64,000 nucleotides of DNA from Thermoanaerobacter ethanolicus JW 200 (GTDB lineage: Bacteria; Bacillota; Thermoanaerobacteria; Thermoanaerobacterales; Thermoanaerobacteraceae). The notes under the pieces were generated by a model. The model did no database searches, had not been told where the DNA came from, and saw only the letters and a list, made by a program, of their open reading frames with translations. Below, piece by piece: positions 1 through 64,000 of the stretch. A program made the position numbers and the translations under genes. The stretch lies in NCBI RefSeq assembly GCF_003722315.1, contig NZ_CP033580.1, forward strand, positions 681,001 through 745,000. The letters run 5' to 3'. Positions within the stretch are counted from its first letter, which is position 1, and every line of letters starts with the position of its first letter.

Positions 1-183
1 ATTTGGAAGACTGACCTGCCGTTTTTGGAAAGATTGCAAGTGTTTTATGATGCTATAAAGCCAAATGTTGCAATGGATATATTGGTTTATACTCCTGAAG
101 AAATTGAAAAATTATATAGGAAAAATAAATTTATAGCAAAAGTATTAGATGAAGGGCGTGTATTATATGAAAAGAAGCAATGA
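1..183 (+). CDS. MNT-type nucleotidyltransferase, C-terminal part (5' end outside window)
   Basis: Frame 1 is open from the first base to a TGA at 181-183 and encodes 60 residues. The stretch MDILVYTPEEIEKL closely matches IDIIVYTPEEWKKY in the complete nucleotidyltransferase at 49880-50188, so this is the tail of a minimal nucleotidyltransferase of the MNT family. In such proteins this region carries the third catalytic carboxylate. The catalytic GS-x10-DxD motif lies upstream of the window. The gene overlaps the start of a HEPN gene by 17 bases, the standard MNT-HEPN arrangement in which the nucleotidyltransferase acts as antitoxin by modifying the HEPN partner. The family call is firm; the toxin-antitoxin role is inferred from the pair. 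Confidence 0.75.
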   Translation: MWKTDLPFLERLQVFYDAIKPNVAMDILVYTPEEIEKLYRKNKFIAKVLDEGRVLYEKKQ

Positions 184-571
184 AGAAGAAGCCAAGAGAT
201 GGCTTCAACAGGCCAAAAGAGACCTTGATGATGCGATTTTTTCAAAAGAGGGCCAGCGTTACAACTTAGCTTGCTTTTTATCGCAACAAGCCGCAGAAAA
301 AGCAATAAAAGCTTATCTATACAGTCAAGGTGCAGAATTCGTTTGGGGGCATTCTGTTGCTGAACTAATAAATGATGCCACTCAATTTGACAAAAGTTTT
401 GTTGAAATAAAAAAAGAAGGGGGTTCATTAGATAAGTATTATATTCCGACACGTTATCCAAATGGACTCCCCGGTGGAATTCCTTCAGAGGCTTTTATAG
501 AAGAGGATGCTATTTCAGCTATTAATAAGGCAACAAAAATAATAAAATTTGTAGAAGAAAAAATAGAGTAG
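167..571 (+). CDS. HEPN domain protein, partner of an MNT nucleotidyltransferase
   Basis: This 134-residue protein is a helical HEPN-domain protein of the COG2250 type. Visible family features are the N-terminal WLQQAKRDLDDA helix, the ACFLSQQAAEKAIKAYL helix, a GHSVAEL segment and the YYIPTRYPNG segment, all mirrored in the HEPN protein at 50181. I start at ATG 167 because GAAGGG lies just upstream at 151-156; an in-frame ATG at 149 is possible but poorly spaced. The classical R-x4-6-H ribonuclease motif is not obvious, so RNase activity should not be assumed. It overlaps the upstream MNT gene by 17 bases, indicating translational coupling. A bidirectional-looking terminator follows. Confidence 0.8.
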   Translation: MKRSNEEEAKRWLQQAKRDLDDAIFSKEGQRYNLACFLSQQAAEKAIKAYLYSQGAEFVWGHSVAELINDATQFDKSFVEIKKEGGSLDKYYIPTRYPNGLPGGIPSEAFIEEDAISAINKATKIIKFVEEKIE

Positions 572-596
572 GGGATAAAACCTACTCTTATTTTTA
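565..596 (+). terminator. Intrinsic terminator after MNT-HEPN pair
   Basis: AGAGTAGG at 565-572 pairs perfectly with CCTACTCT at 581-588 around an 8-base loop, followed by TATTTTTATT. The stem overlaps the HEPN stop codon. It sits between convergent genes and may also serve the nickel operon on the minus strand. Confidence 0.7.
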
Positions 597-1325
597 TTAA
601 ATAAGATTAACTTTAAGCAGTAACTCCTCGTCTTTAAGAATTTTATCAGGTTTGCCTATTGTTTCTATTGTGTGATTTTCGTTTAACACTATTATCCTGT
701 CAGAAAACTTTGCGGCCATATCAAGGTCATGTGTTGCGATTACTATTGTGATACCATTTTTATTTAATTCTTCTAATTTTTCCAAAAGCCATCTTTTTGA
801 CCGTGGGTCAAGGCCATTTGTAGGTTCGTCAAGAAGCAGAACTTCAGGATTTATTACCATGACTGACGCTAATGCGACTTTTTTCTTTTCTCCGCCGCTT
901 AATCTGTGGGGTGGTCTATCTTTTAACTTATAAATTCCAAAAGAATTAAGTGCTTCTTCTACAATTTTTTGAACTTCGTCTTGTTTAAAACCCAATTGAA
1001 GTGGGGCAAAGGCTACTTCATCAAAAACGGTAGTGTTAAAAAGTTGTACATCAGAATCCTGAAACACAAAGCCTACTTTTTTTCTAAATTCGTATTCATC
1101 AAAAGTTTTTTTATCCCCCAGCAATTTGCCAAATGCCCATATTTCACCTTTATCCGGATAAATTAAATTGTCCATCAATTTTAAAAGAGTGGATTTTCCA
1201 CTGCCATTTGCACCGAGAAGAATTAACTTTTCTCCTTTTTTTACTTCAAAACTTATGTCAATTAAAGCAGGAACTGCCTTGTTATAAGAGTAATAGACAT
1301 TTTTTAATTCAAATACTATGTTCAA
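597..1325 (-). CDS. cbiO: ECF-type nickel/cobalt importer ATPase (CbiO/NikO)
   Basis: A 242-residue ABC ATPase that powers metal uptake through the CbiQ/CbiM membrane complex. Walker A (GANGSGKST), the Q-loop region (VGFVFQDSDVQLF), the signature RLSGGEKKKVALAS and Walker B LLLDEPTNGLD are all present, so it should be active. I choose the TTG start at 1325 because AAGGAGGTG lies 5 bases upstream; the longer reading from ATG 1355 would place that Shine-Dalgarno sequence inside the gene. It is the last gene of nikR-cbiM-N-Q-O. Nickel rather than cobalt is inferred from the adjacent NikR gene and operator. Confidence 0.9.
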   Translation of the reverse strand: MNIVFELKNVYYSYNKAVPALIDISFEVKKGEKLILLGANGSGKSTLLKLMDNLIYPDKGEIWAFGKLLGDKKTFDEYEFRKKVGFVFQDSDVQLFNTTVFDEVAFAPLQLGFKQDEVQKIVEEALNSFGIYKLKDRPPHRLSGGEKKKVALASVMVINPEVLLLDEPTNGLDPRSKRWLLEKLEELNKNGITIVIATHDLDMAAKFSDRIIVLNENHTIETIGKPDKILKDEELLLKVNLI

Positions 1326-1336
1326 TTTACACCTCC

Positions 1337-2152
1337 TTATGGGTGGATATACCACAAGATGGATAAAAAAGTTATATTAAAACCTATCCATATATAATCA
1401 TAAAAAGTTATTTTAAAAGTAGTTATTGTTTTGTATTCTCCTTTGTAACCCCGCGAAACCATAGCATTGTAAACATCATCACTCAGTTGTTGAGACCTTA
1501 TCAAAACATTTGCCATAGCAGAAGCGACAAATTTTCTTCCTTCACTACTATCACTTTTCCCGACATTTCTGCTTTTTCTTGCGAGGAACATGTTTATAGC
1601 AATTTCTAAAAGCAAAAAGATATAACGTAAGGCCATTTCAAGTGTAGCAGTAAAAATGCGGGGAAGCTTAAAAGCTCTCAATGCTTTTAATATTTCTACC
1701 CATTTTGTTGATAGAGCTAATATATACACAAAAGATAAAGATATAAATGACCTCATCATAAAAACAATGGCACTTTCTAATCCTTCTTTTGTTATATAAA
1801 AATTTTTTGTGAAATATACTAAAGCCTGTCCTTCTTTTACTACATTAAAAAGTGAAGGTATCAGGACAATACCTGTAAAAAATATTGAGACTGCTGATAC
1901 CCTCACAACATATGCTTTTAAAGGTATTTTAGAAAAATAAGCCAATAAAAGTGCATAAATAAGAAATATGGTCATAAAAGGTATTGTCTTTCCAAAATTG
2001 ACTATAATGATTAATATAAAAACAGAGACAAGTTTTATTCTCGTATCAAGAGACTGCATAATACCTTTCTTAGCAGAAATTGTGTCAGAATAAAACATAT
2101 CTTCAAATGCATTTTGTATACTTAAGATTGTCTTTTCTAAAAAATTATCCAT
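1337..2152 (-). CDS. cbiQ: ECF transporter T component, nickel/cobalt type (CbiQ)
   Basis: A 271-residue membrane protein with about five hydrophobic helices followed by the coupling-helix region that contacts the ATPase. The ARKSRNVG motif near residues 195-202 and the AMVSRGYKGEY motif near residue 235 are the conserved cytoplasmic Ala-Arg-Gly type motifs of energy-coupling T proteins. It overlaps the upstream cbiN by 8 bases and is followed after 11 bases by cbiO, so all are co-translated. Length is normal for the family. Confidence 0.9.
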   Translation of the reverse strand: MDNFLEKTILSIQNAFEDMFYSDTISAKKGIMQSLDTRIKLVSVFILIIIVNFGKTIPFMTIFLIYALLLAYFSKIPLKAYVVRVSAVSIFFTGIVLIPSLFNVVKEGQALVYFTKNFYITKEGLESAIVFMMRSFISLSFVYILALSTKWVEILKALRAFKLPRIFTATLEMALRYIFLLLEIAINMFLARKSRNVGKSDSSEGRKFVASAMANVLIRSQQLSDDVYNAMVSRGYKGEYKTITTFKITFYDYIWIGFNITFLSILWYIHP

Positions 2153-2462
2153 TTTTCTTCTGGGGTTTCCCCATAATCCTCCCTAATATTGCAAATATCA
2201 ATACAATAGCTGCAATTCCTACAACTGCTGAAAAAATATAACCTAAAGCTTGTTGGAAGAAATTAGCATCAAATCCTGGTATACTGTAATCGGGTAATAT
2301 TGCTTTTATAACTTCTGAGAATCGGTTCATTCCCTCGGGAACATATCCTATCATACTTTTAATTTCATCAAGGCCCCATTCTCCCCAAGCAGAACCAGGA
2401 GCTAAAAGCCCGAGAGGAGTGAGAAGTATTATAACTATAGCTGCAATGTAGAATTTTTTCAT
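2145..2462 (-). CDS. cbiN: PDGLE-domain small membrane subunit of nickel importer (NikN/CbiN-like)
   Basis: A 105-residue protein with an N-terminal hydrophobic helix (residues 4-22), a short extracytoplasmic stretch containing GLDEIKSMIGYVPEGMNRF, and a C-terminal membrane helix (about residues 75-97). This two-helix layout with a degenerate PDGLE-like segment is that of NikN/CbiN, the auxiliary subunit required for metal loading of CbiM. Its ATG overlaps the cbiM stop (ATGA, 4 bases) and its end overlaps cbiQ by 8 bases. Confidence 0.8.
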   Translation of the reverse strand: MKKFYIAAIVIILLTPLGLLAPGSAWGEWGLDEIKSMIGYVPEGMNRFSEVIKAILPDYSIPGFDANFFQQALGYIFSAVVGIAAIVLIFAILGRIMGKPQKKNG

Positions 2463-3151
2463 CTATTATCACCTCTAAGCCTATATGAGAATTTATATAA
2501 TATATTTTCTTCGTCTACTTTTTGTAAATAATATACTACAAGGCCTGTTATAACAGCTTCTACAATACCAGCTACAGTAAGATGAGCAAACATCATTGCA
2601 GGTATTGCTACGTTTAATCCATAGGGAAAGTATAGTGGTGTTCCATTTGCTGTATGAAAAAGCAATGGTTGAAGTCCAAGTTCTATTGCTGTGGCAAGAG
2701 CTGCAGCATTTATTCCTACATATCCCCCTATAGCAGATGATATGACTTTGTTTAATTTAAAAGACACCAGGAGTTTATAAACTCCGTATCCAACAAAAGG
2801 AGCTATAAAAGCTATATTAAAGCTATTTGTTCCTAAAGCTAAAATCCCTCCGTCACCGAAAAGCAATGCTTGAATAAATAAGGCTATCGTAAGAGATATA
2901 CTTGCTGCCCACGGTCCTAAAGTAATTGCAAGAAGAGTTGCACCAACGGCATGGGCAGTTGTACCTCCTGGTATTGGCACGTTAAACATCATTATTGTAA
3001 AGGCAAAAGCTGACCCTATTGCCAAGGCAGAGATGTTTTTTTTGTCAAAATTTTCATTGACTTTTTTTCCTGCAACCGCAATGACTGGTACCATAGCAGC
3101 ACCCATAACGGCGCAGGTTTGAGGACTTAAATATCCTTCTGGTATGTGCAT
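2459..3151 (-). CDS. cbiM: Substrate-capture component of nickel/cobalt ECF importer (CbiM/NikM)
   Basis: A 230-residue polytopic membrane protein beginning MHIPEGYLSP. In CbiM/NikM proteins the extreme N-terminus, including Met1 and His2, coordinates the metal, so the start is fixed. The conserved GGTTAHAVGATLLA segment near residue 62 supplies a further histidine ligand in the family. A strong AAGGGGGA ribosome binding site lies just upstream. The gene begins 12 bases after nikR, which argues that the metal is nickel. Confidence 0.92.
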   Translation of the reverse strand: MHIPEGYLSPQTCAVMGAAMVPVIAVAGKKVNENFDKKNISALAIGSAFAFTIMMFNVPIPGGTTAHAVGATLLAITLGPWAASISLTIALFIQALLFGDGGILALGTNSFNIAFIAPFVGYGVYKLLVSFKLNKVISSAIGGYVGINAAALATAIELGLQPLLFHTANGTPLYFPYGLNVAIPAMMFAHLTVAGIVEAVITGLVVYYLQKVDEENILYKFSYRLRGDNR

Positions 3152-3163
3152 AAAAATTCCCCC

Positions 3164-3589
3164 TTACAAATTTTCCCCTGTTGTTGTCATTACCAGTTTT
3201 CCATGCTTTACTCCTTTTGTGCTTATTATTTCATCTGCAATTTTTGTAATTTCCTTTGCAGTGCCTTTTACTACCATTACTTCGAGGCAATTATGCTTAT
3301 CCAAGTGTACGTGCATTGTTGAGATTATGTTTTGATAATGTTTGTGTTGGATGTCTGTTAGTTTGTCACTTATTTCTCTAACCTCATGATTAAAAACATA
3401 AGTAATTGTTCCAATAGTTTCAACATTTTCTGCTTCCCATTGGTTTTCCACTATGAAATCTCTTATCAAATCTCTTATTGCTTCAGATCTGTTGTTGTAA
3501 TTTTTTTCTTTAATCAATTCATCAAATTGTTGAAGTAGTTTTGATTCCATTGAAACTCCAAAACGTATTATTTCTTCCAGATATATCAC
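3164..3589 (-). CDS. nikR: Nickel-responsive transcriptional regulator NikR
   Basis: Ribbon-helix-helix DNA-binding domain at the N-terminus ([21 protein letters not shown]) followed by the ACT-like nickel-binding domain. The latter contains [40 protein letters not shown], with the HxHxH-type and Cys ligands typical of NikR ([10 protein letters not shown]). Length (about 140 aa) is normal. The start is uncertain: the open frame begins at GTG 3589, almost touching AAGGAG (3590-3597 on the plus strand), and a CTG at 3580 would be better spaced. First gene of the nickel importer operon; it should repress the operon when nickel is replete. Confidence 0.92.
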
Positions 3590-3596
3590 TCTCCTT

Positions 3597-3647
3597 AAAT
3601 AGTGTTATCTTCTTAAAAATAATAACACTATTTTATATGAGAGTCAA
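3597..3647 (-). promoter_or_regulatory. nikR-cbiMNQO promoter with NikR operator
   Basis: On the minus strand TTGACT (3647-3642), 17 bases, then TATTAT (3624-3619) form a good sigma-A promoter. AAATAGTGTTAT at 3597-3608 and ATAACACTATTT at 3622-3633 are perfect 12-base inverted repeats separated by 13 bases, and the upstream half-site covers the -10 region. GTGTTAT-N13-ATAACAC resembles the spaced dyads known for NikR in some non-enteric bacteria (recalled, not searched). The placement predicts nickel-dependent autorepression. Confidence 0.8.
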
Positions 3648-3763
3648 TTTAAAAATTAATTTTAGTTTAATTTTCAATTAATATTGCTTTAATGTTGGGA
3701 TTATAAAATAAACTTGAAAGTTGATGGTGAACGTCAACAAAAATAAAAGAAAGGGTGGTTTAA

Positions 3764-4327
3764 ATGAACAAAAAATTATTAGCTTATGTCGTTACAGGAG
3801 CAATGGCTTTAGGGTTAACAGGAGGTGCAGCTTATCAAGGGATTGCAAAGGCTCAGACTAATACGCCTCCAACGGTGACATCTACAACATCATCAACACA
3901 AGACCAACAGAACATAAATGAGCAACAACCAGTATATCAAGGGTCAATAAAAGTTGCCAATCCACAAGACAATGTAAAAGACAATGAAAAGAATATAAAA
4001 GACAATGAAGCGCAAGAAAGCGCGAAGTTGGCTTCTCTTGCAAAGATAACTCCTGATGAGGCAAAAGCTGCAGCATTGAAAGTTGTACCAGGTACAGTGA
4101 CAAAAGTAAGTCTTGACAACGAAAATGGATATCTTGTATACAGCGTAGAAGTAAAGACTGCTAATGGAGTAGTAGATGTAAAAGTTGATGCAGGTAATGG
4201 TACAGTTTTAGCGCAAGATAAAGATCAAGACAATGAAAAACATGAAAAAGAAAAGACTGGCGAAGTTGAAAAAGCAAATGCTCCTGACAACGACACTGTA
4301 CAACTTGAGCAGCAGGGAGAAAACTAA
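3764..4327 (+). CDS. Secreted PepSY-domain protein
   Basis: A 187-residue exported protein. Residues 1-30 form a signal peptide (MNKK then a hydrophobic core, likely cleavage after AKA). A low-complexity Thr/Ser/Gln/Asn segment (about 31-80) precedes a single PepSY domain (about 93-152: TPDEAKAAALKVVPGTV, then GYLVYSVEVKTANGVVDVKVDAGNGTVL). A charged D/E/K-rich tail follows. PepSY domains are thought to bind or inhibit peptidases, but no peptidase is adjacent. AAGGGTGG gives a good ribosome binding site. It has its own perfect terminator, so it is monocistronic. Confidence 0.85.
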   Translation: MNKKLLAYVVTGAMALGLTGGAAYQGIAKAQTNTPPTVTSTTSSTQDQQNINEQQPVYQGSIKVANPQDNVKDNEKNIKDNEAQESAKLASLAKITPDEAKAAALKVVPGTVTKVSLDNENGYLVYSVEVKTANGVVDVKVDAGNGTVLAQDKDQDNEKHEKEKTGEVEKANAPDNDTVQLEQQGEN

Positions 4328-4360
4328 CTAAAAAAGAGGCGGTTTCGCCTCTTTTTTAGT
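4327..4360 (+). terminator. Strong intrinsic terminator after the PepSY gene
   Basis: A perfect 15-base stem, ACTAAAAAAGAGGCG at 4327-4341 and CGCCTCTTTTTTAGT at 4346-4360, encloses a GTTT loop. Because of the A/T-rich ends it can work in both directions. Confidence 0.9.
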
Positions 4361-4398
4361 TGAGTACATTCCTTACTTCTGAAGGACCTACAGGTTAT

Positions 4399-4450
4399 GA
4401 ATAGTGTTTAAAGTATCAAAAACTATTCAAAATTTTATTAAACACTATTC
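4399..4450. repeat. 13-base inverted repeat next to the IS607-type remnant
   Basis: GAATAGTGTTTAA at 4399-4411 and TTAAACACTATTC at 4438-4450 are perfect inverted repeats with a 26-base spacer. They lie beyond the 3' end of the truncated tnpB, where the right end of such an element is expected. Whether it is a transposon end structure, a terminator or a protein site cannot be decided from sequence alone. Confidence 0.5.
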
Positions 4451-4470
4451 TTTGTTAGGCTATACTCACC

Positions 4471-4875
4471 CTAACCGGGTGTAACCCCACACCATCTAAA
4501 TATAGCAATACTTTTTCCATTTTCCTTTCTATATTTTGGTAGTTTAGGTCTACCATTAAACTTCTTTTTATCCTTTTCCCATTCTTTCATTGCTCTAAAA
4601 AATGACTTCCAATTTCTATCAAGAAGTCTTAGAGTCTGCTGTGCTGTCTGTGCAGGCAGTTTTTTATAAGTCTCGTGTTCTTTTAATATTCTATTGAGCT
4701 TTCTGTATCTTATCCATTTATTGTTTTTTATAAACTCCTGTCTTATGATGTAGTTAGCATAATTGTATAAGTTTTTCGCTGCAAAGCATATTTCATCACA
4801 ATAATTCCACAATTCGTGATTTCTATTTATCTGTATTCTCTCCACTCTCTTGACTATTATCTTCAAACACCTCAC
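4471..4875 (-). pseudogene. tnpB: TnpB (OrfB) fragment, N-terminal third only
   Basis: The 134-residue frame starts like a TnpB protein: a helix-turn-helix region with NYANYIIRQEFIKNNKWIRYRKLNRILKEH, then LPAQTAQQTLRLLDRNWKSFF, then GRPKLPKYRKENGKS. Full TnpB proteins run to 370-420 residues. Here the frame leaves the family after about residue 122 and ends in FRWCGVTPG. The bases encoding that end contain a small hairpin (GGTGT and ACACC arms around positions 4477-4492) of the kind found at the right end of these elements. This suggests an internal deletion that joined the N-terminal coding part to the right-end/guide RNA region. Confidence 0.75.
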
Positions 4876-5176
4876 TTTCTAAAAGTTTTTTTATCTTTTG
4901 AACTTTTTTCTTGCTGTAGAATTTCATACTATAACAGTGCAACAAACTTATAATTTCTTCAATTATTTCTCGAGAATCAAGCTTCTCATTTCCAACTTCG
5001 GATACAACAACTATTTCAGTGTTAAATTTTCTAAATAAATGTTTAAACAACTCAAATCCTACTCTACTTAACCTGTCTTTGTAGGCTATAACAACTCTCT
5101 CTACCTTACCTGTAAGAACATCATCAAGCATTTTAAAAAATCCATTTCTTTTTTCAAAGCTAATTCCACTTGCCAT
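4823..5176 (-). pseudogene. IS607-type serine resolvase, C-terminal fragment
   Basis: The 117-residue frame contains ASGISFEKRNGFFKMLDDV, VERVVIAYKDRLSRVGFELF and SLLHCYSMKFYSKKKVQKI, which match the back half of IS607-family serine recombinases. The MerR-like DNA-binding domain and the catalytic-serine motif (YARVSS-type) that should precede it are absent; upstream in this frame lies the end of the MFS gene. It overlaps tnpB by 53 bases, the normal IS607 gene junction. Non-functional on this evidence. Confidence 0.75.
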
Positions 5177-6611
5177 ATTCTGATTTCCATTGGGGCTGTG
5201 GTCCTCTTAAATATGATATAAAAGCTGCAACCAAGCTTATTACAAAAGATATTCCAAAAGTAGCTTTTAAACCTTTTATAAATTGTGCAACTGCTATTCC
5301 TTTTGACCCAACTTGGGTGCCTACAAAAAGTGCTTGTAAAGCCTCAGGGCTTATGCTTGAAGAAATTATTCCCATGGCCAAAGCTATACTTATTACTGTA
5401 CCAGCATTGTTCATCATTGTCCTTACTCCTGCCGCTATTCCCCTTTTATCAGCAGGAACGTTACTCATTATGGCATTGGTATTGGGAGATATAAATAGCC
5501 CAGAGCCAAAACCCATGATAGACATCCACAGTATTAACTTTGTAATTGAGGTTGTAGCACTTATTCCCATAAAACCTATAAGTCCTACCGCAGATATAAG
5601 TAACCCTATACTGCTTAACTCTCGTGAACCATACATATCGGACAGCCAACCGCTAATTGGAGAAATTATCATCATTGCAAGAGCAAACGGTGTCAATAAA
5701 ATACCTGCAGTCAATGGATCCATTGCTTTGATACCCTGCAAATAAAAGATCAAAAGAAAAGTAACTGCTCCTCTTGCTATTCCATTCAAGAGATTACTCG
5801 TATATGCAAAAGCTAATATTCTCGTTTTAAAGAGATTCAAATCAAGCATTGGCTGTTCAACAGCATTTTCAATATAAATAAATAAAACAAACAAAGCTAT
5901 TGCGACAACAAAGAGAGTAACAATGTGTGGATTGTCCCATCCTGCAAACCCTCCAAAGGATAAAGCGATTAAAAGTATTATCATAGCAGTAGTAAATACT
6001 AAAGTACCACTGTAATCAAATTTTTGATGTTCAGGAAGAGCCTCTATTTCTCTGAGTTGTAGTGCTGCCCACAATGTACCAATAATCCCAAATGGCACAT
6101 TGATATAGAATATGCTTCTCCAGCCAAATTTAAGCAAAAATCCTCCTAAAATAGGTCCTACGACGTTTGCAATGCTTATAACCATGCTGTTTATGCCTAA
6201 AGCTTTGCCTAATTCTTTTTTGGGAAAAGCATCTGTTACAATCACTGTGCTGTTAGCCATCATTAAAGCTCCGCCGATGGATTGGATAATCCTAAATAAA
6301 AGCAATTGAATACCTGAGTTCGACATGCCAGATAATAATGAACTAATAGTAAATATTGCAAAGCCAGTAACATATAATTTTTTCCTTCCAATCATATCTG
6401 CGATTCTACCTATCGTCGGTACAAGTATTGTAATAGAAAGCATATAACTCATAACAACCCACATGATTATAGTTATATCCGCATGTAAAGCCTTCATAAT
6501 ATCAGGTAAAGCAATTAAAAGCATGCTTCCATTAAGTACAGAAAAAAGAGCACCTATTGTAGTGCATGAAAGTGCAATCCATTTGTACTCCAATTTTTTC
6601 ACAGTATGCAT
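5160..6611 (-). CDS. MFS drug exporter, DHA2 (EmrB/QacA) family
   Basis: A 483-residue proton-driven multidrug transporter with about 14 hydrophobic helices. Family motifs include PTIGRIADMIGRKKLYVTG (motif A) near residue 65 and GVRTMMNNAGTVIS near residue 395, and the protein starts with the usual short cytoplasmic lead before the first helix. It is preceded after 6 bases by an ABC-2 permease, itself behind an ABC ATPase and a MarR regulator, so it belongs to a drug-efflux operon. Its last codons (EYGKWN) overlap the resolvase fragment by 17 bases, so the native C-terminus may have been replaced by transposon sequence. Confidence 0.9.
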   Translation of the reverse strand: MHTVKKLEYKWIALSCTTIGALFSVLNGSMLLIALPDIMKALHADITIIMWVVMSYMLSITILVPTIGRIADMIGRKKLYVTGFAIFTISSLLSGMSNSGIQLLLFRIIQSIGGALMMANSTVIVTDAFPKKELGKALGINSMVISIANVVGPILGGFLLKFGWRSIFYINVPFGIIGTLWAALQLREIEALPEHQKFDYSGTLVFTTAMIILLIALSFGGFAGWDNPHIVTLFVVAIALFVLFIYIENAVEQPMLDLNLFKTRILAFAYTSNLLNGIARGAVTFLLIFYLQGIKAMDPLTAGILLTPFALAMMIISPISGWLSDMYGSRELSSIGLLISAVGLIGFMGISATTSITKLILWMSIMGFGSGLFISPNTNAIMSNVPADKRGIAAGVRTMMNNAGTVISIALAMGIISSSISPEALQALFVGTQVGSKGIAVAQFIKGLKATFGISFVISLVAAFISYLRGPQPQWKSEYGKWN

Positions 6612-6617
6612 CTCCTT

Positions 6618-7460
6618 TCATATAACGATTCTTGGATATAGTAGTGCAGCGCACAATTGCAAAATAACAGTTATAAATATAATTATTAACCAATCCAAGT
6701 TTGCATTAAGTATAGGACTATTTAATAAATACCCTCTTAAAAGTTCTACAACATAACTTAAAGGATTTACTTTTGCTACTATTTGTAACCAATGAGGCAT
6801 AATCTTAATAGGATAAATTGCATTGCTGGCAAAGAAAAGAGGCATTGTTATTACCTGCCCTATGCCCATAAATCTTTCTCTTGTTTTTACTATAGCTGCA
6901 ATAGCCATGGATAAAGATGAAAAGATGATAGCCCCAAAAACTATAGTAATTACACTCATTAATATGTTAACAATATTCCAATATAATTTTATCCCTATTA
7001 ACAAGGATAAAAATAGTATAATCACCACTTGGCTTATTGACCTTACACTGGCTCCTAAAGCTTTCCCAGTAACAAATGCAAAACGAGATACCGGCAGGGC
7101 AATCAGCTTTTGAAGAATTCCCTGGTCTTTATCCCAAATAATGCTAAGTCCATAAAAAATTGATATAAACATCATAGACTGTGCCAAAATTCCTGGAGTC
7201 ATAAATGTCTGATAATTAACATTTCCTGTTGGAATAGCCCGCACTTTGGAAAAAGCTTGGCCAAAAACTAACAGCCATAAAGCTGGTTGAACTGCACGAG
7301 TAAAAAGTTCAGTTGGGTCATGGTGTAATTTTCTTATTTCCATCTCAGCAATAGTAAAAGAATTAGCTATATAGGCTATAAATTTTGATAAAATAGAAAG
7401 ACTATGTAGTTTTTCGTCAGTTAAAGCGTTGAATGCGTCTTCTGACTTGTCGCATTTCAT
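6618..7460 (-). CDS. ABC-2 type exporter permease (DrrB-like)
   Basis: A 280-residue membrane protein with six hydrophobic helices of the ABC2_membrane family. The segment ELFTRAVQPALWLLVFGQAF starts the first helix, and NPLSYVVELLRGYL near the C-terminus is the typical NPxxxxxxxxR signature of the family. I start at ATG 7460, which has GGGGGAAG upstream; the open frame extends to 7511 but that would lie far inside the ATPase gene. It overlaps the ATPase gene by 44 bases. The substrate is unknown; drug or lipid export is likely from the neighbours. Confidence 0.85.
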   Translation of the reverse strand: MKCDKSEDAFNALTDEKLHSLSILSKFIAYIANSFTIAEMEIRKLHHDPTELFTRAVQPALWLLVFGQAFSKVRAIPTGNVNYQTFMTPGILAQSMMFISIFYGLSIIWDKDQGILQKLIALPVSRFAFVTGKALGASVRSISQVVIILFLSLLIGIKLYWNIVNILMSVITIVFGAIIFSSLSMAIAAIVKTRERFMGIGQVITMPLFFASNAIYPIKIMPHWLQIVAKVNPLSYVVELLRGYLLNSPILNANLDWLIIIFITVILQLCAALLYPRIVI

Positions 7461-8217
7461 TGAAGCTTCCCCCGCTTTCCAGTCGATTTCCGGTAAAAAA
7501 TGTAAAAGCATCTTCTAAAGTAACTTCTTTATTTCCCGTCATAACCTTTAATTCTTCAGGTGTACCAAGAGCAACTATACTGCCTTTATTCATAATAGCT
7601 ACCCTGTCGCACATGGTTTCTGCTTCTTCCATATAATGAGTTGTTATTAAAATTGTAAGTCCAGTTTCTTTCCTAAGCACATCAAGAACTTCCCAAACGT
7701 TACGTCTAGCAACTGGGTCAAGGCCAACTGTCGGTTCATCAAGGACTAATAATTTAGGCCTGTGTATTAATGCCTGGCCGATTTCCAGCTTCCTAACCAT
7801 ACCACCAGAGTACTCTTTGACAACCCTGTTTGCTGCTTCCTTTAAATTTAATATTTCAAGGATGTAATTAATTCTTTCTTCCCTCTCTTTTTTAGATAAG
7901 CGCAATAATTTTGCGATAAACAAAAGATTTTCATATCCTGTCAAGGTTGAATCGGCTGATAAAGCTTGAGGGACATATCCTATTAATTTGCGTACATAAG
8001 CTCCATTCTTAGCTATATTTATTCCTTCTATTTTGATTTCACCTGATGTTGGAGGTAAAAGTGTAGTTATCATACGAATTGTAGTTGTTTTTCCTGCCCC
8101 ATTAGGTCCCAATAAGCCAAAAACTTCTCCTTCGTTTATGGTAAAACTTATACCTGCAACCGCTTCATACTTTCCAAAAAACTTCCTTAGATTTTTAACT
8201 TCAACAGAAAAAGGCAT
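7417..8217 (-). CDS. ABC exporter ATP-binding protein (DrrA/CcmA-like)
   Basis: A 266-residue ABC ATPase with Walker A GPNGAGKTTT, signature EYSGGMVRKLEIGQAL, Walker B LLVLDEPTVGLDP and the H-loop TTHYMEEAE, typical of daunorubicin-resistance type exporters. I start at ATG 8217 (MPFSVEVKNL), with AGGTG upstream; the frame is open to 8250, which would overlap the MarR gene. It pairs with the permease that overlaps its 3' end. Confidence 0.9.
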   Translation of the reverse strand: MPFSVEVKNLRKFFGKYEAVAGISFTINEGEVFGLLGPNGAGKTTTIRMITTLLPPTSGEIKIEGINIAKNGAYVRKLIGYVPQALSADSTLTGYENLLFIAKLLRLSKKEREERINYILEILNLKEAANRVVKEYSGGMVRKLEIGQALIHRPKLLVLDEPTVGLDPVARRNVWEVLDVLRKETGLTILITTHYMEEAETMCDRVAIMNKGSIVALGTPEELKVMTGNKEVTLEDAFTFFTGNRLESGGSFNEMRQVRRRIQRFN

Positions 8218-8243
8218 ATAAACACCTGCTTCCAAATTAAAAT

Positions 8244-8684
8244 TTAGCAAGTCTCACATTCTTTCAATTGATTCCAAATTAATCTCAAATCACTGTTTAG
8301 ACGTTCTACGTCAAGTCCATCAATCTTTTCCAAAATATTTGCAAGTATTGATACACGATATTTTAATATATCTTTTAATAACCTATCACCTTCATGAGTT
8401 AAAACAAGATAAACAAGTCTTCTGTCAGTTTCATCTCGCCATCTTTTGACAAGTCCGTCGCTTACAAGATTGTCAACAAGTCCTGTCAGAGTACCGGGAG
8501 CCAACAGCAACCTTCTTTGCAATTCTTTCATGGTTATTGGGTTGTCAACCGACAGCTTATTCATAACCCAAAATCTTGCCATTGTTATATTTTTTTCATT
8601 GAGATAGCTTCGAGTATATAAATTTAATATGTGATTTATCTCTCTTAAAAGCATTTCTAAATTGCCTATATGTGTTATTTCCAT
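8244..8684 (-). CDS. MarR-family transcriptional regulator
   Basis: A 146-residue winged-helix regulator. The core is PITMKELQRRLLLAPGTLTGLVDNL (recognition helix), followed by the wing VKRWRDETDRRLVYLVLTHEG, matching MarR with its conserved D-x-R-x8 wing. The ATG at 8684 has GGGAGG 8 bases upstream; a TTG immediately before it is possible. It heads the efflux operon MarR-ABC ATPase-permease-MFS and probably represses it until a drug binds. Confidence 0.9.
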   Translation of the reverse strand: MEITHIGNLEMLLREINHILNLYTRSYLNEKNITMARFWVMNKLSVDNPITMKELQRRLLLAPGTLTGLVDNLVSDGLVKRWRDETDRRLVYLVLTHEGDRLLKDILKYRVSILANILEKIDGLDVERLNSDLRLIWNQLKECETC

Positions 8685-8726
8685 CAATATGCCTCCCGAA
8701 TATTTTGGTTTACGAATTACATTTTT

Positions 8727-8754
8727 ATTATAATCATATTTTTTTCAAAGTCAA
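8727..8754 (-). promoter_or_regulatory. Promoter of the MarR/efflux operon
   Basis: On the minus strand TTGACT (8754-8749), 16 bases, then TATAAT (8732-8727), about 45 bases before the MarR start. I see no clean palindrome to name as the operator. Confidence 0.65.
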
Positions 8755-8888
8755 TACGCTGTAAATATGAATTTGTATAAAAATTTTGTAGCTACCCACC
8801 TCTTACGCCTGAGATTCCTCACATACGCAAACCTTTCATATGAATGAGTTACATACTAATTTTTGACACTATCCCGAATAATGTTTTA

Positions 8889-8918
8889 TTGCTAACGTTT
8901 AAGTTAATATGTTATAAT
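8889..8918 (+). promoter_or_regulatory. Promoter of the Mn riboswitch/oadB unit
   Basis: TTGCTA at 8889-8894, 18 bases, TATAAT at 8913-8918. The predicted transcript starts about 70 bases before the riboswitch core. The stretch from 8760 to 8888 shows nothing I can name. Confidence 0.6.
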
Positions 8919-8996
8919 TTCATTAGAAACAAGGCGAATCAGAGAGAGGTAGTTTGTTTTCTTTTGGAATTTGTAATATGCGGCATAGAAATATGT

Positions 8997-9100
8997 AAAG
9001 GGGAGTAGCTTGCCACACATTGTGGTTTGACCTGCCGTCAGCACGAGAGATTTTCTCCGGCAGGTCAAAAACTCCATGCGGAGTTTGAGCAAGACCTTTA
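8997..9100 (+). ncRNA. yybP-ykoY (manganese) riboswitch
   Basis: The leader opens with AAAGGGGAGTAGC (8997-9009) and closes with GAGCAAGACCTTTA (about 9087-9100). These are the two conserved blocks of the yybP-ykoY class, which binds Mn2+. Between them lie a long helix (TTTGACCTGCCG with CGGCAGGTCAAA) and a second one (AACTCCATGCGGAGTT). The 3' closing strand also forms the left arm of the following terminator, so ligand binding and termination are mutually exclusive. In this class Mn2+ usually stabilises the aptamer and allows expression of a Mn2+ exporter or detoxification gene. Confidence 0.9.
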
Positions 9101-9127
9101 TAGTGTTTACCACTATAAGGGTCTTTT
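9092..9127 (+). terminator. Riboswitch-controlled terminator
   Basis: AGACCTTTATAGTG and CACTATAAGGGTCT pair (with one G-U) around a short loop, followed by TTTTTTG. The left arm is shared with the 3' strand of the riboswitch closing helix, which makes it an expression switch rather than an end-of-gene terminator. Confidence 0.85.
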
Positions 9128-9161
9128 TTGTTTATATTTACAAAAGAAGGGAGTATAGATA

Positions 9162-10271
9162 ATGAACGCTTTTATAGAAGGTATATTAAATCTTACACCA
9201 GGTCATATTATAATGTTTATCATTGGAGGTATCCTTATATATCTTGCGATAAAAAAAGAATACGAGCCAATGTTACTTTTGCCTATAGGGTTTGGCATAA
9301 TACTAGCCAATATTCCGCTTTCATCTGCTATAGGTGAAAATGGTTTTCTTACAATTCTATACAACGCTGGAATAAGTACAGAACTTTTTCCTATTCTCAT
9401 TTTTATTGCAGTTGGTGCAATGGTAGATTTTTCACCACTTCTTAAGCAACCGTTAATGATATTTTTTGGCGCAGCAGCGCAGTTAGGAATATTTTTAACT
9501 ATAATTTTTGCGCATATGCTGGGCTTTAATTTAAAAGAAGCAGTTGCTATAGGCATAATTGGCGCTGCAGATGGCCCTACATCTATTTATGTAGCTAATT
9601 TGTTTGCACCAAAGCTTTTGGGTCCTATATCAGTTGCAGCTTATTCGTATATGGCATTAGTTCCAATAATCCAGCCCTTTGTGATAAAAATGCTTACCAG
9701 TGAAGAAGAACGAAAAATTAGAATGGATTTGCGCATGAATGAAGTTTCAAAAACAGCTAAAATACTTTTTCCAATAGCAGTGACATTTGTTGCAGGAATT
9801 TTAGTACCAACTAGTGTTCCTCTTGTAGGTTCTTTGATGTTTGGCAACCTCATAAGAGAAAGTGGGGTAGTAGAACGGCTTTCAAAAGCTGCACAAAATG
9901 AACTTGCCAATCTTGTGACACTTTTACTTGGGATAACAATAGGTTCTACTATGACTGCCGACAAATTTTTGACACCTACAACTCTTTTGATATTTGGAAT
10001 GGGACTTATAGCATTTATATTTGATACAGCAGGAGGAGTATTGTTTGCAAAGTTTTTAAATTTGTTTTTAAAAAATAAAGTCAATCCAATGGTAGGAGCT
10101 GCTGGAATATCAGCTTTTCCAATGTCGTCTCGTGTGATACAGAAAATGGCCCAAAAAGAAGACCCTACAAATTTTATTTTAATGCAGGCTGTAGGAGCAA
10201 ATGTTGCAGGTCAGTTAGGTTCTATCATAGCAGGAGGTATTGTAATAGCACTTGTAAGTTCTATTATGTAA
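9162..10271 (+). CDS. oadB: Stand-alone OadB-type sodium pump membrane subunit
   Basis: A 369-residue polytopic protein of the beta-subunit family of Na+-pumping decarboxylases (OadB/MmdB/GcdB). Family hallmarks are GIIGAADGPTSIYVANLFAPKLLGPI, with the Asp essential for Na+ coupling in OadB, and the C-terminal repeat containing GAAGISAFPMSSRVIQKMAQKEDP. AAGGGAG precedes the ATG. No carboxyltransferase/biotin alpha subunit occurs in the window. The gene sits directly behind a Mn2+ riboswitch, and a tiny OadG-like gene lies beyond a transposon insertion. The family call is firm; a role in cation export, rather than decarboxylation, is my inference from the switch. Confidence 0.88.
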   Translation: MNAFIEGILNLTPGHIIMFIIGGILIYLAIKKEYEPMLLLPIGFGIILANIPLSSAIGENGFLTILYNAGISTELFPILIFIAVGAMVDFSPLLKQPLMIFFGAAAQLGIFLTIIFAHMLGFNLKEAVAIGIIGAADGPTSIYVANLFAPKLLGPISVAAYSYMALVPIIQPFVIKMLTSEEERKIRMDLRMNEVSKTAKILFPIAVTFVAGILVPTSVPLVGSLMFGNLIRESGVVERLSKAAQNELANLVTLLLGITIGSTMTADKFLTPTTLLIFGMGLIAFIFDTAGGVLFAKFLNLFLKNKVNPMVGAAGISAFPMSSRVIQKMAQKEDPTNFILMQAVGANVAGQLGSIIAGGIVIALVSSIM

Positions 10272-10272
10272 T
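10260..10272. repeat. Left copy of direct repeat flanking the transposon
   Basis: TCTATTATGTAAT occurs here and again at 11914-11926, on either side of the insertion. It overlaps the last codons and stop of oadB. At least the 10-base ATTATGTAAT core is probably a target-site duplication. Confidence 0.65.
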
Positions 10273-11916
10273 AGGGATGTGCAAAATTAATTAAAATAAT
10301 CATAATCAAAAACCAAAATATGTATTACATACAATATATAGTAATCAACACTGACAATCAAACATAAAGGAAGTGGTAAGGGAAAAGAAAAGACAAAAAG
10401 AGGAGCTAAAAAAGGGCATAAATATCCTGTAGAAGTCAAATGTTAAAAAATGGCATGAAATAGATTCAATAAAAATTAGGCCGATTGCATCAAAGCAACA
10501 AGAGATCTAAACTCATCATATTTGCCCAATTTAATAGCTACAATAGCGACAGTAAGCAAAGTAATATGGCCAAAAGTATTAAGGTTGCTCACAGAATTAA
10601 TATTTCTAACATAAGCCTTTTCAAAATCCAGAGCTTTAAAGCGGGAATTATATCTTTCTGATTCAATTCTCAATTTGTAGACGGCCTTAAAATATAGGGA
10701 GTCTCTATTAATAGAGGACCTATAATCAGAAGATATAATAGCATACTTAGTACAGCCTCTATGCTTTTTGCCATTAAAATATTTAGGATGATTTATAGGG
10801 CAGGCAGAATCATCCTTAGAATTACAGAACTTGCAAACAAATTTTTGCTTAATAAAACCATCAAAATATTGCTTGCCATCTTTAAGCATTTTAATACCCG
10901 CTTCACAGACCATATAACCATCATCAGTCAGAGGGGGATTTTTAGAATTACGCTTGTTAAGAGGAATAAAGCAATGACCGTGGAGAATATTTCTAACATA
11001 ATTATAAAGTTTCTTAACATCATAGCCTTTATCAGCAATAAAATTAACATACTTAAGGTTAAACCACTTATTAGTCTTCTCAAGCAAAGATAAAGCGGCT
11101 TCAAAATCAGGGGCATCAGCGGGGGTAGTAGTTTCAGCGATGGGTAAACCAGAGATAGCATCAACAATAATGTGATTTTTATAGCCCCAATAAAACTTAT
11201 AGCGTTTATTAGAAGAATCGTTAGAAGCAGAATAAACGCCTAATTTACAATCCTTATCTGACTTAGGCTGATTATCTTTAGAGAATTTATTTTTAGAAAA
11301 AGACTTAGGGTTATTTAACTTAGTGTTAGCTTTAATAGGGGTAGAATCCATGGAAATAAACTCACCGGAGATAATACCCATATTTTTGAGGATATTGACC
11401 TGATTTTGAAAAATAGAGGTCAAATAATCATGAGAGAAGTCATTAATAAAACGGCGAAAAGTCCAATAAGAAGGAAGAGGTTTAGAAATGTCGAAGCCAC
11501 AAAGATGAGCAATGATAAGATTATTGCGGAGATAATCTAAAAGGTCAGAAATTGTGCCGAATCTTTCAGCTTTCATGACAATAAAAGCTCTAAAAAGTGC
11601 ATGGTGAGAATAACCCTTACGGCCAGGACTAGAGGAAGGGAATTCAGGTATTGAAGACAGGTCAAGATTTTCAAACATAGAAGAATAGAAATCAATTTTA
11701 GACTGAGAGGTAAAGAGTTCAGGTATATTTAAAAGCAATTGAAGCTGGTACATGTAGAATTTCCTCCTTCTTAAAAAATTTTTTATAGTGTATATATAAT
11801 AATTCGACAAATGGGAGGGGAAATCCTACATAAAAGATAAAAAATTCAAGAGTGATAGGAAAAAAGTATGTCTGTAGAATGGCTTAAATTAAGGCTTCTG
11901 AATTTTGCACAAGTCT
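10273..11916 (-). mobile_element. DDE transposon (IS1182/IS5-superfamily type) inserted after oadB
   Basis: The element of about 1.64 kb carries one transposase on the minus strand. Its ends are AGGGATGTGCAAAATT (10273-10288) and the complement of AGACTTGTGCAAAATT (11901-11916), inverted repeats matching at 13 of 16 positions with an 11-base perfect core TGTGCAAAATT. Direct repeats of 10-13 bases flank it. It separates oadB from the small OadG-like gene. About 190 bases inside the left end (10289-10475) carry no convincing gene. Confidence 0.8.
10476..11753 (-). CDS. DDE transposase with N-terminal DUF772-like domain
   Basis: A 425-residue transposase, apparently intact. The N-terminal helical domain (SSPGRKGYSHHALFRAFIVM, then a YWTFRRFINDF segment) is of the InsH/DUF772 type. 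The catalytic core shows FISMDSTPIKANT (first Asp), VNFIADKGYD (second Asp) and RIESERYNSRFK (Glu). I start at ATG 11753 because AAGGAGG lies upstream; the frame is open further to 11810. Family assignment to IS1182 or a related IS5-superfamily group is approximate. Confidence 0.85.
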   Translation of the reverse strand: MYQLQLLLNIPELFTSQSKIDFYSSMFENLDLSSIPEFPSSSPGRKGYSHHALFRAFIVMKAERFGTISDLLDYLRNNLIIAHLCGFDISKPLPSYWTFRRFINDFSHDYLTSIFQNQVNILKNMGIISGEFISMDSTPIKANTKLNNPKSFSKNKFSKDNQPKSDKDCKLGVYSASNDSSNKRYKFYWGYKNHIIVDAISGLPIAETTTPADAPDFEAALSLLEKTNKWFNLKYVNFIADKGYDVKKLYNYVRNILHGHCFIPLNKRNSKNPPLTDDGYMVCEAGIKMLKDGKQYFDGFIKQKFVCKFCNSKDDSACPINHPKYFNGKKHRGCTKYAIISSDYRSSINRDSLYFKAVYKLRIESERYNSRFKALDFEKAYVRNINSVSNLNTFGHITLLTVAIVAIKLGKYDEFRSLVALMQSA

Positions 11917-11944
11917 ATTATGTAATTTTAAAGAGGTGAACAAA

Positions 11945-12058
11945 ATGAACTTGTTTAATTTAATTAAAATTGCCACTGTTGGGTTTGGCGTGACTTTTTT
12001 GATGTTAGTCATATTTTTTGTGTTGATTAAAGTTTTAGTGAAAATATTTAATGAGTAG
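11945..12058 (+). CDS. OadG-like single-helix microprotein (37 aa)
   Basis: ATG 11945 opens a 37-residue frame, preceded by AAAGAGGTG. The product is one membrane helix (TVGFGVTFLMLVIFFVLIKVL) with a short polar start and end. This matches the membrane anchor of OadG-type gamma subunits, which bind next to OadB; the C-terminal zinc-binding tail of full OadG is missing. Its position after oadB, interrupted only by the transposon, supports an original oadB-oadG-like pair under the same riboswitch. Expression may now depend on read-through or on a new promoter. OadG assignment rests on size, helix pattern and context, not on a diagnostic motif. Confidence 0.65.
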   Translation: MNLFNLIKIATVGFGVTFLMLVIFFVLIKVLVKIFNE

Positions 12059-12104
12059 ATAAGCAATAAAAATTTTGTTCGTGTAAAATTTAAGTAGGGA
12101 ATGC

Positions 12105-12375
12105 TGCTGACATTTTGCACAAGAGAAGCGACTTGACAGCCCGGCACTCAACCGAAAATGTTAAAAAAGGAGAATAAGAGAAAGGACCAGCCCGTTCAGT
12201 TGAGTGCCGGGAAACTTAGCGAGACCGAAAGACGGAAGCGGGGCCGAAGCCAAGAATGGCGGAGGCGGGACATGAGGCAAGGATGCCACCTGACGTAGGA
12301 ACCCCGCTGGAGTCTGAGGTCGAGCGTTAGTTTAGCCTGCGATATCACTGGAGCGAACTGTGCAAAATGTCAGCA
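12105..12375. repeat. Structured GC-rich repeat element, copy 1 (candidate non-coding RNA)
   Basis: This 271-base block is GC-rich against an AT-rich background. Perfect 17-base inverted repeats, TGCTGACATTTTGCACA (12105-12121) and its complement (12359-12375), close it. Inside are a 13-bp helix (12140-12152 with 12199-12211), AGCGGGG/CCCCGCT (12237-12243 with 12302-12308) and the hairpin GGCA-AGGA-TGCC (12276-12287). The conserved core 12241-12269 recurs in copy 2 at 20334-20362, and several helices covary between copies. No coding frame is convincing. It fills the gap between the OadG-like gene and trmL. I do not recognise the family. Confidence 0.7.
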
Positions 12376-12488
12376 TATTATTCACCTACTAATTTTTTAC
12401 ACACACAAAACTTTTGCTAATTTTTTAATTATATACTCCTTGTGATATAATAAAATTGTAAAGTTGTTACTGCATGGAGGTTTTGGTG

Positions 12489-12959
12489 ATGCCACTTAAT
12501 GTAGTACTTGTTGAACCTGAAATACCACAAAACACAGGGAATATTGCAAGAACTTGTGTGCTTACAGGCAGCAGGCTTCATCTTGTAAAACCTTTAGGTT
12601 TCAGTATAGACGAAAAATACGTAAAAAGAGCTGGCTTAGATTACTGGCCTCTTTTAGACCTTACTGTTTACGATAATCTCGAACAATTTCTTGAACAAAA
12701 CAAAGGGAAAAAGTTTTATCTTGCTACCACAAAGGCTAAAAAGTATTATCATGAAGTAAAATATGAAGACAATTCTTATATACTTTTTGGGAAAGAAACT
12801 GCAGGACTTCCTAAGTGGTTGATTGAAAAATACTACGAAGACTGTATACGGATACCAATGCATGAAGTGATATCTACAAGGTCTCTAAATTTGTCCAACT
12901 CTGTAGCTATAGTACTATATGAGGCCTTGAGACAACTGGGTTTTCCTAATATGAAATAA
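12489..12959 (+). CDS. trmL: tRNA (cytidine/uridine-34-2'-O)-methyltransferase TrmL
   Basis: A 156-residue SPOUT-class methyltransferase that modifies the wobble base of tRNA-Leu. All three family motifs are visible: LVEPEIPQNTGNIARTC near the start, ILFGKETAGLPKWL in the middle, and IPMHEVISTRSLNLSNSVAIV forming the knotted SAM site. I start at ATG 12489, 8 bases after GGAGG; the frame is open from 12474. It is followed after 18 bases by dinB. Confidence 0.93.
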   Translation: MPLNVVLVEPEIPQNTGNIARTCVLTGSRLHLVKPLGFSIDEKYVKRAGLDYWPLLDLTVYDNLEQFLEQNKGKKFYLATTKAKKYYHEVKYEDNSYILFGKETAGLPKWLIEKYYEDCIRIPMHEVISTRSLNLSNSVAIVLYEALRQLGFPNMK

Positions 12960-12977
12960 AAAAATTGAGGGATGATT

Positions 12978-14147
12978 ATGAAGAGGAAGATTATCCATGT
13001 TGATATGGATGCTTTTTTTGCATCTGTAGAACAACATGATAATCCAGAATATAGAGGAAAACCTGTTATTATAGGCGGCTTGTCGGAACGAGGAGTAGTT
13101 TCAACTTGCTCCTATGAGGCAAGAAAGTACGGAATACATTCTGCAATGCCGATGTACATGGCGAGGAAGCTATGTCCACACGGTATTTTTCTTTCTGTAA
13201 GGAGAAAAAGATATGAAGAGGTTTCAGCTCAAATTTTTAATATCCTGTACAGTATAACTCCTCTAGTGGAACCTGTTTCTATAGATGAAGCCTATCTTGA
13301 TGTTACATATATTGACAAAAATCCAGAGATTATTGCCCTGGAAATAAAAAAGAAAGTGAAGGAAACGACAGGACTTACTATTTCTGCAGGAGTTTCCTAT
13401 AATAAATTTCTTGCAAAACTTGCCTCAGATTGGAATAAACCAGATGGGTTTATGGTCATAACAGAAGATATGATTCCCGACATTTTAAAACCACTTCCCG
13501 TTTCCAAAGTTTATGGGATAGGAGAAAAGTCTGAGCAAAAACTTAAAGCTATGGGAATAAATACAATAGATGACCTCTTGAAACTATCACAGGAAAGTCT
13601 TATTGAGATTTTTGGGAAATTGGGTTTAGAGATATATAATAGAATTAGGGGCATTGATGAGAGGCCTGTAGAAACTATGAGAGAGATTAAGTCTATAGGA
13701 AAGGAAAAAACACTGGAAAAGGATACAAAGGACAAAAAGCTTTTACTTCATTATGTGAAATTATTTTCCGACATAATATCGGAAGAATTAGTTAGAGAGA
13801 GACTTTATGCCAGAACGGTTACTGTTAAGATAAAGACACCAGATTTTGCAGTTCACACCAAAAGCAAGACATTAAATAAATATATACGATTAGGTGAGGA
13901 CATATACGATGTAGCCTACGAAATTATTGAAAGTCTAAAATTAGACCAATATATAAGGCTTATTGGTCTATCTGTTTCTAACTTGAGTGCAGTAAAATAT
14001 GAGCAATTGTCCTTTTTGGATAAAAGGGTTATTAAATTTATTAAGGCAGAAAATGTAGTTAGAGAAATAAATAAAAAGATGGGGCAGGAAGTAGTGAAAA
14101 AAGCAAGTGAACTTTTAAATGAGGAAACGAAGCAACGGAGGGATTAA
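12978..14147 (+). CDS. dinB: DNA polymerase IV (Y-family translesion polymerase)
   Basis: A 389-residue Y-family polymerase. The catalytic carboxylates appear in HVDMDAFFASVEQ (residues about 8-20) and SIDEAYLDV (about 100-108). The SCSYEARKYGIHSAMP and ISAGVSYNKFLAKLASDWNKPDG motifs and the little-finger domain to the C-terminus are intact. The second ATG (12978) is chosen because GAGGG abuts the first ATG at 12972. Bypasses damaged template in SOS-type responses. It ends one base before the MATE gene start, so the two are probably translationally coupled. Confidence 0.93.
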   Translation: MKRKIIHVDMDAFFASVEQHDNPEYRGKPVIIGGLSERGVVSTCSYEARKYGIHSAMPMYMARKLCPHGIFLSVRRKRYEEVSAQIFNILYSITPLVEPVSIDEAYLDVTYIDKNPEIIALEIKKKVKETTGLTISAGVSYNKFLAKLASDWNKPDGFMVITEDMIPDILKPLPVSKVYGIGEKSEQKLKAMGINTIDDLLKLSQESLIEIFGKLGLEIYNRIRGIDERPVETMREIKSIGKEKTLEKDTKDKKLLLHYVKLFSDIISEELVRERLYARTVTVKIKTPDFAVHTKSKTLNKYIRLGEDIYDVAYEIIESLKLDQYIRLIGLSVSNLSAVKYEQLSFLDKRVIKFIKAENVVREINKKMGQEVVKKASELLNEETKQRRD

Positions 14148-14148
14148 A

Positions 14149-15519
14149 TTGGAAGCAAAAGAGAGGCATAAGCGCAATGTTGCTAAAGAAATTATAGAAT
14201 TGGCTTGGCCTTCTATAACAGAACAAATGCTTATAATGACAGTTGGAATGGTGTCAACTATATTTGTAGGTCGAATAAGTGCCAGTGCAATTGCGGCTGT
14301 TGGGATGATTAATTCCCTTATTTTTTTCTTTCAAGCAATTTTTTCAGGGCTTGCCACTGGTTCCACAGTAATTGTAGCGAGGCTTATTGGTGAAGAAGAC
14401 GAAGAAGGGGCTCGCCTTGCAGTTATGCAGTCACTTATTATGAGTATTGCTATTTTTATAGGACTCACTACTTTGGGCTATATTTTTGCAGTACCTATTG
14501 TTAAAACCTTCTTTGGAAGTGTATCCACTGATGTTTTTAAATTGGCTTTAATGTACTATAGAATAGTGCTTTTTGGGCTACCTTTTGTGATAATTGATAT
14601 CATCATAGGCGGGGCTTTAAGAGGTGCAGGGGATACCAAAACCCCAATGTACATAACTGCTACAGTAAATGTGATAAATCTTTTGTTAAATAGCACACTT
14701 GTATTTGGAGTGACTTATCACGGTAGATATTTAATACCTCCTTTAGGAGTAAAAGGTTCTGCACTTTCTGCTACAATTTCAAGAATAATAGGAGGTTTTT
14801 TGCAATTATATGTTTTATATTTTGGCAAAAGGCGAATTAATCTTGATATAAAAGAAAAGATTCGACTTGACTTTAACATGATGATGAGGATTATACGAGT
14901 AGGAATACCAGCTTCTTTAGAGCAGGTAATAATGCAAGGTGGTTTCCTTGTAATGCAAGTTATCGTTTCCACAATGGGGACTATTGCAATTGCTGTATAT
15001 CAAATAGGTATGAATGCTAATAGTCTTGCTTTTATGCCTATATTTGGATTTTCAATAGCGGCAACCAGTTTAGTGGGACGGAGTCTTGGTGCAAAACATT
15101 TTATGTTAGCGGAAATATACGCAAAAGTTTCAAGAAACATTGCTGTTATTGTAATTTCTGTTATAGGTGTTTTTATGTTTATATTTTCAAAGCAGCTTGC
15201 AGCGCTTTATACTACTGATCCTATTGTAATAAAAATAGCTTCTGATATTATAAAGATTTTTGCTGTTGTGGAACCTTTGCTTGCTATATTAAATGTCATG
15301 GCAGGAGTATTAAGGGCTGCAGGCGATATTCCTTATATTGTTCTCACGGCTTTTATTGGATTATGGCTCTTTAGAGTGACTATTGGATATATTCTTGGTA
15401 AAGTATTTGGTATGGGAGTATATGGAATATGGATTGGTATATGTATCGACTTTGTTGTAAGGTCAGTAATGTATAGCTATAGATTTAAAGCGGGCAGGTG
15501 GAAATATATTAAAGTGTAA
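14149..15519 (+). CDS. MATE-family multidrug efflux protein
   Basis: A 456-residue transporter with 12 hydrophobic helices in two similar halves. ELAWPSITEQML opens the first helix and GGALRGAGDTKTPMYI marks the conserved mid-protein motif, echoed in the second half by MAGVLRAAGDIPY. I select the TTG at 14149, which has GGAGGG 8 bases upstream. MATE proteins export cationic drugs using Na+ or H+. Confidence 0.9.
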   Translation: MEAKERHKRNVAKEIIELAWPSITEQMLIMTVGMVSTIFVGRISASAIAAVGMINSLIFFFQAIFSGLATGSTVIVARLIGEEDEEGARLAVMQSLIMSIAIFIGLTTLGYIFAVPIVKTFFGSVSTDVFKLALMYYRIVLFGLPFVIIDIIIGGALRGAGDTKTPMYITATVNVINLLLNSTLVFGVTYHGRYLIPPLGVKGSALSATISRIIGGFLQLYVLYFGKRRINLDIKEKIRLDFNMMMRIIRVGIPASLEQVIMQGGFLVMQVIVSTMGTIAIAVYQIGMNANSLAFMPIFGFSIAATSLVGRSLGAKHFMLAEIYAKVSRNIAVIVISVIGVFMFIFSKQLAALYTTDPIVIKIASDIIKIFAVVEPLLAILNVMAGVLRAAGDIPYIVLTAFIGLWLFRVTIGYILGKVFGMGVYGIWIGICIDFVVRSVMYSYRFKAGRWKYIKV

Positions 15520-15609
15520 ACTACATAAATTCATCACATATTCTTAATTTTTACATAACATTTTTCTGCTATTTTAATTATAACATCAATTTTTAGAAGA
15601 GGTGGATTT

Positions 15610-17421
15610 ATGAAGAGGAAATATTTATATGTGATTGTTGCAGTATTAATCATTGGAATTGTCACTTTTTACTTTGTAAACAGGGCAAAATCATCACAAT
15701 CCCAGCAGCTTTCGTATGTTACAGTTACTCGCGGTAATATTTCTATGAAAGTCACTGGGACAGGAAACTTAAGTGGTGATGTAAGAGCAATTACGCTAAA
15801 AGGCAGTGGAACAGTAAAGAAAGTGCATTTTAAGGTAGGAGACACTGTAAAGAAAGGAGACCTATTATACGAAATTGAAGATGACGATTTAAACAATCAG
15901 CTGGAACAAGCAAAAATAAACCTTAACTTAGCTGAGCAGCAACTAAATCAAGACACACAGAACTACAATAGTAGCATTGCAAATTTAAACATAACTTCTC
16001 CTTCTGGCGGAATTATAGACAGTATACTTGTAAAAGAAGGACAGAATGTCACACCTGGGACACCTGTTGCAACCATTGCAGATTACTCCCATGTTACTGT
16101 AAAAGTTCCTTTCAATGGTGTTCAAATAAAGAATATAAAAGTTGGGCAAAAGGCGGATATTTTTTTATACGACTCATTTACAACTGTAACAGGTACTGTT
16201 GAATACGTTTCAGAGCAGCCGGTTCCTAATAATACAGTGCAATACTACTATGTAACAGTAGGGCTTGACAATCCGGGGGCATTAAGCGATGGAATGAGGG
16301 TACAAGTATCAATACACACAGATAACGGAATAGAAACAGCATTAGAAGATGGCACGTTAACTGCCAAAAACACAGTCAATGTCACAGCGCAAACATCAGG
16401 TACGGTAGATAAAATATATATTTCTCAAGGGCAAAGTGTAAAGAAAGGACAGCTTTTAATAAAACTTTCATCAGACAACATAAGCAATCTGCAGATGCAG
16501 ATAGAAAATGACAAATTAAAAGTTATGGAAGCACAAAACAACTACAATCAGATTTTACAGCAAATCAACGACTTAAAAATTTATTCTCCTATAGATGGGA
16601 AGATCATTAGCCAGAACATAAACGAAGGAGATATATTAGGTACTTCTGTAGCGAGCACTAACATAAGCAATACAAATAGCCAATCACAGCAATCGAGTTT
16701 TGTGCCCGTTTTAGATATAACGCAATTATCTACTTATGAGAGTCAACCAGAAACTGCGGTAATAGCAAACAACAACAAATACATCATTAACCTTTCAGTG
16801 GACGAAACAGACATAAAGCACATAAAAGTAGGGCAACAAGCACAAATTACAACAGATGACTTACCAGACAAAACATTTACAGGTACTGTTTCAGAAGTGT
16901 CACAACTTCCAACAATACAAAATGGAGTTTCTTCTTACAACGTAATTATTGAAGTCGATCCAAGCGAAGGATTAATGTTAGGTATGTCAATGAATGTTTC
17001 AATAACTGTTGCAGAAAAACAAGATGCTTTAATACTTCCAATACAAGCCGTTCAGACAAACGGAAATAGAAAATACGTAATACTCTATACAGACGATTTA
17101 AAAAATCAAAATATCAATAGCACTAACAATAGCACTAATAACGGGAACTTTTTCAGGAACAACATAAGATTTGTGGAAACAGGGATTTACAACGACAACT
17201 TTATAGAAATCGTGAGTGGCTTACAGGAGGGAGACAAAGTATTAATTCCAACCCTTAATTCTTCAACAAACGCAAATAACAGTAATCCAGGTGGTTTTGG
17301 CGGAATGGGTGGCTTTAGGCCAGAAGGCAATTTCAACAGGAATATGACTAATCAAGGTGGTAGTTACCCAGGCAGAAGCTTTAATGGGACAGGGCAAAAT
17401 AACACTTCCACAGGGAGGTAA
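15610..17421 (+). CDS. MacA-like efflux adaptor with two tandem HlyD modules
   Basis: A 603-residue membrane-anchored adaptor: helix at residues 5-23, then two HlyD/biotinyl-lipoyl modules. The first half has GTVKKVHFKVGDTVKKGDLL, the second GTVDKIYISQGQSVKKGQLL, each followed by a short coiled-coil hairpin and a return lipoyl strand (NITSPSGGIIDSILVKEGQ and KIYSPIDGKIISQNINEGD). A beta-barrel/membrane-proximal region follows (420-545), then an Asn/Gly-rich tail (545-603). Usual MacA adaptors have one module and 350-400 residues, so this is an internal duplication. It ends in TAA directly before the ATPase gene. Confidence 0.88.
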   Translation: MKRKYLYVIVAVLIIGIVTFYFVNRAKSSQSQQLSYVTVTRGNISMKVTGTGNLSGDVRAITLKGSGTVKKVHFKVGDTVKKGDLLYEIEDDDLNNQLEQAKINLNLAEQQLNQDTQNYNSSIANLNITSPSGGIIDSILVKEGQNVTPGTPVATIADYSHVTVKVPFNGVQIKNIKVGQKADIFLYDSFTTVTGTVEYVSEQPVPNNTVQYYYVTVGLDNPGALSDGMRVQVSIHTDNGIETALEDGTLTAKNTVNVTAQTSGTVDKIYISQGQSVKKGQLLIKLSSDNISNLQMQIENDKLKVMEAQNNYNQILQQINDLKIYSPIDGKIISQNINEGDILGTSVASTNISNTNSQSQQSSFVPVLDITQLSTYESQPETAVIANNNKYIINLSVDETDIKHIKVGQQAQITTDDLPDKTFTGTVSEVSQLPTIQNGVSSYNVIIEVDPSEGLMLGMSMNVSITVAEKQDALILPIQAVQTNGNRKYVILYTDDLKNQNINSTNNSTNNGNFFRNNIRFVETGIYNDNFIEIVSGLQEGDKVLIPTLNSSTNANNSNPGGFGGMGGFRPEGNFNRNMTNQGGSYPGRSFNGTGQNNTSTGR

Positions 17422-18117
17422 ATGATGGATAACATTTTAATAAAAATAAGGAATTTAACAAAGATTTACAAAATGGGGGAAAATGAAGTAAGAGCGTTAG
17501 ATGGTATAAACCTTGACATTGAAAAAGGAGAATTTGTATCAATTGTCGGTCAATCAGGTTCAGGTAAAACTACTTTAATGAATATAATAGGGTGCTTAGA
17601 TGTAAAAACTTCTGGAGAATACTTTTTAAATGGCATAGACACAAGCAAACTTTCTGACAATCAATTAGCAGATTTAAGATGTAGCGAAATAGGTTTTGTT
17701 TTTCAAAATTTCAATTTGCTTCAAAAAATGACGGCTTTAGAAAACGTGGAATTGCCTATGATATACAAAGGTGTGCCTACAAAAGAAAGACGGCAAAGAG
17801 CAGAGATGCTTTTAGAGATGGTAGGACTTAAGGAAAGGATGCACCATAGACCTAATGAATTATCAGGAGGTCAGCAGCAAAGAGTAGCAATAGCAAGGGC
17901 ACTAGCAAACAATCCCCATCTAATATTAGCAGATGAGCCGACGGGAAACTTAGACTCAAAAAGTGGTAGTGAGATAATGAAAATAATAAAAGAGTTAAAC
18001 GAGAGAGGGAATACAGTAGTACTCATAACTCATGACCCTAATATAGCTGCACAAGCCAAAAGAATAGTAAGAATAAAAGATGGGCGTATTTTAGAAAACG
18101 AGGTGGTAACACCGTGA
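17422..18117 (+). CDS. MacB/LolD-type ABC ATPase
   Basis: A 231-residue ATPase with Walker A GQSGSGKTTL, Q-loop FVFQNFNLL, signature ELSGGQQQRVAIARAL, Walker B LILADEPTGNLDS and the H-loop VLITHDP, the usual set of the MacB/LolD family. GGGAGG lies so close to the first ATG (17422) that the second (17425) may be the true start. Its stop overlaps the GTG start of the permease by 4 bases. With the neighbours it forms a tripartite-like exporter in a Gram-positive cell. Confidence 0.92.
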   Translation: MMDNILIKIRNLTKIYKMGENEVRALDGINLDIEKGEFVSIVGQSGSGKTTLMNIIGCLDVKTSGEYFLNGIDTSKLSDNQLADLRCSEIGFVFQNFNLLQKMTALENVELPMIYKGVPTKERRQRAEMLLEMVGLKERMHHRPNELSGGQQQRVAIARALANNPHLILADEPTGNLDSKSGSEIMKIIKELNERGNTVVLITHDPNIAAQAKRIVRIKDGRILENEVVTP

Positions 18118-19289
18118 GATATGTAGAAGCTTTGAAAATAGCTATACGCAGTATTTTAAGCAATAAAATGAGGTCTTTTCTCACCATGTTGGGGATTATA
18201 ATAGGTGTCACAGCTGTTATAGCCTTAGTAAGTATAGGCCAGGGCTCTACAAGAAGTATTACTTCTCAGATACAGAGTATGGGTTCAAACCTCATAATGG
18301 TAAACGTAATGGGGAGAGGGGGAGAAAGCTCTTTAACTTATGACCAAGCCATTGTTTTAAAAGACTCAAACTTTATAGCTGCTATCTCTCCGGTCATATC
18401 TACCAGTGTAACGGCTATGTACGGAAATAATTCAGTGGACAACACAACGGTAAATGGAGTAAATGGAGATTATCAATCAATACGCGATATACAAGTAGCA
18501 GCTGGCAGATTCATTTTGCCAATGGATGATGAAGGAAGGAACAGGGTAGCAGTTCTTGGCAGCAATGTAGCGAGAGAGCTTTTTGGCTTTACTGATCCTA
18601 TTGGCAAGACTATAAAATTAAATGGCCAAAACTTCACGGTAGTAGGTATTTTGTCACAAAAAGGTTCTTCAATTGCAGGTTCTGATGATGATTCAATATT
18701 TATACCCCTTAAAACAATGTTCTACTTTGCGAAAAATAGAGACATAAGACAAATATATATAGAAGCTACAAGCCCAGATACCGTGGAACTCGCTAAAAAC
18801 GAAATAAACAGCAAACTGCTAACTATATTTAAAGGCGATACAAATGCCTTTAGAATAATTGATCAATCACAAATTTTATCTACAGTAAATAGTGTTACTG
18901 CTACATTGAGCTTGCTCCTTGGAGGAATTGCAGGAATATCCCTTTTAGTCGGTGGAATAGGGATAATGAACATAATGCTTGTATCTGTTACTGAAAGGAC
19001 GAGAGAGATAGGGATAAGAAAAGCATTAGGAGCCAAAAAGAAAGATATATTACTTCAGTTTATAATTGAATCATTAACTTTAAGCGGATTAGGAGGAATA
19101 GTGGGAATTATAGTAGGATACGTATTGTCGATGGTACTAGGCTCAGCTATGAATATAAATGCTAAGCCTTCTCTCTCTACACTATTAATATCCTTTTCCT
19201 TCTCAGTAATTGTAGGATTGTTCTTTGGCGTATATCCTGCAAATAAAGCTGCCAATTTAAATCCAATTGAAGCTCTAAGGTACGAGTAA
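18114..19289 (+). CDS. MacB-type ABC permease (FtsX family)
   Basis: A 391-residue permease with one N-terminal helix (KMRSFLTMLGIIIGVTAVIALV), a large periplasmic MacB_PCD domain (about 45-265) and three C-terminal helices with the FtsX motif TERTREIGIRKALGAKKKDIL. It ends with YPANKAANLNPIEALRYE, the standard end of the family. The start is GTG 18114, overlapping the ATPase stop. Substrate unknown; peptides or drugs are usual for the family. Confidence 0.92.
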   Translation: MRYVEALKIAIRSILSNKMRSFLTMLGIIIGVTAVIALVSIGQGSTRSITSQIQSMGSNLIMVNVMGRGGESSLTYDQAIVLKDSNFIAAISPVISTSVTAMYGNNSVDNTTVNGVNGDYQSIRDIQVAAGRFILPMDDEGRNRVAVLGSNVARELFGFTDPIGKTIKLNGQNFTVVGILSQKGSSIAGSDDDSIFIPLKTMFYFAKNRDIRQIYIEATSPDTVELAKNEINSKLLTIFKGDTNAFRIIDQSQILSTVNSVTATLSLLLGGIAGISLLVGGIGIMNIMLVSVTERTREIGIRKALGAKKKDILLQFIIESLTLSGLGGIVGIIVGYVLSMVLGSAMNINAKPSLSTLLISFSFSVIVGLFFGVYPANKAANLNPIEALRYE

Positions 19290-19294
19290 AATAC

Positions 19295-19340
19295 AAAAAA
19301 GGACAAATTTCTTAGTTTTACTTAAGAGTTTGTCCTTTTT
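19295..19340 (+). terminator. Intrinsic terminator after the MacAB-like operon
   Basis: AAAAAAGGACAAA pairs with TTTGTCCTTTTT across a 21-base loop. Confidence 0.8.
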
Positions 19341-19406
19341 AATATTGCTTTTTTGTCGATAAAAGTTTACAATGTAGTTAATGATAAAATCGGGAGGAGA
19401 GAGTAA

Positions 19407-19814
19407 TTGAAGTGGACTGAATCTTTATCAGTTGGAAATGAACTCATTGACAGTCAACATAAAGAGTTAATAAAAAAAGTAAATGATGTTCTGGAAGCTT
19501 GCAATCAGAAAAAAGGAAAAGAAAAGATTGAAGAAGTGATGAAATTTTTAAAAGATTATACTATAGAACATTTTAGCGCTGAAGAAGACTTCATGAAAAA
19601 ATATCAATACCCTTCCTATGAAGAACACAAAAAAATTCATGAAGATTTCATTAAAAAAGTAGAGGAATTGGACGAAAAAATAAAAAAAGAAGGCATAAAC
19701 TTATCAATCATAATGCTTGTTAATAAAACGTTGGTGGATTGGCTTATAAATCACATAAGCAAAGAGGACAAAAAGGTAGGAGAACACATAAGAAAAGCAA
19801 AGGGGGATTTTTAA
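19407..19814 (+). CDS. Bacteriohemerythrin, first of tandem pair
   Basis: A 135-residue four-helix O2-binding protein. The di-iron ligands of the family are visible: NELIDSQHKELIKKVND (His), TIEHFSAEEDFMKKYQYPSYEEHKKIHEDF (His/Glu/His/His) and WLINHISKEDKK (His and Asp). The start is TTG 19407 with GGGAGGAG upstream. Functions proposed for the family are O2 scavenging, storage or delivery, which would suit an anaerobe. A paralog follows one base later. Confidence 0.93.
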   Translation: MKWTESLSVGNELIDSQHKELIKKVNDVLEACNQKKGKEKIEEVMKFLKDYTIEHFSAEEDFMKKYQYPSYEEHKKIHEDFIKKVEELDEKIKKEGINLSIIMLVNKTLVDWLINHISKEDKKVGEHIRKAKGDF

Positions 19815-19815
19815 A

Positions 19816-20214
19816 ATGAAATGGACAGAGTCTTTGTCTGTAGGAAATGATTATATTGATGAGCAGCACAAAGAGTGGATAAGGAGAATTAATGACCTTT
19901 TAGAGTCATACAATCAAAAAAGAGGCAAGGAAAAAGTTGAGGAAGCAATGGAATTTGTAAAAGAGTACACTGTAACGCATTTTAGCGCCGAACAAGAGCT
20001 GATGAAAAAGTATAAATATCCTGAGTATGAAATACATAAACAAATTCATGACAATTTTATTAAAGAAGTTAATGAACTGGATGAAAAAATAAAAAAAGAA
20101 GGTCCTACGCTCACTAATTTGATGACTGTTAATAGGACTTTAGTAGATTGGGTGCTAAATCACATAAGCAAAGTAGATAAAAAACTAGGAGAGTACATAA
20201 AAAGTCAAATGTAA
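19816..20214 (+). CDS. Bacteriohemerythrin, second of tandem pair
   Basis: A 132-residue paralog of the preceding gene, sharing the starts KWTESLSVGN and all iron ligands (DEQHKEWI, THFSAEQELMKKYKYP, EIHKQIHDNF, WVLNHISKVDKK). AAAGGGGGA inside the end of the first gene serves as ribosome binding site, and the genes are one base apart. A recent tandem duplication is the simplest explanation. Confidence 0.93.
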   Translation: MKWTESLSVGNDYIDEQHKEWIRRINDLLESYNQKRGKEKVEEAMEFVKEYTVTHFSAEQELMKKYKYPEYEIHKQIHDNFIKEVNELDEKIKKEGPTLTNLMTVNRTLVDWVLNHISKVDKKLGEYIKSQM

Positions 20215-20218
20215 TTAA

Positions 20219-20236
20219 GCCTGTAAATGCAGGCTA
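20219..20236 (+). terminator. Hairpin after hemerythrin genes
   Basis: AGCCTG-TAAATG-CAGGCT forms a 6-bp hairpin just after the stop. It lacks a T run here. A near copy with ATTTTTT lies beyond the structured element at 20501-20524, which suggests the element split or duplicated a terminator. Confidence 0.45.
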
Positions 20237-20258
20237 CAGACTGTAGACAAACTTTCGA

Positions 20259-20470
20259 AAATAGGATATTTTGCATAAGGAACGACTTGTGACAAAGCGG
20301 CAACAAAACTTAGCAAGACCGAGGGTGAAGGCAGGGCCGAAGCCAAGGATGGCGGAGGCGGGCACTAAGACAAGGATGTCGAATGTGCCCGGTACCCTGC
20401 CGGAGCCCGAAGGTCGAGTTTAGTTTTGTCGCTTTGGAACATCGGAGTGACGATGCAAAATATCCTATTT
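20259..20470. repeat. Structured GC-rich repeat element, copy 2 (candidate non-coding RNA)
   Basis: A 212-base relative of the element at 12105-12375. Its 18-base closing arms (AAATAGGATATTTTGCAT at 20259-20276 and the complement at 20453-20470) differ in sequence from those of copy 1 yet still pair perfectly. Further helices: CAAAGCG/CGCTTTG (20293-20299 with 20430-20436), GGCAGGG/CCCTGCC (20330-20336 with 20395-20401), GGGCAC/GTGCCC (20360-20365 with 20385-20390) and the hairpin GACA-AGGA-TGTC (20369-20380). The single-stranded AGGA loop is identical in both copies. It lacks the extra 13-bp hairpin of copy 1. Non-coding. Confidence 0.7.
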
Positions 20471-20500
20471 AAAAATTTTTGACTTTGTCAATAAGCTGGA

Positions 20501-20524
20501 GCCTGTAAATACAGGCTATTTTTT
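20501..20524 (+). terminator. Terminator-like hairpin beyond structured element
   Basis: GCCTGTA-AAT-ACAGGC followed by TATTTTTT. Probably the original terminator of the hemerythrin operon. Confidence 0.65.
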
Positions 20525-20581
20525 AATCATAGGTTATGTGGTAAAATATTTTTAAATCTAAAAATTTGAGGGGGTTTTATT

Positions 20582-21310
20582 GTGAGGCTTGTGAGAATAG
20601 ATAAAGCGTTGAATGAATATGGAATAATTGAAGGGGATAAAGTTATTGCATTTGGAAGTGAAGGCTTTTATTCTTACAACTTGGAGGAAGTAAAGCTTTT
20701 GCCTCCTTGCCTGCCTACAAAAGCTATATGTGTAGGGTTAAATTATAGGGATCATATAGAGGAAATGGGGGACAAAGAGCCGGAGGAACCGACATTATTC
20801 ATAAAACCTTCAACAGCAGTTATTGGCCCTGATGATTTTATAGTTATTCCTAAGATGTCAGAGAGGGTTGACTATGAGGGGGAATTGGCTGTTGTAATAG
20901 GCAAAAGAGCGAAAAATGTGTCTGAAAAAGATGCGTTAGATTATGTCCTTGGCTATACGATAGCTAACGATGTAACAGCAAGAGATTTGCAGGCAAAAGA
21001 TGGTCAATGGACAAGAGCGAAGTCTTTTGATACCTTTTTGCCCATAGGCCCTTGGATTGTGACAGACTTAGACCCATCTTCTTTGGACATAATTACATAT
21101 GTAAATGATGAAGTAAAGCAAAAAAGTAACACCAGACATCTCATATTTGGCGTTCCAAAACTTGTGAGTTTTATATCTCACATAATGACGCTAAACCCTA
21201 GCGATGTCATATTGACGGGAACACCCTCTGGCGTTGGCCCTTTAAAACCTGGAGACGTTGTAACTATTGAAATAGAGGGAATAGGTAAATTAACAAATAG
21301 AGTAAAATAA
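20582..21310 (+). CDS. Fumarylacetoacetate hydrolase family protein
   Basis: A 242-residue enzyme of the FAH superfamily (hydrolases, decarboxylases and isomerases acting on beta-keto acids). It has the metal-binding acidic residues in [12 protein letters not shown] and [15 protein letters not shown], and the C-terminal motif [18 protein letters not shown]. The N-terminal short barrel domain ends near [16 protein letters not shown]. The start is GTG 20582 with GAGGGGG upstream. The exact substrate cannot be read from the sequence; oxaloacetate decarboxylase or 2-hydroxyhepta-2,4-diene-1,7-dioate isomerase activity are both possible. Confidence 0.9.
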
Positions 21311-21312
21311 AA

Positions 21313-22362
21313 TCAGACTACAAAATGAATGATAAAATATATAACTAAACCAATTAAAGATAGAGGAATTCCTACCAAAGCCCATTCACGGCTTTTTATA
21401 TTCAGCTTTCCTGCTGATATGATATTAGGTATGTTTCCTGGAATCAACATGCCGCCACTTATTAGAAGCCCCATCAATATTGCTTGGATTTGTTCTGTTG
21501 TCATAGCAGGGCTTATTTCGGCTGCTGTCAGTGTTGCGTTGTCAAGAACTGCTGAGGTCATGTTTATCCAGTATAAAAGTCGGCTATCAAGATGAATTAT
21601 ATAATTATCAATAATAGGTTTGAATCCTGCACCTAAAAGTTCCAATGCCAGAATAAAAACAAAAATTTTAAATGCTTGAATAAAGATAAATTGAAATCTT
21701 TCAATTTTTTTAATTTCTTCTGCTTCTTCCACATAATTTTCTTCTATAATGAGACTACTTTTCTCTAATTTATTAATATAAAGTAAACCCAAAAAGCCCA
21801 AAGCCAATACAGCTGGTATGATGTAAATGCCTAAGGTAGTAAAAAGGTAAAGGAAGCTTTCATTTAATTTTGAGGTTACTATTGTGGCTAAGGGCTCGCC
21901 AATTGGTGTTAGTGCAGCACCCATGCCTATTGAAAGAGAGGCAATGACAGTAATCACCACTTTGTCTTTGTGTTTTAAGGGCAACAAGTGAATTATTTCT
22001 ACTAATATTATTGAGGCTATTATGGCTGTAATTATACTGGCTGTCAAGCCAAGGATAATAATTACTAAAAATACAAATATTTTAAGCGGAATATGAGTTA
22101 CTACTGTTCCTATAAATTTTTTAAATTTATCTTTAAATATCTCAAATAAAAGTCCTGATAAAAATACGGCTGCTGTTATTAAATACAAAAGATGATTTTT
22201 AAATATGTGAGCTATCAGGTCATAAGAAAATACTCCTGATACAAATGCTGCAGCAACTCCCATTGCAAAAAGAAAATATTCGATGTTGTGTTCTATATGC
22301 CTATTTACAAGAGGCAAAATTAGGATCATTAATAATATTACTAAGAGTGCAACAATAACCAC
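21313..22362 (-). CDS. DUF1646 family cation transporter
   Basis: A 349-residue membrane protein with about ten helices, matching the DUF1646 'predicted cation transporter' family related to NhaD-like antiporters. Characteristic segments are SIGMGAALTPIGEPLATIVTSKL near residue 150 and NIISAGKLNIKSREWALVGIPL near the C-terminus; the TSAVLDNATLTAAEIS segment is typical of ion transporter superfamily re-entrant regions. A structured leader with a terminator precedes it, and genes of this family are known to lie behind the Na+-I riboswitch. Na+ export is therefore likely. Confidence 0.85.
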   Translation of the reverse strand: MVIVALLVILLMILILPLVNRHIEHNIEYFLFAMGVAAAFVSGVFSYDLIAHIFKNHLLYLITAAVFLSGLLFEIFKDKFKKFIGTVVTHIPLKIFVFLVIIILGLTASIITAIIASIILVEIIHLLPLKHKDKVVITVIASLSIGMGAALTPIGEPLATIVTSKLNESFLYLFTTLGIYIIPAVLALGFLGLLYINKLEKSSLIIEENYVEEAEEIKKIERFQFIFIQAFKIFVFILALELLGAGFKPIIDNYIIHLDSRLLYWINMTSAVLDNATLTAAEISPAMTTEQIQAILMGLLISGGMLIPGNIPNIISAGKLNIKSREWALVGIPLSLIGLVIYFIIHFVV

Positions 22363-22401
22363 AATCCATCCTCCTTTTACATTATTATTTGTATTATTTT
22401 G

Positions 22402-22447
22402 TAAAATAAAAGGTGGAAAAACTCACCTTTAAGATGAGCTTCCCACC
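22402..22447 (-). terminator. Leader terminator upstream of the DUF1646 gene
   Basis: On the minus strand GGTGGGAAGCTCATC pairs (with G-U pairs) with GGTGAGTTTTTCCACC around TTAAA, followed by TTTTATTTT. It lies about 40 bases before the gene and directly after the aptamer-like hairpins, so it is a leader terminator. Confidence 0.8.
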
Positions 22448-22495
22448 CAAGAAGCCGAAAGTTCTTGAACAAGTCATAAGACTTGCCAACCGTAA
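22436..22495 (-). ncRNA. Candidate Na+-I (DUF1646 motif) riboswitch
   Basis: On the minus strand the leader holds two adjacent hairpins, CAAGTC-TTAT-GACTTG and CAAGAA-CTTTCGGC-TTCTTG, followed by GGTGGGAAGC, which enters the terminator stem. The combination of compact hairpins, an overlapping terminator and a DUF1646 gene downstream is what is known for the DUF1646 motif, later shown to sense Na+. I did not verify the family consensus base by base, so the class assignment rests partly on gene context. Confidence 0.65.
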
Positions 22496-22517
22496 AAACT
22501 TTATTTACTTTATTAAA

Positions 22518-22547
22518 ATTATAACATACAGGTATTTATATAAGCAA
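22518..22547 (-). promoter_or_regulatory. Promoter for the DUF1646 leader
   Basis: On the minus strand TTGCTT (22547-22542), 18 bases, TATAAT (22523-22518). Transcription would begin just before the hairpin cluster. Confidence 0.6.
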
Positions 22548-22565
22548 CAGAGATGAAGATATAAA

Positions 22566-23561
22566 TTAATGGAGTACAGTGATTAAAAATATTCCGTATA
22601 ATACTCCTCCAAACATCAGCACAAAAGGATTAACTGACTTTCTAATATTTATCCACATTAAATTTAAAATAGCTGAAGTTAAAGCTAACATGGCACTTAA
22701 AAAAGCTATTCCTGTGATGTTCCATGGCGTAAACAGTATACCAATAGTAACTGGTATGGAAGACTGAAACACCATCGCCCCCGTTATATTTCCAAGTGCA
22801 AGAGTATCCTTTTTTTGTCCTACCCACACAATAGAATTGAGCTTTTCAGGCAGTTCTGTTGCAATAGGCGTTATGACAATTGAGAGTATTAAAGGTGAAA
22901 TTCCCATCATGTGAGACAAATCTTTTACATATCCTACAAACAAGTGAGCGCCAAAAATTATTCCTAAAAGAGATAGAATTAATTGACTGGTTATCCAGAG
23001 TAAATTAGTTTTTACTCCTAAAAACTTTGAAAAGTATAGAGTTCCTATATTTTCATCCAATTGCTGTTCATCTGAAAAAGTACGTTTTACATAAAAAGCG
23101 TATGCTAAAAGTACCAATATAATTGCAGATATTCTAATTTCGTTAACTTGATTAAAGACAGAAGCGAAAATTGCTATTGCGTATACTAAGATAAAATATG
23201 TCAAGTCTCTTTGAAACACTTTTTTATTTGCATTCATTTTCAACGTTCTTTTTCCAAAAAGGGAATAAATTATGATGGCAGCACCTGTTATCAAAAATCC
23301 TAAGGTAGAAAGCATAAAGGGAGCTCCTAAAATAGCACCTGTGGCTATTTGACTTGCCTCTCTTCCTCCATAAAAAAGTATAGCGATAATTGGTATAATT
23401 GTTTCAGGAAGTGCGGTGCCTACAGCAGCTAAAATACTTCCCACTACTCCCTGACTTAAGTTTAACTTTTTTCCAAACCATTCTACTGAGTTTGTAAATA
23501 AGATACAGGAAAGAAGTATAAAGGCGAGACTAAAAAGCAACATCACTATATCTTGTGTCAA
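22566..23561 (-). CDS. CaCA-superfamily sodium/calcium-type exchanger
   Basis: A 331-residue membrane protein with two inverted repeats. The repeat motifs VVGSILAAVGTALPETIIP (about residue 39) and LSIVITPIATELPEKLNSI (about residue 225) carry the paired glutamates that bind cation in CaCA exchangers. The start is TTG 23561 with AAAGGAG upstream. Lying next to the DUF1646 transporter gene, it suggests a small cation-homeostasis locus. The ion (Ca2+, Na+, or another) is not determinable. Confidence 0.85.
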   Translation of the reverse strand: MTQDIVMLLFSLAFILLSCILFTNSVEWFGKKLNLSQGVVGSILAAVGTALPETIIPIIAILFYGGREASQIATGAILGAPFMLSTLGFLITGAAIIIYSLFGKRTLKMNANKKVFQRDLTYFILVYAIAIFASVFNQVNEIRISAIILVLLAYAFYVKRTFSDEQQLDENIGTLYFSKFLGVKTNLLWITSQLILSLLGIIFGAHLFVGYVKDLSHMMGISPLILSIVITPIATELPEKLNSIVWVGQKKDTLALGNITGAMVFQSSIPVTIGILFTPWNITGIAFLSAMLALTSAILNLMWINIRKSVNPFVLMFGGVLYGIFLITVLH

Positions 23562-23720
23562 CTTCTACAACTCCTTTGTGGGTAGTGTTTTAGGTCATTT
23601 ACAGTAATGTATTGTACCACAAAACGAGAAAATAATTCAATAGTTTGAGTCTCTTCACCAAACATCAATAATGTGGTAACATTTATATTAGATGTCCTTT
23701 CGCTTAAAGGAGTGGACGAT

Positions 23721-26700
23721 ATGAGCATAAGATTTATATATGGAAGAGCAGGTACAGGCAAGACTGCCTTTTGCCTTAATGATATAAAGAGAAAATTGAA
23801 TGATGGAAAATCCCACCCTCTTATACTACTTGTCCCCGAACAATTTACCTTTGAGGCAGAAAAATATCTTTTAAATACAATTGAAAAAGATGAAAAGATA
23901 AGGGCACAAGTTTTGAGTTTTAAGACTTTGGCAAATAGGGTATTTACAGAAGTTGGAGGCCTTACCCGTCAGCACATGAAATCCTGCGGGAGGTCAATGC
24001 TTATTTATAAAATAATAGAAGACATACAAAAAGACCTTAAGGTTTATTCTAAAGCCTCCAGGCAGCAGGGTTTTATCAAAAAAGTTTCAGAAGTTATAAC
24101 AGAGCTTAAAAGATTTGAAGTGACTCCTGAAAAGTTATTAGAGATAACTGAAACAATAGATAATTTAGGATTAAGAGAAAAACTAAAAGACATAAGTTTA
24201 ATATATTCTAAATTTGAAGAGAGCTTACACCAAAATTATATAGACCAAGAGGATGAGTTGACTCTTTTGGCAGAGAAAATCGAATATTCTTCTCAATTTG
24301 AAGGAGCGGAATTTTGGATAGACGGCTTTACGGGTTTTACGCCAAAGCAGTACAGGGTAATAGAAAAGCTTTTAAAAAAAGCATCAAGAGTAAATATTAC
24401 TCTCTGTATGGACACTTCTAATATCTCTGCTGAAATTGATACTACAGACCTTTTTTACACCACTAAAAAGACAGAAAGCAAACTTTTAGAGATTTGCCAA
24501 AGAAATAATATATCCTATGAAAAACCAGTGAATTTGAATATAGGGATTCCACAGAGATTTAAAGAAAGTGAAGAACTAAGTTTTATAGAAAAACATCTCT
24601 TTTCCTACCCTTACAAAGTATATCTAAAAGAAACAGAGGATATAAGCATATTTAAGGCTGTCAATGTCTATAGCGAAGTTGAAGAGACTGCAAGAGATAT
24701 CATAAGATTAGTGAGAGATGAGGGGTTTAGGTATTCTGACATTGTGGTAGCTACTCGCGATTTAAATAGATATCATAAACTCATAAAAGCTATATTTTCT
24801 CAATATGGAATTCCCTATTTTATAGACCTAAAGATAGAAATAAAAAACAACCCCATCATCGTTTTTATAACCTCTCTTTTTGACATTCATTTAAAAAGAT
24901 GGTCTTATGAGTCTGTTTTTAGATACCTAAAGACAGGTTTTACAGATTTAGAAAAAGAGGACATAAACCTTATTGAGAATTATGTTTTAGCTAACGGTAT
25001 AAAGGGAGATAAATGGAAAGAGGAAGTTTGGAATTACAGGTTAAATTACAGATTTGATAGACTTTCAATAGAGGAAGATGAAAAAGAGATAATAGAGAGA
25101 GTGAATGAAATAAAAAGAAAAATCGCAACTCCCTTACAGGATTTTTATAAAAAATTTTCTAAATCGAAGAATATTAAAGAAGCTTGTGGCACTTTGTATG
25201 ACTTTTTAGTTGAAATGAAATTGCCTCAAAAGATTGAAAAATTAATTGAAAAATTCAAAGAAGAAAAGGAATATGACACAGCAAATCAATACGCACAGGT
25301 TTGGGATATTGTTGTAGATGTTTTAGATCAATTGGTAGAAGTGATGGGGGAGGAAAAAGTTACAGCAGAGCAGTTTGCAAAGATATTAAGCATAGGTTTT
25401 GATGAATATCAAATTGGAAGTATTCCTCCTGCACTTGATGAAGTGTTGGTTACCAGTGTCGATAGGATGAAAAGTCACAATGCAAAAGCCCTTTACATAA
25501 TCGGCGTAAATGATGGTATATTTCCTGCTTCTCTTTTTGAGGAAGGAATTTTGACAGATGGGGATAGGGAAATTTTAGCTTCCCATAATGTGGAGTTAGA
25601 CAGAGATACAAAGACTAAAATATTTGAAGAGCAATTTTTAGTCTACACTGCTCTGACTTCCACAAGTAAATTTTTAAAGATAAGCTATCCCATTGCTGAC
25701 CATGAAGGGAAAAGCATGAGACCCTCTATAATAATTTCCCGCTTGAAAAAGATTTTTCCTAAAATAAAGCAGTTTAGCAACGTGGTAGAGATGGATACAG
25801 CAGAGGAAAATTTAAATCGCGTATCAACACCTTCACCTACTTTTAATGAAATGGTAAGTGCAGTTAAAAAATGGGATATTACAAATAAAATGCATCCTCT
25901 GTGGTTGGATGTGTATAAATGGTATGCTAAAAGTGAATCATGGAAGCCGAAATTGACAAGGGCTTTAGAAGGACTTTATTACACTAATCAGGTTAAAAAA
26001 GTACCTGCCCACAAGGTAAAAAAGTTGTATGGGGATGAAATGTATTTTAGCGTATCCAGACTTGAAAAATACGCAGCTTGTCCTTTTGCTTATTTTGTCC
26101 AATACGGGCTTAAAGCGAAAGAAAGGAAAATATTTAGTTTCGAGCCTCCTGATTTAGGGACCTTTATGCACAATGTCCTTGACAGATTTTCAAAGGCATT
26201 GGAGGAAGAAGGACTTACTTGGCAGGATATTGACAGAGAGTGGTGCGATGAGGCTGTGGCTATTATTGTGGATGACATGATACAAAAAATACCAGGATAT
26301 ATTTTAAACAGCAGTCCCAGATACAAATATCTTGCTGAAAGGTTAAAAAGAGTGCTTTCTAATGCGGTATGGGTGGTATCTGAGCATATAAAGAGAAGTT
26401 CTTTTGTGCCTTTAGACCATGAGGTTGCTTTTGGCGATAACCAAAAGTATCCTCCTATAAAGATTGTGCTGTCAAACGGTGAGGAGATAAATCTCATAGG
26501 GAGGATAGACAGGGTTGATATATTTGAAAAAGAGGATGAAGCCTATATAAGGATAATAGATTACAAGTCTGGCAACAAAACTTTAGACCTTTCAGATGTG
26601 TTTTATGGTTTAGAACTTCAGCTTTTGATATATTTAGATGCTATATTAGAAAGTGCAATAAACGGAAACACAAATTTAAATCCGGCTGGCATATTCTACT

Positions 26701-27182
26701 TTAAAATAGATGACCCGATTATAAAGGCAGATAAAGATATATCAGATGAAGAGTTGCAAATGCAAATTTTTAAAAAGTTGAGATTGGAAGGGCTTGTTTT
26801 AAATGATGCTCAAATCATAAAAGAGATGGACAAATCAATTGAAGGTACTTCTTATATAATTCCAGCAACAATCAATAAAGACGGGAGTGTAGGCAAAAAC
26901 ACCAAAGGAGCCACAAAAGAGCAGTTTGAATTGTTGAGAAGGCACGTCAAAAAGACCATACAACGTCTCAGCGAACAGATGTTAGAGGGAAACATTTCAA
27001 TTTCTCCATATAAAAAAGATAAAGAAACTCCTTGTAAATATTGCCATTACTCTTCTGTCTGCCAATTTGAAACGAATTTTAAAGGGAATGAGTACAGGGT
27101 TATAAAGAGTAAAGATGTTGAGGAGATATGGAGTATATTGGAACAGGAAGTGAAGTCAGATGGAAACCAAATGGACTTATGA
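23721..27182 (+). CDS. addB: ATP-dependent helicase/nuclease subunit B (AddB)
   Basis: A 1153-residue subunit of the AddAB complex that resects double-strand breaks for RecA. Walker [11 protein letters not shown] is at residues about 7-16. The C-terminal RecB-like nuclease shows [17 protein letters not shown], and the Fe-S cluster cysteines appear in [14 protein letters not shown] and, near the end, [13 protein letters not shown] start at ATG 23721, which has AAAGGAG upstream; the frame extends to 23673. addA begins inside its 3' end (23-base overlap). Confidence 0.95.
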
Positions 27183-30100
27183 ACAACAGCTGGCTATAAA
27201 TACAAGGGGCAGTAATCTCTTGGTGGCAGCAGGTGCAGGCTCTGGCAAAACGGCTGTCTTAGTTGAAAGAATCATAAAACTTGTCACGGATGACAAAAAT
27301 CCTGTAGATATTGATAAACTTTTAGTTGTTACTTTTACAAATGCTGCCGCTTCTGAGATGAGAGAAAGGATAGCAGAAGCGTTGATTTCTAAGTTAGACC
27401 AAAATCCGGAAGACAGGCGGCTTAGCAATCAGCTAACATTACTTAACAAAGCTATAATCACCACAATTCACTCCTTCTGCTTGGAAGTAGTGAGAAATAA
27501 CTTTTTTCTCATAGATTTAGACCCTAACTTTAGAATAGGGGATGATACAGAAACTTTACTTTTAAAATTAGAGGCGGTAGAGGAGCTTTTTGAGGAATTA
27601 TATCAAAAAGAGGATAATGAAGATTTTTTGACATTGGTTGAAAGTTATGGAGGCACAAAGGACGATAAACCCCTTGTAGATATTCTTTTAAAATTGTACG
27701 ATTTTGTAAAATCACTTCCCTGGCCTGAAAAATGGCTTAGAGATGTGTTATTAAGCTTTGAAGTTAAAGAGGATTTTCATTTTGAGAATTCACAATGGGC
27801 GGCAGTAATATTAGACAGTTTAAAAGTAGAAATGTCAGGGCTTTTAAATGGAATGTATGTGGCAATTGATAAACTTCATGGTGAAAATGGTTTACAAAGC
27901 TATCTTGATAATTTTGAAATAGAGGCGGAAAGCTTGGAAAAACTTCTAGACTGTGAAAATTGGGAGGAATTTAGAAAACAGATAAATGCCATAGAGTTTG
28001 ATAGACTTCCCAGAGCAGGTAAAGATGCAGACCCTAAAGTAAAAGATGAAGTGACAAAAATAAGAAATGAGGTTAAAGCTAAAATTAAGGAGATAAGAAA
28101 TAAGTTTTTTTCAGATGACATAGAAAAAATTGAAGAAGAAATTAAAGCTTTATACCCTAACATGAAGGCTTTAGTGGATTTGATTCTACTTTTTGATAAA
28201 AAATATACTGATAAAAAAAGGGAAAAAGGCATTATAGACTTTAATGACATTGAACATTTTGCACTGCAAATTTTGACAGAAGTCGATGAAAACGGGAATG
28301 TGAAGCCTTCAGAGGCAGCTTTGATGTATAGAGAAAAATTCCAAGAAATTTTTGTGGATGAATATCAAGATTCTAATTTAATACAGGAAGTTATACTAAG
28401 CACTATAGCCCGAGAAGACACACCTAACAGGTTTATGGTAGGAGATGTAAAACAGAGCATATACAGGTTTAGGCAGGCAAATCCTCATATATTTTTTGAA
28501 AAGTACAATACTTATTCTTCAAAAGAGGAAGATAAAAATAAAAAGATACTGCTTTATAAAAATTTCAGAAGCAGACCCCAAATCATAGATGCGGTAAATT
28601 TCATTTTCAAAAAAATAATGTCTAAGAATGTAGGGGAGATAGATTATACAGAGGAAGAGAAGTTAAATTGTGGAGCAGATTTTGGAACACCTCCTCTTGA
28701 TGCCATTGTAGGTGGACCTGTGGAAATACATTTGATAGAGAAAAATGATGAAACTCCTGAAGAGGAAGAATTAGAGGTTTATGGGGAAGAAGAGGAAGAG
28801 ATTATTGACAACATACAAGTAGAAGCAAGGGTGGTAGCTCAAAGGATAAAGGAATTAGTTACACAAAATGAGAAAAATACCTTTATGGTTTATGATAAAA
28901 ACCTCAAAAATTATAGGCCTGTTGAGTATAGGGATATAGTAATACTTTTGAGGGCTACAGAAAGATGGGCACCTGTATTTTTAGAAGAATTTATAAATGT
29001 CGGTATTCCTGCTTTTGCGGACACAGGAACGGGATACTTTGAAACAACGGAGATAAAGACTATAATATCCCTCCTTCAGGTGATAGACAACCCAATGCAA
29101 GATATTCCGTTGTTGGCAGTTTTGAGGTCTCCTATTTTTTCCTTTATCCCAGAAGAATTAATTGACATAAGGTTAGAAGAGCCTAATAGAGCTATATATG
29201 AAGCACTTAAAAAGGTATCACAAAGGGAGGATGAATTAGGGCAAAAAGCTAAAAGTTTCTTAGAATCATTGAAAAAGTGGCAAGAGAAAGCCATTTATAT
29301 GCCGGTGGATGAGTTTTTGTGGTATTTATATCAAGACACTGGTTATTATGCCTATGTGGGGGCAATGCCTCAAGGAGTGCAGAGGCAGGCAAACTTGAGG
29401 ATTTTGTTTGAAAGGGCAAAGCAGTACGAGGAAACAAGTTTTAAAGGGCTGTTTAACTTTATCAATTTTATAAACCGCCTCAAAGTCAGCAGTGGCGATA
29501 TGGGAAGTGCTAAAATAGTAGGAGAAAATGAAAATGTAGTCAGGATAATGAGTATACACAAAAGTAAAGGTCTTGAATTCCCGGTAGTTATAGTTGCAGG
29601 CTTAGGTAAACAGTTTAATTTAAAGGATTTAAGTCAAAGCGTATTGTACCATCATTTATTAGGATTAGGCCCTGAGTTTGTGGACTTCAAAAGAAGAATT
29701 TCTTATCCCAGCATTGTGAAAGAGGCAATAAAAAACAAAATAAAGTTAGAAAGCCTTTCTGAAGAGATGAGAGTTTTGTACGTTGCTTTGACAAGGGCAA
29801 AAGAAAAGTTAATATTAGTTGGAAGTGTTAAAGACATAAAGGAAAAAGTGAAAAAATGGTGCAATATTGCTATGTTGGAGAGTAAGGTGCCTGAGTATGA
29901 AATTTTAAAAGGTAAAAGTTATATAGATTGGATAGGTCCTGCTGTTATAAAGCATGCGGATTTAAAACCTTTAAGGGATTTTGCACAGGTACAATATGTG
30001 GCTGTGGAAGAGGATAGCTCACAGTGGCAGGTAAGGATTTGGAATAAAAAAGATGTGATTTTTGATAAAAAACAGGTTGAGGAAGAGACAAACTTATTGC

Positions 30101-30852
30101 AAAGGCTTGAAAACTTAGATTTAGATAGCCCTAGCAGTGAATTTTATGATGAAGTGACAAGGCGTTTAAATTATGTATATCTTTATGAAAAAGCCTGCCA
30201 TTTGCCTGCGAAACTTTCTGTTACAGAAATTAAAAGAATTTTAAACGAAGAAGTAATAGATGAGGACACTACTTCAATATTTGAAAAAACAGTCCTTAAA
30301 ATTCCTGCCTTTTTAGAAAAGAAAAAAGGACTTACTGCAGCCGAAAAAGGTATAGCTATGCACCTTGTCATGCAAAAATTAGATTTAAATGGGGATTTGA
30401 GTGTAGAAGGCATAAAGAAGCAAATTAAGAATATGGTGGATAGAGAGATTTTGACAGAAGCACAGTCTAAAGAGATAGACATAAGAAGAATTGAAGAATT
30501 TTTTAGAGCTTCTCTTGGAAGGAGAATGTTAAGTTCTCAAAATGTAAAAAGGGAAGTGCCTTTCCATATAAAAATTAAAAGTACAGAAGTTTACAAAGAT
30601 TTGCCTGAAGAATACGAAAATGAATTTATAGCTGTGCAAGGCATTATTGACTGCTTTTTTGAAGAAGAGGGAGAAATAATCCTTATTGATTACAAGACGG
30701 ATTATGTGACAGAGGAAATGATGGAGGAAATAAAAGAAAAATATAAAGTGCAGATAGATCTTTATGCAAAGGCTTTAGAAAAGATTACTGGCAAAAGAGT
30801 CAAAGAAAAATATATTTACCTCTTCTTTAATGGAATGATTCTGGAATATTAA
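27160..30852 (+). CDS. addA: ATP-dependent helicase/nuclease subunit A (AddA)
   Basis: A 1230-residue UvrD-like helicase with C-terminal nuclease. Motif [14 protein letters not shown], motif [11 protein letters not shown], motif IV region LYKNFRSRP, motif VI region [17 protein letters not shown] and the nuclease motif [11 protein letters not shown] (about residue 1170) are all present. Length matches clostridial AddA. With AddB it unwinds and degrades DNA ends to a recombination hotspot. Followed by sbcD after 10 bases. Confidence 0.96.
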
Positions 30853-30862
30853 GGGTGATAAA

Positions 30863-32080
30863 ATGAGGATTTTACATACTTCAGACTGGCATTTGGGAAA
30901 AAGCCTTGAAAATTTTTCAAGGATTGAAGAGCAGGAGAAATTTTTAGAGGATTTTGTGCAGATGGTGGAGGAAAATAATGTAGACCTGGTCATAATTGCC
31001 GGGGATATATACGATTCTTCAAACCCTCCTGCAAGGGCGGAAATGCTTTTTTACACAACTTTAAAAAAACTTTCCAACGGGGAAAGAGTGATTTTGGTCA
31101 TAGCAGGGAATCATGACAATCCTGAAAGGCTTTCTGCTGCCAGCCCTCTTGCTTATGAGCACGGAGTGATACTTTTAGGTACTCCTAAAAGTATTGCTCC
31201 TAAAGGAGATTTTGGAAAGTTTAAAATTTTAGATTCGGGAGAAGGTTTTTTAGAAATTGAGATAAAAGGTGAAAAAGCTGTAATTATAGCTCTTCCTTAT
31301 CCCAGTGAAAAAAGGCTAAATGAAATTTTTACATCAGAATTGGAGGAAGAGAAAAGGCAGAAAAGTTACTCTGAAAGAGTTGGTGAAATTTTTAATGACC
31401 TTTCGAAAAAATACAGAGAAGATACTATAAACATTGCGGTATCTCATATTTTTGTTGCAGGAGGAGAGGAGTCAGGTTCAGAAAGGCCTATTCAGTTAGG
31501 AGGAAGTTTTACAGTAGAAATAAGGCACCTGCCACAAAAGGCGCAGTACATAGCTCTCGGACACCTTCACAAACCTCAGAGAATTTCTTCTACTCTTCCT
31601 GCTTATTATTCTGGTTCCCCTCTTCAGTACAGCAAAAGTGAGATGAACCATTCTAAATGTGCTTATTTAGTAGATTTAAAGGTAGGAGAACCTGCACTTG
31701 TGAAGGAAATATATTTTAAAAATTACAAGCCTATTGAAGTGTTTAGGTGCAATGGTATAGAGGAAGCTTTAGAGATTTGCAATGAATACAGGGATAAAGA
31801 TATATGGGCATATTTCGAGATTAAAACTGAGTCTCCACTGCCTTCTTCAAAGATAAAAGAAATGAAGAGCATATTACCGGATATAGTTGAAATAAAGCCA
31901 ATTTTGCCAGAGGATGAGATGGAAATTGAAGACTATGAGATAGATGATAAAAGTGTAAAGGAACTTTTTGAAGAATTTTATTTAAAGGAAAACAAAGTTC
32001 CTCCAACAGAGGAGGTTTTAGAACTTTTTATGAGTATAGTAAAGGAAGAGGATGAGGAAGATGAGACCTCTGAAGCTTAA
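30863..32080 (+). CDS. sbcD: Exonuclease SbcD (Mre11-like)
   Basis: A 405-residue metallophosphoesterase nuclease. Phosphoesterase motifs I-V are visible: HTSDWHLGKSL, IIAGDIYDSSNPP, VIAGNHDNPERL, INIAVSHIFVAGGE and ALGHLHKPQ. The C-terminal part (SbcCD_C) binds SbcC. It overlaps sbcC by about 20 bases. With SbcC it cleaves hairpins and blocked DNA ends. Confidence 0.95.
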   Translation: MRILHTSDWHLGKSLENFSRIEEQEKFLEDFVQMVEENNVDLVIIAGDIYDSSNPPARAEMLFYTTLKKLSNGERVILVIAGNHDNPERLSAASPLAYEHGVILLGTPKSIAPKGDFGKFKILDSGEGFLEIEIKGEKAVIIALPYPSEKRLNEIFTSELEEEKRQKSYSERVGEIFNDLSKKYREDTINIAVSHIFVAGGEESGSERPIQLGGSFTVEIRHLPQKAQYIALGHLHKPQRISSTLPAYYSGSPLQYSKSEMNHSKCAYLVDLKVGEPALVKEIYFKNYKPIEVFRCNGIEEALEICNEYRDKDIWAYFEIKTESPLPSSKIKEMKSILPDIVEIKPILPEDEMEIEDYEIDDKSVKELFEEFYLKENKVPPTEEVLELFMSIVKEEDEEDETSEA

Positions 32081-35000
32081 AATTGCTGGGCTTAATAGTT
32101 TTGTAGAAGAACAAATTATTGATTTTGAAGTCCTAACAGAAAAAGGACTTTTTGGCATATTTGGTCCCACAGGAAGTGGAAAATCCACTATTATAGATGC
32201 AATTACTCTTTCAATGTACGGGAAAATTCCCAGAAATAGCAAGGATTTTATAAATACTCAATCTACATCTATGTCTTTGACATACCAGTTTGAAATAGGT
32301 GTTGATGGGGCAAGAAAAAGGTATATAGTTGAGAGAAATGTAAAAAGGGACGCAAAAAGCGGCGGCTATAAAACTACATTAGCAAGACTGCGGGAAATAG
32401 GGGAAAGTGGAGAAAGAGTTTTGGCAGAAAAAGATAGGGAAGTTCAGCAAAAAATAGTGGATTTAATTGGACTTACAGCAGAGGATTTTACTCGTTCTGT
32501 AGTGCTTCCACAAGGGAAATTTAGTGAATTTTTAAAGCTAACAGGCAAAGAAAGAAGGGACATGTTAGAGAGGATTTTTGGCTTAGAAAAGTATGGAAGC
32601 AAATTACTTGTTAGAATAAGAGATGTAAAGAGAGAAAAAAGTAATTTATTGAATGAGGTAAATGCGAAGTTAAGTCAGCACGAAGGTGTTACTAAAGAAG
32701 CATTGGAAGATTTAAAGAAAAAGTTTGAGATTTTAAAAGAAGAAGAGAAAACTTTAAAAGAACAAAAGGATAAATTAGATAAAGAAAGGGAAAAACTTAA
32801 AGGGATATGGGAAAAACAGCAGGAGTTAAATCAATTTTTGCATAAGAAGGAAGTCTTAGACCAGCAATTAAAAGAAATAGAAGATAAAAAGGAAAAGTTA
32901 AAAAAAGCGGAAAAGGCATTATCAGTAAAACCGTATATAGACTCTTTAGTGGAGACAGAGAAAAAACTCATTTTAAATCAAAAGGATGTGGAAAAGTATT
33001 CTAAAGAGTTGGAGGAGGCTGAAAAATTACTTGAGAAGGTAGAAAAAGAATATGAGGCTTCATTAAAAGAAAAGGAAGAAAAAATTCCTCTCATAATTGA
33101 AAAGGAAGAAAGGCTTAAAAGGGCTTTTAAACTGAGAGATGAGATAAAAAAGATTAATAGTGAAAGGGAGAAACTTGTAAAGGAGTATAAAGATTTAAAA
33201 AAGCAGATAGATGGGATAGAAAGAGAAATAAAAGCCCTGTCCGATTCTATAGATATAGCAAAAAGACAGTTGGGTGAGAAGGAAAAAAGAATTAATGAAA
33301 TTAAAGTTGATTCGAATAAAAGGGAAAAAATTTTTGCTGCTTTTGAGATTCAGAAAGAGTTTGAAAGGGCAGACAAAGAGAAAAAAGAAAAGGAGAAAAG
33401 AATTTTAGAATTAAAAGAGCTAATAGGTAAGCAGCAGAAAGATATTGAAAAAATAGATAATTTATTGAAACGAAAAGAAAAAGAAATACAAGAGGTTGAC
33501 AATAATATAAAAAAACTTGAAATGCAAAAGCCTCCCACAAATGAAGACCTTTTGGACCTGCAAAAAAGTTTAGAAAGAAAAAGAGTAGAAATTTTAGAAT
33601 TGAAAGAAAAAGAAAAGTTAAAAAATGAGGCGGAAAATAATTTAAAAGAAATTTTAAAAATAAAAGAAGAAATAAATAATGAGATAAAAGAGATTGAAGA
33701 GAAATTAAAAAATAAAAATAATAGTTTGGAAGAAGTAAAAAAAGATATAGAGGAACTTGTAAAAAACAACATGGCAGGTGAACTGGCAGAGGGATTAAAA
33801 GAAGGTGTTCCCTGTCCTGTCTGTGGTTCGATTCATCATGTAAGATTGGCACAAAAGGTAGAGGAAGACTTAATAAAAGAAAAGCAGGAAATAAAGGCAA
33901 ACTTAGAAAAGGATATAATGGACTATCAAAGTAAGCTTTTTAAGTTAAAAGGTGAATTATCAGGAATAGAAGTCAAAGAAGAGATGTATAAAAAAGAATA
34001 TGATAAACTGTGGGATATACTAAAAGACATTAACCTTTTAAAGTTAGAAGAAGAATTAAATAAGATGGAGTCTGATTTTATACAGTGGAAAGAAAAATTA
34101 GAAAAATGGAATAAGAGTAAGGAAGAATTAGAGACCTTAATTAAAAAATTAAAGGAGGAAAAAGCAAGTTTAGATTTAGAACATACAAGATTAAAAGAAG
34201 GTATAAATAAAGATATTAGCCTTTTGAAAGAGTTTGAGTCTTCTCTTGAGGCTATTAGTATAACTTACAGTGAATTAGAAGGTCAGTTAAGAATATCAAG
34301 GGAAGAATTGGGGATTTCAGATTTTAAAGAAAAAGTGGAGGAAATAAATCAAAAAGAGAGGGAAATAGAAGGGCTGAGGAATGAAATAGAGAATTTTAAA
34401 AATACGATTGAAGAATTGACAAATAAAAAGGAAACCCTTTCAAACAATCTCAATGCTCTTTCAATAAGGAAAGGACAGATAGAGGAAATAGGTAAGGAAA
34501 AAAGTAAAAACCTTCGGGAGAGGCAGCAGGAGTTTGATTCTTTATCAGAAGGTAGAGACATAGAAGAATATTTAAAAGAGATTCAGTATAATAAAGAAAA
34601 AATTATAAAAATGGAGAGTGTTTTAAAAGAAACTTTAGAAAAGGCAAGAAAGGATAAACAAAATATAGAGAGTAAAAAGATATCTGCCCTTGAGAGTCGG
34701 GACCTTTTAAATAATATGTTTAGGGAACAAAGTGAAAAATTAGAAAATGCTCTATTAGAAAAGGGATTTAAGGATAAAAAAGAGGCTTTGGAGTATTTAT
34801 TAGACAGTGAAAATATTAAAAAAATTGAGGAAGAAATTAAGAATTTTGAAAATGAATATGTATCTGTAAACAAAAGTATAGACAGACTGATGGAGATATT
34901 GCAAGGGCATAAAATTAATGAAGAAGAATGGAATCAATTAGAAGAAAGCATTAAAGGGTTGGAACAGGTCTTAAACGAAAAAAGGAAGGAAATAGGCGCT

Positions 35001-35594
35001 ACAGAAAAGGCTATTTCAGATATGCAAGAGAATTTGCAAAAAGTAGAAGAATTTACAAAGCAGAAAAAGGAATTAGAGCGTGTAGTGGATATATTAAATG
35101 AATTGGACAATCTTTTTCAGGGAAATAAATTTGTAGATTTTATTGCCGCAAGACAGCTTAAATATATAACCTTTTTTGCATCAAAAAGGCTTAAGGAAAT
35201 AAGTAGGGGAAGGTATGCCCTTGAGATTGATTCAGACAACAATTTTGTAATGAGAGATGACTTCAATGGCGGAGTAAGAAGGTCTGTAGATACTTTATCT
35301 GGCGGTGAAACTTTTTTGACATCCCTTTCTTTGGCTTTGGCTCTTTCTTCTCATATACAATTAAAGGGAAGAGCACCTTTAGAATTCTTTTTCTTAGATG
35401 AAGGTTTTGGAAGTCTTGACGCGGAACTTTTGGATATAGTGATGACCTCTTTAGAAAGGCTTAAAAAAGACAAAATGGTAGTGGGCATAATAAGCCACGT
35501 AGAAGAATTAAAAAACAGAGTACCTGTAAAACTAATTGTTACACCACCTGCCGTCTCTGGCGAAGGGAGTAAGGTGAGAATAGAATATACATAG
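32061..35594 (+). CDS. sbcC: Exonuclease subunit SbcC (Rad50-like ATPase)
   Basis: A 1177-residue SMC-like protein. Walker A GPTGSGKSTIID is near residue 35. Two very long coiled coils flank the zinc hook CPVCGSIHH near residue 584. The signature VDTLSGGETFLTSLSLALAL and Walker B FFFLDEGFGSLD lie near the C-terminus. The start at ATG 32061 gives the canonical MRPLKLKIAGLNSF opening; an ATG 9 bases earlier is in frame. K/E-rich codons make antisense frames look open; they are not genes. Confidence 0.94.
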   Translation: MRPLKLKIAGLNSFVEEQIIDFEVLTEKGLFGIFGPTGSGKSTIIDAITLSMYGKIPRNSKDFINTQSTSMSLTYQFEIGVDGARKRYIVERNVKRDAKSGGYKTTLARLREIGESGERVLAEKDREVQQKIVDLIGLTAEDFTRSVVLPQGKFSEFLKLTGKERRDMLERIFGLEKYGSKLLVRIRDVKREKSNLLNEVNAKLSQHEGVTKEALEDLKKKFEILKEEEKTLKEQKDKLDKEREKLKGIWEKQQELNQFLHKKEVLDQQLKEIEDKKEKLKKAEKALSVKPYIDSLVETEKKLILNQKDVEKYSKELEEAEKLLEKVEKEYEASLKEKEEKIPLIIEKEERLKRAFKLRDEIKKINSEREKLVKEYKDLKKQIDGIEREIKALSDSIDIAKRQLGEKEKRINEIKVDSNKREKIFAAFEIQKEFERADKEKKEKEKRILELKELIGKQQKDIEKIDNLLKRKEKEIQEVDNNIKKLEMQKPPTNEDLLDLQKSLERKRVEILELKEKEKLKNEAENNLKEILKIKEEINNEIKEIEEKLKNKNNSLEEVKKDIEELVKNNMAGELAEGLKEGVPCPVCGSIHHVRLAQKVEEDLIKEKQEIKANLEKDIMDYQSKLFKLKGELSGIEVKEEMYKKEYDKLWDILKDINLLKLEEELNKMESDFIQWKEKLEKWNKSKEELETLIKKLKEEKASLDLEHTRLKEGINKDISLLKEFESSLEAISITYSELEGQLRISREELGISDFKEKVEEINQKEREIEGLRNEIENFKNTIEELTNKKETLSNNLNALSIRKGQIEEIGKEKSKNLRERQQEFDSLSEGRDIEEYLKEIQYNKEKIIKMESVLKETLEKARKDKQNIESKKISALESRDLLNNMFREQSEKLENALLEKGFKDKKEALEYLLDSENIKKIEEEIKNFENEYVSVNKSIDRLMEILQGHKINEEEWNQLEESIKGLEQVLNEKRKEIGATEKAISDMQENLQKVEEFTKQKKELERVVDILNELDNLFQGNKFVDFIAARQLKYITFFASKRLKEISRGRYALEIDSDNNFVMRDDFNGGVRRSVDTLSGGETFLTSLSLALALSSHIQLKGRAPLEFFFLDEGFGSLDAELLDIVMTSLERLKKDKMVVGIISHVEELKNRVPVKLIVTPPAVSGEGSKVRIEYT

Positions 35595-35617
35595 AGAGAA
35601 GGGGATACCTTCTCTCT
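35593..35617. terminator. Hairpin between sbcC and ltaA
   Basis: AGAGAGAAGG pairs perfectly with CCTTCTCTCT around GGATA, between convergent genes. No long T run follows on either strand, so termination strength is uncertain. Confidence 0.5.
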
Positions 35618-36653
35618 AAAACTGTCTTACAATTTTCTCAATTGCATCGAGAGTTTTTTCAATGTCTTTTTTACTTATGTAATAATGAGTTACAAATCTT
35701 ACTGCAAAATCATTTCCGCCATTTATTAAAATTCCCTGCTCTTTTAATTTTAGAGCAAATTCTTTGCCAGTCATTCCTGTTTTTGATATGTCGGCCATTA
35801 CTATATTTGTTTGTACCGTTTCCAGGTCGAGGTTTATTCCCGGTATATTTTTTAATCCTTCTGCTAAAAATCTTGCATTGTCATGGTCTTCCTGTAGCCT
35901 TTTTGTCATTTTTTCAAGTGCTACAATGCCAGCAGCTGCAATAAAACCTGCTTGTCTCATTCCACCACCTAACATTTTGCGGTATTTTCTTGCTTTTTCA
36001 ATGAAATCTTTTGTGCCGACGACTACCGACCCAATAGGGGCGCATAAGCCTTTGGAGAGGCAAAACATTACACTATCTGCATATTTGGCTATTTCTCTTA
36101 CATCTACTTTAAGATAAGTAGCGGCATTGAATATTCTCGCACCATCTAAATGAACAGGTATATTGTGTTTTTGAGCTATTTCGTATATTTCCTTCATAAT
36201 TTCAATTGGAGTTACAGTGCCACCAGCTCTGTTATGAGTATTTTCAAGGCAGATAAGACTTGTGACGGGGTAATGTATGTCCTTTGGCCTTATGGCCTTT
36301 TCTACATCGGCAGGATTTAAGACACCTTTGTTGCTTTTCAAAGCTTTTGTCTGTACGCCTGCAAGGTATCCCACTCCTCCAACTTCATAAGTTATGATAT
36401 GGCAGTTTTCTTCTACAATAATTTCTTCTCCTGGATGAGTGTGAGTCATTATTGAGACTTGGTTACCTTGTGTACCGCTTGTTACTAGCATTGCTGCTTC
36501 TTTTCCCAACATTTCTGCTGCCATTTCTTCAAGTTTTCTTACTGTAGGGTCTTCGCCGTAGACGTCATCACCTACTTCAGCCTTGTACATGGCTTCTCGC
36601 ATTTCTTGTGTTGGAAGAGTTACTGTATCGCTTCTAAAATCTATATATTTCAT
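35616..36653 (-). CDS. ltaA: Low-specificity L-threonine aldolase
   Basis: A 345-residue PLP enzyme that cleaves L-threonine (and allo-threonine) to glycine and acetaldehyde. Family motifs: FRSDTVTLPTQEMREAM at the start, GDDVYGEDPTVRKLEE, IPVHLDGARIFNAA (Asp contacting PLP), and FCLSKGLCAPIGS with the Schiff-base lysine near residue 198. Full length. Monocistronic on the minus strand; glycine produced here could feed the glycine cleavage system whose gcvPB begins at the window end. Confidence 0.94.
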   Translation of the reverse strand: MKYIDFRSDTVTLPTQEMREAMYKAEVGDDVYGEDPTVRKLEEMAAEMLGKEAAMLVTSGTQGNQVSIMTHTHPGEEIIVEENCHIITYEVGGVGYLAGVQTKALKSNKGVLNPADVEKAIRPKDIHYPVTSLICLENTHNRAGGTVTPIEIMKEIYEIAQKHNIPVHLDGARIFNAATYLKVDVREIAKYADSVMFCLSKGLCAPIGSVVVGTKDFIEKARKYRKMLGGGMRQAGFIAAAGIVALEKMTKRLQEDHDNARFLAEGLKNIPGINLDLETVQTNIVMADISKTGMTGKEFALKLKEQGILINGGNDFAVRFVTHYYISKKDIEKTLDAIEKIVRQF

Positions 36654-36728
36654 TTTTATCCCCCTATCAACTTAAGCTTACTTTCATTATATCACATCTC
36701 ATAAAAATTTCATTTGTCAACAAACTAA

Positions 36729-36762
36729 AGCGACGACCTACTTTGTTAAAGAGGTCGTCGCT
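36729..36762 (-). terminator. Hairpin downstream of the peroxiredoxin gene
   Basis: AGCGACGACCT (36729-36739) and AGGTCGTCGCT (36752-36762) form a perfect 11-bp stem. On the minus strand TTTAGTTTG follows, a weak T tract. Confidence 0.6.
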
Positions 36763-36793
36763 GTCGAAAAGAAGGGATATTTTATGAGTGACC

Positions 36794-37456
36794 TTATTTC
36801 AAAGGCTTGTGTACAAACCACCAGTCAAAAGCTTCAATTTCTTTTGATTTAATCTTTTCTTTTCTTTCATTTGCAGAAGCTTCATCAGTGGATGGTGGGA
36901 CTATTACATGGTCTTTAATTAAGTAGTTATTTGGCCATTTTTCAGGGAGTGCCACGCCGTATTGGTCTGCTGTTTGCAATGCTTTTAATGCTCTTAATAT
37001 TTCATCTACATTTCTTCCAACTTCTTGTGGATAATACATTATAAGTCTTATTGTTCCTTTGTCGTCTACTATAAATACTGCTCTTACAGTATTGGTGCCT
37101 TTGCCTGGATGAATCATTCCTAATTGGTTAGAGACTTTTCCTAAGTCATCAGCTATGACTGGGAAAGGAATAGCTATGTTTGTGTTGTCCTTTATCCACT
37201 CTACCCATTTTATGTGGGAGAAAACTTGGTCAACTGATAGACCTATTAATTCAGTGTTTAATTCTTTAAAGTCATTAGCTTTCCTTGCAAATTCTACAAA
37301 TTCTGTTGTGCAAACTGGTGTAAAGTCTGCTGGGTGGCTAAAAAGCACAAACCATTTTCCCGCGTAATCCTCAGGCAGTCTCTTTACTCCGTGAGTGGTC
37401 ACTACCTCCATAGATGGGAATTTTTCTCCTAACAATTTCATTCTAATTTCCTCCAT
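36794..37456 (-). CDS. 1-Cys peroxiredoxin (Prx6 type)
   Basis: A 220-residue peroxidase reducing H2O2 and organic peroxides. The active-site motif [12 protein letters not shown] places the peroxidatic cysteine at residue 49. I find no second cysteine, so it is of 1-Cys type and needs an external thiol. The long C-terminal extension (about residues 165-220) is that of the Prx6 subfamily. ATG 37456 has AGGAGG 8 bases upstream; an internal ATG at 37441 also has a plausible GGAGG. It follows the Fur-family gene by 2 bases. Confidence 0.92.
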
Positions 37457-37458
37457 TT

Positions 37459-37893
37459 TTAAACCTCCTTATTTTTCTCATTACATTTTTTGCATATGCC
37501 ATAAACATTTATGTCAACATTTCTAATTATAAAGCCTTTTAATTCTTCTACATTTATAATTTCCTCTGATACGGGAAAATCGTATACGTTGCCACATATT
37601 TCACATTTAAGGTGTCCGTGAAAGTAAGTGTTTATATCATATCGCAATTCTTTTTCTTTCAAAGATAAAGCATTTACAACTCCTTTTTCCATAAACAATT
37701 CCAATGTGTTGTAAACACTGGTTTTTGAAAGGGTTGGTATTTCGCCTATCAAGTATTGATAAATGTCATCAGCTGTTGGGTGTATTCTATTGTTTAAAAG
37801 GTATTCTAATACTTTTATCCTTATGGTAGAAGGCTTTATATCATGTCTCTTTAAATAATCTTTTAATTGCTCTATTGTATAAGTCATTTTCAT
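37459..37893 (-). CDS. Fur-family regulator, probably PerR-like
   Basis: A 144-residue winged-helix metalloregulator. The DNA-binding half contains [30 protein letters not shown]. The dimer half has two CxxC pairs, CEICG and CKKC, that hold the structural zinc of Fur/PerR proteins, and [10 protein letters not shown] with a metal-ligand histidine. Linkage to a peroxiredoxin favours peroxide sensing (PerR) over iron sensing. Neither is proven by sequence. Confidence 0.88.
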
Positions 37894-37909
37894 TACTTCT
37901 TTCTCACGA

Positions 37910-38086
37910 TTATTTTGCTGCGTAGTAGCATCTTTTGGGAGACATTATCAAGTCCTCTTTTTTTAGCTCTTTTATAGCTTTGTCTACTTCTTTTTTGTCT
38001 AAATTAGCTTTTTGAGCAATATCTCCTGGTCTTAAAGGTTCAGAGGATTCTTTTAAAGTTTTTAGTACCAACTCTTTTACTTCCAT
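37910..38086 (-). CDS. Small winged-helix protein (58 aa) heading the fur-peroxiredoxin operon
   Basis: ATG 38086 has AGGTGGG upstream and opens a 58-residue frame. The sequence shows LKTLKESSEPLRPGDIAQKA, then LDKKEVDKAIKELKKEDLI and SPKRCYYAAK, a complete small winged helix-turn-helix with a beta wing. It starts downstream of a consensus promoter and ends 16 bases before the Fur-family gene, so the three genes form an operon. No ligand domain is present; it could bind DNA as an accessory regulator. No family name is given as I do not recognise one. Confidence 0.8.
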   Translation of the reverse strand: MEVKELVLKTLKESSEPLRPGDIAQKANLDKKEVDKAIKELKKEDLIMSPKRCYYAAK

Positions 38087-38136
38087 TTATCCCACCTCGT
38101 TTGTATTAAATTTAATTTTGTATTAATTTCAATTTT

Positions 38137-38165
38137 ATTATAATATTAATTTTTAGTTTTGTCAA
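38137..38165 (-). promoter_or_regulatory. Consensus promoter of the wHTH-fur-peroxiredoxin operon
   Basis: On the minus strand TTGACA (38165-38160), exactly 17 bases, TATAAT (38142-38137). Just downstream (about 38101-38130) TTTGTATTAA occurs twice on the plus strand (starting about 38101 and 38118), direct repeats that could be a regulator site. A strict PerR box is not seen. Confidence 0.8.
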
Positions 38166-38238
38166 CAGTTTTTTGTTTTATTTTTTCCTTCATGAGGAGA
38201 AATTATTTAAAAATGAATTAGTAATCTTCAAAAAAACA

Positions 38239-38267
38239 TTGACAATTTTAAAGGAAAAGTATATTAT
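38239..38267 (+). promoter_or_regulatory. Promoter of the galT-maltokinase-glgM operon
   Basis: TTGACA at 38239-38244, 17 bases, TATTAT at 38262-38267. Confidence 0.7.
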
Positions 38268-38276
38268 AATAGTAGA

Positions 38277-38292
38277 ATGCATTCGGTTGCAT
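38277..38292 (+). promoter_or_regulatory. Palindromic operator 1 (LacI-type?)
   Basis: ATGCATTCGGTTGCAT is a near-palindrome located at the expected transcription start. An almost identical copy lies 86 bases downstream. The CG-centred dyad is the shape bound by LacI-family repressors. The regulator is not in the window. Confidence 0.65.
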
Positions 38293-38316
38293 AAAAGTTT
38301 TAGCATTTCTCCCCGA

Positions 38317-38353
38317 TTTGATTAATTTTCATAATTAATCAAATTCTTTTTTT
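38317..38353 (+). terminator. Leader terminator (attenuator) between the two operators
   Basis: TTTGATTAATT (38317-38327) and AATTAATCAAA (38333-38343) pair perfectly around TTCAT, followed by TTCTTTTTTT. It lies in the galT leader rather than at a gene end, so full-length transcription needs read-through or an alternative fold. Confidence 0.75.
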
Positions 38354-38362
38354 AATCTGACG

Positions 38363-38378
38363 ATGCATTCGATTGCAT
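38363..38378 (+). promoter_or_regulatory. Palindromic operator 2
   Basis: ATGCATTCGATTGCAT, 15 of 16 bases identical to operator 1, ends 31 bases before the galT start. Two spaced operators would permit looping or a transcription roadblock. Confidence 0.65.
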
Positions 38379-38408
38379 TTACTAAAAAGAATAGGAGAGG
38401 TCTTACAA

Positions 38409-39380
38409 ATGTCCGAAATAAGATATGACCTTATAACTGGTAAAAGGGTGATTATAGCTACAGAGCGAGGTAAAAGACCTTATGATTTTAACATAACTCA
38501 TGAGGAAAAGAAAAATAATAATACTTGCCCTTTTTGCCCCGGGAATGAAGAGATGACTCCTCCTACTTTAGTTGAAATTAAGGATAAAAAAGGGAACTGG
38601 TTAGTGAGAGGATTTGAAAATAAATTTGCAGCCGTGAATAGGGATTTAAAGAGTTTTGAGGTACCATCCCTTTATAAAGCGGAATATGGCTATGGTGTAG
38701 CGGAAGTGATAGTAGAGTCACCAGAACACGATGTAACTTTTGGAAGTTTATCTTTAGGGCAAATGCAAAAAGTTTTTATGGCAATAATTGAGCGTTATAA
38801 AAAAATTGCTCAAGACGATAAAATAAAATACATTCAGGTGTTCAAAAATTTTGGAGCAAGAGGAGGAGCTTCCTTAGAACACGGGCATTGGCAGATTATA
38901 GCTACTTCTTTTATTCCAGATGTAGTAGAAAAAGAGGTAACAGGTATACAAGAATATATTAAGAAGAAGGGCAAATGTCCTTATTGTGAAATTGTCAAAT
39001 GTGAAAAAGAAGAAGGTAAAAGGATAATAGGTGAAAATGAGAATTTCATTGTTATCGCTCCTTATGCATCTCAATATCCTTATGAGTCATGGATAATACC
39101 CAAAGAGCATCAAGAGCGATTTGAAGAGTTAAAAGAAGAAAATATTGCAAATTTGACTGAAATTTTGAAGCCTCTTATAGAAAAGTACGAGAGAGAATTT
39201 AACTTTCCGCCATATAATATTGTGGTTCATACAGTACCAATTTCTGATATAAGAAATTATCATTGGCATATTGAAATTATTCCAAGGCTTACTGTGGCAG
39301 CTGGTTTCGAGTTAGGGACAGGAGTTTATATAAATCCTGTGCCACCAGAATTGGCAGCATCAGTTTTAAGAATAGAATGA
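38409..39380 (+). CDS. galT: GalT-family nucleotidylyltransferase (galactose-1-phosphate uridylyltransferase or ADP-glucose phosphorylase type)
   Basis: A 323-residue HIT-superfamily enzyme. It has CPFCPGNEE near residue 40 and CPYC later (zinc sites), and the catalytic segment SLEHGHWQIIATS, where His-x-His-x-Gln-like residues form the uridylyl-enzyme. The second half contains WHIEIIPRL. The start at ATG 38409 (MSEIRYDLITGKR) has AGGAGAGG upstream. The HGHWQ variant differs from the usual HPHxQ, and its operon partners handle maltose-1-phosphate and nucleotide glucose rather than galactose, so the substrate might be ADP- or UDP-glucose. Confidence 0.85.
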   Translation: MSEIRYDLITGKRVIIATERGKRPYDFNITHEEKKNNNTCPFCPGNEEMTPPTLVEIKDKKGNWLVRGFENKFAAVNRDLKSFEVPSLYKAEYGYGVAEVIVESPEHDVTFGSLSLGQMQKVFMAIIERYKKIAQDDKIKYIQVFKNFGARGGASLEHGHWQIIATSFIPDVVEKEVTGIQEYIKKKGKCPYCEIVKCEKEEGKRIIGENENFIVIAPYASQYPYESWIIPKEHQERFEELKEENIANLTEILKPLIEKYEREFNFPPYNIVVHTVPISDIRNYHWHIEIIPRLTVAAGFELGTGVYINPVPPELAASVLRIE

Positions 39381-39404
39381 AATTCTATTGAAAGAAGTGG
39401 TCAA

Positions 39405-40982
39405 ATGTATATTGGTAAAACCTTCAACTTTGAAGATATACCTACAAAACTGAAAGATATAATTAAAAATATAGATAAAGACAATTTTAAAAAGTTTAGG
39501 TGGTTTCAGGAGAAGGCTTATAATATTTTAGATATATTTTTATTTGATTATGCAATATTGTCTAAAAAGGAAGCTGAGATTATAATTGCAGCTATTATAG
39601 CTTTTGTGGTGAAAGCTCCAACGAGTAAGAAAGAGATTACTTTGCTTTATTATGTGCCTTTAATTATAACTCCTTATTTTAGGAATAATGATTTAATAGA
39701 TATTATTGAGAGTCCAAATTTAAAAGCTTTTATATACGATGGAATTGACGATATAAATTATGTTAAGTTTTTAAATAAAGCGTTAAGTGAAGAAACAGTT
39801 ATAAAATTTGAGTCTGGTGCCCAATTAATTCCTTATAATCTTAAAAAAGACGATATATACAGTTCACGAAGGCTGAGCAATAAGTCCAGTAATAGTTTAA
39901 CATTTTTACAAAAAGATGAAATAATAAAGACTTATAGAAAATTTGTAAAAGGAGTTAATCCTGACCTTGAAATGACTTTTGAACTTAAAAATGCAGGTTT
40001 TGGAAATGTTCAAGATATAAGAGGTTATTTTTTATATGAAGACAGTAGCGGAGATAGGTATACTGTTGCTATAATAGTGGAACACATTAAAAACATGGGA
40101 GACATGTGGCAATATACGCAAGAGTATCTGTCTTCTGTAATTTCTACTTTATCCGATTATGAGGAAATTGAAGAAAGTTACGTAGAAGGATACTTGAGCA
40201 ATTACTTTGAAGAGGTAAGAGAGATAGCAAGGATAATTGCCGATATGCATATTAAATTGTCTTATATTGATAAAGAAGATTTTGCTAAAAGAAATGTTGA
40301 AATATCAGATGTTGAAGAAGTGTTGAAGAGCATAAAAAATAATTTCGCTAAACTTTTAAATTTTATAAAATTGTCTACTTTTGATGAACAAATAACTTCA
40401 ATGATAGAAGAGATTGTAAAGCAACAAGAGTTTTTAATGAGCAAATTAGAAGAATTTAAAGATACTGCTGTTTTTGGCAAATATATAAGATGTCATGGAG
40501 ACCTACACTTGGAGCAAATTTTAAAGACTGAAGAGGGATATGTGATAATAGATTTTGAAGGGGAACCGACAAAACCTATTGAGGTGAGGAGAAAAAAAAT
40601 ATCTCCCTTAAAAGATGTGGCAGGCATGGTACGTTCTTTTAGTTATGCTGCTTATGCTGCTTATTTTAATTATCTTAATGCAAAAGGTAAGTTGCAGGAT
40701 GAAAAAATAGAAAAAGTGCTGTCAGTGTGGGAAGAAGCTGTCACGGAGACTTTTGTAGAAAACTATTTGGAATTGGTGACAAGGGAAGCACCAGACATTA
40801 TACCAGAAGGTGAAAATTTCGAGAAGGCTTTAGCTATTTTTAAATTAGATAAAGCTCTTTTTGAAGGAATTTATGAGGTAAATAATAGACCTTCTTGGTT
40901 TAAAATACCTTTAAAAGGTATTTTAGGGTGTATTGAGGATTTGAAATTGGAAAAACACGGATCGGAGGTAAACTATGGATAA
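39405..40982 (+). CDS. Maltokinase-like phosphotransferase
   Basis: A 525-residue kinase of the aminoglycoside-phosphotransferase fold. The catalytic loop RCHGDLHLEQIL (about residue 364), the metal site VIIDFEGEPTKPIEVRRKKISPLKD and the following VAGMVRSFSYAAYAA are the diagnostic sequence of maltokinases (Pep2/Mak), which make maltose-1-phosphate from maltose and ATP. The protein is about 70 residues longer than mycobacterial enzymes. It starts 24 bases after galT and overlaps the glycosyltransferase gene by 8 bases, so the three are one operon. Confidence 0.88.
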   Translation: MYIGKTFNFEDIPTKLKDIIKNIDKDNFKKFRWFQEKAYNILDIFLFDYAILSKKEAEIIIAAIIAFVVKAPTSKKEITLLYYVPLIITPYFRNNDLIDIIESPNLKAFIYDGIDDINYVKFLNKALSEETVIKFESGAQLIPYNLKKDDIYSSRRLSNKSSNSLTFLQKDEIIKTYRKFVKGVNPDLEMTFELKNAGFGNVQDIRGYFLYEDSSGDRYTVAIIVEHIKNMGDMWQYTQEYLSSVISTLSDYEEIEESYVEGYLSNYFEEVREIARIIADMHIKLSYIDKEDFAKRNVEISDVEEVLKSIKNNFAKLLNFIKLSTFDEQITSMIEEIVKQQEFLMSKLEEFKDTAVFGKYIRCHGDLHLEQILKTEEGYVIIDFEGEPTKPIEVRRKKISPLKDVAGMVRSFSYAAYAAYFNYLNAKGKLQDEKIEKVLSVWEEAVTETFVENYLELVTREAPDIIPEGENFEKALAIFKLDKALFEGIYEVNNRPSWFKIPLKGILGCIEDLKLEKHGSEVNYG

Positions 40983-42141
40983 GTTAAAAGTTACAATGTT
41001 TACAAATGAATACCCTCCTAATATTTACGGTGGAGCTGGTGTTCATGTAGATTATCTTGTTAGGGAACTGTCTAAACTGATGGAAGTAGACGTGAGATGC
41101 TTTGGTGACCAAGATTATACGGCTGATAATCTAAAAGTCCGTGGATATAAACAGTGGGATAAGTTAAAGGAAAATTCAGATCCAAGATATCAGAAAATTT
41201 TGGGGCCTTTTTCCATTGATTTGGCAATGGTGAAGGATGAGATAGACTCAGATATTTTACACTGCCATACCTGGTATACTTTCATGGCGGGCTTTTTAGC
41301 TAAAAAATTGTATGATAAACCCCTTGTAGTTACAGTTCACAGCCTTGAGCCTTTAAGGCCATGGAAAGAGGAACAGTTAGGTAATGGATATAAATTAAGT
41401 TCTTGGATGGAAAGAACAGGGATTGAAGCCGCCGATAGGGTTATAGCAGTATCACAAGGTTCGAAAGAAGATATATTGAAGTATTACAATATTCCAGAAG
41501 AAAAAGTTGAAGTTATATATAACGGCATAGATTTGAACCAATACCAGAAAACAGATAGAAATATTGCTCGCCAAAAATATGGAATTGAGGGTAAATACAT
41601 TCTCTTTGTAGGAAGAATATCAAGGCAAAAGGGCATTACTCATTTAATAGATGCAGTAAAGTATCTACCTAAGGATATAAAGGTTGTACTATGTGCTAGT
41701 TCTCCGGATACACAAGAGGTTTTAGAAGAAGTAGAGCAAAAAGTTAAACTTTACGACAATATTATTTGGATAAATAAAATGGTGGAAAAAGAAGAAATTA
41801 TAGAGTTATACAGCAATGCGGAAGTTTTTGCATGCCCTTCTGTTTATGAGCCTTTTGGCATAATAAACTTAGAAGCAATGGCTTGTAAAACTCCTGTTGT
41901 AGCAAGTGCTACAGGAGGAATTAAAGAGGTTGTAGTTCATGAAGAGACAGGATTCCTTGTAGAACCAGGCAATCCTGAAGAATTAGCAAAATATATAAAC
42001 ATACTTTTAAATAACAAAGATTTAGCTATAAAATTTGGAGAAAATGGGAGAAAACGTGTTGAAGAGATGTTTAGTTGGGAAAGCATTGCTAAAAAGACTT
42101 ATGAGATGTACAAGGATGTAATAGAGAAATATAAAAAATAA
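40975..42141 (+). CDS. GT4 glycosyltransferase, GlgM-type (maltose-1-phosphate or glycogen synthase)
   Basis: A 388-residue retaining glycosyltransferase. The opening TNEYPPNIYGGAGVHVDYL and the acceptor/nucleotide-sugar motif ACPSVYEPFGIINLEAMACKTPVVA, with FVGRISRQKGI in between, match the actinobacterial GlgA/GlgM subgroup. GlgM makes maltose-1-phosphate from ADP-glucose and glucose-1-phosphate. The linked maltokinase makes the same product by another route, which favours GlgM over a classical GT5 glycogen synthase. GlgE, the enzyme that uses maltose-1-phosphate, is not in the window. Confidence 0.82.
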   Translation: MDKLKVTMFTNEYPPNIYGGAGVHVDYLVRELSKLMEVDVRCFGDQDYTADNLKVRGYKQWDKLKENSDPRYQKILGPFSIDLAMVKDEIDSDILHCHTWYTFMAGFLAKKLYDKPLVVTVHSLEPLRPWKEEQLGNGYKLSSWMERTGIEAADRVIAVSQGSKEDILKYYNIPEEKVEVIYNGIDLNQYQKTDRNIARQKYGIEGKYILFVGRISRQKGITHLIDAVKYLPKDIKVVLCASSPDTQEVLEEVEQKVKLYDNIIWINKMVEKEEIIELYSNAEVFACPSVYEPFGIINLEAMACKTPVVASATGGIKEVVVHEETGFLVEPGNPEELAKYINILLNNKDLAIKFGENGRKRVEEMFSWESIAKKTYEMYKDVIEKYKK

Positions 42142-42148
42142 ATGCGCT

Positions 42149-42180
42149 AAGGCAGGGGTGACAATTGCCCTGCTTTGTTT
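42149..42180 (+). terminator. Terminator after the glgM-type gene
   Basis: AAGGCAGGG and CCCTGCTT form a stem around GTGACAATTG, followed by TTTGTTT. Confidence 0.75.
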
Positions 42181-42222
42181 ATTTGTGCTATAATAAATTT
42201 AAAAATAATGGATGGTGTGGCG

Positions 42223-42843
42223 ATGGAAGGACAATCTTTTCTTTATAATGCAATAATAAATTATGGATATATAGCGCTTTTTATAGGGCTTATGATTGAA
42301 GGAACGGGAATGCCAGGCCCTGTAGAAATATTATTTTTTGCGGCAGCGTATTTAGTCACAAAAGGGGATATGAACCTTTTTTATGTTATAGTCATCGCTG
42401 CTTTAGGAAATGTGACAGGAAATGTGATAGCTTATTTGGTAGGCTATTATAAAGGTAGGCCTGTTGTTGAAAAATACGGTAAATATTTAAAAATAACAGT
42501 AAAAGACCTTGAAGCTATGGATAAATGGTTTGCTAAATATGGAGGATTTACGGTTTTATTAGGTAGGCTTGTAGGTCTTCCAAGGACGCCGGCTATTTGG
42601 GCTTCAGGTATAACCCGTATGAATTTTACTGTGTATGTGATATTTTCTGCTATTGCTGATTTTATATGGTCTACTTTTTGGGCAGTAGTGTCTTATCTTG
42701 CTGCTATGCAATTGATTAAAATAGACTTTTTTGCGAAAAGTCAACCGCCTTGGGTATATTTTGCTTCTACAATAGGCTTTATGATATTTTTATATATAGT
42801 TTGGAGGGTACTTCTTTGGATGAAAGAAAAGTATCTAACGTAA
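42223..42843 (+). CDS. DedA-family membrane protein
   Basis: A 206-residue inner membrane protein. The DedA/SNARE-associated motif is visible in GLMIEGTGMPGPVEILFFAAAYL, AALGNVTGNVIAYLVGYYKG and the conserved FTVLLGRLVGLPRTPAIWASG near residue 105. Members are proposed lipid or undecaprenyl-phosphate flippases. The start at ATG 42223 has GGATGG upstream; the frame is open to 42175. The next gene starts inside its 3' end. Confidence 0.85.
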   Translation: MEGQSFLYNAIINYGYIALFIGLMIEGTGMPGPVEILFFAAAYLVTKGDMNLFYVIVIAALGNVTGNVIAYLVGYYKGRPVVEKYGKYLKITVKDLEAMDKWFAKYGGFTVLLGRLVGLPRTPAIWASGITRMNFTVYVIFSAIADFIWSTFWAVVSYLAAMQLIKIDFFAKSQPPWVYFASTIGFMIFLYIVWRVLLWMKEKYLT

Positions 42844-43925
42844 TTTTTGAGAAGATAACAAATGTTTCTGACCTTTTAGATATAGAGGATATATGGCATG
42901 AATTAGAGAATGTGGCGGAAATTTATCCTTTTAATACTTTTGAATGGGTGTTAAACTGGTGGAAACATTTTGGATATGGTAAAAAAATGTTGGTATTACT
43001 GGTTTATGAAGAAAATATGCCCATTGGAATTGCGCCTTTTATGATAACATATTTTGAAAAAGGACTTTTGGTTAAAAGGATAAAATTTATAGGTTCTAAC
43101 AATAGTGATTATCTTGATTTTATCGTGAGAAAAGGACATGAAAATGAATTTTATACAAGCTTAGTAAATTTTTTGGAAAGATATATAGATGCTTTTACTG
43201 TTTTAGATTTGGAACATATTCCTGAAAAGAGTGAGTTTTTCCCCTATATAATGGGTAGTAACCTTTATTACGATTATGATGTGCAAGATGTATGTCCTTA
43301 TGTGGAATTACCTCAAAGCTGGGAAGAATATTTAAATAGTTTAGATGGAAAATTTAGACGAAATCTCAATTATGAAATCAGAAGATTTTTTAAGGAATAT
43401 GACGGAAGTTTTTCAATGGTGAAGGATATAGAATCGATAGATAGAGCAATGGATAATTTAATAGTTCTTCATCAAAGGCGATGGAGACAAAGGCACATGC
43501 CTGGAGCTTTTTATTCTAAGAGGATAAGGGAGTTCCACAAGGATGTGGCAAAAGACATGTTATCAAAAGGAGAATTGAGTCTTTTTGAATTAAAAGACGG
43601 GGGAAAAACAGTTGCTAGTCTTTTAAGTTATCATGTAGGGGGTAAAAGGTATTATTATATAAGCGGTTATGATTTGGATTATAGCAAAAGAAGTGTTGGC
43701 ACTATAACTTTAGGTCTTGCTATAAAGCAGTCTATTGAAGAAGGAGATAGAATATTTGACTTTTTAAGAGGAGATGAAGAGTACAAAAAAAACTGGACTT
43801 CTTCAAAAAAGCGAAATATGCGATTTGTGGCGGCAATGCCCACAATGGCAGGTAAATTTTTCTGCTACTACATAATTGCGGAAAACAAAATTATCAAAAA
43901 AATTAAAGACAGGTTTAGTGGATAG
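42816..43925 (+). CDS. GNAT-fold acetyltransferase-like protein (CelD/BcsL, FemAB-like)
   Basis: A 369-residue protein with the Acetyltransf_6 (CelD/BcsL) pattern. The C-terminal half contains LDGKFRRNLNYEIRRF, VLHQRRWRQRHMPG, YYYISGYDLDYSKRSVGTIT and FDFLRGDEEYKKNW, all typical of the family. Members add acyl or amino-acid groups to cell-surface polymers. I choose TTG 42816 with GGAGGG upstream; it lies in a different frame inside the dedA gene (28-base overlap), which implies coupling. A terminator overlaps its end. Confidence 0.75.
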   Translation: MDERKVSNVIFEKITNVSDLLDIEDIWHELENVAEIYPFNTFEWVLNWWKHFGYGKKMLVLLVYEENMPIGIAPFMITYFEKGLLVKRIKFIGSNNSDYLDFIVRKGHENEFYTSLVNFLERYIDAFTVLDLEHIPEKSEFFPYIMGSNLYYDYDVQDVCPYVELPQSWEEYLNSLDGKFRRNLNYEIRRFFKEYDGSFSMVKDIESIDRAMDNLIVLHQRRWRQRHMPGAFYSKRIREFHKDVAKDMLSKGELSLFELKDGGKTVASLLSYHVGGKRYYYISGYDLDYSKRSVGTITLGLAIKQSIEEGDRIFDFLRGDEEYKKNWTSSKKRNMRFVAAMPTMAGKFFCYYIIAENKIIKKIKDRFSG

Positions 43926-43936
43926 AACCTGTCTTT
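43904..43936 (+). terminator. Terminator overlapping the end of the acetyltransferase-like gene
   Basis: AAAGACAGGTT and AACCTGTCTTT form a perfect 11-bp stem around TAGTGGATAG, followed by CCTA. Usable from both strands because the next gene converges. Confidence 0.7.
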
Positions 43937-43960
43937 CCTATATTAAGAAGGTAAGAGGGT

Positions 43961-44707
43961 TTAGGGAGTCACAGGTTTAGCGTAAAAGAATTTAATAGGG
44001 TCACTGTATTTAGGCACTACTATTTTATCAGAAGTTTGTATATCTACTTTGATACCATAAAATCTTAAAGTATCTACTATTCCGCCTTTTAAATTAAGGG
44101 CTGCTTGTAATGTGTCAGGGTCTCCTATTGCTTTTATTACGTAAGGAGGAGCGTACCTTGTAGAGTTTATGTTTATTGTGGGGCCTACACATCGTATCTC
44201 AGACATTGCAATTATTCTTTGGTCATTTATAGCTATTGCTTCAGCACCACCCGCTTTCAATTCATTTACAATATTTAATAAATCTTCATCGTGGACTAAG
44301 TACAAATTAGGGTCTTCGCCGTCTCGAGGCTGTAAGTCGCTGTCATTTACCGTTACTATAACTCCTGGGCCTACCATATCTGTAAGTCCTGCTAAAATTT
44401 TATATTTTTCAACATCCTGCTGTAGATTTTTTAAAGCGGCATCATCTTTTGATGCAGCATCTTCGTACTCTTTAAATCTTTTAGTGAGTTCTTCTAATTG
44501 CTGTTCTAAATTTGCCTTTTCTTCTTGAGCTTTTTTGAGCTGCTGAGTAAGTTCTTCTAATCTTGCATAATTTGTAGCTGAAATAGAGGTAGGAGGTCTA
44601 TTGCCGCCTTGTACAGTTTTAAATTGCATAGAAATCATGAGACCCATTGCAATAAATACAAGCATCAGGGATAAAGTTTGTAATGTCTTTCCTTTCAATT
44701 TCTCCAC
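43961..44707 (-). CDS. DUF881 family protein (YlxX/YlxW-like)
   Basis: A 248-residue protein: N-terminal membrane helix (LQTLSLMLVFIAMGLMISM), a coiled coil (about residues 46-100), then the DUF881 domain with GPGVIVTVNDSD, LVHDEDLLNIVNELKAGGAEAIAINDQRI and CVGPTININSTRYAPPYVIKAIGD. Related Firmicute genes lie in division or cell-wall clusters and may bind periplasmic partners; the function is not known. The start is GTG 44707. The 170 bases upstream show only AT-rich sequence with no clear signal. Confidence 0.85.
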   Translation of the reverse strand: MEKLKGKTLQTLSLMLVFIAMGLMISMQFKTVQGGNRPPTSISATNYARLEELTQQLKKAQEEKANLEQQLEELTKRFKEYEDAASKDDAALKNLQQDVEKYKILAGLTDMVGPGVIVTVNDSDLQPRDGEDPNLYLVHDEDLLNIVNELKAGGAEAIAINDQRIIAMSEIRCVGPTININSTRYAPPYVIKAIGDPDTLQAALNLKGGIVDTLRFYGIKVDIQTSDKIVVPKYSDPIKFFYAKPVTP

Positions 44708-44861
44708 ATCCTTTCTCTATATAAAAAGACGCATTCATCTTGCTTTTGGTTTCAGCTTATATACATTTCTATAAATAACTGTAACACTCTATAAATACTA
44801 TAACACGGAAAATATTAAAATTTATTAAGAAATTATTAAGTTTTTATTACAAAAAGGTTAC

Positions 44862-44893
44862 AAAAAACTCTGATACTTTTCATATCAGAGTTT
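44862..44893 (-). terminator. Terminator at the 3' end of the 178-aa gene
   Basis: AAACTCTGATA and TATCAGAGTTT arms enclose a short loop and are followed on the minus strand by TTTTTTG. It overlaps the TGA stop. Confidence 0.75.
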
Positions 44894-45416
44894 CAGGAGA
44901 GTCTTCTTTTATTGCGTTTTCTATGGAGTTTTTAAGGGATAATATTTCCTCTAATTCTTTATTGTATTTATCTATTTTAAACATGGTACTTTTGTATATG
45001 CGTATATCTTCTTCGTTTTTTTGTATACATTTTTTAAGAGAGTTTTTTACGGTTTCAAAAAGCGCATCATAAGTGATGTAATTATGTATTTCAAGGTCGG
45101 AGATCGGAACTGCGATTAATTCCTCACTTTCTATTTTATAGTGATAAAAAATGTTGTCAGGTTTTAAAACTATTTTTTCATCTATGCTTTTATCGTAGAT
45201 TATTATACCTTCTCCTATTTCAAAGGTTTTTCCGCTATAACTTCTAAGTTTTATATTTTCGACTCCTATGTATTTTTTTATTGCCAAAAGTATACTCTTT
45301 ATTTCTGATATAGACTTTTCAAGCACTTCTTGCATTTTTTTACTTGCCATTTCTTTATGTTTTTCGCTTTTTATGAGTTCTTCCATCAAAGACTTTATTT
45401 CTTGTATATCTCCCAT
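44880..45416 (-). CDS. Hypothetical protein with coiled-coil ends (178 aa)
   Basis: I do not recognise this protein. Residues 1-50 and 120-170 look like charged amphipathic helices (SLMEELIKSEKHKEMASKKM and related), around a compact beta-rich middle (KLRSYSGKTFEIGEGIIIYD, EELIAVPISDLEIHNYITYD). There is no signal peptide, membrane helix or metal-binding cluster. The ribosome binding site (AAAGAGGTG) is good and a terminator follows, so it is probably a real single gene. It may be a structural or adaptor protein. Confidence 0.75.
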   Translation of the reverse strand: MGDIQEIKSLMEELIKSEKHKEMASKKMQEVLEKSISEIKSILLAIKKYIGVENIKLRSYSGKTFEIGEGIIIYDKSIDEKIVLKPDNIFYHYKIESEELIAVPISDLEIHNYITYDALFETVKNSLKKCIQKNEEDIRIYKSTMFKIDKYNKELEEILSLKNSIENAIKEDSPETLI

Positions 45417-45499
45417 GAAATATCACCTCTTTCTTAATATTCCACAGAGAACTTATTTTAAACGTTGAATACATTAAATTATTAGAGGGAAAAATAGAC

Positions 45500-45527
45500 T
45501 TGACTATTTTTTAAAGTTTGGTAGACT
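45500..45527 (+). promoter_or_regulatory. ldh promoter
   Basis: TTGACT at 45500-45505, 16 bases, TAGACT at 45522-45527. Just downstream TTATTAACGGAAAATTAATG forms a loose dyad reminiscent of Rex sites (which respond to NADH/NAD+); this is weak. Confidence 0.5.
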
Positions 45528-45567
45528 TTTATTAACGGAAAATTAATGTTGAAAAGGAGAAGATATT

Positions 45568-46503
45568 ATGAGCAAAATATCTGTAATAGGCTCTGGATTT
45601 GTCGGTGCTACTACTGCATACACACTGGCTTTAAGCGGAATTGCCAAAACTATTGTATTAATAGATATTAATAAAGACAAAGCGGAAGGTGATGCTCTTG
45701 ATATAAGCCACGGGGTACCATTTATTAGTCCAGTTGAAGTGTATGCGGGAGATTATGGTGATACTGTAGGTTCTGACATAATAATTATTACAGCGGGAGC
45801 AGCACAAAAACCGGGGGAAACCAGACTTGACTTAGTGAAGAAAAACACAATGATTTTTAAAGACATAGTTGCAAAACTTATTAAAGTAAATGACACAGCA
45901 ATATACCTTATAGTTACAAATCCTGTAGATATTCTTACATACGTTACCTATAAAATATCTGGTTTGCCATACGGAAGAGTGCTGGGGTCTGGCACAGTTC
46001 TTGACAGTGCGAGATTCAGATATCTTTTAAGCAAACATTGTAACATAGATCCGAGGAATATACACGGATATATAATTGGGGAGCATGGCGATTCTGAGCT
46101 CGCAGCTTGGAGCATTACAAACATAGCAGGCATACCAATTGATAATTATTGCAATTTATGTGGAAAAGTATGTGAAAAAGATTTTAGAGAGGAGATTTTC
46201 AATAATGTTGTAAGAGCCGCTTATACGATAATAGAAAAAAAGGGTGCGACATATTATGCGGTTGCTCTCGCAGTAAGAAGAATTGTGGAAGCTATTTTAA
46301 GAGATGAAAATTCCATTTTGACTGTGTCATCTCCGCTAACCGGCCAATATGGTGTTACAGATGTGGCTTTGAGCCTTCCCTCCGTTGTTGGACGAAATGG
46401 AATCGTGAATATACTTGAATTACCACTTTCACAGGAAGAAATTGCTGCTTTTAGAAGGTCAGCCGAAATTATAAAAAGTGTAATACAAGAGCTTGACATA
46501 TAA
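45568..46503 (+). CDS. ldh: L-lactate dehydrogenase
   Basis: A 311-residue NAD-dependent enzyme reducing pyruvate to L-lactate. It has the Rossmann motif GSGFVGATTAYTLAL, DINKDKAEGDALDISHG with the NAD-ribose aspartate, the active-site loop AQKPGETRLDLVKKN with the catalytic arginine, and GEHGDSELAAWS with the catalytic His near residue 178. The TAGE-like substrate-specificity position fits lactate rather than malate dehydrogenase. Own promoter and terminator: monocistronic. Confidence 0.95.
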   Translation: MSKISVIGSGFVGATTAYTLALSGIAKTIVLIDINKDKAEGDALDISHGVPFISPVEVYAGDYGDTVGSDIIIITAGAAQKPGETRLDLVKKNTMIFKDIVAKLIKVNDTAIYLIVTNPVDILTYVTYKISGLPYGRVLGSGTVLDSARFRYLLSKHCNIDPRNIHGYIIGEHGDSELAAWSITNIAGIPIDNYCNLCGKVCEKDFREEIFNNVVRAAYTIIEKKGATYYAVALAVRRIVEAILRDENSILTVSSPLTGQYGVTDVALSLPSVVGRNGIVNILELPLSQEEIAAFRRSAEIIKSVIQELDI

Positions 46504-46523
46504 GAGGGGAAACCCTCTTTTTT
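46502..46523 (+). terminator. Terminator after ldh
   Basis: AAGAGGG-GAAA-CCCTCTT followed by TTTTGC, starting at the ldh stop codon. Confidence 0.8.
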
Positions 46524-46583
46524 GCATATAAAAAGTCACAGTGTGAAAATATAATAATTAAAACAATGATTTTTTAGGATGTG

Positions 46584-47048
46584 ATGGCTGTGCAAAAGAT
46601 AACACAACAAGAGATTATACTAAGTTCTTTTGTTGAAGCTCAAAATTTGGAAAAAATATTATTGGACAAAGTGAGAGAATATGGGAAAGAAGTGATGGAC
46701 AATCAAACAAAAGCATTGCTAAAACAAATTGAAATAATGGTCAAAAACCACAAAGAGGATATAAAGAAAGCAGAAAAAACTATGCATATTGGCTCGCTTT
46801 CCAAAAAGAACATGTCTCAAGAGCCTTTAGACATGCTTCAAGATTTACTAAAAAATTTAGTCAATATTCAGGCTTTTTACAACGAAAGTGTCGTAAATAT
46901 AACTAATCCATATGTAAGGCAATTGTTTACTCAAATGAGGGATGATGTTATGAGATTTATTTCTATTCTTCAAATGGAGATTGAAAGTCTGGAATCGAAA
47001 CCTTCTATTCCAAATAACACAGTTTTAAATACACCGGAGATGAGTTAA
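46584..47048 (+). CDS. Helical protein of unknown function (ferritin-like or spore-coat-like)
   Basis: A 154-residue, almost entirely helical protein. Two long helices (LSSFVEAQNLEKILLDKVRE, then KALLKQIEIMVKNHKEDIKK) and a second pair (DMLQDLLKNLVNIQAFYNES, LFTQMRDDVMRFISILQMEI) suggest a four-helix bundle like those of CotF-type spore coat proteins. No metal ligands pattern is convincing. The ATG at 46584 has AGGA upstream; GTG 46581 is also possible. It is followed after one base by two FAD oxidoreductase genes, so it may be a partner of theirs. Confidence 0.7.
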   Translation: MAVQKITQQEIILSSFVEAQNLEKILLDKVREYGKEVMDNQTKALLKQIEIMVKNHKEDIKKAEKTMHIGSLSKKNMSQEPLDMLQDLLKNLVNIQAFYNESVVNITNPYVRQLFTQMRDDVMRFISILQMEIESLESKPSIPNNTVLNTPEMS

Positions 47049-47049
47049 C

Positions 47050-48150
47050 ATGAAAGTGGCTATTATTGGCGCTGGTGTTTCAGGGCTGGCTGCGGCGATT
47101 ACTTTTCAAAGATATGGTATTACACCAGATATTTTCGAAAAAAAGTGCAAAATAGGTGAATTATTTAACCATGTTGCGGGGTTATTAAAAGTGATAAATA
47201 GGCCTATAAAGGATCCGCTTCATCATCTTAAAAATGTTTATGGAATAGAGGTTAAGCCAATTAACACAATTGACAAAATAGTTATGAAGGGGCCAACTGT
47301 AACGGCTTCTGTTACTGGGAGTAATCTTGGGTATATGATTTTAAGAGGGCAGGACGCAAACTCTCTTGAAAATCAATTGTATAATAAGTTAGAAATACCA
47401 GTTAATTTCAATATAGAAGCTGATTATAAAAAGTTAAAAAATAATTACGATTATGTCATTATTGCTACGGGAAGTTCGCAAATTCCAAAAGAATTGGGGT
47501 GTTGGCAAGAGCTGGTGACGACCTGGGTGAGAGTTGCAAATGTATTAGGAAATTTTGATACAAAAACTCTTATAATGTTGATAAATACTTTATACACTAA
47601 GAGCGGCTATGTGTATTTGATTCCTTACAATGAAAAAAGAGCTGTTTTAGCTATGGTTATACCTTACATTTCAAAAGAAGAGCTGCAGTATTATTGGGAT
47701 ACCTTTCTAAAAGTAGAGAAAATGAATGTAGATATTGTCAATATGGTGGATTTGCAGCATACTTCGGGTAATTGTTTTCCACATCAATATGAAAACTTGC
47801 TTTTTGTTGGGAATGCAGGAGGGGCGATAGAGCCTTTTTTAGGATTTGGAACTTTTAACTCTATTATGAGTGGGGCAATAGCTGCTAAAAGCATAGCAGA
47901 GGGAATTGACTTTGAAAAAGAAATTAGTTTTTTGTCAAATGCTAATATAAAAATGTTGGAGTTTAGAAAAGCTTTAGACCTTATGGACAATGATAAATTG
48001 GACAAGTTTATAAAAATTCTTACTTTTCCTCCTGTGAAAAAACTTGTTTACAATACTAATTTCAATGCGATAAAATACGGTTCACTTTTTATGGAATATA
48101 CAGTAAACAAGCTACACAATAAGCCTTATGAACATAGAAAGAGGGTATAA
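47050..48150 (+). CDS. FAD-dependent oxidoreductase, paralog 1
   Basis: A 366-residue flavoprotein. The N-terminal dinucleotide motif IIGAGVSGLAAAITFQRYG binds FAD, YDYVIIATGSS is the second FAD contact, and NLLFVGNAGGAIEPFLGFG is the C-terminal FAD motif of the geranylgeranyl-reductase/squalene-epoxidase-like (lycopene-cyclase type) group. The substrate is unknown. A helical protein gene lies one base upstream and a close paralog 2 bases downstream, so the three are one unit. Confidence 0.85.
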   Translation: MKVAIIGAGVSGLAAAITFQRYGITPDIFEKKCKIGELFNHVAGLLKVINRPIKDPLHHLKNVYGIEVKPINTIDKIVMKGPTVTASVTGSNLGYMILRGQDANSLENQLYNKLEIPVNFNIEADYKKLKNNYDYVIIATGSSQIPKELGCWQELVTTWVRVANVLGNFDTKTLIMLINTLYTKSGYVYLIPYNEKRAVLAMVIPYISKEELQYYWDTFLKVEKMNVDIVNMVDLQHTSGNCFPHQYENLLFVGNAGGAIEPFLGFGTFNSIMSGAIAAKSIAEGIDFEKEISFLSNANIKMLEFRKALDLMDNDKLDKFIKILTFPPVKKLVYNTNFNAIKYGSLFMEYTVNKLHNKPYEHRKRV

Positions 48151-48152
48151 AA

Positions 48153-49220
48153 ATGAAAGTGGCAATAATCGGCGCAGGAGTATCAGGCTTATGCTGCGCT
48201 TACATTCTTGAAAAATTAGGTGTACAGTGTGATATTTATGAAAGGAAGCATACAATTGGAAGCCTCTATTCTTTTGGAGAATTGCTGTTGCAAATTGTTC
48301 ATAGGCCTCACAAAGATCCTCTTAAGTTTATGGAGAGTCAGTTTAGAATTTCTATTATACCTTTGACCAAAGTGAAAAAAATAATTATCAAATCTCCAAA
48401 AAACATAACAGTTATTAAGGGAGAAAATCTTGGATATATTGTGCAAAGAGGTCAAGAGCAAGAAAGTGTAGAAAACCAATTGGCAAAAAAAATAAATGCA
48501 AAGATAAATTTTAATATTAATGCGGATTACAAGGAATTAGCCAAATCTTATGATTATGTGGTAGTTGCTACAGGAAATAGTATGATAGCAAAACAACTTA
48601 CAGAAGTTGAAAATATAGTTTCTTCAAGGATCAAAGGAGGAATTGCTTTAGGAGATTTTGAGCCTCATACTGTGTACTTATGGCTTAACACAATGTACGC
48701 GAGGTCAGGGTTTGGATATCTTGTACCTCTTAGTCAAAATAAAGCGTCAATAATTCTTGTGGCTACTTATACGCAAAAAGAAGAGATTGAAAATATGTGG
48801 CACACCTTTTTGTATCAAGAAAAACTAAATTATGAGATGATAGAAACTTTTGAGACGGAATTAGACATAAGTATAACAGATAGACACCAAATAGACAATA
48901 TATATCTAATAGGAAATGCAGGAGGTTTTTTAGATCCTTTTTTAGGATTTGGACTTTTAAACGCTGTAGAAAGTGCGGTTTATTCAGCTGAATCAATTAA
49001 ACATGGCGAAGATTATGAGAAAAAAGTAAAGAAAATAACAGATAGAGTTGATAAACTTGTAGATTTTAGGAAGATGATGGATAGTATAAAAAATGAAGAC
49101 TATGATAGAATAGTAAAAGTGATTGGAAATCCTATAGTTAAAAGAGTGATGTACAAAACTAATTTAGATGTGATAAAATATTTACATTTTCTTGTGAAAA
49201 TAACAAACAGGACCCAGTGA
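48153..49220 (+). CDS. FAD-dependent oxidoreductase, paralog 2
   Basis: A 355-residue paralog of the preceding gene, alignable end to end (both begin MKVAIIGAGVSGL, and both have YDYVV/YDYVI-ATG and GNAGG-x2-[DE]PFLGFG segments). CCAYILEKLGVQCDIYERKHTIGSL replaces the first protein's fold start. Divergence is too great for a very recent copy, so the pair may form a heterodimer or use different substrates. The end is followed by a weak bidirectional hairpin (CCCAGT, ACTGGG). Confidence 0.85.
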   Translation: MKVAIIGAGVSGLCCAYILEKLGVQCDIYERKHTIGSLYSFGELLLQIVHRPHKDPLKFMESQFRISIIPLTKVKKIIIKSPKNITVIKGENLGYIVQRGQEQESVENQLAKKINAKINFNINADYKELAKSYDYVVVATGNSMIAKQLTEVENIVSSRIKGGIALGDFEPHTVYLWLNTMYARSGFGYLVPLSQNKASIILVATYTQKEEIENMWHTFLYQEKLNYEMIETFETELDISITDRHQIDNIYLIGNAGGFLDPFLGFGLLNAVESAVYSAESIKHGEDYEKKVKKITDRVDKLVDFRKMMDSIKNEDYDRIVKVIGNPIVKRVMYKTNLDVIKYLHFLVKITNRTQ

Positions 49221-49232
49221 TTAAACTGGGCC

Positions 49233-49661
49233 TTAAATATTCCACAATTGAAGTCCTGTTGTTTCATCGTAAACTCTTTCCAAATTATTGTCACCGTAAT
49301 CTGTTATTACGAATTCTGCAGCAAATATTATTGTCCCTTCCATTAAATGACCGCCAAAAGCGTTTCCGTTTTTATCTGCTAATGTTATGTGGACATGAGC
49401 AAAGGGCTTGCCATCTTTTACTGAAATATTTCCTGTGGCATTTAGTATTTCCATGTGCTCGTCTTTTGATATGTATATGTAGTTTTTGCTTTGTGCATCA
49501 TAGTAGCCAAATACTGCTTTTGATACAGCACCTATTATGCGTACTTCACCAGAACGTATATTTTCACTGGTGATGACTTTATTAATTTCTTCTAAAAGGT
49601 CTTTTCCGTATGGAAATTTTCCCATAAACCTTCTTTCAATTAATACACTTTTATACCCCAT
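49233..49661 (-). CDS. PPC/DUF296 domain protein
   Basis: A 142-residue single-domain protein with RFMGKFPYGKDLLEEI at the start and the defining loop KPFAHVHITLADKNGNAFGGHLMEGTII. DUF296 (PPC) proteins are trimers; in plants they are fused to AT-hooks, but bacterial stand-alone forms are of unknown function and may bind metal or nucleotide. HVH and GGHL conserve the metal-ligand histidines. Its 3' end meets the FAD operon convergently. Confidence 0.85.
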   Translation of the reverse strand: MGYKSVLIERRFMGKFPYGKDLLEEINKVITSENIRSGEVRIIGAVSKAVFGYYDAQSKNYIYISKDEHMEILNATGNISVKDGKPFAHVHITLADKNGNAFGGHLMEGTIIFAAEFVITDYGDNNLERVYDETTGLQLWNI

Positions 49662-49879
49662 AAAACCACATCCTTCTAATTTTTATTTTTTACACTATAA
49701 TTATATCACAAAAAACTTGTTTCAGCATGGCATTTGCATAGTACAAAATTTTGACCCATGACCGGTTGTTACAAAAAGTTGTAATATGAACTTAAGAATA
49801 GTATAATTAATTATTAAGAAGGAAAGATTGGTAAGGTAAGTTAAGGCATAGAAATTAAAACTTGTAAGGAGAAAGATGT

Positions 49880-50188
49880 ATGAGACCTTATGAAAAAGAA
49901 ATACAAAGCATAAAAAATCAGATAATTCAAAAATATAAGCCAGAGGATATATACCTTTTTGGTTCATGTGCGAGAGGTATAATAACTAAAAGAAGTGACA
50001 TAGATATATGTGTGATTATTGATACGGATAACAAAAGAAAACTCATTCAGCAAATGCTCATAGAACTTGATTACACCGTTGACATAGATATAATAGTTTA
50101 CACTCCGGAAGAATGGAAAAAGTACAAAAATGACCCTTCAACTTTCGCTTATTTAATTAAATCAAAAGGAGTGAGTTTGCTTGGTTGA
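49880..50188 (+). CDS. MNT-type nucleotidyltransferase (antitoxin of MNT-HEPN pair)
   Basis: A complete 102-residue minimal nucleotidyltransferase. The catalytic signature is YLFGSCARGIITKRSDIDICV (G-S then D-x-D), with the third carboxylate in VDIDIIVYTPEEW. It overlaps the HEPN gene by 8 bases. MntA-type proteins neutralise HEPN toxins by adding nucleotides (AMPylation). It resembles the fragment at the window start in its C-terminal part. Confidence 0.9.
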   Translation: MRPYEKEIQSIKNQIIQKYKPEDIYLFGSCARGIITKRSDIDICVIIDTDNKRKLIQQMLIELDYTVDIDIIVYTPEEWKKYKNDPSTFAYLIKSKGVSLLG

Positions 50189-50576
50189 TTCAAAAAAAAT
50201 TGAAGACTGGTTTAATATGGCTAAGAAAGATTTTAAGGGTGCAAAAATTTTGTATGAACATGGTGGCGATTATTATCTTATATGCTTTCACTGTCAACAA
50301 GCTATAGAAAAATATTTAAAGGGTTATTTAATATCAAAAACGGGTGTAATTAATGAAGGACATAGTTTGGTAAAACTTTGTAAAGAAGCACAAAAATATA
50401 ATGAGAATTTCAAAAATTTTCTTAAGGATTGTGCATTAGTAAACTCATATTACATTGAAACAAGATATCCTGCTGAAGAACCTCTTTATGTGGAGGAAGA
50501 AGAGGTTTTGGAATGCATGAGAATAACAGAAGAAATTATGAATTTTATAGATAAATTAGTACAAGAAAAGAACTAA
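50181..50576 (+). CDS. HEPN domain protein, partner of the MNT gene
   Basis: A 131-residue helical HEPN protein of the COG2250 group: WFNMAKKDFKGAKILYEHGG, YLICFHCQQAIEKYLKGYLI, EGHSLVKLCKEA and SYYIETRYPAEEPLYV. It is a paralog of the protein at 167-571. The start is TTG 50181 inside the MNT gene, with AAAGGAGTGAG upstream. A clear R-x4-6-H RNase motif is not seen, so it may be a non-catalytic or divergent HEPN. Confidence 0.88.
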   Translation: MVDSKKIEDWFNMAKKDFKGAKILYEHGGDYYLICFHCQQAIEKYLKGYLISKTGVINEGHSLVKLCKEAQKYNENFKNFLKDCALVNSYYIETRYPAEEPLYVEEEEVLECMRITEEIMNFIDKLVQEKN

Positions 50577-50600
50577 AAAGGCGGTTTTCCCGCCTTTTTT
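50575..50600 (+). terminator. Bidirectional terminator after MNT-HEPN pair
   Basis: AAAAAGGCGG and CCGCCTTTTTT form a strong stem, useful for both the HEPN gene and hppA on the other strand. Confidence 0.85.
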
Positions 50601-50601
50601 A

Positions 50602-52737
50602 TTATCTAAATAGAGCCACAAAGACAAGGGTTATTGTGCTTATGAGCTTTATGAGAACGTGCAGTGAAGGACCGGCTGTATCTTTAAATGGATCACCTAC
50701 AGTGTCTCCTACAACTCCAGCTTTATGAGCTTCAGACTTTTTACCACCGTAATTGCCAAGTTCTATAAATTTCTTTGCGTTATCCCACGCACCGCCGCCG
50801 TTGTTTAAGAATAAAGCCAGTATTACACCTGAAATAGTACCTATCATTAAGAAAGCTGCTGCGGCTTCCTTACCGAGGATTACACCTACTAATATTGGTG
50901 TTACTACTACGATAAGTCCCGGAATCACCATTTCTTTTAAAGCGCCTTTAGTTACAATATCTACTGTTTTAGCATAGTCCGGCTTTGCAGTACCTTCCAT
51001 TATGCCGGGAATTTCTCTAAATTGCCTTCTTACCTCCAGAATTACATATTGTGCCGCTTTACCAACAGCTCTTATTGCAGTTGAACTAAAGAGATATACA
51101 ATCATTGCTCCTATAAATGCTCCTATGAAAACTTCGGGTTTTCCTATATCTACAGCAAACCAGGAATCAATGGGTTTACCTAATATCTTTTTGACTTCAT
51201 CCAGATATGCTGAGAAAAGCAGGAAAGTTGCAAGAGCGGCTGAACCTACTGCGTATCCTTTTGTCAAAGCTTTTGTAGTGTTTCCACAAGCGTCTAACCT
51301 GTCTGTCACATGTCTTACTGACTCTGGTGCCCCTGACATTTCAGTAATTCCACCAGCATTGTCAGTAATAGGTCCAAATGTATCCATTGCAAGTATATAG
51401 GCGGTTGTTGATAGCATGCCCATTGTTGCAATAGCTGTGCCGTAAAGTCCAGAAGTCCCTATATGAGGAAGTGCTAATTCACCAAGTTTATAAGCTATAA
51501 ATATTGCTGCAGATATAAATATAACTGGAAGGGCAGTAGATTCCATACCCACAGAAATACCTGTAATTATGTTTGTAGCAGCTCCCGTTGTGGAAGCTTT
51601 GGCAATTTCCTGTACAGGACGTTTATTTACAGAAGTATAATAGTCTGTCAAGAATACAAAGATGTAACTTAGTACAACACCTGTTACTACTGCACCATAC
51701 AGTAACCAATAATTAACTTCACTGCCATCAGGCAAATGGCCAGAAAGCATTATTTTTACTGCAAAGAAAAGAGCAATTAAATTTACAATTGTAGTGACAA
51801 AGTAACCTTTATTTAAAGCTATCATTGGGTCTTTTGATTCATCTTTTGCATTGACGAAAAAGATGCCTATGATAGAGGCAATTATACCTATTGCACGAGC
51901 TACTAATGGGAAAAGTATTCCTTTCCACCCGAATACAGGATAAAGACCTACTCCTAATATCATAGCGCCAATATTTTCAGCAGCGGTTGATTCAAAGAGG
52001 TCAGCTCCTCTTCCTGCACAGTCTCCTACATTATCTCCAACAAGGTCAGCTATAACTGCAGGATTTCTAGGGTCATCTTCTGGAATTCCAGCTTCTACTT
52101 TACCCACAAGGTCAGCTCCTACATCGGCAGCTTTGGTATATATACCACCGCCTAGCTGGGCAAATAATGCTACGAAAGAAGCACCAAAACCAAAACCGAC
52201 GATGAGAGAAGGAGCTTCTTTTATAAGCTCATCTTGTCCAGATAAACCACCATATGCCAAAAATAACGTAGCGACTCCAAAAAGAGACAATGCTGTTACT
52301 GCAAGACCTGTTACAGCTCCTCCTTTTAAAGCAATTTGGAGAGCCCTGTTAAGACCAGATTTTGCACCAGCAGCAGCCCTTACATTCGAATTTACCGCCA
52401 TATACATTCCAATGTAACCCGACAGAGCTGAACAAAAAGCACCTGTAATAAAAGCGAGTCCTACATGCCATGCAAAACTTAACGCAGTACTTGTTCCTTC
52501 AGATAGATGTCCATAATAATTAGCTACAATAATTATTACAGCTACAATTAAGGCTAAAAACGCAATTGTTTTATATTGTCTGTTTAAAAAAGCCATAGCT
52601 CCTTCTTTTATAGCGTCTGAAATTTGCTGCATTTTTTCATCGCCTTTATCTTGTGCAAAGATAAATTTAATTAAACCAATTATAACGAGGGCTGCAATAA
52701 TTATAACCCCGTAAATTAGAGCAAGATAGGAACCCAA
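50602..52737 (-). CDS. hppA: Membrane-bound ion-pumping pyrophosphatase
   Basis: A 711-residue pump with 16 helices that couples PPi hydrolysis to ion transport. The PPi-binding motifs are clear: TKAADVGADLVGKVEAG, DDPRNPAVIADLVGDNVGDCAGRGADLFES, and GDTVGDPFKDTAGPSLH near the C-terminus. In the stretch GNTTKALTKGYAVGSAA the lysine after GNTT is the residue found in K+-independent H+-pumping enzymes (K+-dependent ones have alanine), so I predict a K+-independent proton pump. The start is TTG 52737 with AAAGGGATG upstream. Confidence 0.94.
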   Translation of the reverse strand: MGSYLALIYGVIIIAALVIIGLIKFIFAQDKGDEKMQQISDAIKEGAMAFLNRQYKTIAFLALIVAVIIIVANYYGHLSEGTSTALSFAWHVGLAFITGAFCSALSGYIGMYMAVNSNVRAAAGAKSGLNRALQIALKGGAVTGLAVTALSLFGVATLFLAYGGLSGQDELIKEAPSLIVGFGFGASFVALFAQLGGGIYTKAADVGADLVGKVEAGIPEDDPRNPAVIADLVGDNVGDCAGRGADLFESTAAENIGAMILGVGLYPVFGWKGILFPLVARAIGIIASIIGIFFVNAKDESKDPMIALNKGYFVTTIVNLIALFFAVKIMLSGHLPDGSEVNYWLLYGAVVTGVVLSYIFVFLTDYYTSVNKRPVQEIAKASTTGAATNIITGISVGMESTALPVIFISAAIFIAYKLGELALPHIGTSGLYGTAIATMGMLSTTAYILAMDTFGPITDNAGGITEMSGAPESVRHVTDRLDACGNTTKALTKGYAVGSAALATFLLFSAYLDEVKKILGKPIDSWFAVDIGKPEVFIGAFIGAMIVYLFSSTAIRAVGKAAQYVILEVRRQFREIPGIMEGTAKPDYAKTVDIVTKGALKEMVIPGLIVVVTPILVGVILGKEAAAAFLMIGTISGVILALFLNNGGGAWDNAKKFIELGNYGGKKSEAHKAGVVGDTVGDPFKDTAGPSLHVLIKLISTITLVFVALFR

Positions 52738-52894
52738 TTTATATCATCCCTTTCTTTATAATTTTGTCACTACTCATTAGTATTTCGACAAACTTTTAAA
52801 AATTCCTTCAATTATTTTTGAAATGTTTCTAATTTAAACGATATAAGTGAAATTAAGTGAAAGCACAAGAATCGCAAATAAATAGGACATACTA

Positions 52895-52923
52895 TTGAAA
52901 AAATAGACATAATAATTTAAAAT
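52895..52923 (+). promoter_or_regulatory. Candidate promoter of the FBP aldolase/phosphatase gene
   Basis: TTGAAA at 52895-52900, 17 bases, TAAAAT at 52918-52923. The region is very AT-rich, so chance matches are likely. Confidence 0.35.
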
Positions 52924-52990
52924 ATAAGTATAAATAGTATAGCATTATTAATAAAATATAACATACTAATATAAAAAGGAGGAAAATTCT

Positions 52991-54076
52991 ATGTCCAAAA
53001 TAACTTTAACTGTGATTAAAGCAGATGTTGGTGGCTTTGTAGGGCATACAGACGTACATCCTGAACTTCTTGAAATCGCTAAGAAACATTTAAAAGAAAA
53101 AGGGAAAATGCTCATTGACTTTCATGTGACTAGAGTAGGAGATGACATTGAACTTATAATGACTCATAGAAAAGGAATAGATAACGAAGAAGTTCATAAA
53201 CTTGCATGGGATGCACTTTGGTCTTGTGGTGAGAAAGCTAAAGAACTTAAATTGTACGGTGCAGGACAAGATTTGTTGAAAGATTCATTTTCAGGCAATA
53301 TAAAGGGGTTAGGACCGGGAGTTGCAGAGATGGAAATTGAAGAAAGAAAAAGTGAGCCTGTCATAATTTTTATGGCTGATAAAACAGAGCCAGGAGCATG
53401 GAATTTACCACTTTACAAGATGTTTGCAGATCCTTTTAATACAGTAGGACTTGTAATTGACCCTAATATGCACCAAGGATTTAAATTTGAAGTTTATGAT
53501 ATGATTGGGCATAAAAAAATAATATTTGAAACTCCAGAAGATATTTATGATATGCTGGTCTTTATTGGAGCGACAGGACGATATTGCATACGAAGAGTGT
53601 ATACAAAAAACAATGAAATTGCAGCAGTGTCTTCTACTCAAAGAATGAATTTTATGGCGGGGAAGTATATAGGAAAGGATGACCCTGTACTTATTGTGAG
53701 ATGCCAGAATGGTCTTCCAGCAGTAGGCGAAGCGTTGGAACCTTTTGCTAATCCCTATCTTGTTGCTGGTTGGATGAGGGGGTCTCATAATGGACCTATG
53801 ATACCTGTTTCATTGGAAGATGCTGTGCCTACCAGATTTGATGGGCCTCCAAGAGTATGCGCACTTGGTTTTCAATTAGTAGAGGGTAAGCTTATTGGCC
53901 CGCAGGACTTCTTTAAAGATGTTGCTTTTGACAATGCAAGGGAAAAAGCGTTAGAAATAGCCGATTACATAAGAAAGATGGGACCCTTTGAGCCTCACAG
54001 GTTGCCTTTAGAGGAATTGGAATACACTACCCTACCTCATGTTGTTGAAAAACTTCAAGGGAGATGGGAGGAATAA
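52991..54076 (+). CDS. fbp: Bifunctional fructose-1,6-bisphosphate aldolase/phosphatase
   Basis: A 361-residue archaeal-type (class V) enzyme that both condenses triose phosphates and dephosphorylates the product, giving one-directional gluconeogenesis. The metal-ligand start TLTVIKADVGGFVGHTDVHP, followed by DFHVTRVGDDIELIMTH, and KDSFSGNIKGLGPG and ADKTEPGAWNLPLYKMFADPFNT are diagnostic. AAAAAGGAGG precedes the ATG. It is shared with archaea and some deep-branching thermophiles, consistent with a thermophile host. Confidence 0.95.
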   Translation: MSKITLTVIKADVGGFVGHTDVHPELLEIAKKHLKEKGKMLIDFHVTRVGDDIELIMTHRKGIDNEEVHKLAWDALWSCGEKAKELKLYGAGQDLLKDSFSGNIKGLGPGVAEMEIEERKSEPVIIFMADKTEPGAWNLPLYKMFADPFNTVGLVIDPNMHQGFKFEVYDMIGHKKIIFETPEDIYDMLVFIGATGRYCIRRVYTKNNEIAAVSSTQRMNFMAGKYIGKDDPVLIVRCQNGLPAVGEALEPFANPYLVAGWMRGSHNGPMIPVSLEDAVPTRFDGPPRVCALGFQLVEGKLIGPQDFFKDVAFDNAREKALEIADYIRKMGPFEPHRLPLEELEYTTLPHVVEKLQGRWEE

Positions 54077-54103
54077 TGAGGTGCAAATTGCGCCTCATTT
54101 TTA
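54076..54103 (+). terminator. Terminator after fbp
   Basis: ATGAGGTGC and GCGCCTCAT (one G-U) enclose AAATT, followed by TTTTTAC. Confidence 0.8.
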
Positions 54104-54260
54104 CATTTTTTCAAGAAAGGATTTTTGAAAAGTTTATCGAATAAATATAATAAATATAAAAGATTGGACAATTTTATGTGACAACTATTTAATAATTTTG
54201 AATTGATATGTATTTGTTAGTGCTTTATTATTATTGTAAAGGATACGTAGGGAGGAAATA

Positions 54261-55277
54261 GTGATTTTTATGAAAACGTTAAATGAGAAGTTTTTTAAGT
54301 TAATGGACAAGGTCATTTTAATTTTGGTCATTTTGATAGCAGCATTGAGCATTTTTTTATATAAGCTTCAAAAGGTAGAAGAACCCATTTTTGCAAAAAC
54401 GCCTCAATATCACTTTTACATGGTAGCCCAAAATTCTGTAGATCCTTTTTGGAAAGAAGTAAAAATTGGTGCCATGGATGCTGCAAAACGTTACAATGTT
54501 GCAATTGAATTTAATGCGCCAAAATTTAATAACATCCAAGAGGAACTTCAATATTTGGATATTGCTATACTGTCTAGAGTTGATGGTATAATAACTCATG
54601 TTTCAAACAGTAAAGAATTTGTAGACTTGATTGAAGAAGCCTATAAAGAAAGTATACCAGTAATTACAATAGAAAATGACGCGAAAGATAGCAAAAGACA
54701 GGCTTTTATAGGTACTAACAGTTTTCAATTAGGAGAAGAAGCAGGAAAACTTATGATTCAAGCTACTAAAGGGAAAGCCAACATTGCTATAATTGTCAGT
54801 AATGATTATCAATTGGACACTGTAAATCAAAATTTGAAAATCAATGGTTTTTTAGATGCCATAAAGGATTATCCTCAAATGAAAGTAGTAAAAGTTTACA
54901 CTTCAAAATTAGGTACTTTAAGCGCAGAAGAGATTACTCAGTCAATTATAAGCAGTAAACAAAACATAAATGCCATTTACACTACAGATTCTGTGGATAC
55001 CATTGGTACTGCACAAGTAATAGTTGATTTTAACAAGGTGGGAGACATAGCGATTGTAGGGTATGGAGATACAGCGGATATTTTAAGGTATATCGACAAG
55101 GGAATAATATACGGTACAGTTATGAGTGACCCTTACAGAATAGGATATGAAAGTGTAAAATCTATGGTGGAAATTAAAGAAAAAAATAATGTTTCTACAT
55201 TTGTTGATATAGGAGTAAATGTTATTACCAAGGACAATGTCAAAGAATATTTCAAAAGAATACAATCAATAGAATAA
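54261..55277 (+). CDS. Membrane-anchored sugar-binding protein, probable sensor input to the LytS kinase (XylFII-like)
   Basis: A 338-residue type-1 periplasmic-binding fold (RbsB-like) with an uncleaved N-terminal anchor (about residues 16-35) instead of a lipobox. Family segments: FYMVAQNSVDPFWKEVKIGA, ILSRVDGIITHVS, VITIENDAKDSKRQAFIGTN and AIVGYGDTADIL. It ends 10 bases before the sensor kinase gene. This order matches the known XylFII-LytS-YesN xylose sensing system, where an anchored binding protein passes the signal to LytS. GTG 54261 has GGAGGAAA upstream. Confidence 0.82.
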   Translation: MIFMKTLNEKFFKLMDKVILILVILIAALSIFLYKLQKVEEPIFAKTPQYHFYMVAQNSVDPFWKEVKIGAMDAAKRYNVAIEFNAPKFNNIQEELQYLDIAILSRVDGIITHVSNSKEFVDLIEEAYKESIPVITIENDAKDSKRQAFIGTNSFQLGEEAGKLMIQATKGKANIAIIVSNDYQLDTVNQNLKINGFLDAIKDYPQMKVVKVYTSKLGTLSAEEITQSIISSKQNINAIYTTDSVDTIGTAQVIVDFNKVGDIAIVGYGDTADILRYIDKGIIYGTVMSDPYRIGYESVKSMVEIKEKNNVSTFVDIGVNVITKDNVKEYFKRIQSIE

Positions 55278-55286
55278 GGTGATGGC

Positions 55287-56795
55287 ATGAAAAAAGATAT
55301 GTGGAGATTTACGGGCATAAGGCGAAAATTGATAGTTTATTACCTCATAATCACTATTTTAATGGGTATCACAAGTTTTTATTCGTATTATAATGCAAAG
55401 TCAGTTATAAATCGTTTAAAATCAATTTTTGTGGATTATATATACCTTAACAATTTAAATGCGGATGTAAACATGTTGGAAACAGAAGTGGAGAAGTATT
55501 TATCTACCAAATCTTCGGACGCCCTTTTAAATTATTATACCCTCTATAACAAACTTCAAGAACAAGCCTCCGCTATTTTAAATGAAAAAAACTATGACCA
55601 GGATGGTTTAATGTTAAAGGATATAGGGAATATGATTGAAAGCCTTTTGAATGAAACTGACGCAGCAATAAATGCTAAAAGAGGCAGGATAAGCAGCGAG
55701 TACATTGCACATTTTACGAGGTCCAATAAAATAAGTGAATATATAAAACTTTACATTAATAATCTTCTCAACAGTAAATTGCAAGAGGGCTCTTTAAAAT
55801 ATGCATCTATAACAAAAAACATGGAGTTTATAAGCTATTTGAATGTGTTTTTGATAATAGGTTCTATTCTTTTTAACATATTTCTTGCAATATTTTTTAC
55901 CTATCGAATTACAAAACCTCTTATAGACCTTTCCCATTTGGCAGTGAGAGTTTCAAAAGGAGATTTTGATGTAAGACCGCTTTCTATAAAGACAAACGAT
56001 GAGATAAATATACTTGCAGAAGCTTTTAATAAAATGGTAGTAAGCATAAAAAATTATATAGGGGAAATCAAAAATCAGGCAGAAGTAGAGAAAAAATTAA
56101 AAGAACAAGAGATGCAAAATCTCAAAATGAGAAATATTTTAAAAGAGGCAGAACTTAAGGCTTTGCAGTCTCAAATAAATCCACATTTTCTCTTTAATAC
56201 CTTAAATGCAGCTGCACAATTAGCGATGATGGAAGGGGCAGATAAATCTTCGGAGTTTATAGAAAACGTTGCAAACCTATTTAGATATAATCTAAAAAAA
56301 TTGGATACTACAGTTACTTTGCAAGACGAGATAAACAATGTAAAGACATATATGTACATTTTGAAAACGAGATTTGGCGACAGAGTAGATTTTAAAGTAG
56401 ATGTAGACGAAGGGGTTTTAGATGTAGAAATGCCTTGTACAATAATTCAGCCTGTAGTTGAAAATGCTTTTATTCACGGATTAGAAGATACAGAAAAAGG
56501 AGGTTTTATTAAACTTACGGTAAAGAAGGATAATGATAAAGTTTTAATAGAGGTTATTGACAATGGGATAGGAATGAGTGAAGAAAAAGTAAGGGCAATA
56601 TTATCAGCAGACAATGAGGATTTATCTAAAAGGCATGTTACGGGTATTGGCATGCACAATATCATAAACAGACTAAGACTTTTTTATAACACTTCTGCTA
56701 TAGAAGATGTAATTGAGATAGATAGCAAAATAGGAGAAGGAACAAAAGTTACTTTAAAAATTCCTTTAATGAAGGGTGATAAAGAAAATGATTAA
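55287..56795 (+). CDS. LytS/YesM-type sensor histidine kinase
   Basis: A 502-residue kinase: helix at 15-35, extracellular domain 36-183, second helix about 184-208, HAMP (TYRITKPLIDLSHLAVRVSK onwards), coiled coil, then the His_kinase domain QSQINPHFLFNTLNAAA (phosphorylated His near residue 299) and ATPase motifs ENAFIHGLE, VIDNGIGMS, TGIGMHNIINRL. The extracellular part has no recognisable ligand fold, so it likely depends on a separate binding protein. It overlaps the regulator gene by 8 bases. Confidence 0.92.
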   Translation: MKKDMWRFTGIRRKLIVYYLIITILMGITSFYSYYNAKSVINRLKSIFVDYIYLNNLNADVNMLETEVEKYLSTKSSDALLNYYTLYNKLQEQASAILNEKNYDQDGLMLKDIGNMIESLLNETDAAINAKRGRISSEYIAHFTRSNKISEYIKLYINNLLNSKLQEGSLKYASITKNMEFISYLNVFLIIGSILFNIFLAIFFTYRITKPLIDLSHLAVRVSKGDFDVRPLSIKTNDEINILAEAFNKMVVSIKNYIGEIKNQAEVEKKLKEQEMQNLKMRNILKEAELKALQSQINPHFLFNTLNAAAQLAMMEGADKSSEFIENVANLFRYNLKKLDTTVTLQDEINNVKTYMYILKTRFGDRVDFKVDVDEGVLDVEMPCTIIQPVVENAFIHGLEDTEKGGFIKLTVKKDNDKVLIEVIDNGIGMSEEKVRAILSADNEDLSKRHVTGIGMHNIINRLRLFYNTSAIEDVIEIDSKIGEGTKVTLKIPLMKGDKEND

Positions 56796-58401
56796 ATTGT
56801 TTATTGCGGACGATGAGCAAATAGTTATAGATTCAATTAAATTTATCATAGAAAAGAATGATGTAAAAGCTGATATAATTGGTTTTGCTAAATCTGGAAG
56901 AGAAGCCATTGAAAAAGTGGAAATTTTAAAACCTGATGTAGTTTTTATGGATATAAAGATGCCAGGAATAGATGGAATTGAAGCCATAAAGCAAATTAAA
57001 GAAAGGCATAAGGACATAATTTTTGTTATTATTACCGCTTACGAGTATTTTAATTATGCAAAAGAGGCAATAGACCTTGGAGTGTTAGATTATCTTTTAA
57101 AGCCTCTTAATAGAAATAAAGTCGTAGAAACTATAAAGAAAGCTATTGAGGTGATTGAAAAAAGAAGAGAGGCAATGTTAAAAGAGTTAGAGTTAAAGGA
57201 GAAACTCAATAAGATTATTCCTTATTTGGAAGGGCAATTTTTGTATACTACTCTTTTTAGTGGTATAACCTATGATGACTTGTCCTTTTATGAAGATGTA
57301 TTTGGAATAGAATTAAAACGGGGTTATGCCATGATAGTGACAGTGGAGGATTTTGGTAAAAACATCAAAGATCAAAATCTAAAATTGAGCATAGAAAAAC
57401 AAAATTTTTATGATTATTTTAAAACAATTGTAAAAAATATTAAAAAATGTTTGATAGGGCCATACTTTATTGACAAGTTATTTGTGTACTTTCCTGTGGA
57501 GGAGGGAGATTCATTTGAGATTAAAAATAATTCTATAGAAACAGCGCAGAAAATAATAGAAGCTATAAACCAAAAAGTGAAAATTCCTTACAGGATTGGA
57601 ATGGGTAGAGTTTACAGTTTCGAGAATATTTTGAAGTCTTATTATGAAGCAGAAATGGCATTAAAAATGGCAAAAAATGAACTGATTGTACATTTTGATG
57701 ATATTGCAATGCCACAAAATAGATTTAAGCCTTATCCTATTAATAAAGAAAGACTTTTTATTGATAGACTTATGACTGGGGACCTTCAAGGATCTTTCAG
57801 TATATTTAATGAAATTTACGAATGGATGGTTTTAGAATACCAAGAGGATGTAGATAAAATAAAGTCCAAACTTATAGAAATAATCGGTGTTATTAAAAGG
57901 AATCTTTCCTATTATGCTGAGGAGGAAAACTTTATTGAAAACCGAGAGCTGGAAGAAATTTTAAAAATAAACGATGTTGACAAAATAAAGTTTATATTTA
58001 TCAATACTCTGAAAAATCTATTCGACAGCATAAAAACTATCAACAAAGAAAAAACGGATACCTTTATGGCCAAAATAATTAGATTTATAGAGGACAATTT
58101 CAATAAAGACATTACACTGGATGACGTTGCAAAAGAAGTCAATATGAGTTACCACTATTTTAGTAAATTTTTCAAAGATCAAACTGGAAAAAATTTTATC
58201 GATTACTTGACAAATTTGAGAGTAACTAAAGCCAAAGAACTATTAGAGGATGAAACTGTAAGCATAAAAGAAGTGTGCTACAAGGTTGGCTACAGCGACC
58301 CAAATTATTTTAGCAAGATATTTAAAAAAGCTACAGGGATGACGCCTACAGAGTACAGATTGGCTATTTACAAAAAAGGGGGTGTAGTTGGTGGAGAGTA
58401 A
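56788..58401 (+). CDS. YesN-type response regulator with AraC DNA-binding domain
   Basis: A 537-residue regulator. The receiver domain begins IKLFIADDEQIVIDSIK with the phosphoacceptor Asp in PDVVFMDIKMPGIDGIEA (near residue 55) and the conserved Lys in YLLKPLNRNK. A poorly conserved middle follows. Two helix-turn-helix units of AraC type close the protein (DITLDDVAKEVNMSYHYFSK and VCYKVGYSDPNYFSKIFKKATG). Start ATG 56788 overlaps the kinase stop; a GTG 12 bases earlier is in frame. Expected target: the xylFGH promoter. Confidence 0.93.
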   Translation: MIKLFIADDEQIVIDSIKFIIEKNDVKADIIGFAKSGREAIEKVEILKPDVVFMDIKMPGIDGIEAIKQIKERHKDIIFVIITAYEYFNYAKEAIDLGVLDYLLKPLNRNKVVETIKKAIEVIEKRREAMLKELELKEKLNKIIPYLEGQFLYTTLFSGITYDDLSFYEDVFGIELKRGYAMIVTVEDFGKNIKDQNLKLSIEKQNFYDYFKTIVKNIKKCLIGPYFIDKLFVYFPVEEGDSFEIKNNSIETAQKIIEAINQKVKIPYRIGMGRVYSFENILKSYYEAEMALKMAKNELIVHFDDIAMPQNRFKPYPINKERLFIDRLMTGDLQGSFSIFNEIYEWMVLEYQEDVDKIKSKLIEIIGVIKRNLSYYAEEENFIENRELEEILKINDVDKIKFIFINTLKNLFDSIKTINKEKTDTFMAKIIRFIEDNFNKDITLDDVAKEVNMSYHYFSKFFKDQTGKNFIDYLTNLRVTKAKELLEDETVSIKEVCYKVGYSDPNYFSKIFKKATGMTPTEYRLAIYKKGGVVGGE

Positions 58402-59470
58402 AAATGTAATCAAAGTGATAGTAGCAATTGTCCTGATGATTATTTTTGGTGTTTTAGTTTTTTTGACTGTTAAGCATGTAGTAGCGTATAGAGAGGTAAA
58501 GAATGTAAACTCTAACTTAGATAAAAAAGGGCATAAAATTAAAATTGGTTTTTCTCTTGGTACCTTAAAAGAAGAAAGATGGATTAAAGATAGAGATATA
58601 GTAATGGCAAAATTACGGGAATTGGGGGCAGAGGTTTTAGTGCAAAATGCTAATAATGATGACCAAGACCAATTAAAACAGGTGAGATACCTTTTGGACC
58701 AAAAAATTGACGTACTTATCATTGTTCCAAATGACCTTGAAAAAGCCTCTTATGCGGTATCATTGGCACAAAAAGAAGGAGTAAAAGTGATATCCTATGA
58801 CAGGCTTGTTACAAAATCAAATGTAGACCTTTATATATCCTTTGACAACGTAAAAGTTGGAAAATTGATGGCGGAATATTTAGTGAAAAGAGTGCCAAGA
58901 GGAAATTATCTCATAATAAACGGTGCTACGACGGATAACAACACAAAAATGATAAAGGAAGGATATGACAGTGTTCTAAAGCCCAGAATTGAAAGTGGAG
59001 ACATAAAAATTGTAAAAGAAGACTGGGCACCTAATTGGATGACAGAATATGCTTTTAATTCTACTGATGAACTGCTGCAAAAGGGCGTGAAAATTGATGC
59101 CGTAATAGCAGGGGATGATGCTTTAGCGGGAGGAATTATAGAGGCTTTATCAGAGCACAGAATGGCGGGAAAAGTATTGGTTGCAGCTCAGGATGCTGAC
59201 CTTGCTGCATGTCAAAGGATAGTGGAAGGAACTCAGGCTATGACAGTGTACAAACCAATTGACAAATTGGCAGAAGCCACCGCAAAAATGGCTATGAAAC
59301 TTGCGAGAGGAGAAAAATTAAACGTTAAAAATACCATATATGACGGGAAATATTACGTTCCTTATTATGTTCTTGAACCAATTGCTGTTGATAAAACTAA
59401 TATAGATGATACTGTAATAAAAGACGGTTTTCACAATCGCGATGAGGTATACAGAAATGTTGCTAAATGA
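58388..59470 (+). CDS. Membrane-anchored XylF-like xylose-binding protein
   Basis: A 360-residue type-1 binding protein with an N-terminal helix (about 8-30) and no lipobox, so it is probably an anchored sensor. The domain strongly resembles XylF: ERWIKDRDIVMAKLRELGAE, VKVISYDRLVTKSNVDLYIS, FDNVKVGKLMAEYLVKRVPRG, NGATTDNNTKMIKEGYD, AAQDADLAACQRIVEGTQAM. The TTG start at 58388 overlaps the regulator. A second such protein next to a LytS/YesN pair is unusual; it may be an additional sugar input or a former transport component. Terminator follows. Confidence 0.88.
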   Translation: MVESKNVIKVIVAIVLMIIFGVLVFLTVKHVVAYREVKNVNSNLDKKGHKIKIGFSLGTLKEERWIKDRDIVMAKLRELGAEVLVQNANNDDQDQLKQVRYLLDQKIDVLIIVPNDLEKASYAVSLAQKEGVKVISYDRLVTKSNVDLYISFDNVKVGKLMAEYLVKRVPRGNYLIINGATTDNNTKMIKEGYDSVLKPRIESGDIKIVKEDWAPNWMTEYAFNSTDELLQKGVKIDAVIAGDDALAGGIIEALSEHRMAGKVLVAAQDADLAACQRIVEGTQAMTVYKPIDKLAEATAKMAMKLARGEKLNVKNTIYDGKYYVPYYVLEPIAVDKTNIDDTVIKDGFHNRDEVYRNVAK

Positions 59471-59475
59471 TTATT

Positions 59476-59499
59476 CAGGCTTTAAGCCTGTATTTTTTT
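59476..59499 (+). terminator. Terminator after the anchored XylF-like gene
   Basis: CAGGCTTTAAGCCTG followed by TATTTTTTTG, a compact hairpin with T run. It separates the sensing genes from xylFGH. Confidence 0.8.
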
Positions 59500-59644
59500 G
59501 TCTTAAAAAATTACAGATAAGTAAGTTAAAAAATTTAAGTTGCCAAAAAAGTAAAGGATAACAAAAAAAGTTCCAGAGGCAATTTGAGGGGGGAGGTAGA
59601 ATTAATTATTAAAATAAAATTTTAGAAAGGAGAGGTAATGTACA

Positions 59645-60790
59645 ATGAGTAACAAGCGCAGACTTATAGTAGTAGTAATAGCATTCCTATTGTTAGTATC
59701 TGCTTTTCTTGGTGGTTGTTCTTCTTCCTCAAAACAAACTTCTAATTCCTCAGAGCAAACTTCTGAGAAAAAACAATTGGCCGTTGGTATTGTATTACCG
59801 ACAAAAGATGAACCCAGATGGATTCAAGATGAGACACGCTTTCAGGATGCATTAAAGAATACCCCTTATTCTGCTGAAATTCTTTTCAGCCAAGGTGACC
59901 CTGCTAAAGAAAAAGCTAATGTAGAAACTTTGCTAAGTAAAGGTATAAAAGTACTTATTTTGTGCCCTCACGATGCAAATGCGGCAGCAGCTTCTGCAGA
60001 GGCAGCTAAAAAAGCAGGTGTAAAGGTTATATCTTATGACAGGTTAATACTTAACACAGATGCAGTAGATTATTATGTCACTTTTGATAGTGTACAGGTA
60101 GGTAAAGAACAAGGTCAATATTTAGTTGATCATGCAACAGGTAAAGGCAATCCTCTATATCTCTATGCTGGTGCTTTGTCTGATAACAACTCTTTCTTAT
60201 TCTTCCAAGGAGCATGGGAAGTTTTACAGCCAAAGATCGCTGATGGTACTTTTGTAATTGCAAATTCTGACAAAGCAGTTGCATTAAAAGATAAAAAAGA
60301 CTTAACTCGTGATGAAATGGCAAGTATTATAGGACAAATTACTACAAATTGGGATTTTAATACTGCTAAAAACCTTGCTCAGGCAAACCTTGCTAAGGCA
60401 ACAAAAGATTTAAAGGGTAATGTATTTATACTTGCTCCTAATGACGGTACCGCAAGGTCAATAGCAGATACTTTTAAAGCAGATCCGGACATTAAAAGTT
60501 ATGTAATTACTGGACAAGATGCTGAAAAACCATCTATTCAATACATTATTGATGGCAAACAATCCATGACTGTCTTTAAAGATGTTAGGGTTCTTGTTAA
60601 GGATGCGATAAATGCTGCTTTGACATATTTGGACGGAAAAACGCCAGAAGCTACGAAAACTTATAATAATGGTGTAAAAGATGTTCCTTCTAAACCATCT
60701 CCTGTACAAGTAGTGGATAAGAATAATGTAAAACAAGTTCTAATAGATTCTGGATATTACCAAGAAAGCGATTTTACTTGGCCTAAATAA
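59645..60790 (+). CDS. xylF: Xylose ABC transporter substrate-binding lipoprotein XylF
   Basis: A 381-residue lipoprotein: signal peptide with lipobox LGGC (Cys at about residue 27), then a Ser/Gln-rich linker and a type-1 sugar-binding domain. Family segments: GIVLPTKDEPRWIQDETRF, KVISYDRLILNTDAVDYYVT, FDSVQVGKEQGQYLVDHATG, VFILAPNDGTARSIADTF, GQDAEKPSIQYIIDGKQSMTVFKD. The pattern (two Asp, Arg, Trp positions) fits xylose or a related aldose. AAAGGAGAGG lies upstream. First gene of xylFGH. Confidence 0.9.
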   Translation: MSNKRRLIVVVIAFLLLVSAFLGGCSSSSKQTSNSSEQTSEKKQLAVGIVLPTKDEPRWIQDETRFQDALKNTPYSAEILFSQGDPAKEKANVETLLSKGIKVLILCPHDANAAAASAEAAKKAGVKVISYDRLILNTDAVDYYVTFDSVQVGKEQGQYLVDHATGKGNPLYLYAGALSDNNSFLFFQGAWEVLQPKIADGTFVIANSDKAVALKDKKDLTRDEMASIIGQITTNWDFNTAKNLAQANLAKATKDLKGNVFILAPNDGTARSIADTFKADPDIKSYVITGQDAEKPSIQYIIDGKQSMTVFKDVRVLVKDAINAALTYLDGKTPEATKTYNNGVKDVPSKPSPVQVVDKNNVKQVLIDSGYYQESDFTWPK

Positions 60791-60807
60791 TGTTGGAGGT
60801 GTAAAGA

Positions 60808-62331
60808 ATGGGTACCCCGCTTATAGAGCTTGTAAACGTAAGTAAAAGTTTTTCAGGTGTACAAGTATTATTTGGTGTAAATTTTAAAGTTCAACCAAGG
60901 GAGATACATTGTTTAGTTGGAGAAAATGGAGCCGGCAAAAGTACTTTAATGAAAATCTTAAGCGGGGTATACCCTTATGGTGAATACGAAGGAGAGATAA
61001 GACTTGAGGGATACCCTGTAAGATTTTTTAGCATAAAAGACAGTGAAAAAGCCGGAATTTCCATTATCCATCAAGAACTTTCTTTAGTTCCAGAGATGAC
61101 AGTATATGAGAATATCTTTTTGGGAAATGAAATTAAAAAGGGAAGTATAGTAGATACTTTTGAGGAAATAGAAAGAGCACGACAACTTTTATTAAAAGTC
61201 AAAGGTGAAAATATTAATCCTACTGTAAAGGCTAAGGACCTTAGTGTAAGTATGCAGCAGCTTGTTGAAATAGCAAAAGCACTTTCAAAAAATCCCAAAG
61301 TGTTAATTCTGGATGAGCCAACTTCTGCTTTAAGCGAAACTGAAAGTGAAAATCTCCTTATTCTTTTAAAAGGACTTAAAGAACAAGGAGTTACAATTAT
61401 TCTTATAAGTCATAGATTAAAAGAAGTTTTGAAAGTGGCGGATTCTATAACTGTTTTACGAGATGGGCAAACAGTAGCCTATTTTAATTGCAAAACTGAA
61501 GAAGTAGATGAAAAAAAGATAATAAAACATATGGTTGGAAGAGAGATTACAAATCTTTATCCAATGCCTATAGCCGAACCTCTAGATGAACCTATAATGG
61601 AAACTAAAAATTGGAATGTAGTTGAACCCAATACAGGCCGCTATTTAGTAAAAGATGCAAACATTGTATTAAAAAAAGGAGAAATAGTAGGGTTATTTGG
61701 ATTAGTTGGTGCTGGACGTACAGAATTTGGACTTAGCCTCTTTGGGAATCCATATGGCTACATTATTTCTGGAGATATAATATTAAATGGCAGAAAAGTA
61801 AAGTTTAAGACTCCGGAAGATGCAATTAAGCAGGGAGTGCTTTATTTAACGGAGGATCGAAAAGAAAAAGGGCTGATTTTGATAAACAGCATAAAGGAAA
61901 ATATAAGTTTGGCGAATTTAAAAGCTTTGAAGAAAGGAATTACAGTTGATGAAGCCAAAGAGATAGAAATAGCCCAAGGTTTTCAGAAAAGACTTAATAT
62001 AAAAGCTCGTAATGTTGAAGTTAATGTTTCTACTTTGAGCGGAGGGACTCAGCAAAAAGTTTTGGTAGCTAAAGGCCTTTTTGCTGAACCAGATGTCATT
62101 ATTTTGGATGAACCTACAAGAGGTATAGATGTTGGCGCAAAATATGAAATATACACATTAATAAGAGAATTAGCAAGTGAAGGCAAAGCCATTCTCCTTA
62201 TATCCTCTGAATTACCGGAAATATTGGGAATGAGTGATAGAATATATATAATGAGCAAAGGTAAAATTACAGGGGAATTGAAATCAGAAGAAGCCAATCA
62301 AGAAATCGTAATGGCTTATGCCGTGAGCTAA
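60808..62331 (+). CDS. xylG: Sugar ABC transporter ATPase XylG
   Basis: A 507-residue fused double ABC ATPase of the sugar family. Domain 1: Walker A VGENGAGKSTLMK, signature LSVSMQQLVEIAKAL, Walker B LILDEPTSAL. Domain 2: degenerate Walker A LVGAGRTEFG, signature LSGGTQQKVLVAKGL, Walker B IILDEPTRGIDVGAKY. The second Walker A is divergent, as in the whole RbsA/XylG family. Ribosome binding site GGAGG. Confidence 0.94.
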   Translation: MGTPLIELVNVSKSFSGVQVLFGVNFKVQPREIHCLVGENGAGKSTLMKILSGVYPYGEYEGEIRLEGYPVRFFSIKDSEKAGISIIHQELSLVPEMTVYENIFLGNEIKKGSIVDTFEEIERARQLLLKVKGENINPTVKAKDLSVSMQQLVEIAKALSKNPKVLILDEPTSALSETESENLLILLKGLKEQGVTIILISHRLKEVLKVADSITVLRDGQTVAYFNCKTEEVDEKKIIKHMVGREITNLYPMPIAEPLDEPIMETKNWNVVEPNTGRYLVKDANIVLKKGEIVGLFGLVGAGRTEFGLSLFGNPYGYIISGDIILNGRKVKFKTPEDAIKQGVLYLTEDRKEKGLILINSIKENISLANLKALKKGITVDEAKEIEIAQGFQKRLNIKARNVEVNVSTLSGGTQQKVLVAKGLFAEPDVIILDEPTRGIDVGAKYEIYTLIRELASEGKAILLISSELPEILGMSDRIYIMSKGKITGELKSEEANQEIVMAYAVS

Positions 62332-62345
62332 AGGAGGGTTTAAGA

Positions 62346-63536
62346 TTGAAGGAATTTATTCGCCATTTAAAAGAATTTTTGAAAGATCATGTAAGAGATT
62401 ATGCTATGTTTATAGCACTTTTTGCAATAATGGCTGTTTTTGCGGCCCTCTCTGGCGGCGATTTTTTATCACCTGTAAATATTAGTAATCTTGTGGACCA
62501 GACGGGATATATAGCTGTTCTTGCAATTGGAGAAACTTTAATTATTGTTATACGACATATTGACCTTTCTGTAGGATTTTTGTCTGGATTTTTAGGAGCA
62601 ATTGCAGCTATATTGATGCAATTTTATCACTTTTCTGCTTTATCAGCCATTATAATAGTGCTAGGATTAGGAACATTAGCTGGATTACTAAACGGTTCGC
62701 TAGTAACCTACTTAAGAATCCCAGCTTTTGTTGCTACTTTAGCAGGTTGGTTAGCTTATCGTGGCGCTCTTTTGTTGGCTACAAAAGGATCTGGAACTAT
62801 TATAATTACCAATAAAACTTTTAATGCTATAGGCAACGGTTTTATTCCAGACTTGCCTTTTATAAATAATATTTTACCTAATTATCATAAGCTTACATTG
62901 TTAGTGGGTATTGTAGCAGCAGTGCTAATTGTTTATTTTTCTCTTAAGAATAGAGCCCAACAAATTAAAAGAGGATTTGATGTACTTCCACTAGACATTT
63001 TCCTTATCGAATTGCTTTTTATTGATGCTTTATTGTTATATATAACTTTTATTTTAGCAGCTCATCGAGGGATTTCATGGACCCTTGTAATTATGATAAT
63101 TACCACAGTTATTTATAGTTTTATTACTAATAGAACCGTTTTGGGAAGACATATTTATGCAGTAGGTGGTAATCCAGAAGCGGCTGCTTTAAGTGGAATT
63201 AATGTGAAAAAAATTACCCTTATTGTCTTTGCTTCGATGGGTTTTCTTTCAGGTTTATCAGGAATATTGTTTGCTTCCAGACTTCAATCAGCTACAACTA
63301 CTGCTGGTACTCTTTTTGAACTTTATGCTATTGCTGGAGCTTATATAGGAGGAGTATCTGCAGCAGGCGGAGTGGGAAAAGTAATCAACTCATTGATTGG
63401 AGCATTTGTTATGTCAACTTTGACTAATGGAATGAATCTTCTAGGAGTGGATATTTCGCTTCAATATATAATTCTTGGAATAGTTTTGGCTGCCGCTGTC
63501 ATATTTGATGTAGCAACTCGCAGCAAGGAAAGATAA
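62346..63536 (+). CDS. xylH: Sugar ABC transporter permease XylH
   Basis: A 396-residue permease with about ten helices. It carries ETLIIVIRHIDLSVGFLSGFLGAI, typical of the RbsC/XylH family, and GRHIYAVGGNPEAAALSGINVKK, the loop that contacts the ATPase. A long central insert (about 195-245) with an extra helix is usual for XylH. The start is TTG 62346, after GGAGGG. With XylF and XylG it imports xylose. Strong terminator behind. Confidence 0.93.
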   Translation: MKEFIRHLKEFLKDHVRDYAMFIALFAIMAVFAALSGGDFLSPVNISNLVDQTGYIAVLAIGETLIIVIRHIDLSVGFLSGFLGAIAAILMQFYHFSALSAIIIVLGLGTLAGLLNGSLVTYLRIPAFVATLAGWLAYRGALLLATKGSGTIIITNKTFNAIGNGFIPDLPFINNILPNYHKLTLLVGIVAAVLIVYFSLKNRAQQIKRGFDVLPLDIFLIELLFIDALLLYITFILAAHRGISWTLVIMIITTVIYSFITNRTVLGRHIYAVGGNPEAAALSGINVKKITLIVFASMGFLSGLSGILFASRLQSATTTAGTLFELYAIAGAYIGGVSAAGGVGKVINSLIGAFVMSTLTNGMNLLGVDISLQYIILGIVLAAAVIFDVATRSKER

Positions 63537-63563
63537 AAAAGACGGGTATGTCCCGTCTTTTTT
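63535..63563 (+). terminator. Terminator after xylFGH
   Basis: AAAAAAGACGGG-TATGT-CCCGTCTTTTTT, a perfect stem with a long T run; also serves gcvPB in the other direction. Confidence 0.9.
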
Positions 63564-63590
63564 ATCCCCCGCTTTTTCAATGGTCCCCCT

Positions 63591-64000
63591 CTATTTGCTC
63601 CACTTTAAAACAGGATTTCTTGCAGCCAGTACCTCATCAACCCTTCTTACAGGCGTGTTGTGTGGAGCTTCTTTTAAAAGTTGCGGATTTTCTTTTGCTT
63701 CCTCTGCTATTTTAATCATTGCTTCAATGAAAGCGTCTAATGTTTCTTTACTTTCTGTTTCAGTAGGCTCTACCATTATGGCGCTGTCAACAATTAATGG
63801 GAAATATATTGTGGGTGGATGGAAACCGTAGTCTATAAGTCTTTTAGCTACATCTAATGTTGTGATATCATTGACTTTTTCTAAAAGACCAGCTAAAACA
63901 AATTCATGCATGCATACTTTGTCAATAGCGACTTTGTAGTGATTTTTGAGTTTTTCTTTAAGATAATTAGCATTTAAAACTGCCATTTCGCTGGCTCTCT
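63591..64000 (-). CDS. gcvPB: Glycine dehydrogenase (decarboxylating) subunit 2, C-terminal part
   Basis: The frame is open to the window edge, so the gene is partial at its 5' end; the internal ATG at 63986 is not the start, since [13 protein letters not shown] reads through it as in GcvPB proteins. The C-terminal domain shows [29 protein letters not shown] and [20 protein letters not shown], which are diagnostic. P-protein of the glycine cleavage system; the subunit 1 gene and gcvT/gcvH should lie beyond the window. Confidence 0.94.

Follow-up and report, generated by a model that had tools for sequence, protein, structure and literature searches.

The window analysed here, a 64,000-nucleotide stretch of Thermoanaerobacter ethanolicus JW 200 DNA (contig NZ_CP033580.1, positions 681,001 to 745,000), contains two structured folds, copy 1 and copy 2, each of which lies within a short element bounded by transposon-type ends (Table 1). 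Immediately upstream of copy 2 are two tandem bacteriohemerythrin genes. The insertion sequence (IS) near copy 1 encodes a 444-aa transposase that scores 113 bits as IS1182-like, below the cut-off of 270; the end region of this IS has at least 40 matches in the home genome, and an apparent direct repeat with a palindrome within is found at both of its ends. Rfam yields just one match at gathering level in the whole window, a Na+ riboswitch aptamer (RF03071, 58 bits). Farther along, a solo right end beside a GC-rich hairpin is probably what is left of an IS1182-type element that has been lost.

Table 1. Features of the two copies and their surroundings, in window coordinates.
Feature	Position	Strand	Remark
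IS near copy 1	about 10263-11926		TCTATTATGTAAT at both ends
444-aa transposase gene of this IS	10476-11810	-	
Copy 1, left target duplication AAAATTTT	12069-12076		empty-site comparison
Copy 1, whole non-autonomous element	about 12077-12406	+	core in type-b ends; inverted repeat and empty site
Copy 1, left type-b end GTGTAAAATTTAAGTAGG	12081-12098		
Copy 1, structured fold	12105-12375	+	closed by perfect 17-bp stem
Copy 1, closing stem TGCTGACATTTTGCACA / TGTGCAAAATGTCAGCA	12105-12121 / 12359-12375		17 bp, perfect
Copy 1, optional hairpin module	12140-12211	+	13-bp arms
Copy 1, arms of module CCCGGCACTCAAC / GTTGAGTGCCGGG	12140-12152 / 12199-12211		paired with each other
Copy 1, hairpin 1 GCCAAGAATGGC	12249-12260	+	GGA lost, reads GAA (AGAA)
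Copy 1, hairpin 2 GGCAAGGATGCC	12276-12287	+	CsrA-type GGA loop
Copy 1, right type-b end CCTACTAATTTTTTACAC	12385-12402		
Copy 1, right target duplication AAAACTTT	12407-12414		empty-site comparison
Two bacteriohemerythrin genes	19407-20214		tandem
Copy 2, left duplicated terminator hairpin AGCCTGTAAATGCAGGCTA	20218-20236		single at empty sites
Copy 2, IS1182-type non-autonomous element	20237-20498	+	262 bp; ends shared with resident IS
Copy 2, left end CAGACTGTAGACAAA	20237-20251		
Copy 2, promoter-like site TAGACA-17-TATTTT at left end	20244-20272	+	weak: 4 sites found, 1.3 expected
Copy 2, structured fold	20259-20470	+	closed by 18-bp stem
Copy 2, closing stem AAATAGGATATTTTGCAT / ATGCAAAATATCCTATTT	20259-20276 / 20453-20470		18 bp
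Copy 2, match to RF01731	20286-20443		
Copy 2, hairpin 1 GCCAAGGATGGC	20342-20353	+	
Copy 2, hairpin 2 GACAAGGATGTC	20369-20380	+	includes ACAAGGAUGU
Copy 2, right end TTTGTCAATAAGCTG	20484-20498		
Copy 2, right terminator hairpin AGCCTGTAAATACAGGCTA	20500-20518		T-run follows
Na+ riboswitch aptamer RF03071	22437-22491	-	
Solo right end TTTGTCAACAAACTA	36713-36727	+	

When the minimum free energy of each fold was compared with that of 200 dinucleotide shuffles, none of the shuffles was equally stable (z-scores of −6.9 and −12.8 for copies 1 and 2, respectively). An earlier note on this DNA had described the two folds from the letters alone, and we recovered its coordinates, its perfectly paired closing stems, the internal pairs that it named in both copies and the extra 13-bp hairpin of copy 1. 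Its picture of two dispersed copies was right as to the repeat being multicopy and wrong as to the number. The window contains the core GGNCGAAGCCAAGNATGGCGGAGGCGGG exactly twice, and window shuffles do not contain it; allowing up to three mismatches gives 30 matches in the home genome (2.91 Mb), where a reversed-pattern control found none, and three loci with a more diverged core (L032, L034 and L068) bring the total to at least 33 copies. A search of 84,980 species genomes for exact matches to the core as it occurs in Thermoanaerobacter returned records of that genus, T. wiegelii Rt8.B1 among them, one Clostridia MAG and no others.

Several variants were seen among the copies. About one third of the home-genome copies carry the optional hairpin module, whose 13-bp arms flank a loop of ∼45 nt; this loop occurs in both orientations among copies (copy 1, L024, L015, L026 and, in G018, L196), as if inverting, and the variant hairpin CCTGACGTAGG is present only in copies that have the module. 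A 130-bp deletion derivative (L043, G000:C1:2485948-2486077) is without the RNA core and keeps both ends and two flanking hairpins. A matching left end was also found on one viral contig (L315, IMG/VR contig IMGVR_UViG_2606217763_000002, 9327-9368), a possible route by which the element spreads.

When copies are placed side by side, they begin with CAGACTGTAGACAAA and end with TTTGTCAACAAACTG, and an identical hairpin lies just outside both ends. The home genome also contains eight autonomous 1.56-kb IS copies with ends CAGACTGTTGACAAA...TTTGTCAACAAACTG, again between duplicated hairpins, and the ∼500-aa transposase of this IS belongs to the IS1182 family, scoring 490 bits with NF033551 (cut-off 270), and also matches PF13751 and PF05598. 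The ends of this resident IS are found on copy 2 and on 27 other home-genome copies. Because only the outer ∼15 bp are common to the small element and the 1.56-kb IS, the small element is unlike a product of internal deletion; as judged from sequence, the transposon ends enclose a structured core that is unrelated to the IS. The weak promoter-like site of copy 2 lies where the IS has its strong tnp promoter and has the same spacing.

Of the 84 copies with both ends in the home genome and related genomes of the genus, 67 are flanked flush by a duplicated hairpin 17-40 bp long. As a control, left and right flanks from different copies were paired, and a flush hairpin was obtained in 9 of 2000 cases. 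The site orthologous to that of copy 2 has one hairpin and no element in four genomes (G021, G017, G019 and G024), and in G021 the left and right flanks overlap by 18 bp. At the same site in G018 (L206) and G025 (G025:C5:148457-148759) the element is present in the opposite orientation, reflecting either independent insertion into one terminator or inversion between the flanking hairpins. Variable-length palindromic duplications recall IS30/IS1630-like elements; such an element was ruled out by the assignment of the transposase to the IS1182 family. By simple ORF calls, 25 of the 26 both-ended copies in the home genome sit 3′ of at least one gene. The gene context of these 26 copies was tandem sense for 11, tandem antisense for 9, convergent for 5 and divergent for 1, which shows no orientation bias relative to host genes in the home genome (11 sense versus 9 antisense). 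We rejected a per-copy benefit from read-through sense expression because of this lack of bias.

The ends of copy 1 are not IS1182-type, although its core is the same as that of copy 2. Its target duplication is ∼8 bp; the site is empty in G017 and G018, where the flanks overlap by 8 bp, and G020 and G025 have a deletion remnant there. A full-length relative with identical ends was found in G018 (L196). A search of the home genome found no transposase matching the ends of copy 1, and IS256 is unsupported as their owner, since the IS256-family copies of the home genome have other ends. The earlier suggestion that the repeat is mobile or multicopy is borne out. We conclude that the copies are almost certainly non-autonomous transposons (MITEs); for copy 2 and its kin this identity is firmly established, and for copy 1 it has good support.

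The repeat had previously been taken as unrecognised. This no longer holds, because copy 2 matches the Rfam family TwoAYGGAY (RF01731) over the full 168-position model (31.2 bits, E 0.003) and relatives from the same order pass the cut-off. Copy 1 gave no match to RF01731, the best home-genome copy scored 40.1 bits, and the gathering threshold of 43 bits was not reached by the window copies or by any scored home-genome copy. Two genomes of the same order had 29 (G036) and 3 (G035) matches, most of them above the gathering score. On the strength of a full-model match below 43 bits together with these same-order relatives above it, we class the window folds, by sequence and predicted structure, as TwoAYGGAY relatives that fall below the threshold. 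The family's pair of hairpins, set on a shared stem and ending in A-Y-GGA-Y loops, is present, some copies having A or G at the Y position. In a phylum survey that scored only six candidates per genome, RF01731 matches were obtained in 40 of 398 genomes and in 32 of 266 genera, at least two copies being present in 28 of the 40 matching genomes; 14 control genomes gave no RF01731 match. Group I or group II intron or riboswitch identity was rejected, as the copies had no such Rfam match. TwoAYGGAY is a candidate RNA described in 2010 from human gut, gamma-Proteobacteria and Clostridiales (PMC2864571) and later proposed, on account of its loops, as a clostridial CsrA-binding sRNA (PMC4333381).

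Beyond the genus, both IS1182-type ends were found on 8 of 54 TwoAYGGAY loci from 30 genomes, compared with 0 of 52 control placements. The eight loci belong to genomes of four other families (G067, G153, G193 and G286), and hairpin duplication is plain at those of G067 and G153. The copies in G036 have a third kind of end and a short direct duplication; a simple pattern located both ends in 4 of 23 copies, 3 of these 4 having a clean duplication. The same core was therefore found with at least three kinds of ends. Because IS1182-type ends occur in only 4 of the 30 distant genomes, we do not claim that every TwoAYGGAY RNA is transposon-borne.

To what extent the fold is under selection can be judged from the changes among copies. 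Across families, 110 cells of the two GGA hairpins changed on both sides compared with 31 in shuffles, and 94% of the GGA-hairpin cells were paired compared with 24-57% in slid controls. In the Thermoanaerobacter family, compensatory changes were present in 28 of 75 pairs, compared with 13 in shuffles. Variants found in a single copy did not avoid pairs (58 in 152 paired columns, 29 in 74 unpaired columns), whereas variants found in at least two copies did (41 in 152 and 47 in 74, respectively); the Fisher p-value for this contrast, 0.009, is approximate because the copies are related. Private G-U and A-C changes were equally frequent (25 versus 26), which argues that fixed copies are under no strand-specific constraint; the G-U to A-C ratios among small sets of shared changes (9:1 and 9:6) are suggestive only. 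In 29 of 30 genomes, the sense strand gives a better fold than the complementary strand does. Since pairing is kept between lineages whereas any one fixed copy decays at paired and unpaired sites alike, the target of selection seems to be propagation, and we infer that the fold is important during the spread of the element and not, later on, at each site. The proposal of a selected fold is consequently upheld by covariation across lineages far beyond that of controls and fails for single fixed copies, which drift neutrally, so that a selected fold is a property of the propagating lineage and not of each copy. The earlier note would have read drift without covariation or transcription as a sign of a dead MITE: the drift of single copies was found, and so was covariation.

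The loop sequence is A-N-GGA, in which N varies freely from copy to copy; the GGA columns are without shared variants in the genus, and 73 of 84 copies retain two CANGGANG loops. Of the invariant AGGA loop reported earlier, the GGA stands; the second base is free, and one hairpin of copy 1 reads AGAA. The GGA loops are conserved on one strand across 21 families, and hairpin 2 of copy 2 contains ACAAGGAUGU, the core of the CsrA SELEX consensus RUACARGGAUGU (PMC7652899). Of the 40 genomes with TwoAYGGAY, 39 have a csrA gene, compared with 246 of 358 others (p-value of 2e-5, uncorrected for ancestry or lifestyle), a co-occurrence that may stem from ancestry or from a motile lifestyle. These features, the stronger folding of the sense strand and the promoter-like site in the left end all point towards an RNA that would bind CsrA. 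An RNA function of the core is, overall, a hypothesis of moderate strength; that the core is an RNA that binds CsrA is a tentative proposal, which we rate at somewhat less than probable.

The explanation that we favour is that of a MITE whose cargo would be a TwoAYGGAY-type RNA with putative CsrA sites, selected in propagation; taken as a whole, its prospects of being correct are evenly balanced. According to this explanation, the IS1182 transposase would move in trans those copies that have its ends, cutting at the base of a terminator hairpin such that the whole hairpin is duplicated and the host gene is spared. The core would be transcribed from the left end or through read-through, the RNA would present two hairpins whose ANGGA loops resemble CsrA-binding sites and would bind CsrA, and the core would be selected during propagation owing to this RNA action.

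The lack of both an orientation bias and a strand-specific constraint in fixed copies means that two other explanations stay live. The fold might act as DNA, a rod-like palindrome forming a hairpin or cruciform that joins the ends or aids the transposase, with the RNA being incidental. Such a role would leave unexplained both why the GGA loops of one strand are conserved in 21 families and why csrA co-occurs, and it fits poorly with a sense strand that outfolds its complement and with an autonomous IS that is mobile without this core. We consider it unlikely, even though it agrees with structural constraint seen only in propagating lineages, with copies that lie in either orientation, with the equality of private G-U and A-C changes and with a target site that is itself palindromic. 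Alternatively, a host TwoAYGGAY gene could have gained transposon ends and given rise, in the manner of a SINE, to dispersed copies that are dead, in which case selection would act on the source gene and not on mobility. Fixed copies that drift neutrally while lineages keep the fold, and a core with at least three kinds of ends, are consistent with this origin; however, an unsystematic look met no conserved single-copy syntenic gene, and several species lack an element at the copy-2 site, making this origin improbable in our view. The earlier note had also pointed to HEARO/IscB-associated RNAs, which are likewise structured, multicopy and mobile. This link did not survive an Rfam search, in which HEARO (RF02033) matched neither the window nor either copy, whether the gathering cut-off or E≤5 was applied; the ends belong to an IS1182-family IS, the partner is a DDE transposase of the IS1182 family and insertion is through hairpin duplication, and a guide RNA of the HEARO type is thus extremely improbable.

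Returning to the MITE with an RNA cargo, a broader form of this explanation is that unrelated transposases of several kinds have carried one structured RNA core with two CsrA-type hairpins, a CsrA decoy, across the clostridia, inserting it in most cases into terminators, and that the core is selected during propagation. We regard this broader form as possible but doubtful. If it is true, the reading of TwoAYGGAY would shift from a host sRNA to a selfish element. TwoAYGGAY has been listed since 2010 without an assigned function, and a location in transposons alters the meaning of its conservation and poses a testable question, namely why a mobile element carries RNA hairpins of a protein-binding type.

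CsrB/RsmZ-type sRNAs sequester CsrA via GGA in hairpin loops. The core described here is similar in that its predicted hairpins carry GGA in loops like those to which CsrA binds, and differs in having two such sites rather than many and in occupying multicopy mobile loci. BOX and RUP of pneumococcus are structured MITEs, that is, short, non-coding, multicopy and foldable sequences moved in trans. The Thermoanaerobacter elements share the first four of these properties, and their mobilisation in trans is inferred; unlike BOX and RUP, they have a core related to a named Rfam family, conserved loops of a protein-binding type and several kinds of ends. A literature search for an IS1182-derived MITE, or for a Thermoanaerobacter MITE with this core, yielded no relevant paper among those listed. 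The similarity to TwoAYGGAY itself extends to the overall architecture, the two GGA-loop hairpins and the full-length model match, although the window copies score under the gathering cut-off; the TwoAYGGAY-type RNA is found here inside transposable elements, a context of which the portions of PMC2864571 and PMC4333381 available to us make no mention. Relatives within the IS1182 family, including IS1272 and TnSha1, are known to insert into terminator hairpins (PMC4923244, PMC5678879), as do the elements described here, whose partner transposase is of the same family. In IS1272/TnSha1, part of the hairpin is reported to be removed, with no duplication (PMC4923244, PMC5678879). In contrast to this replacement mode, the target choice documented here duplicates the whole terminator hairpin at any length (17-40 bp), and the mobile unit is non-coding.
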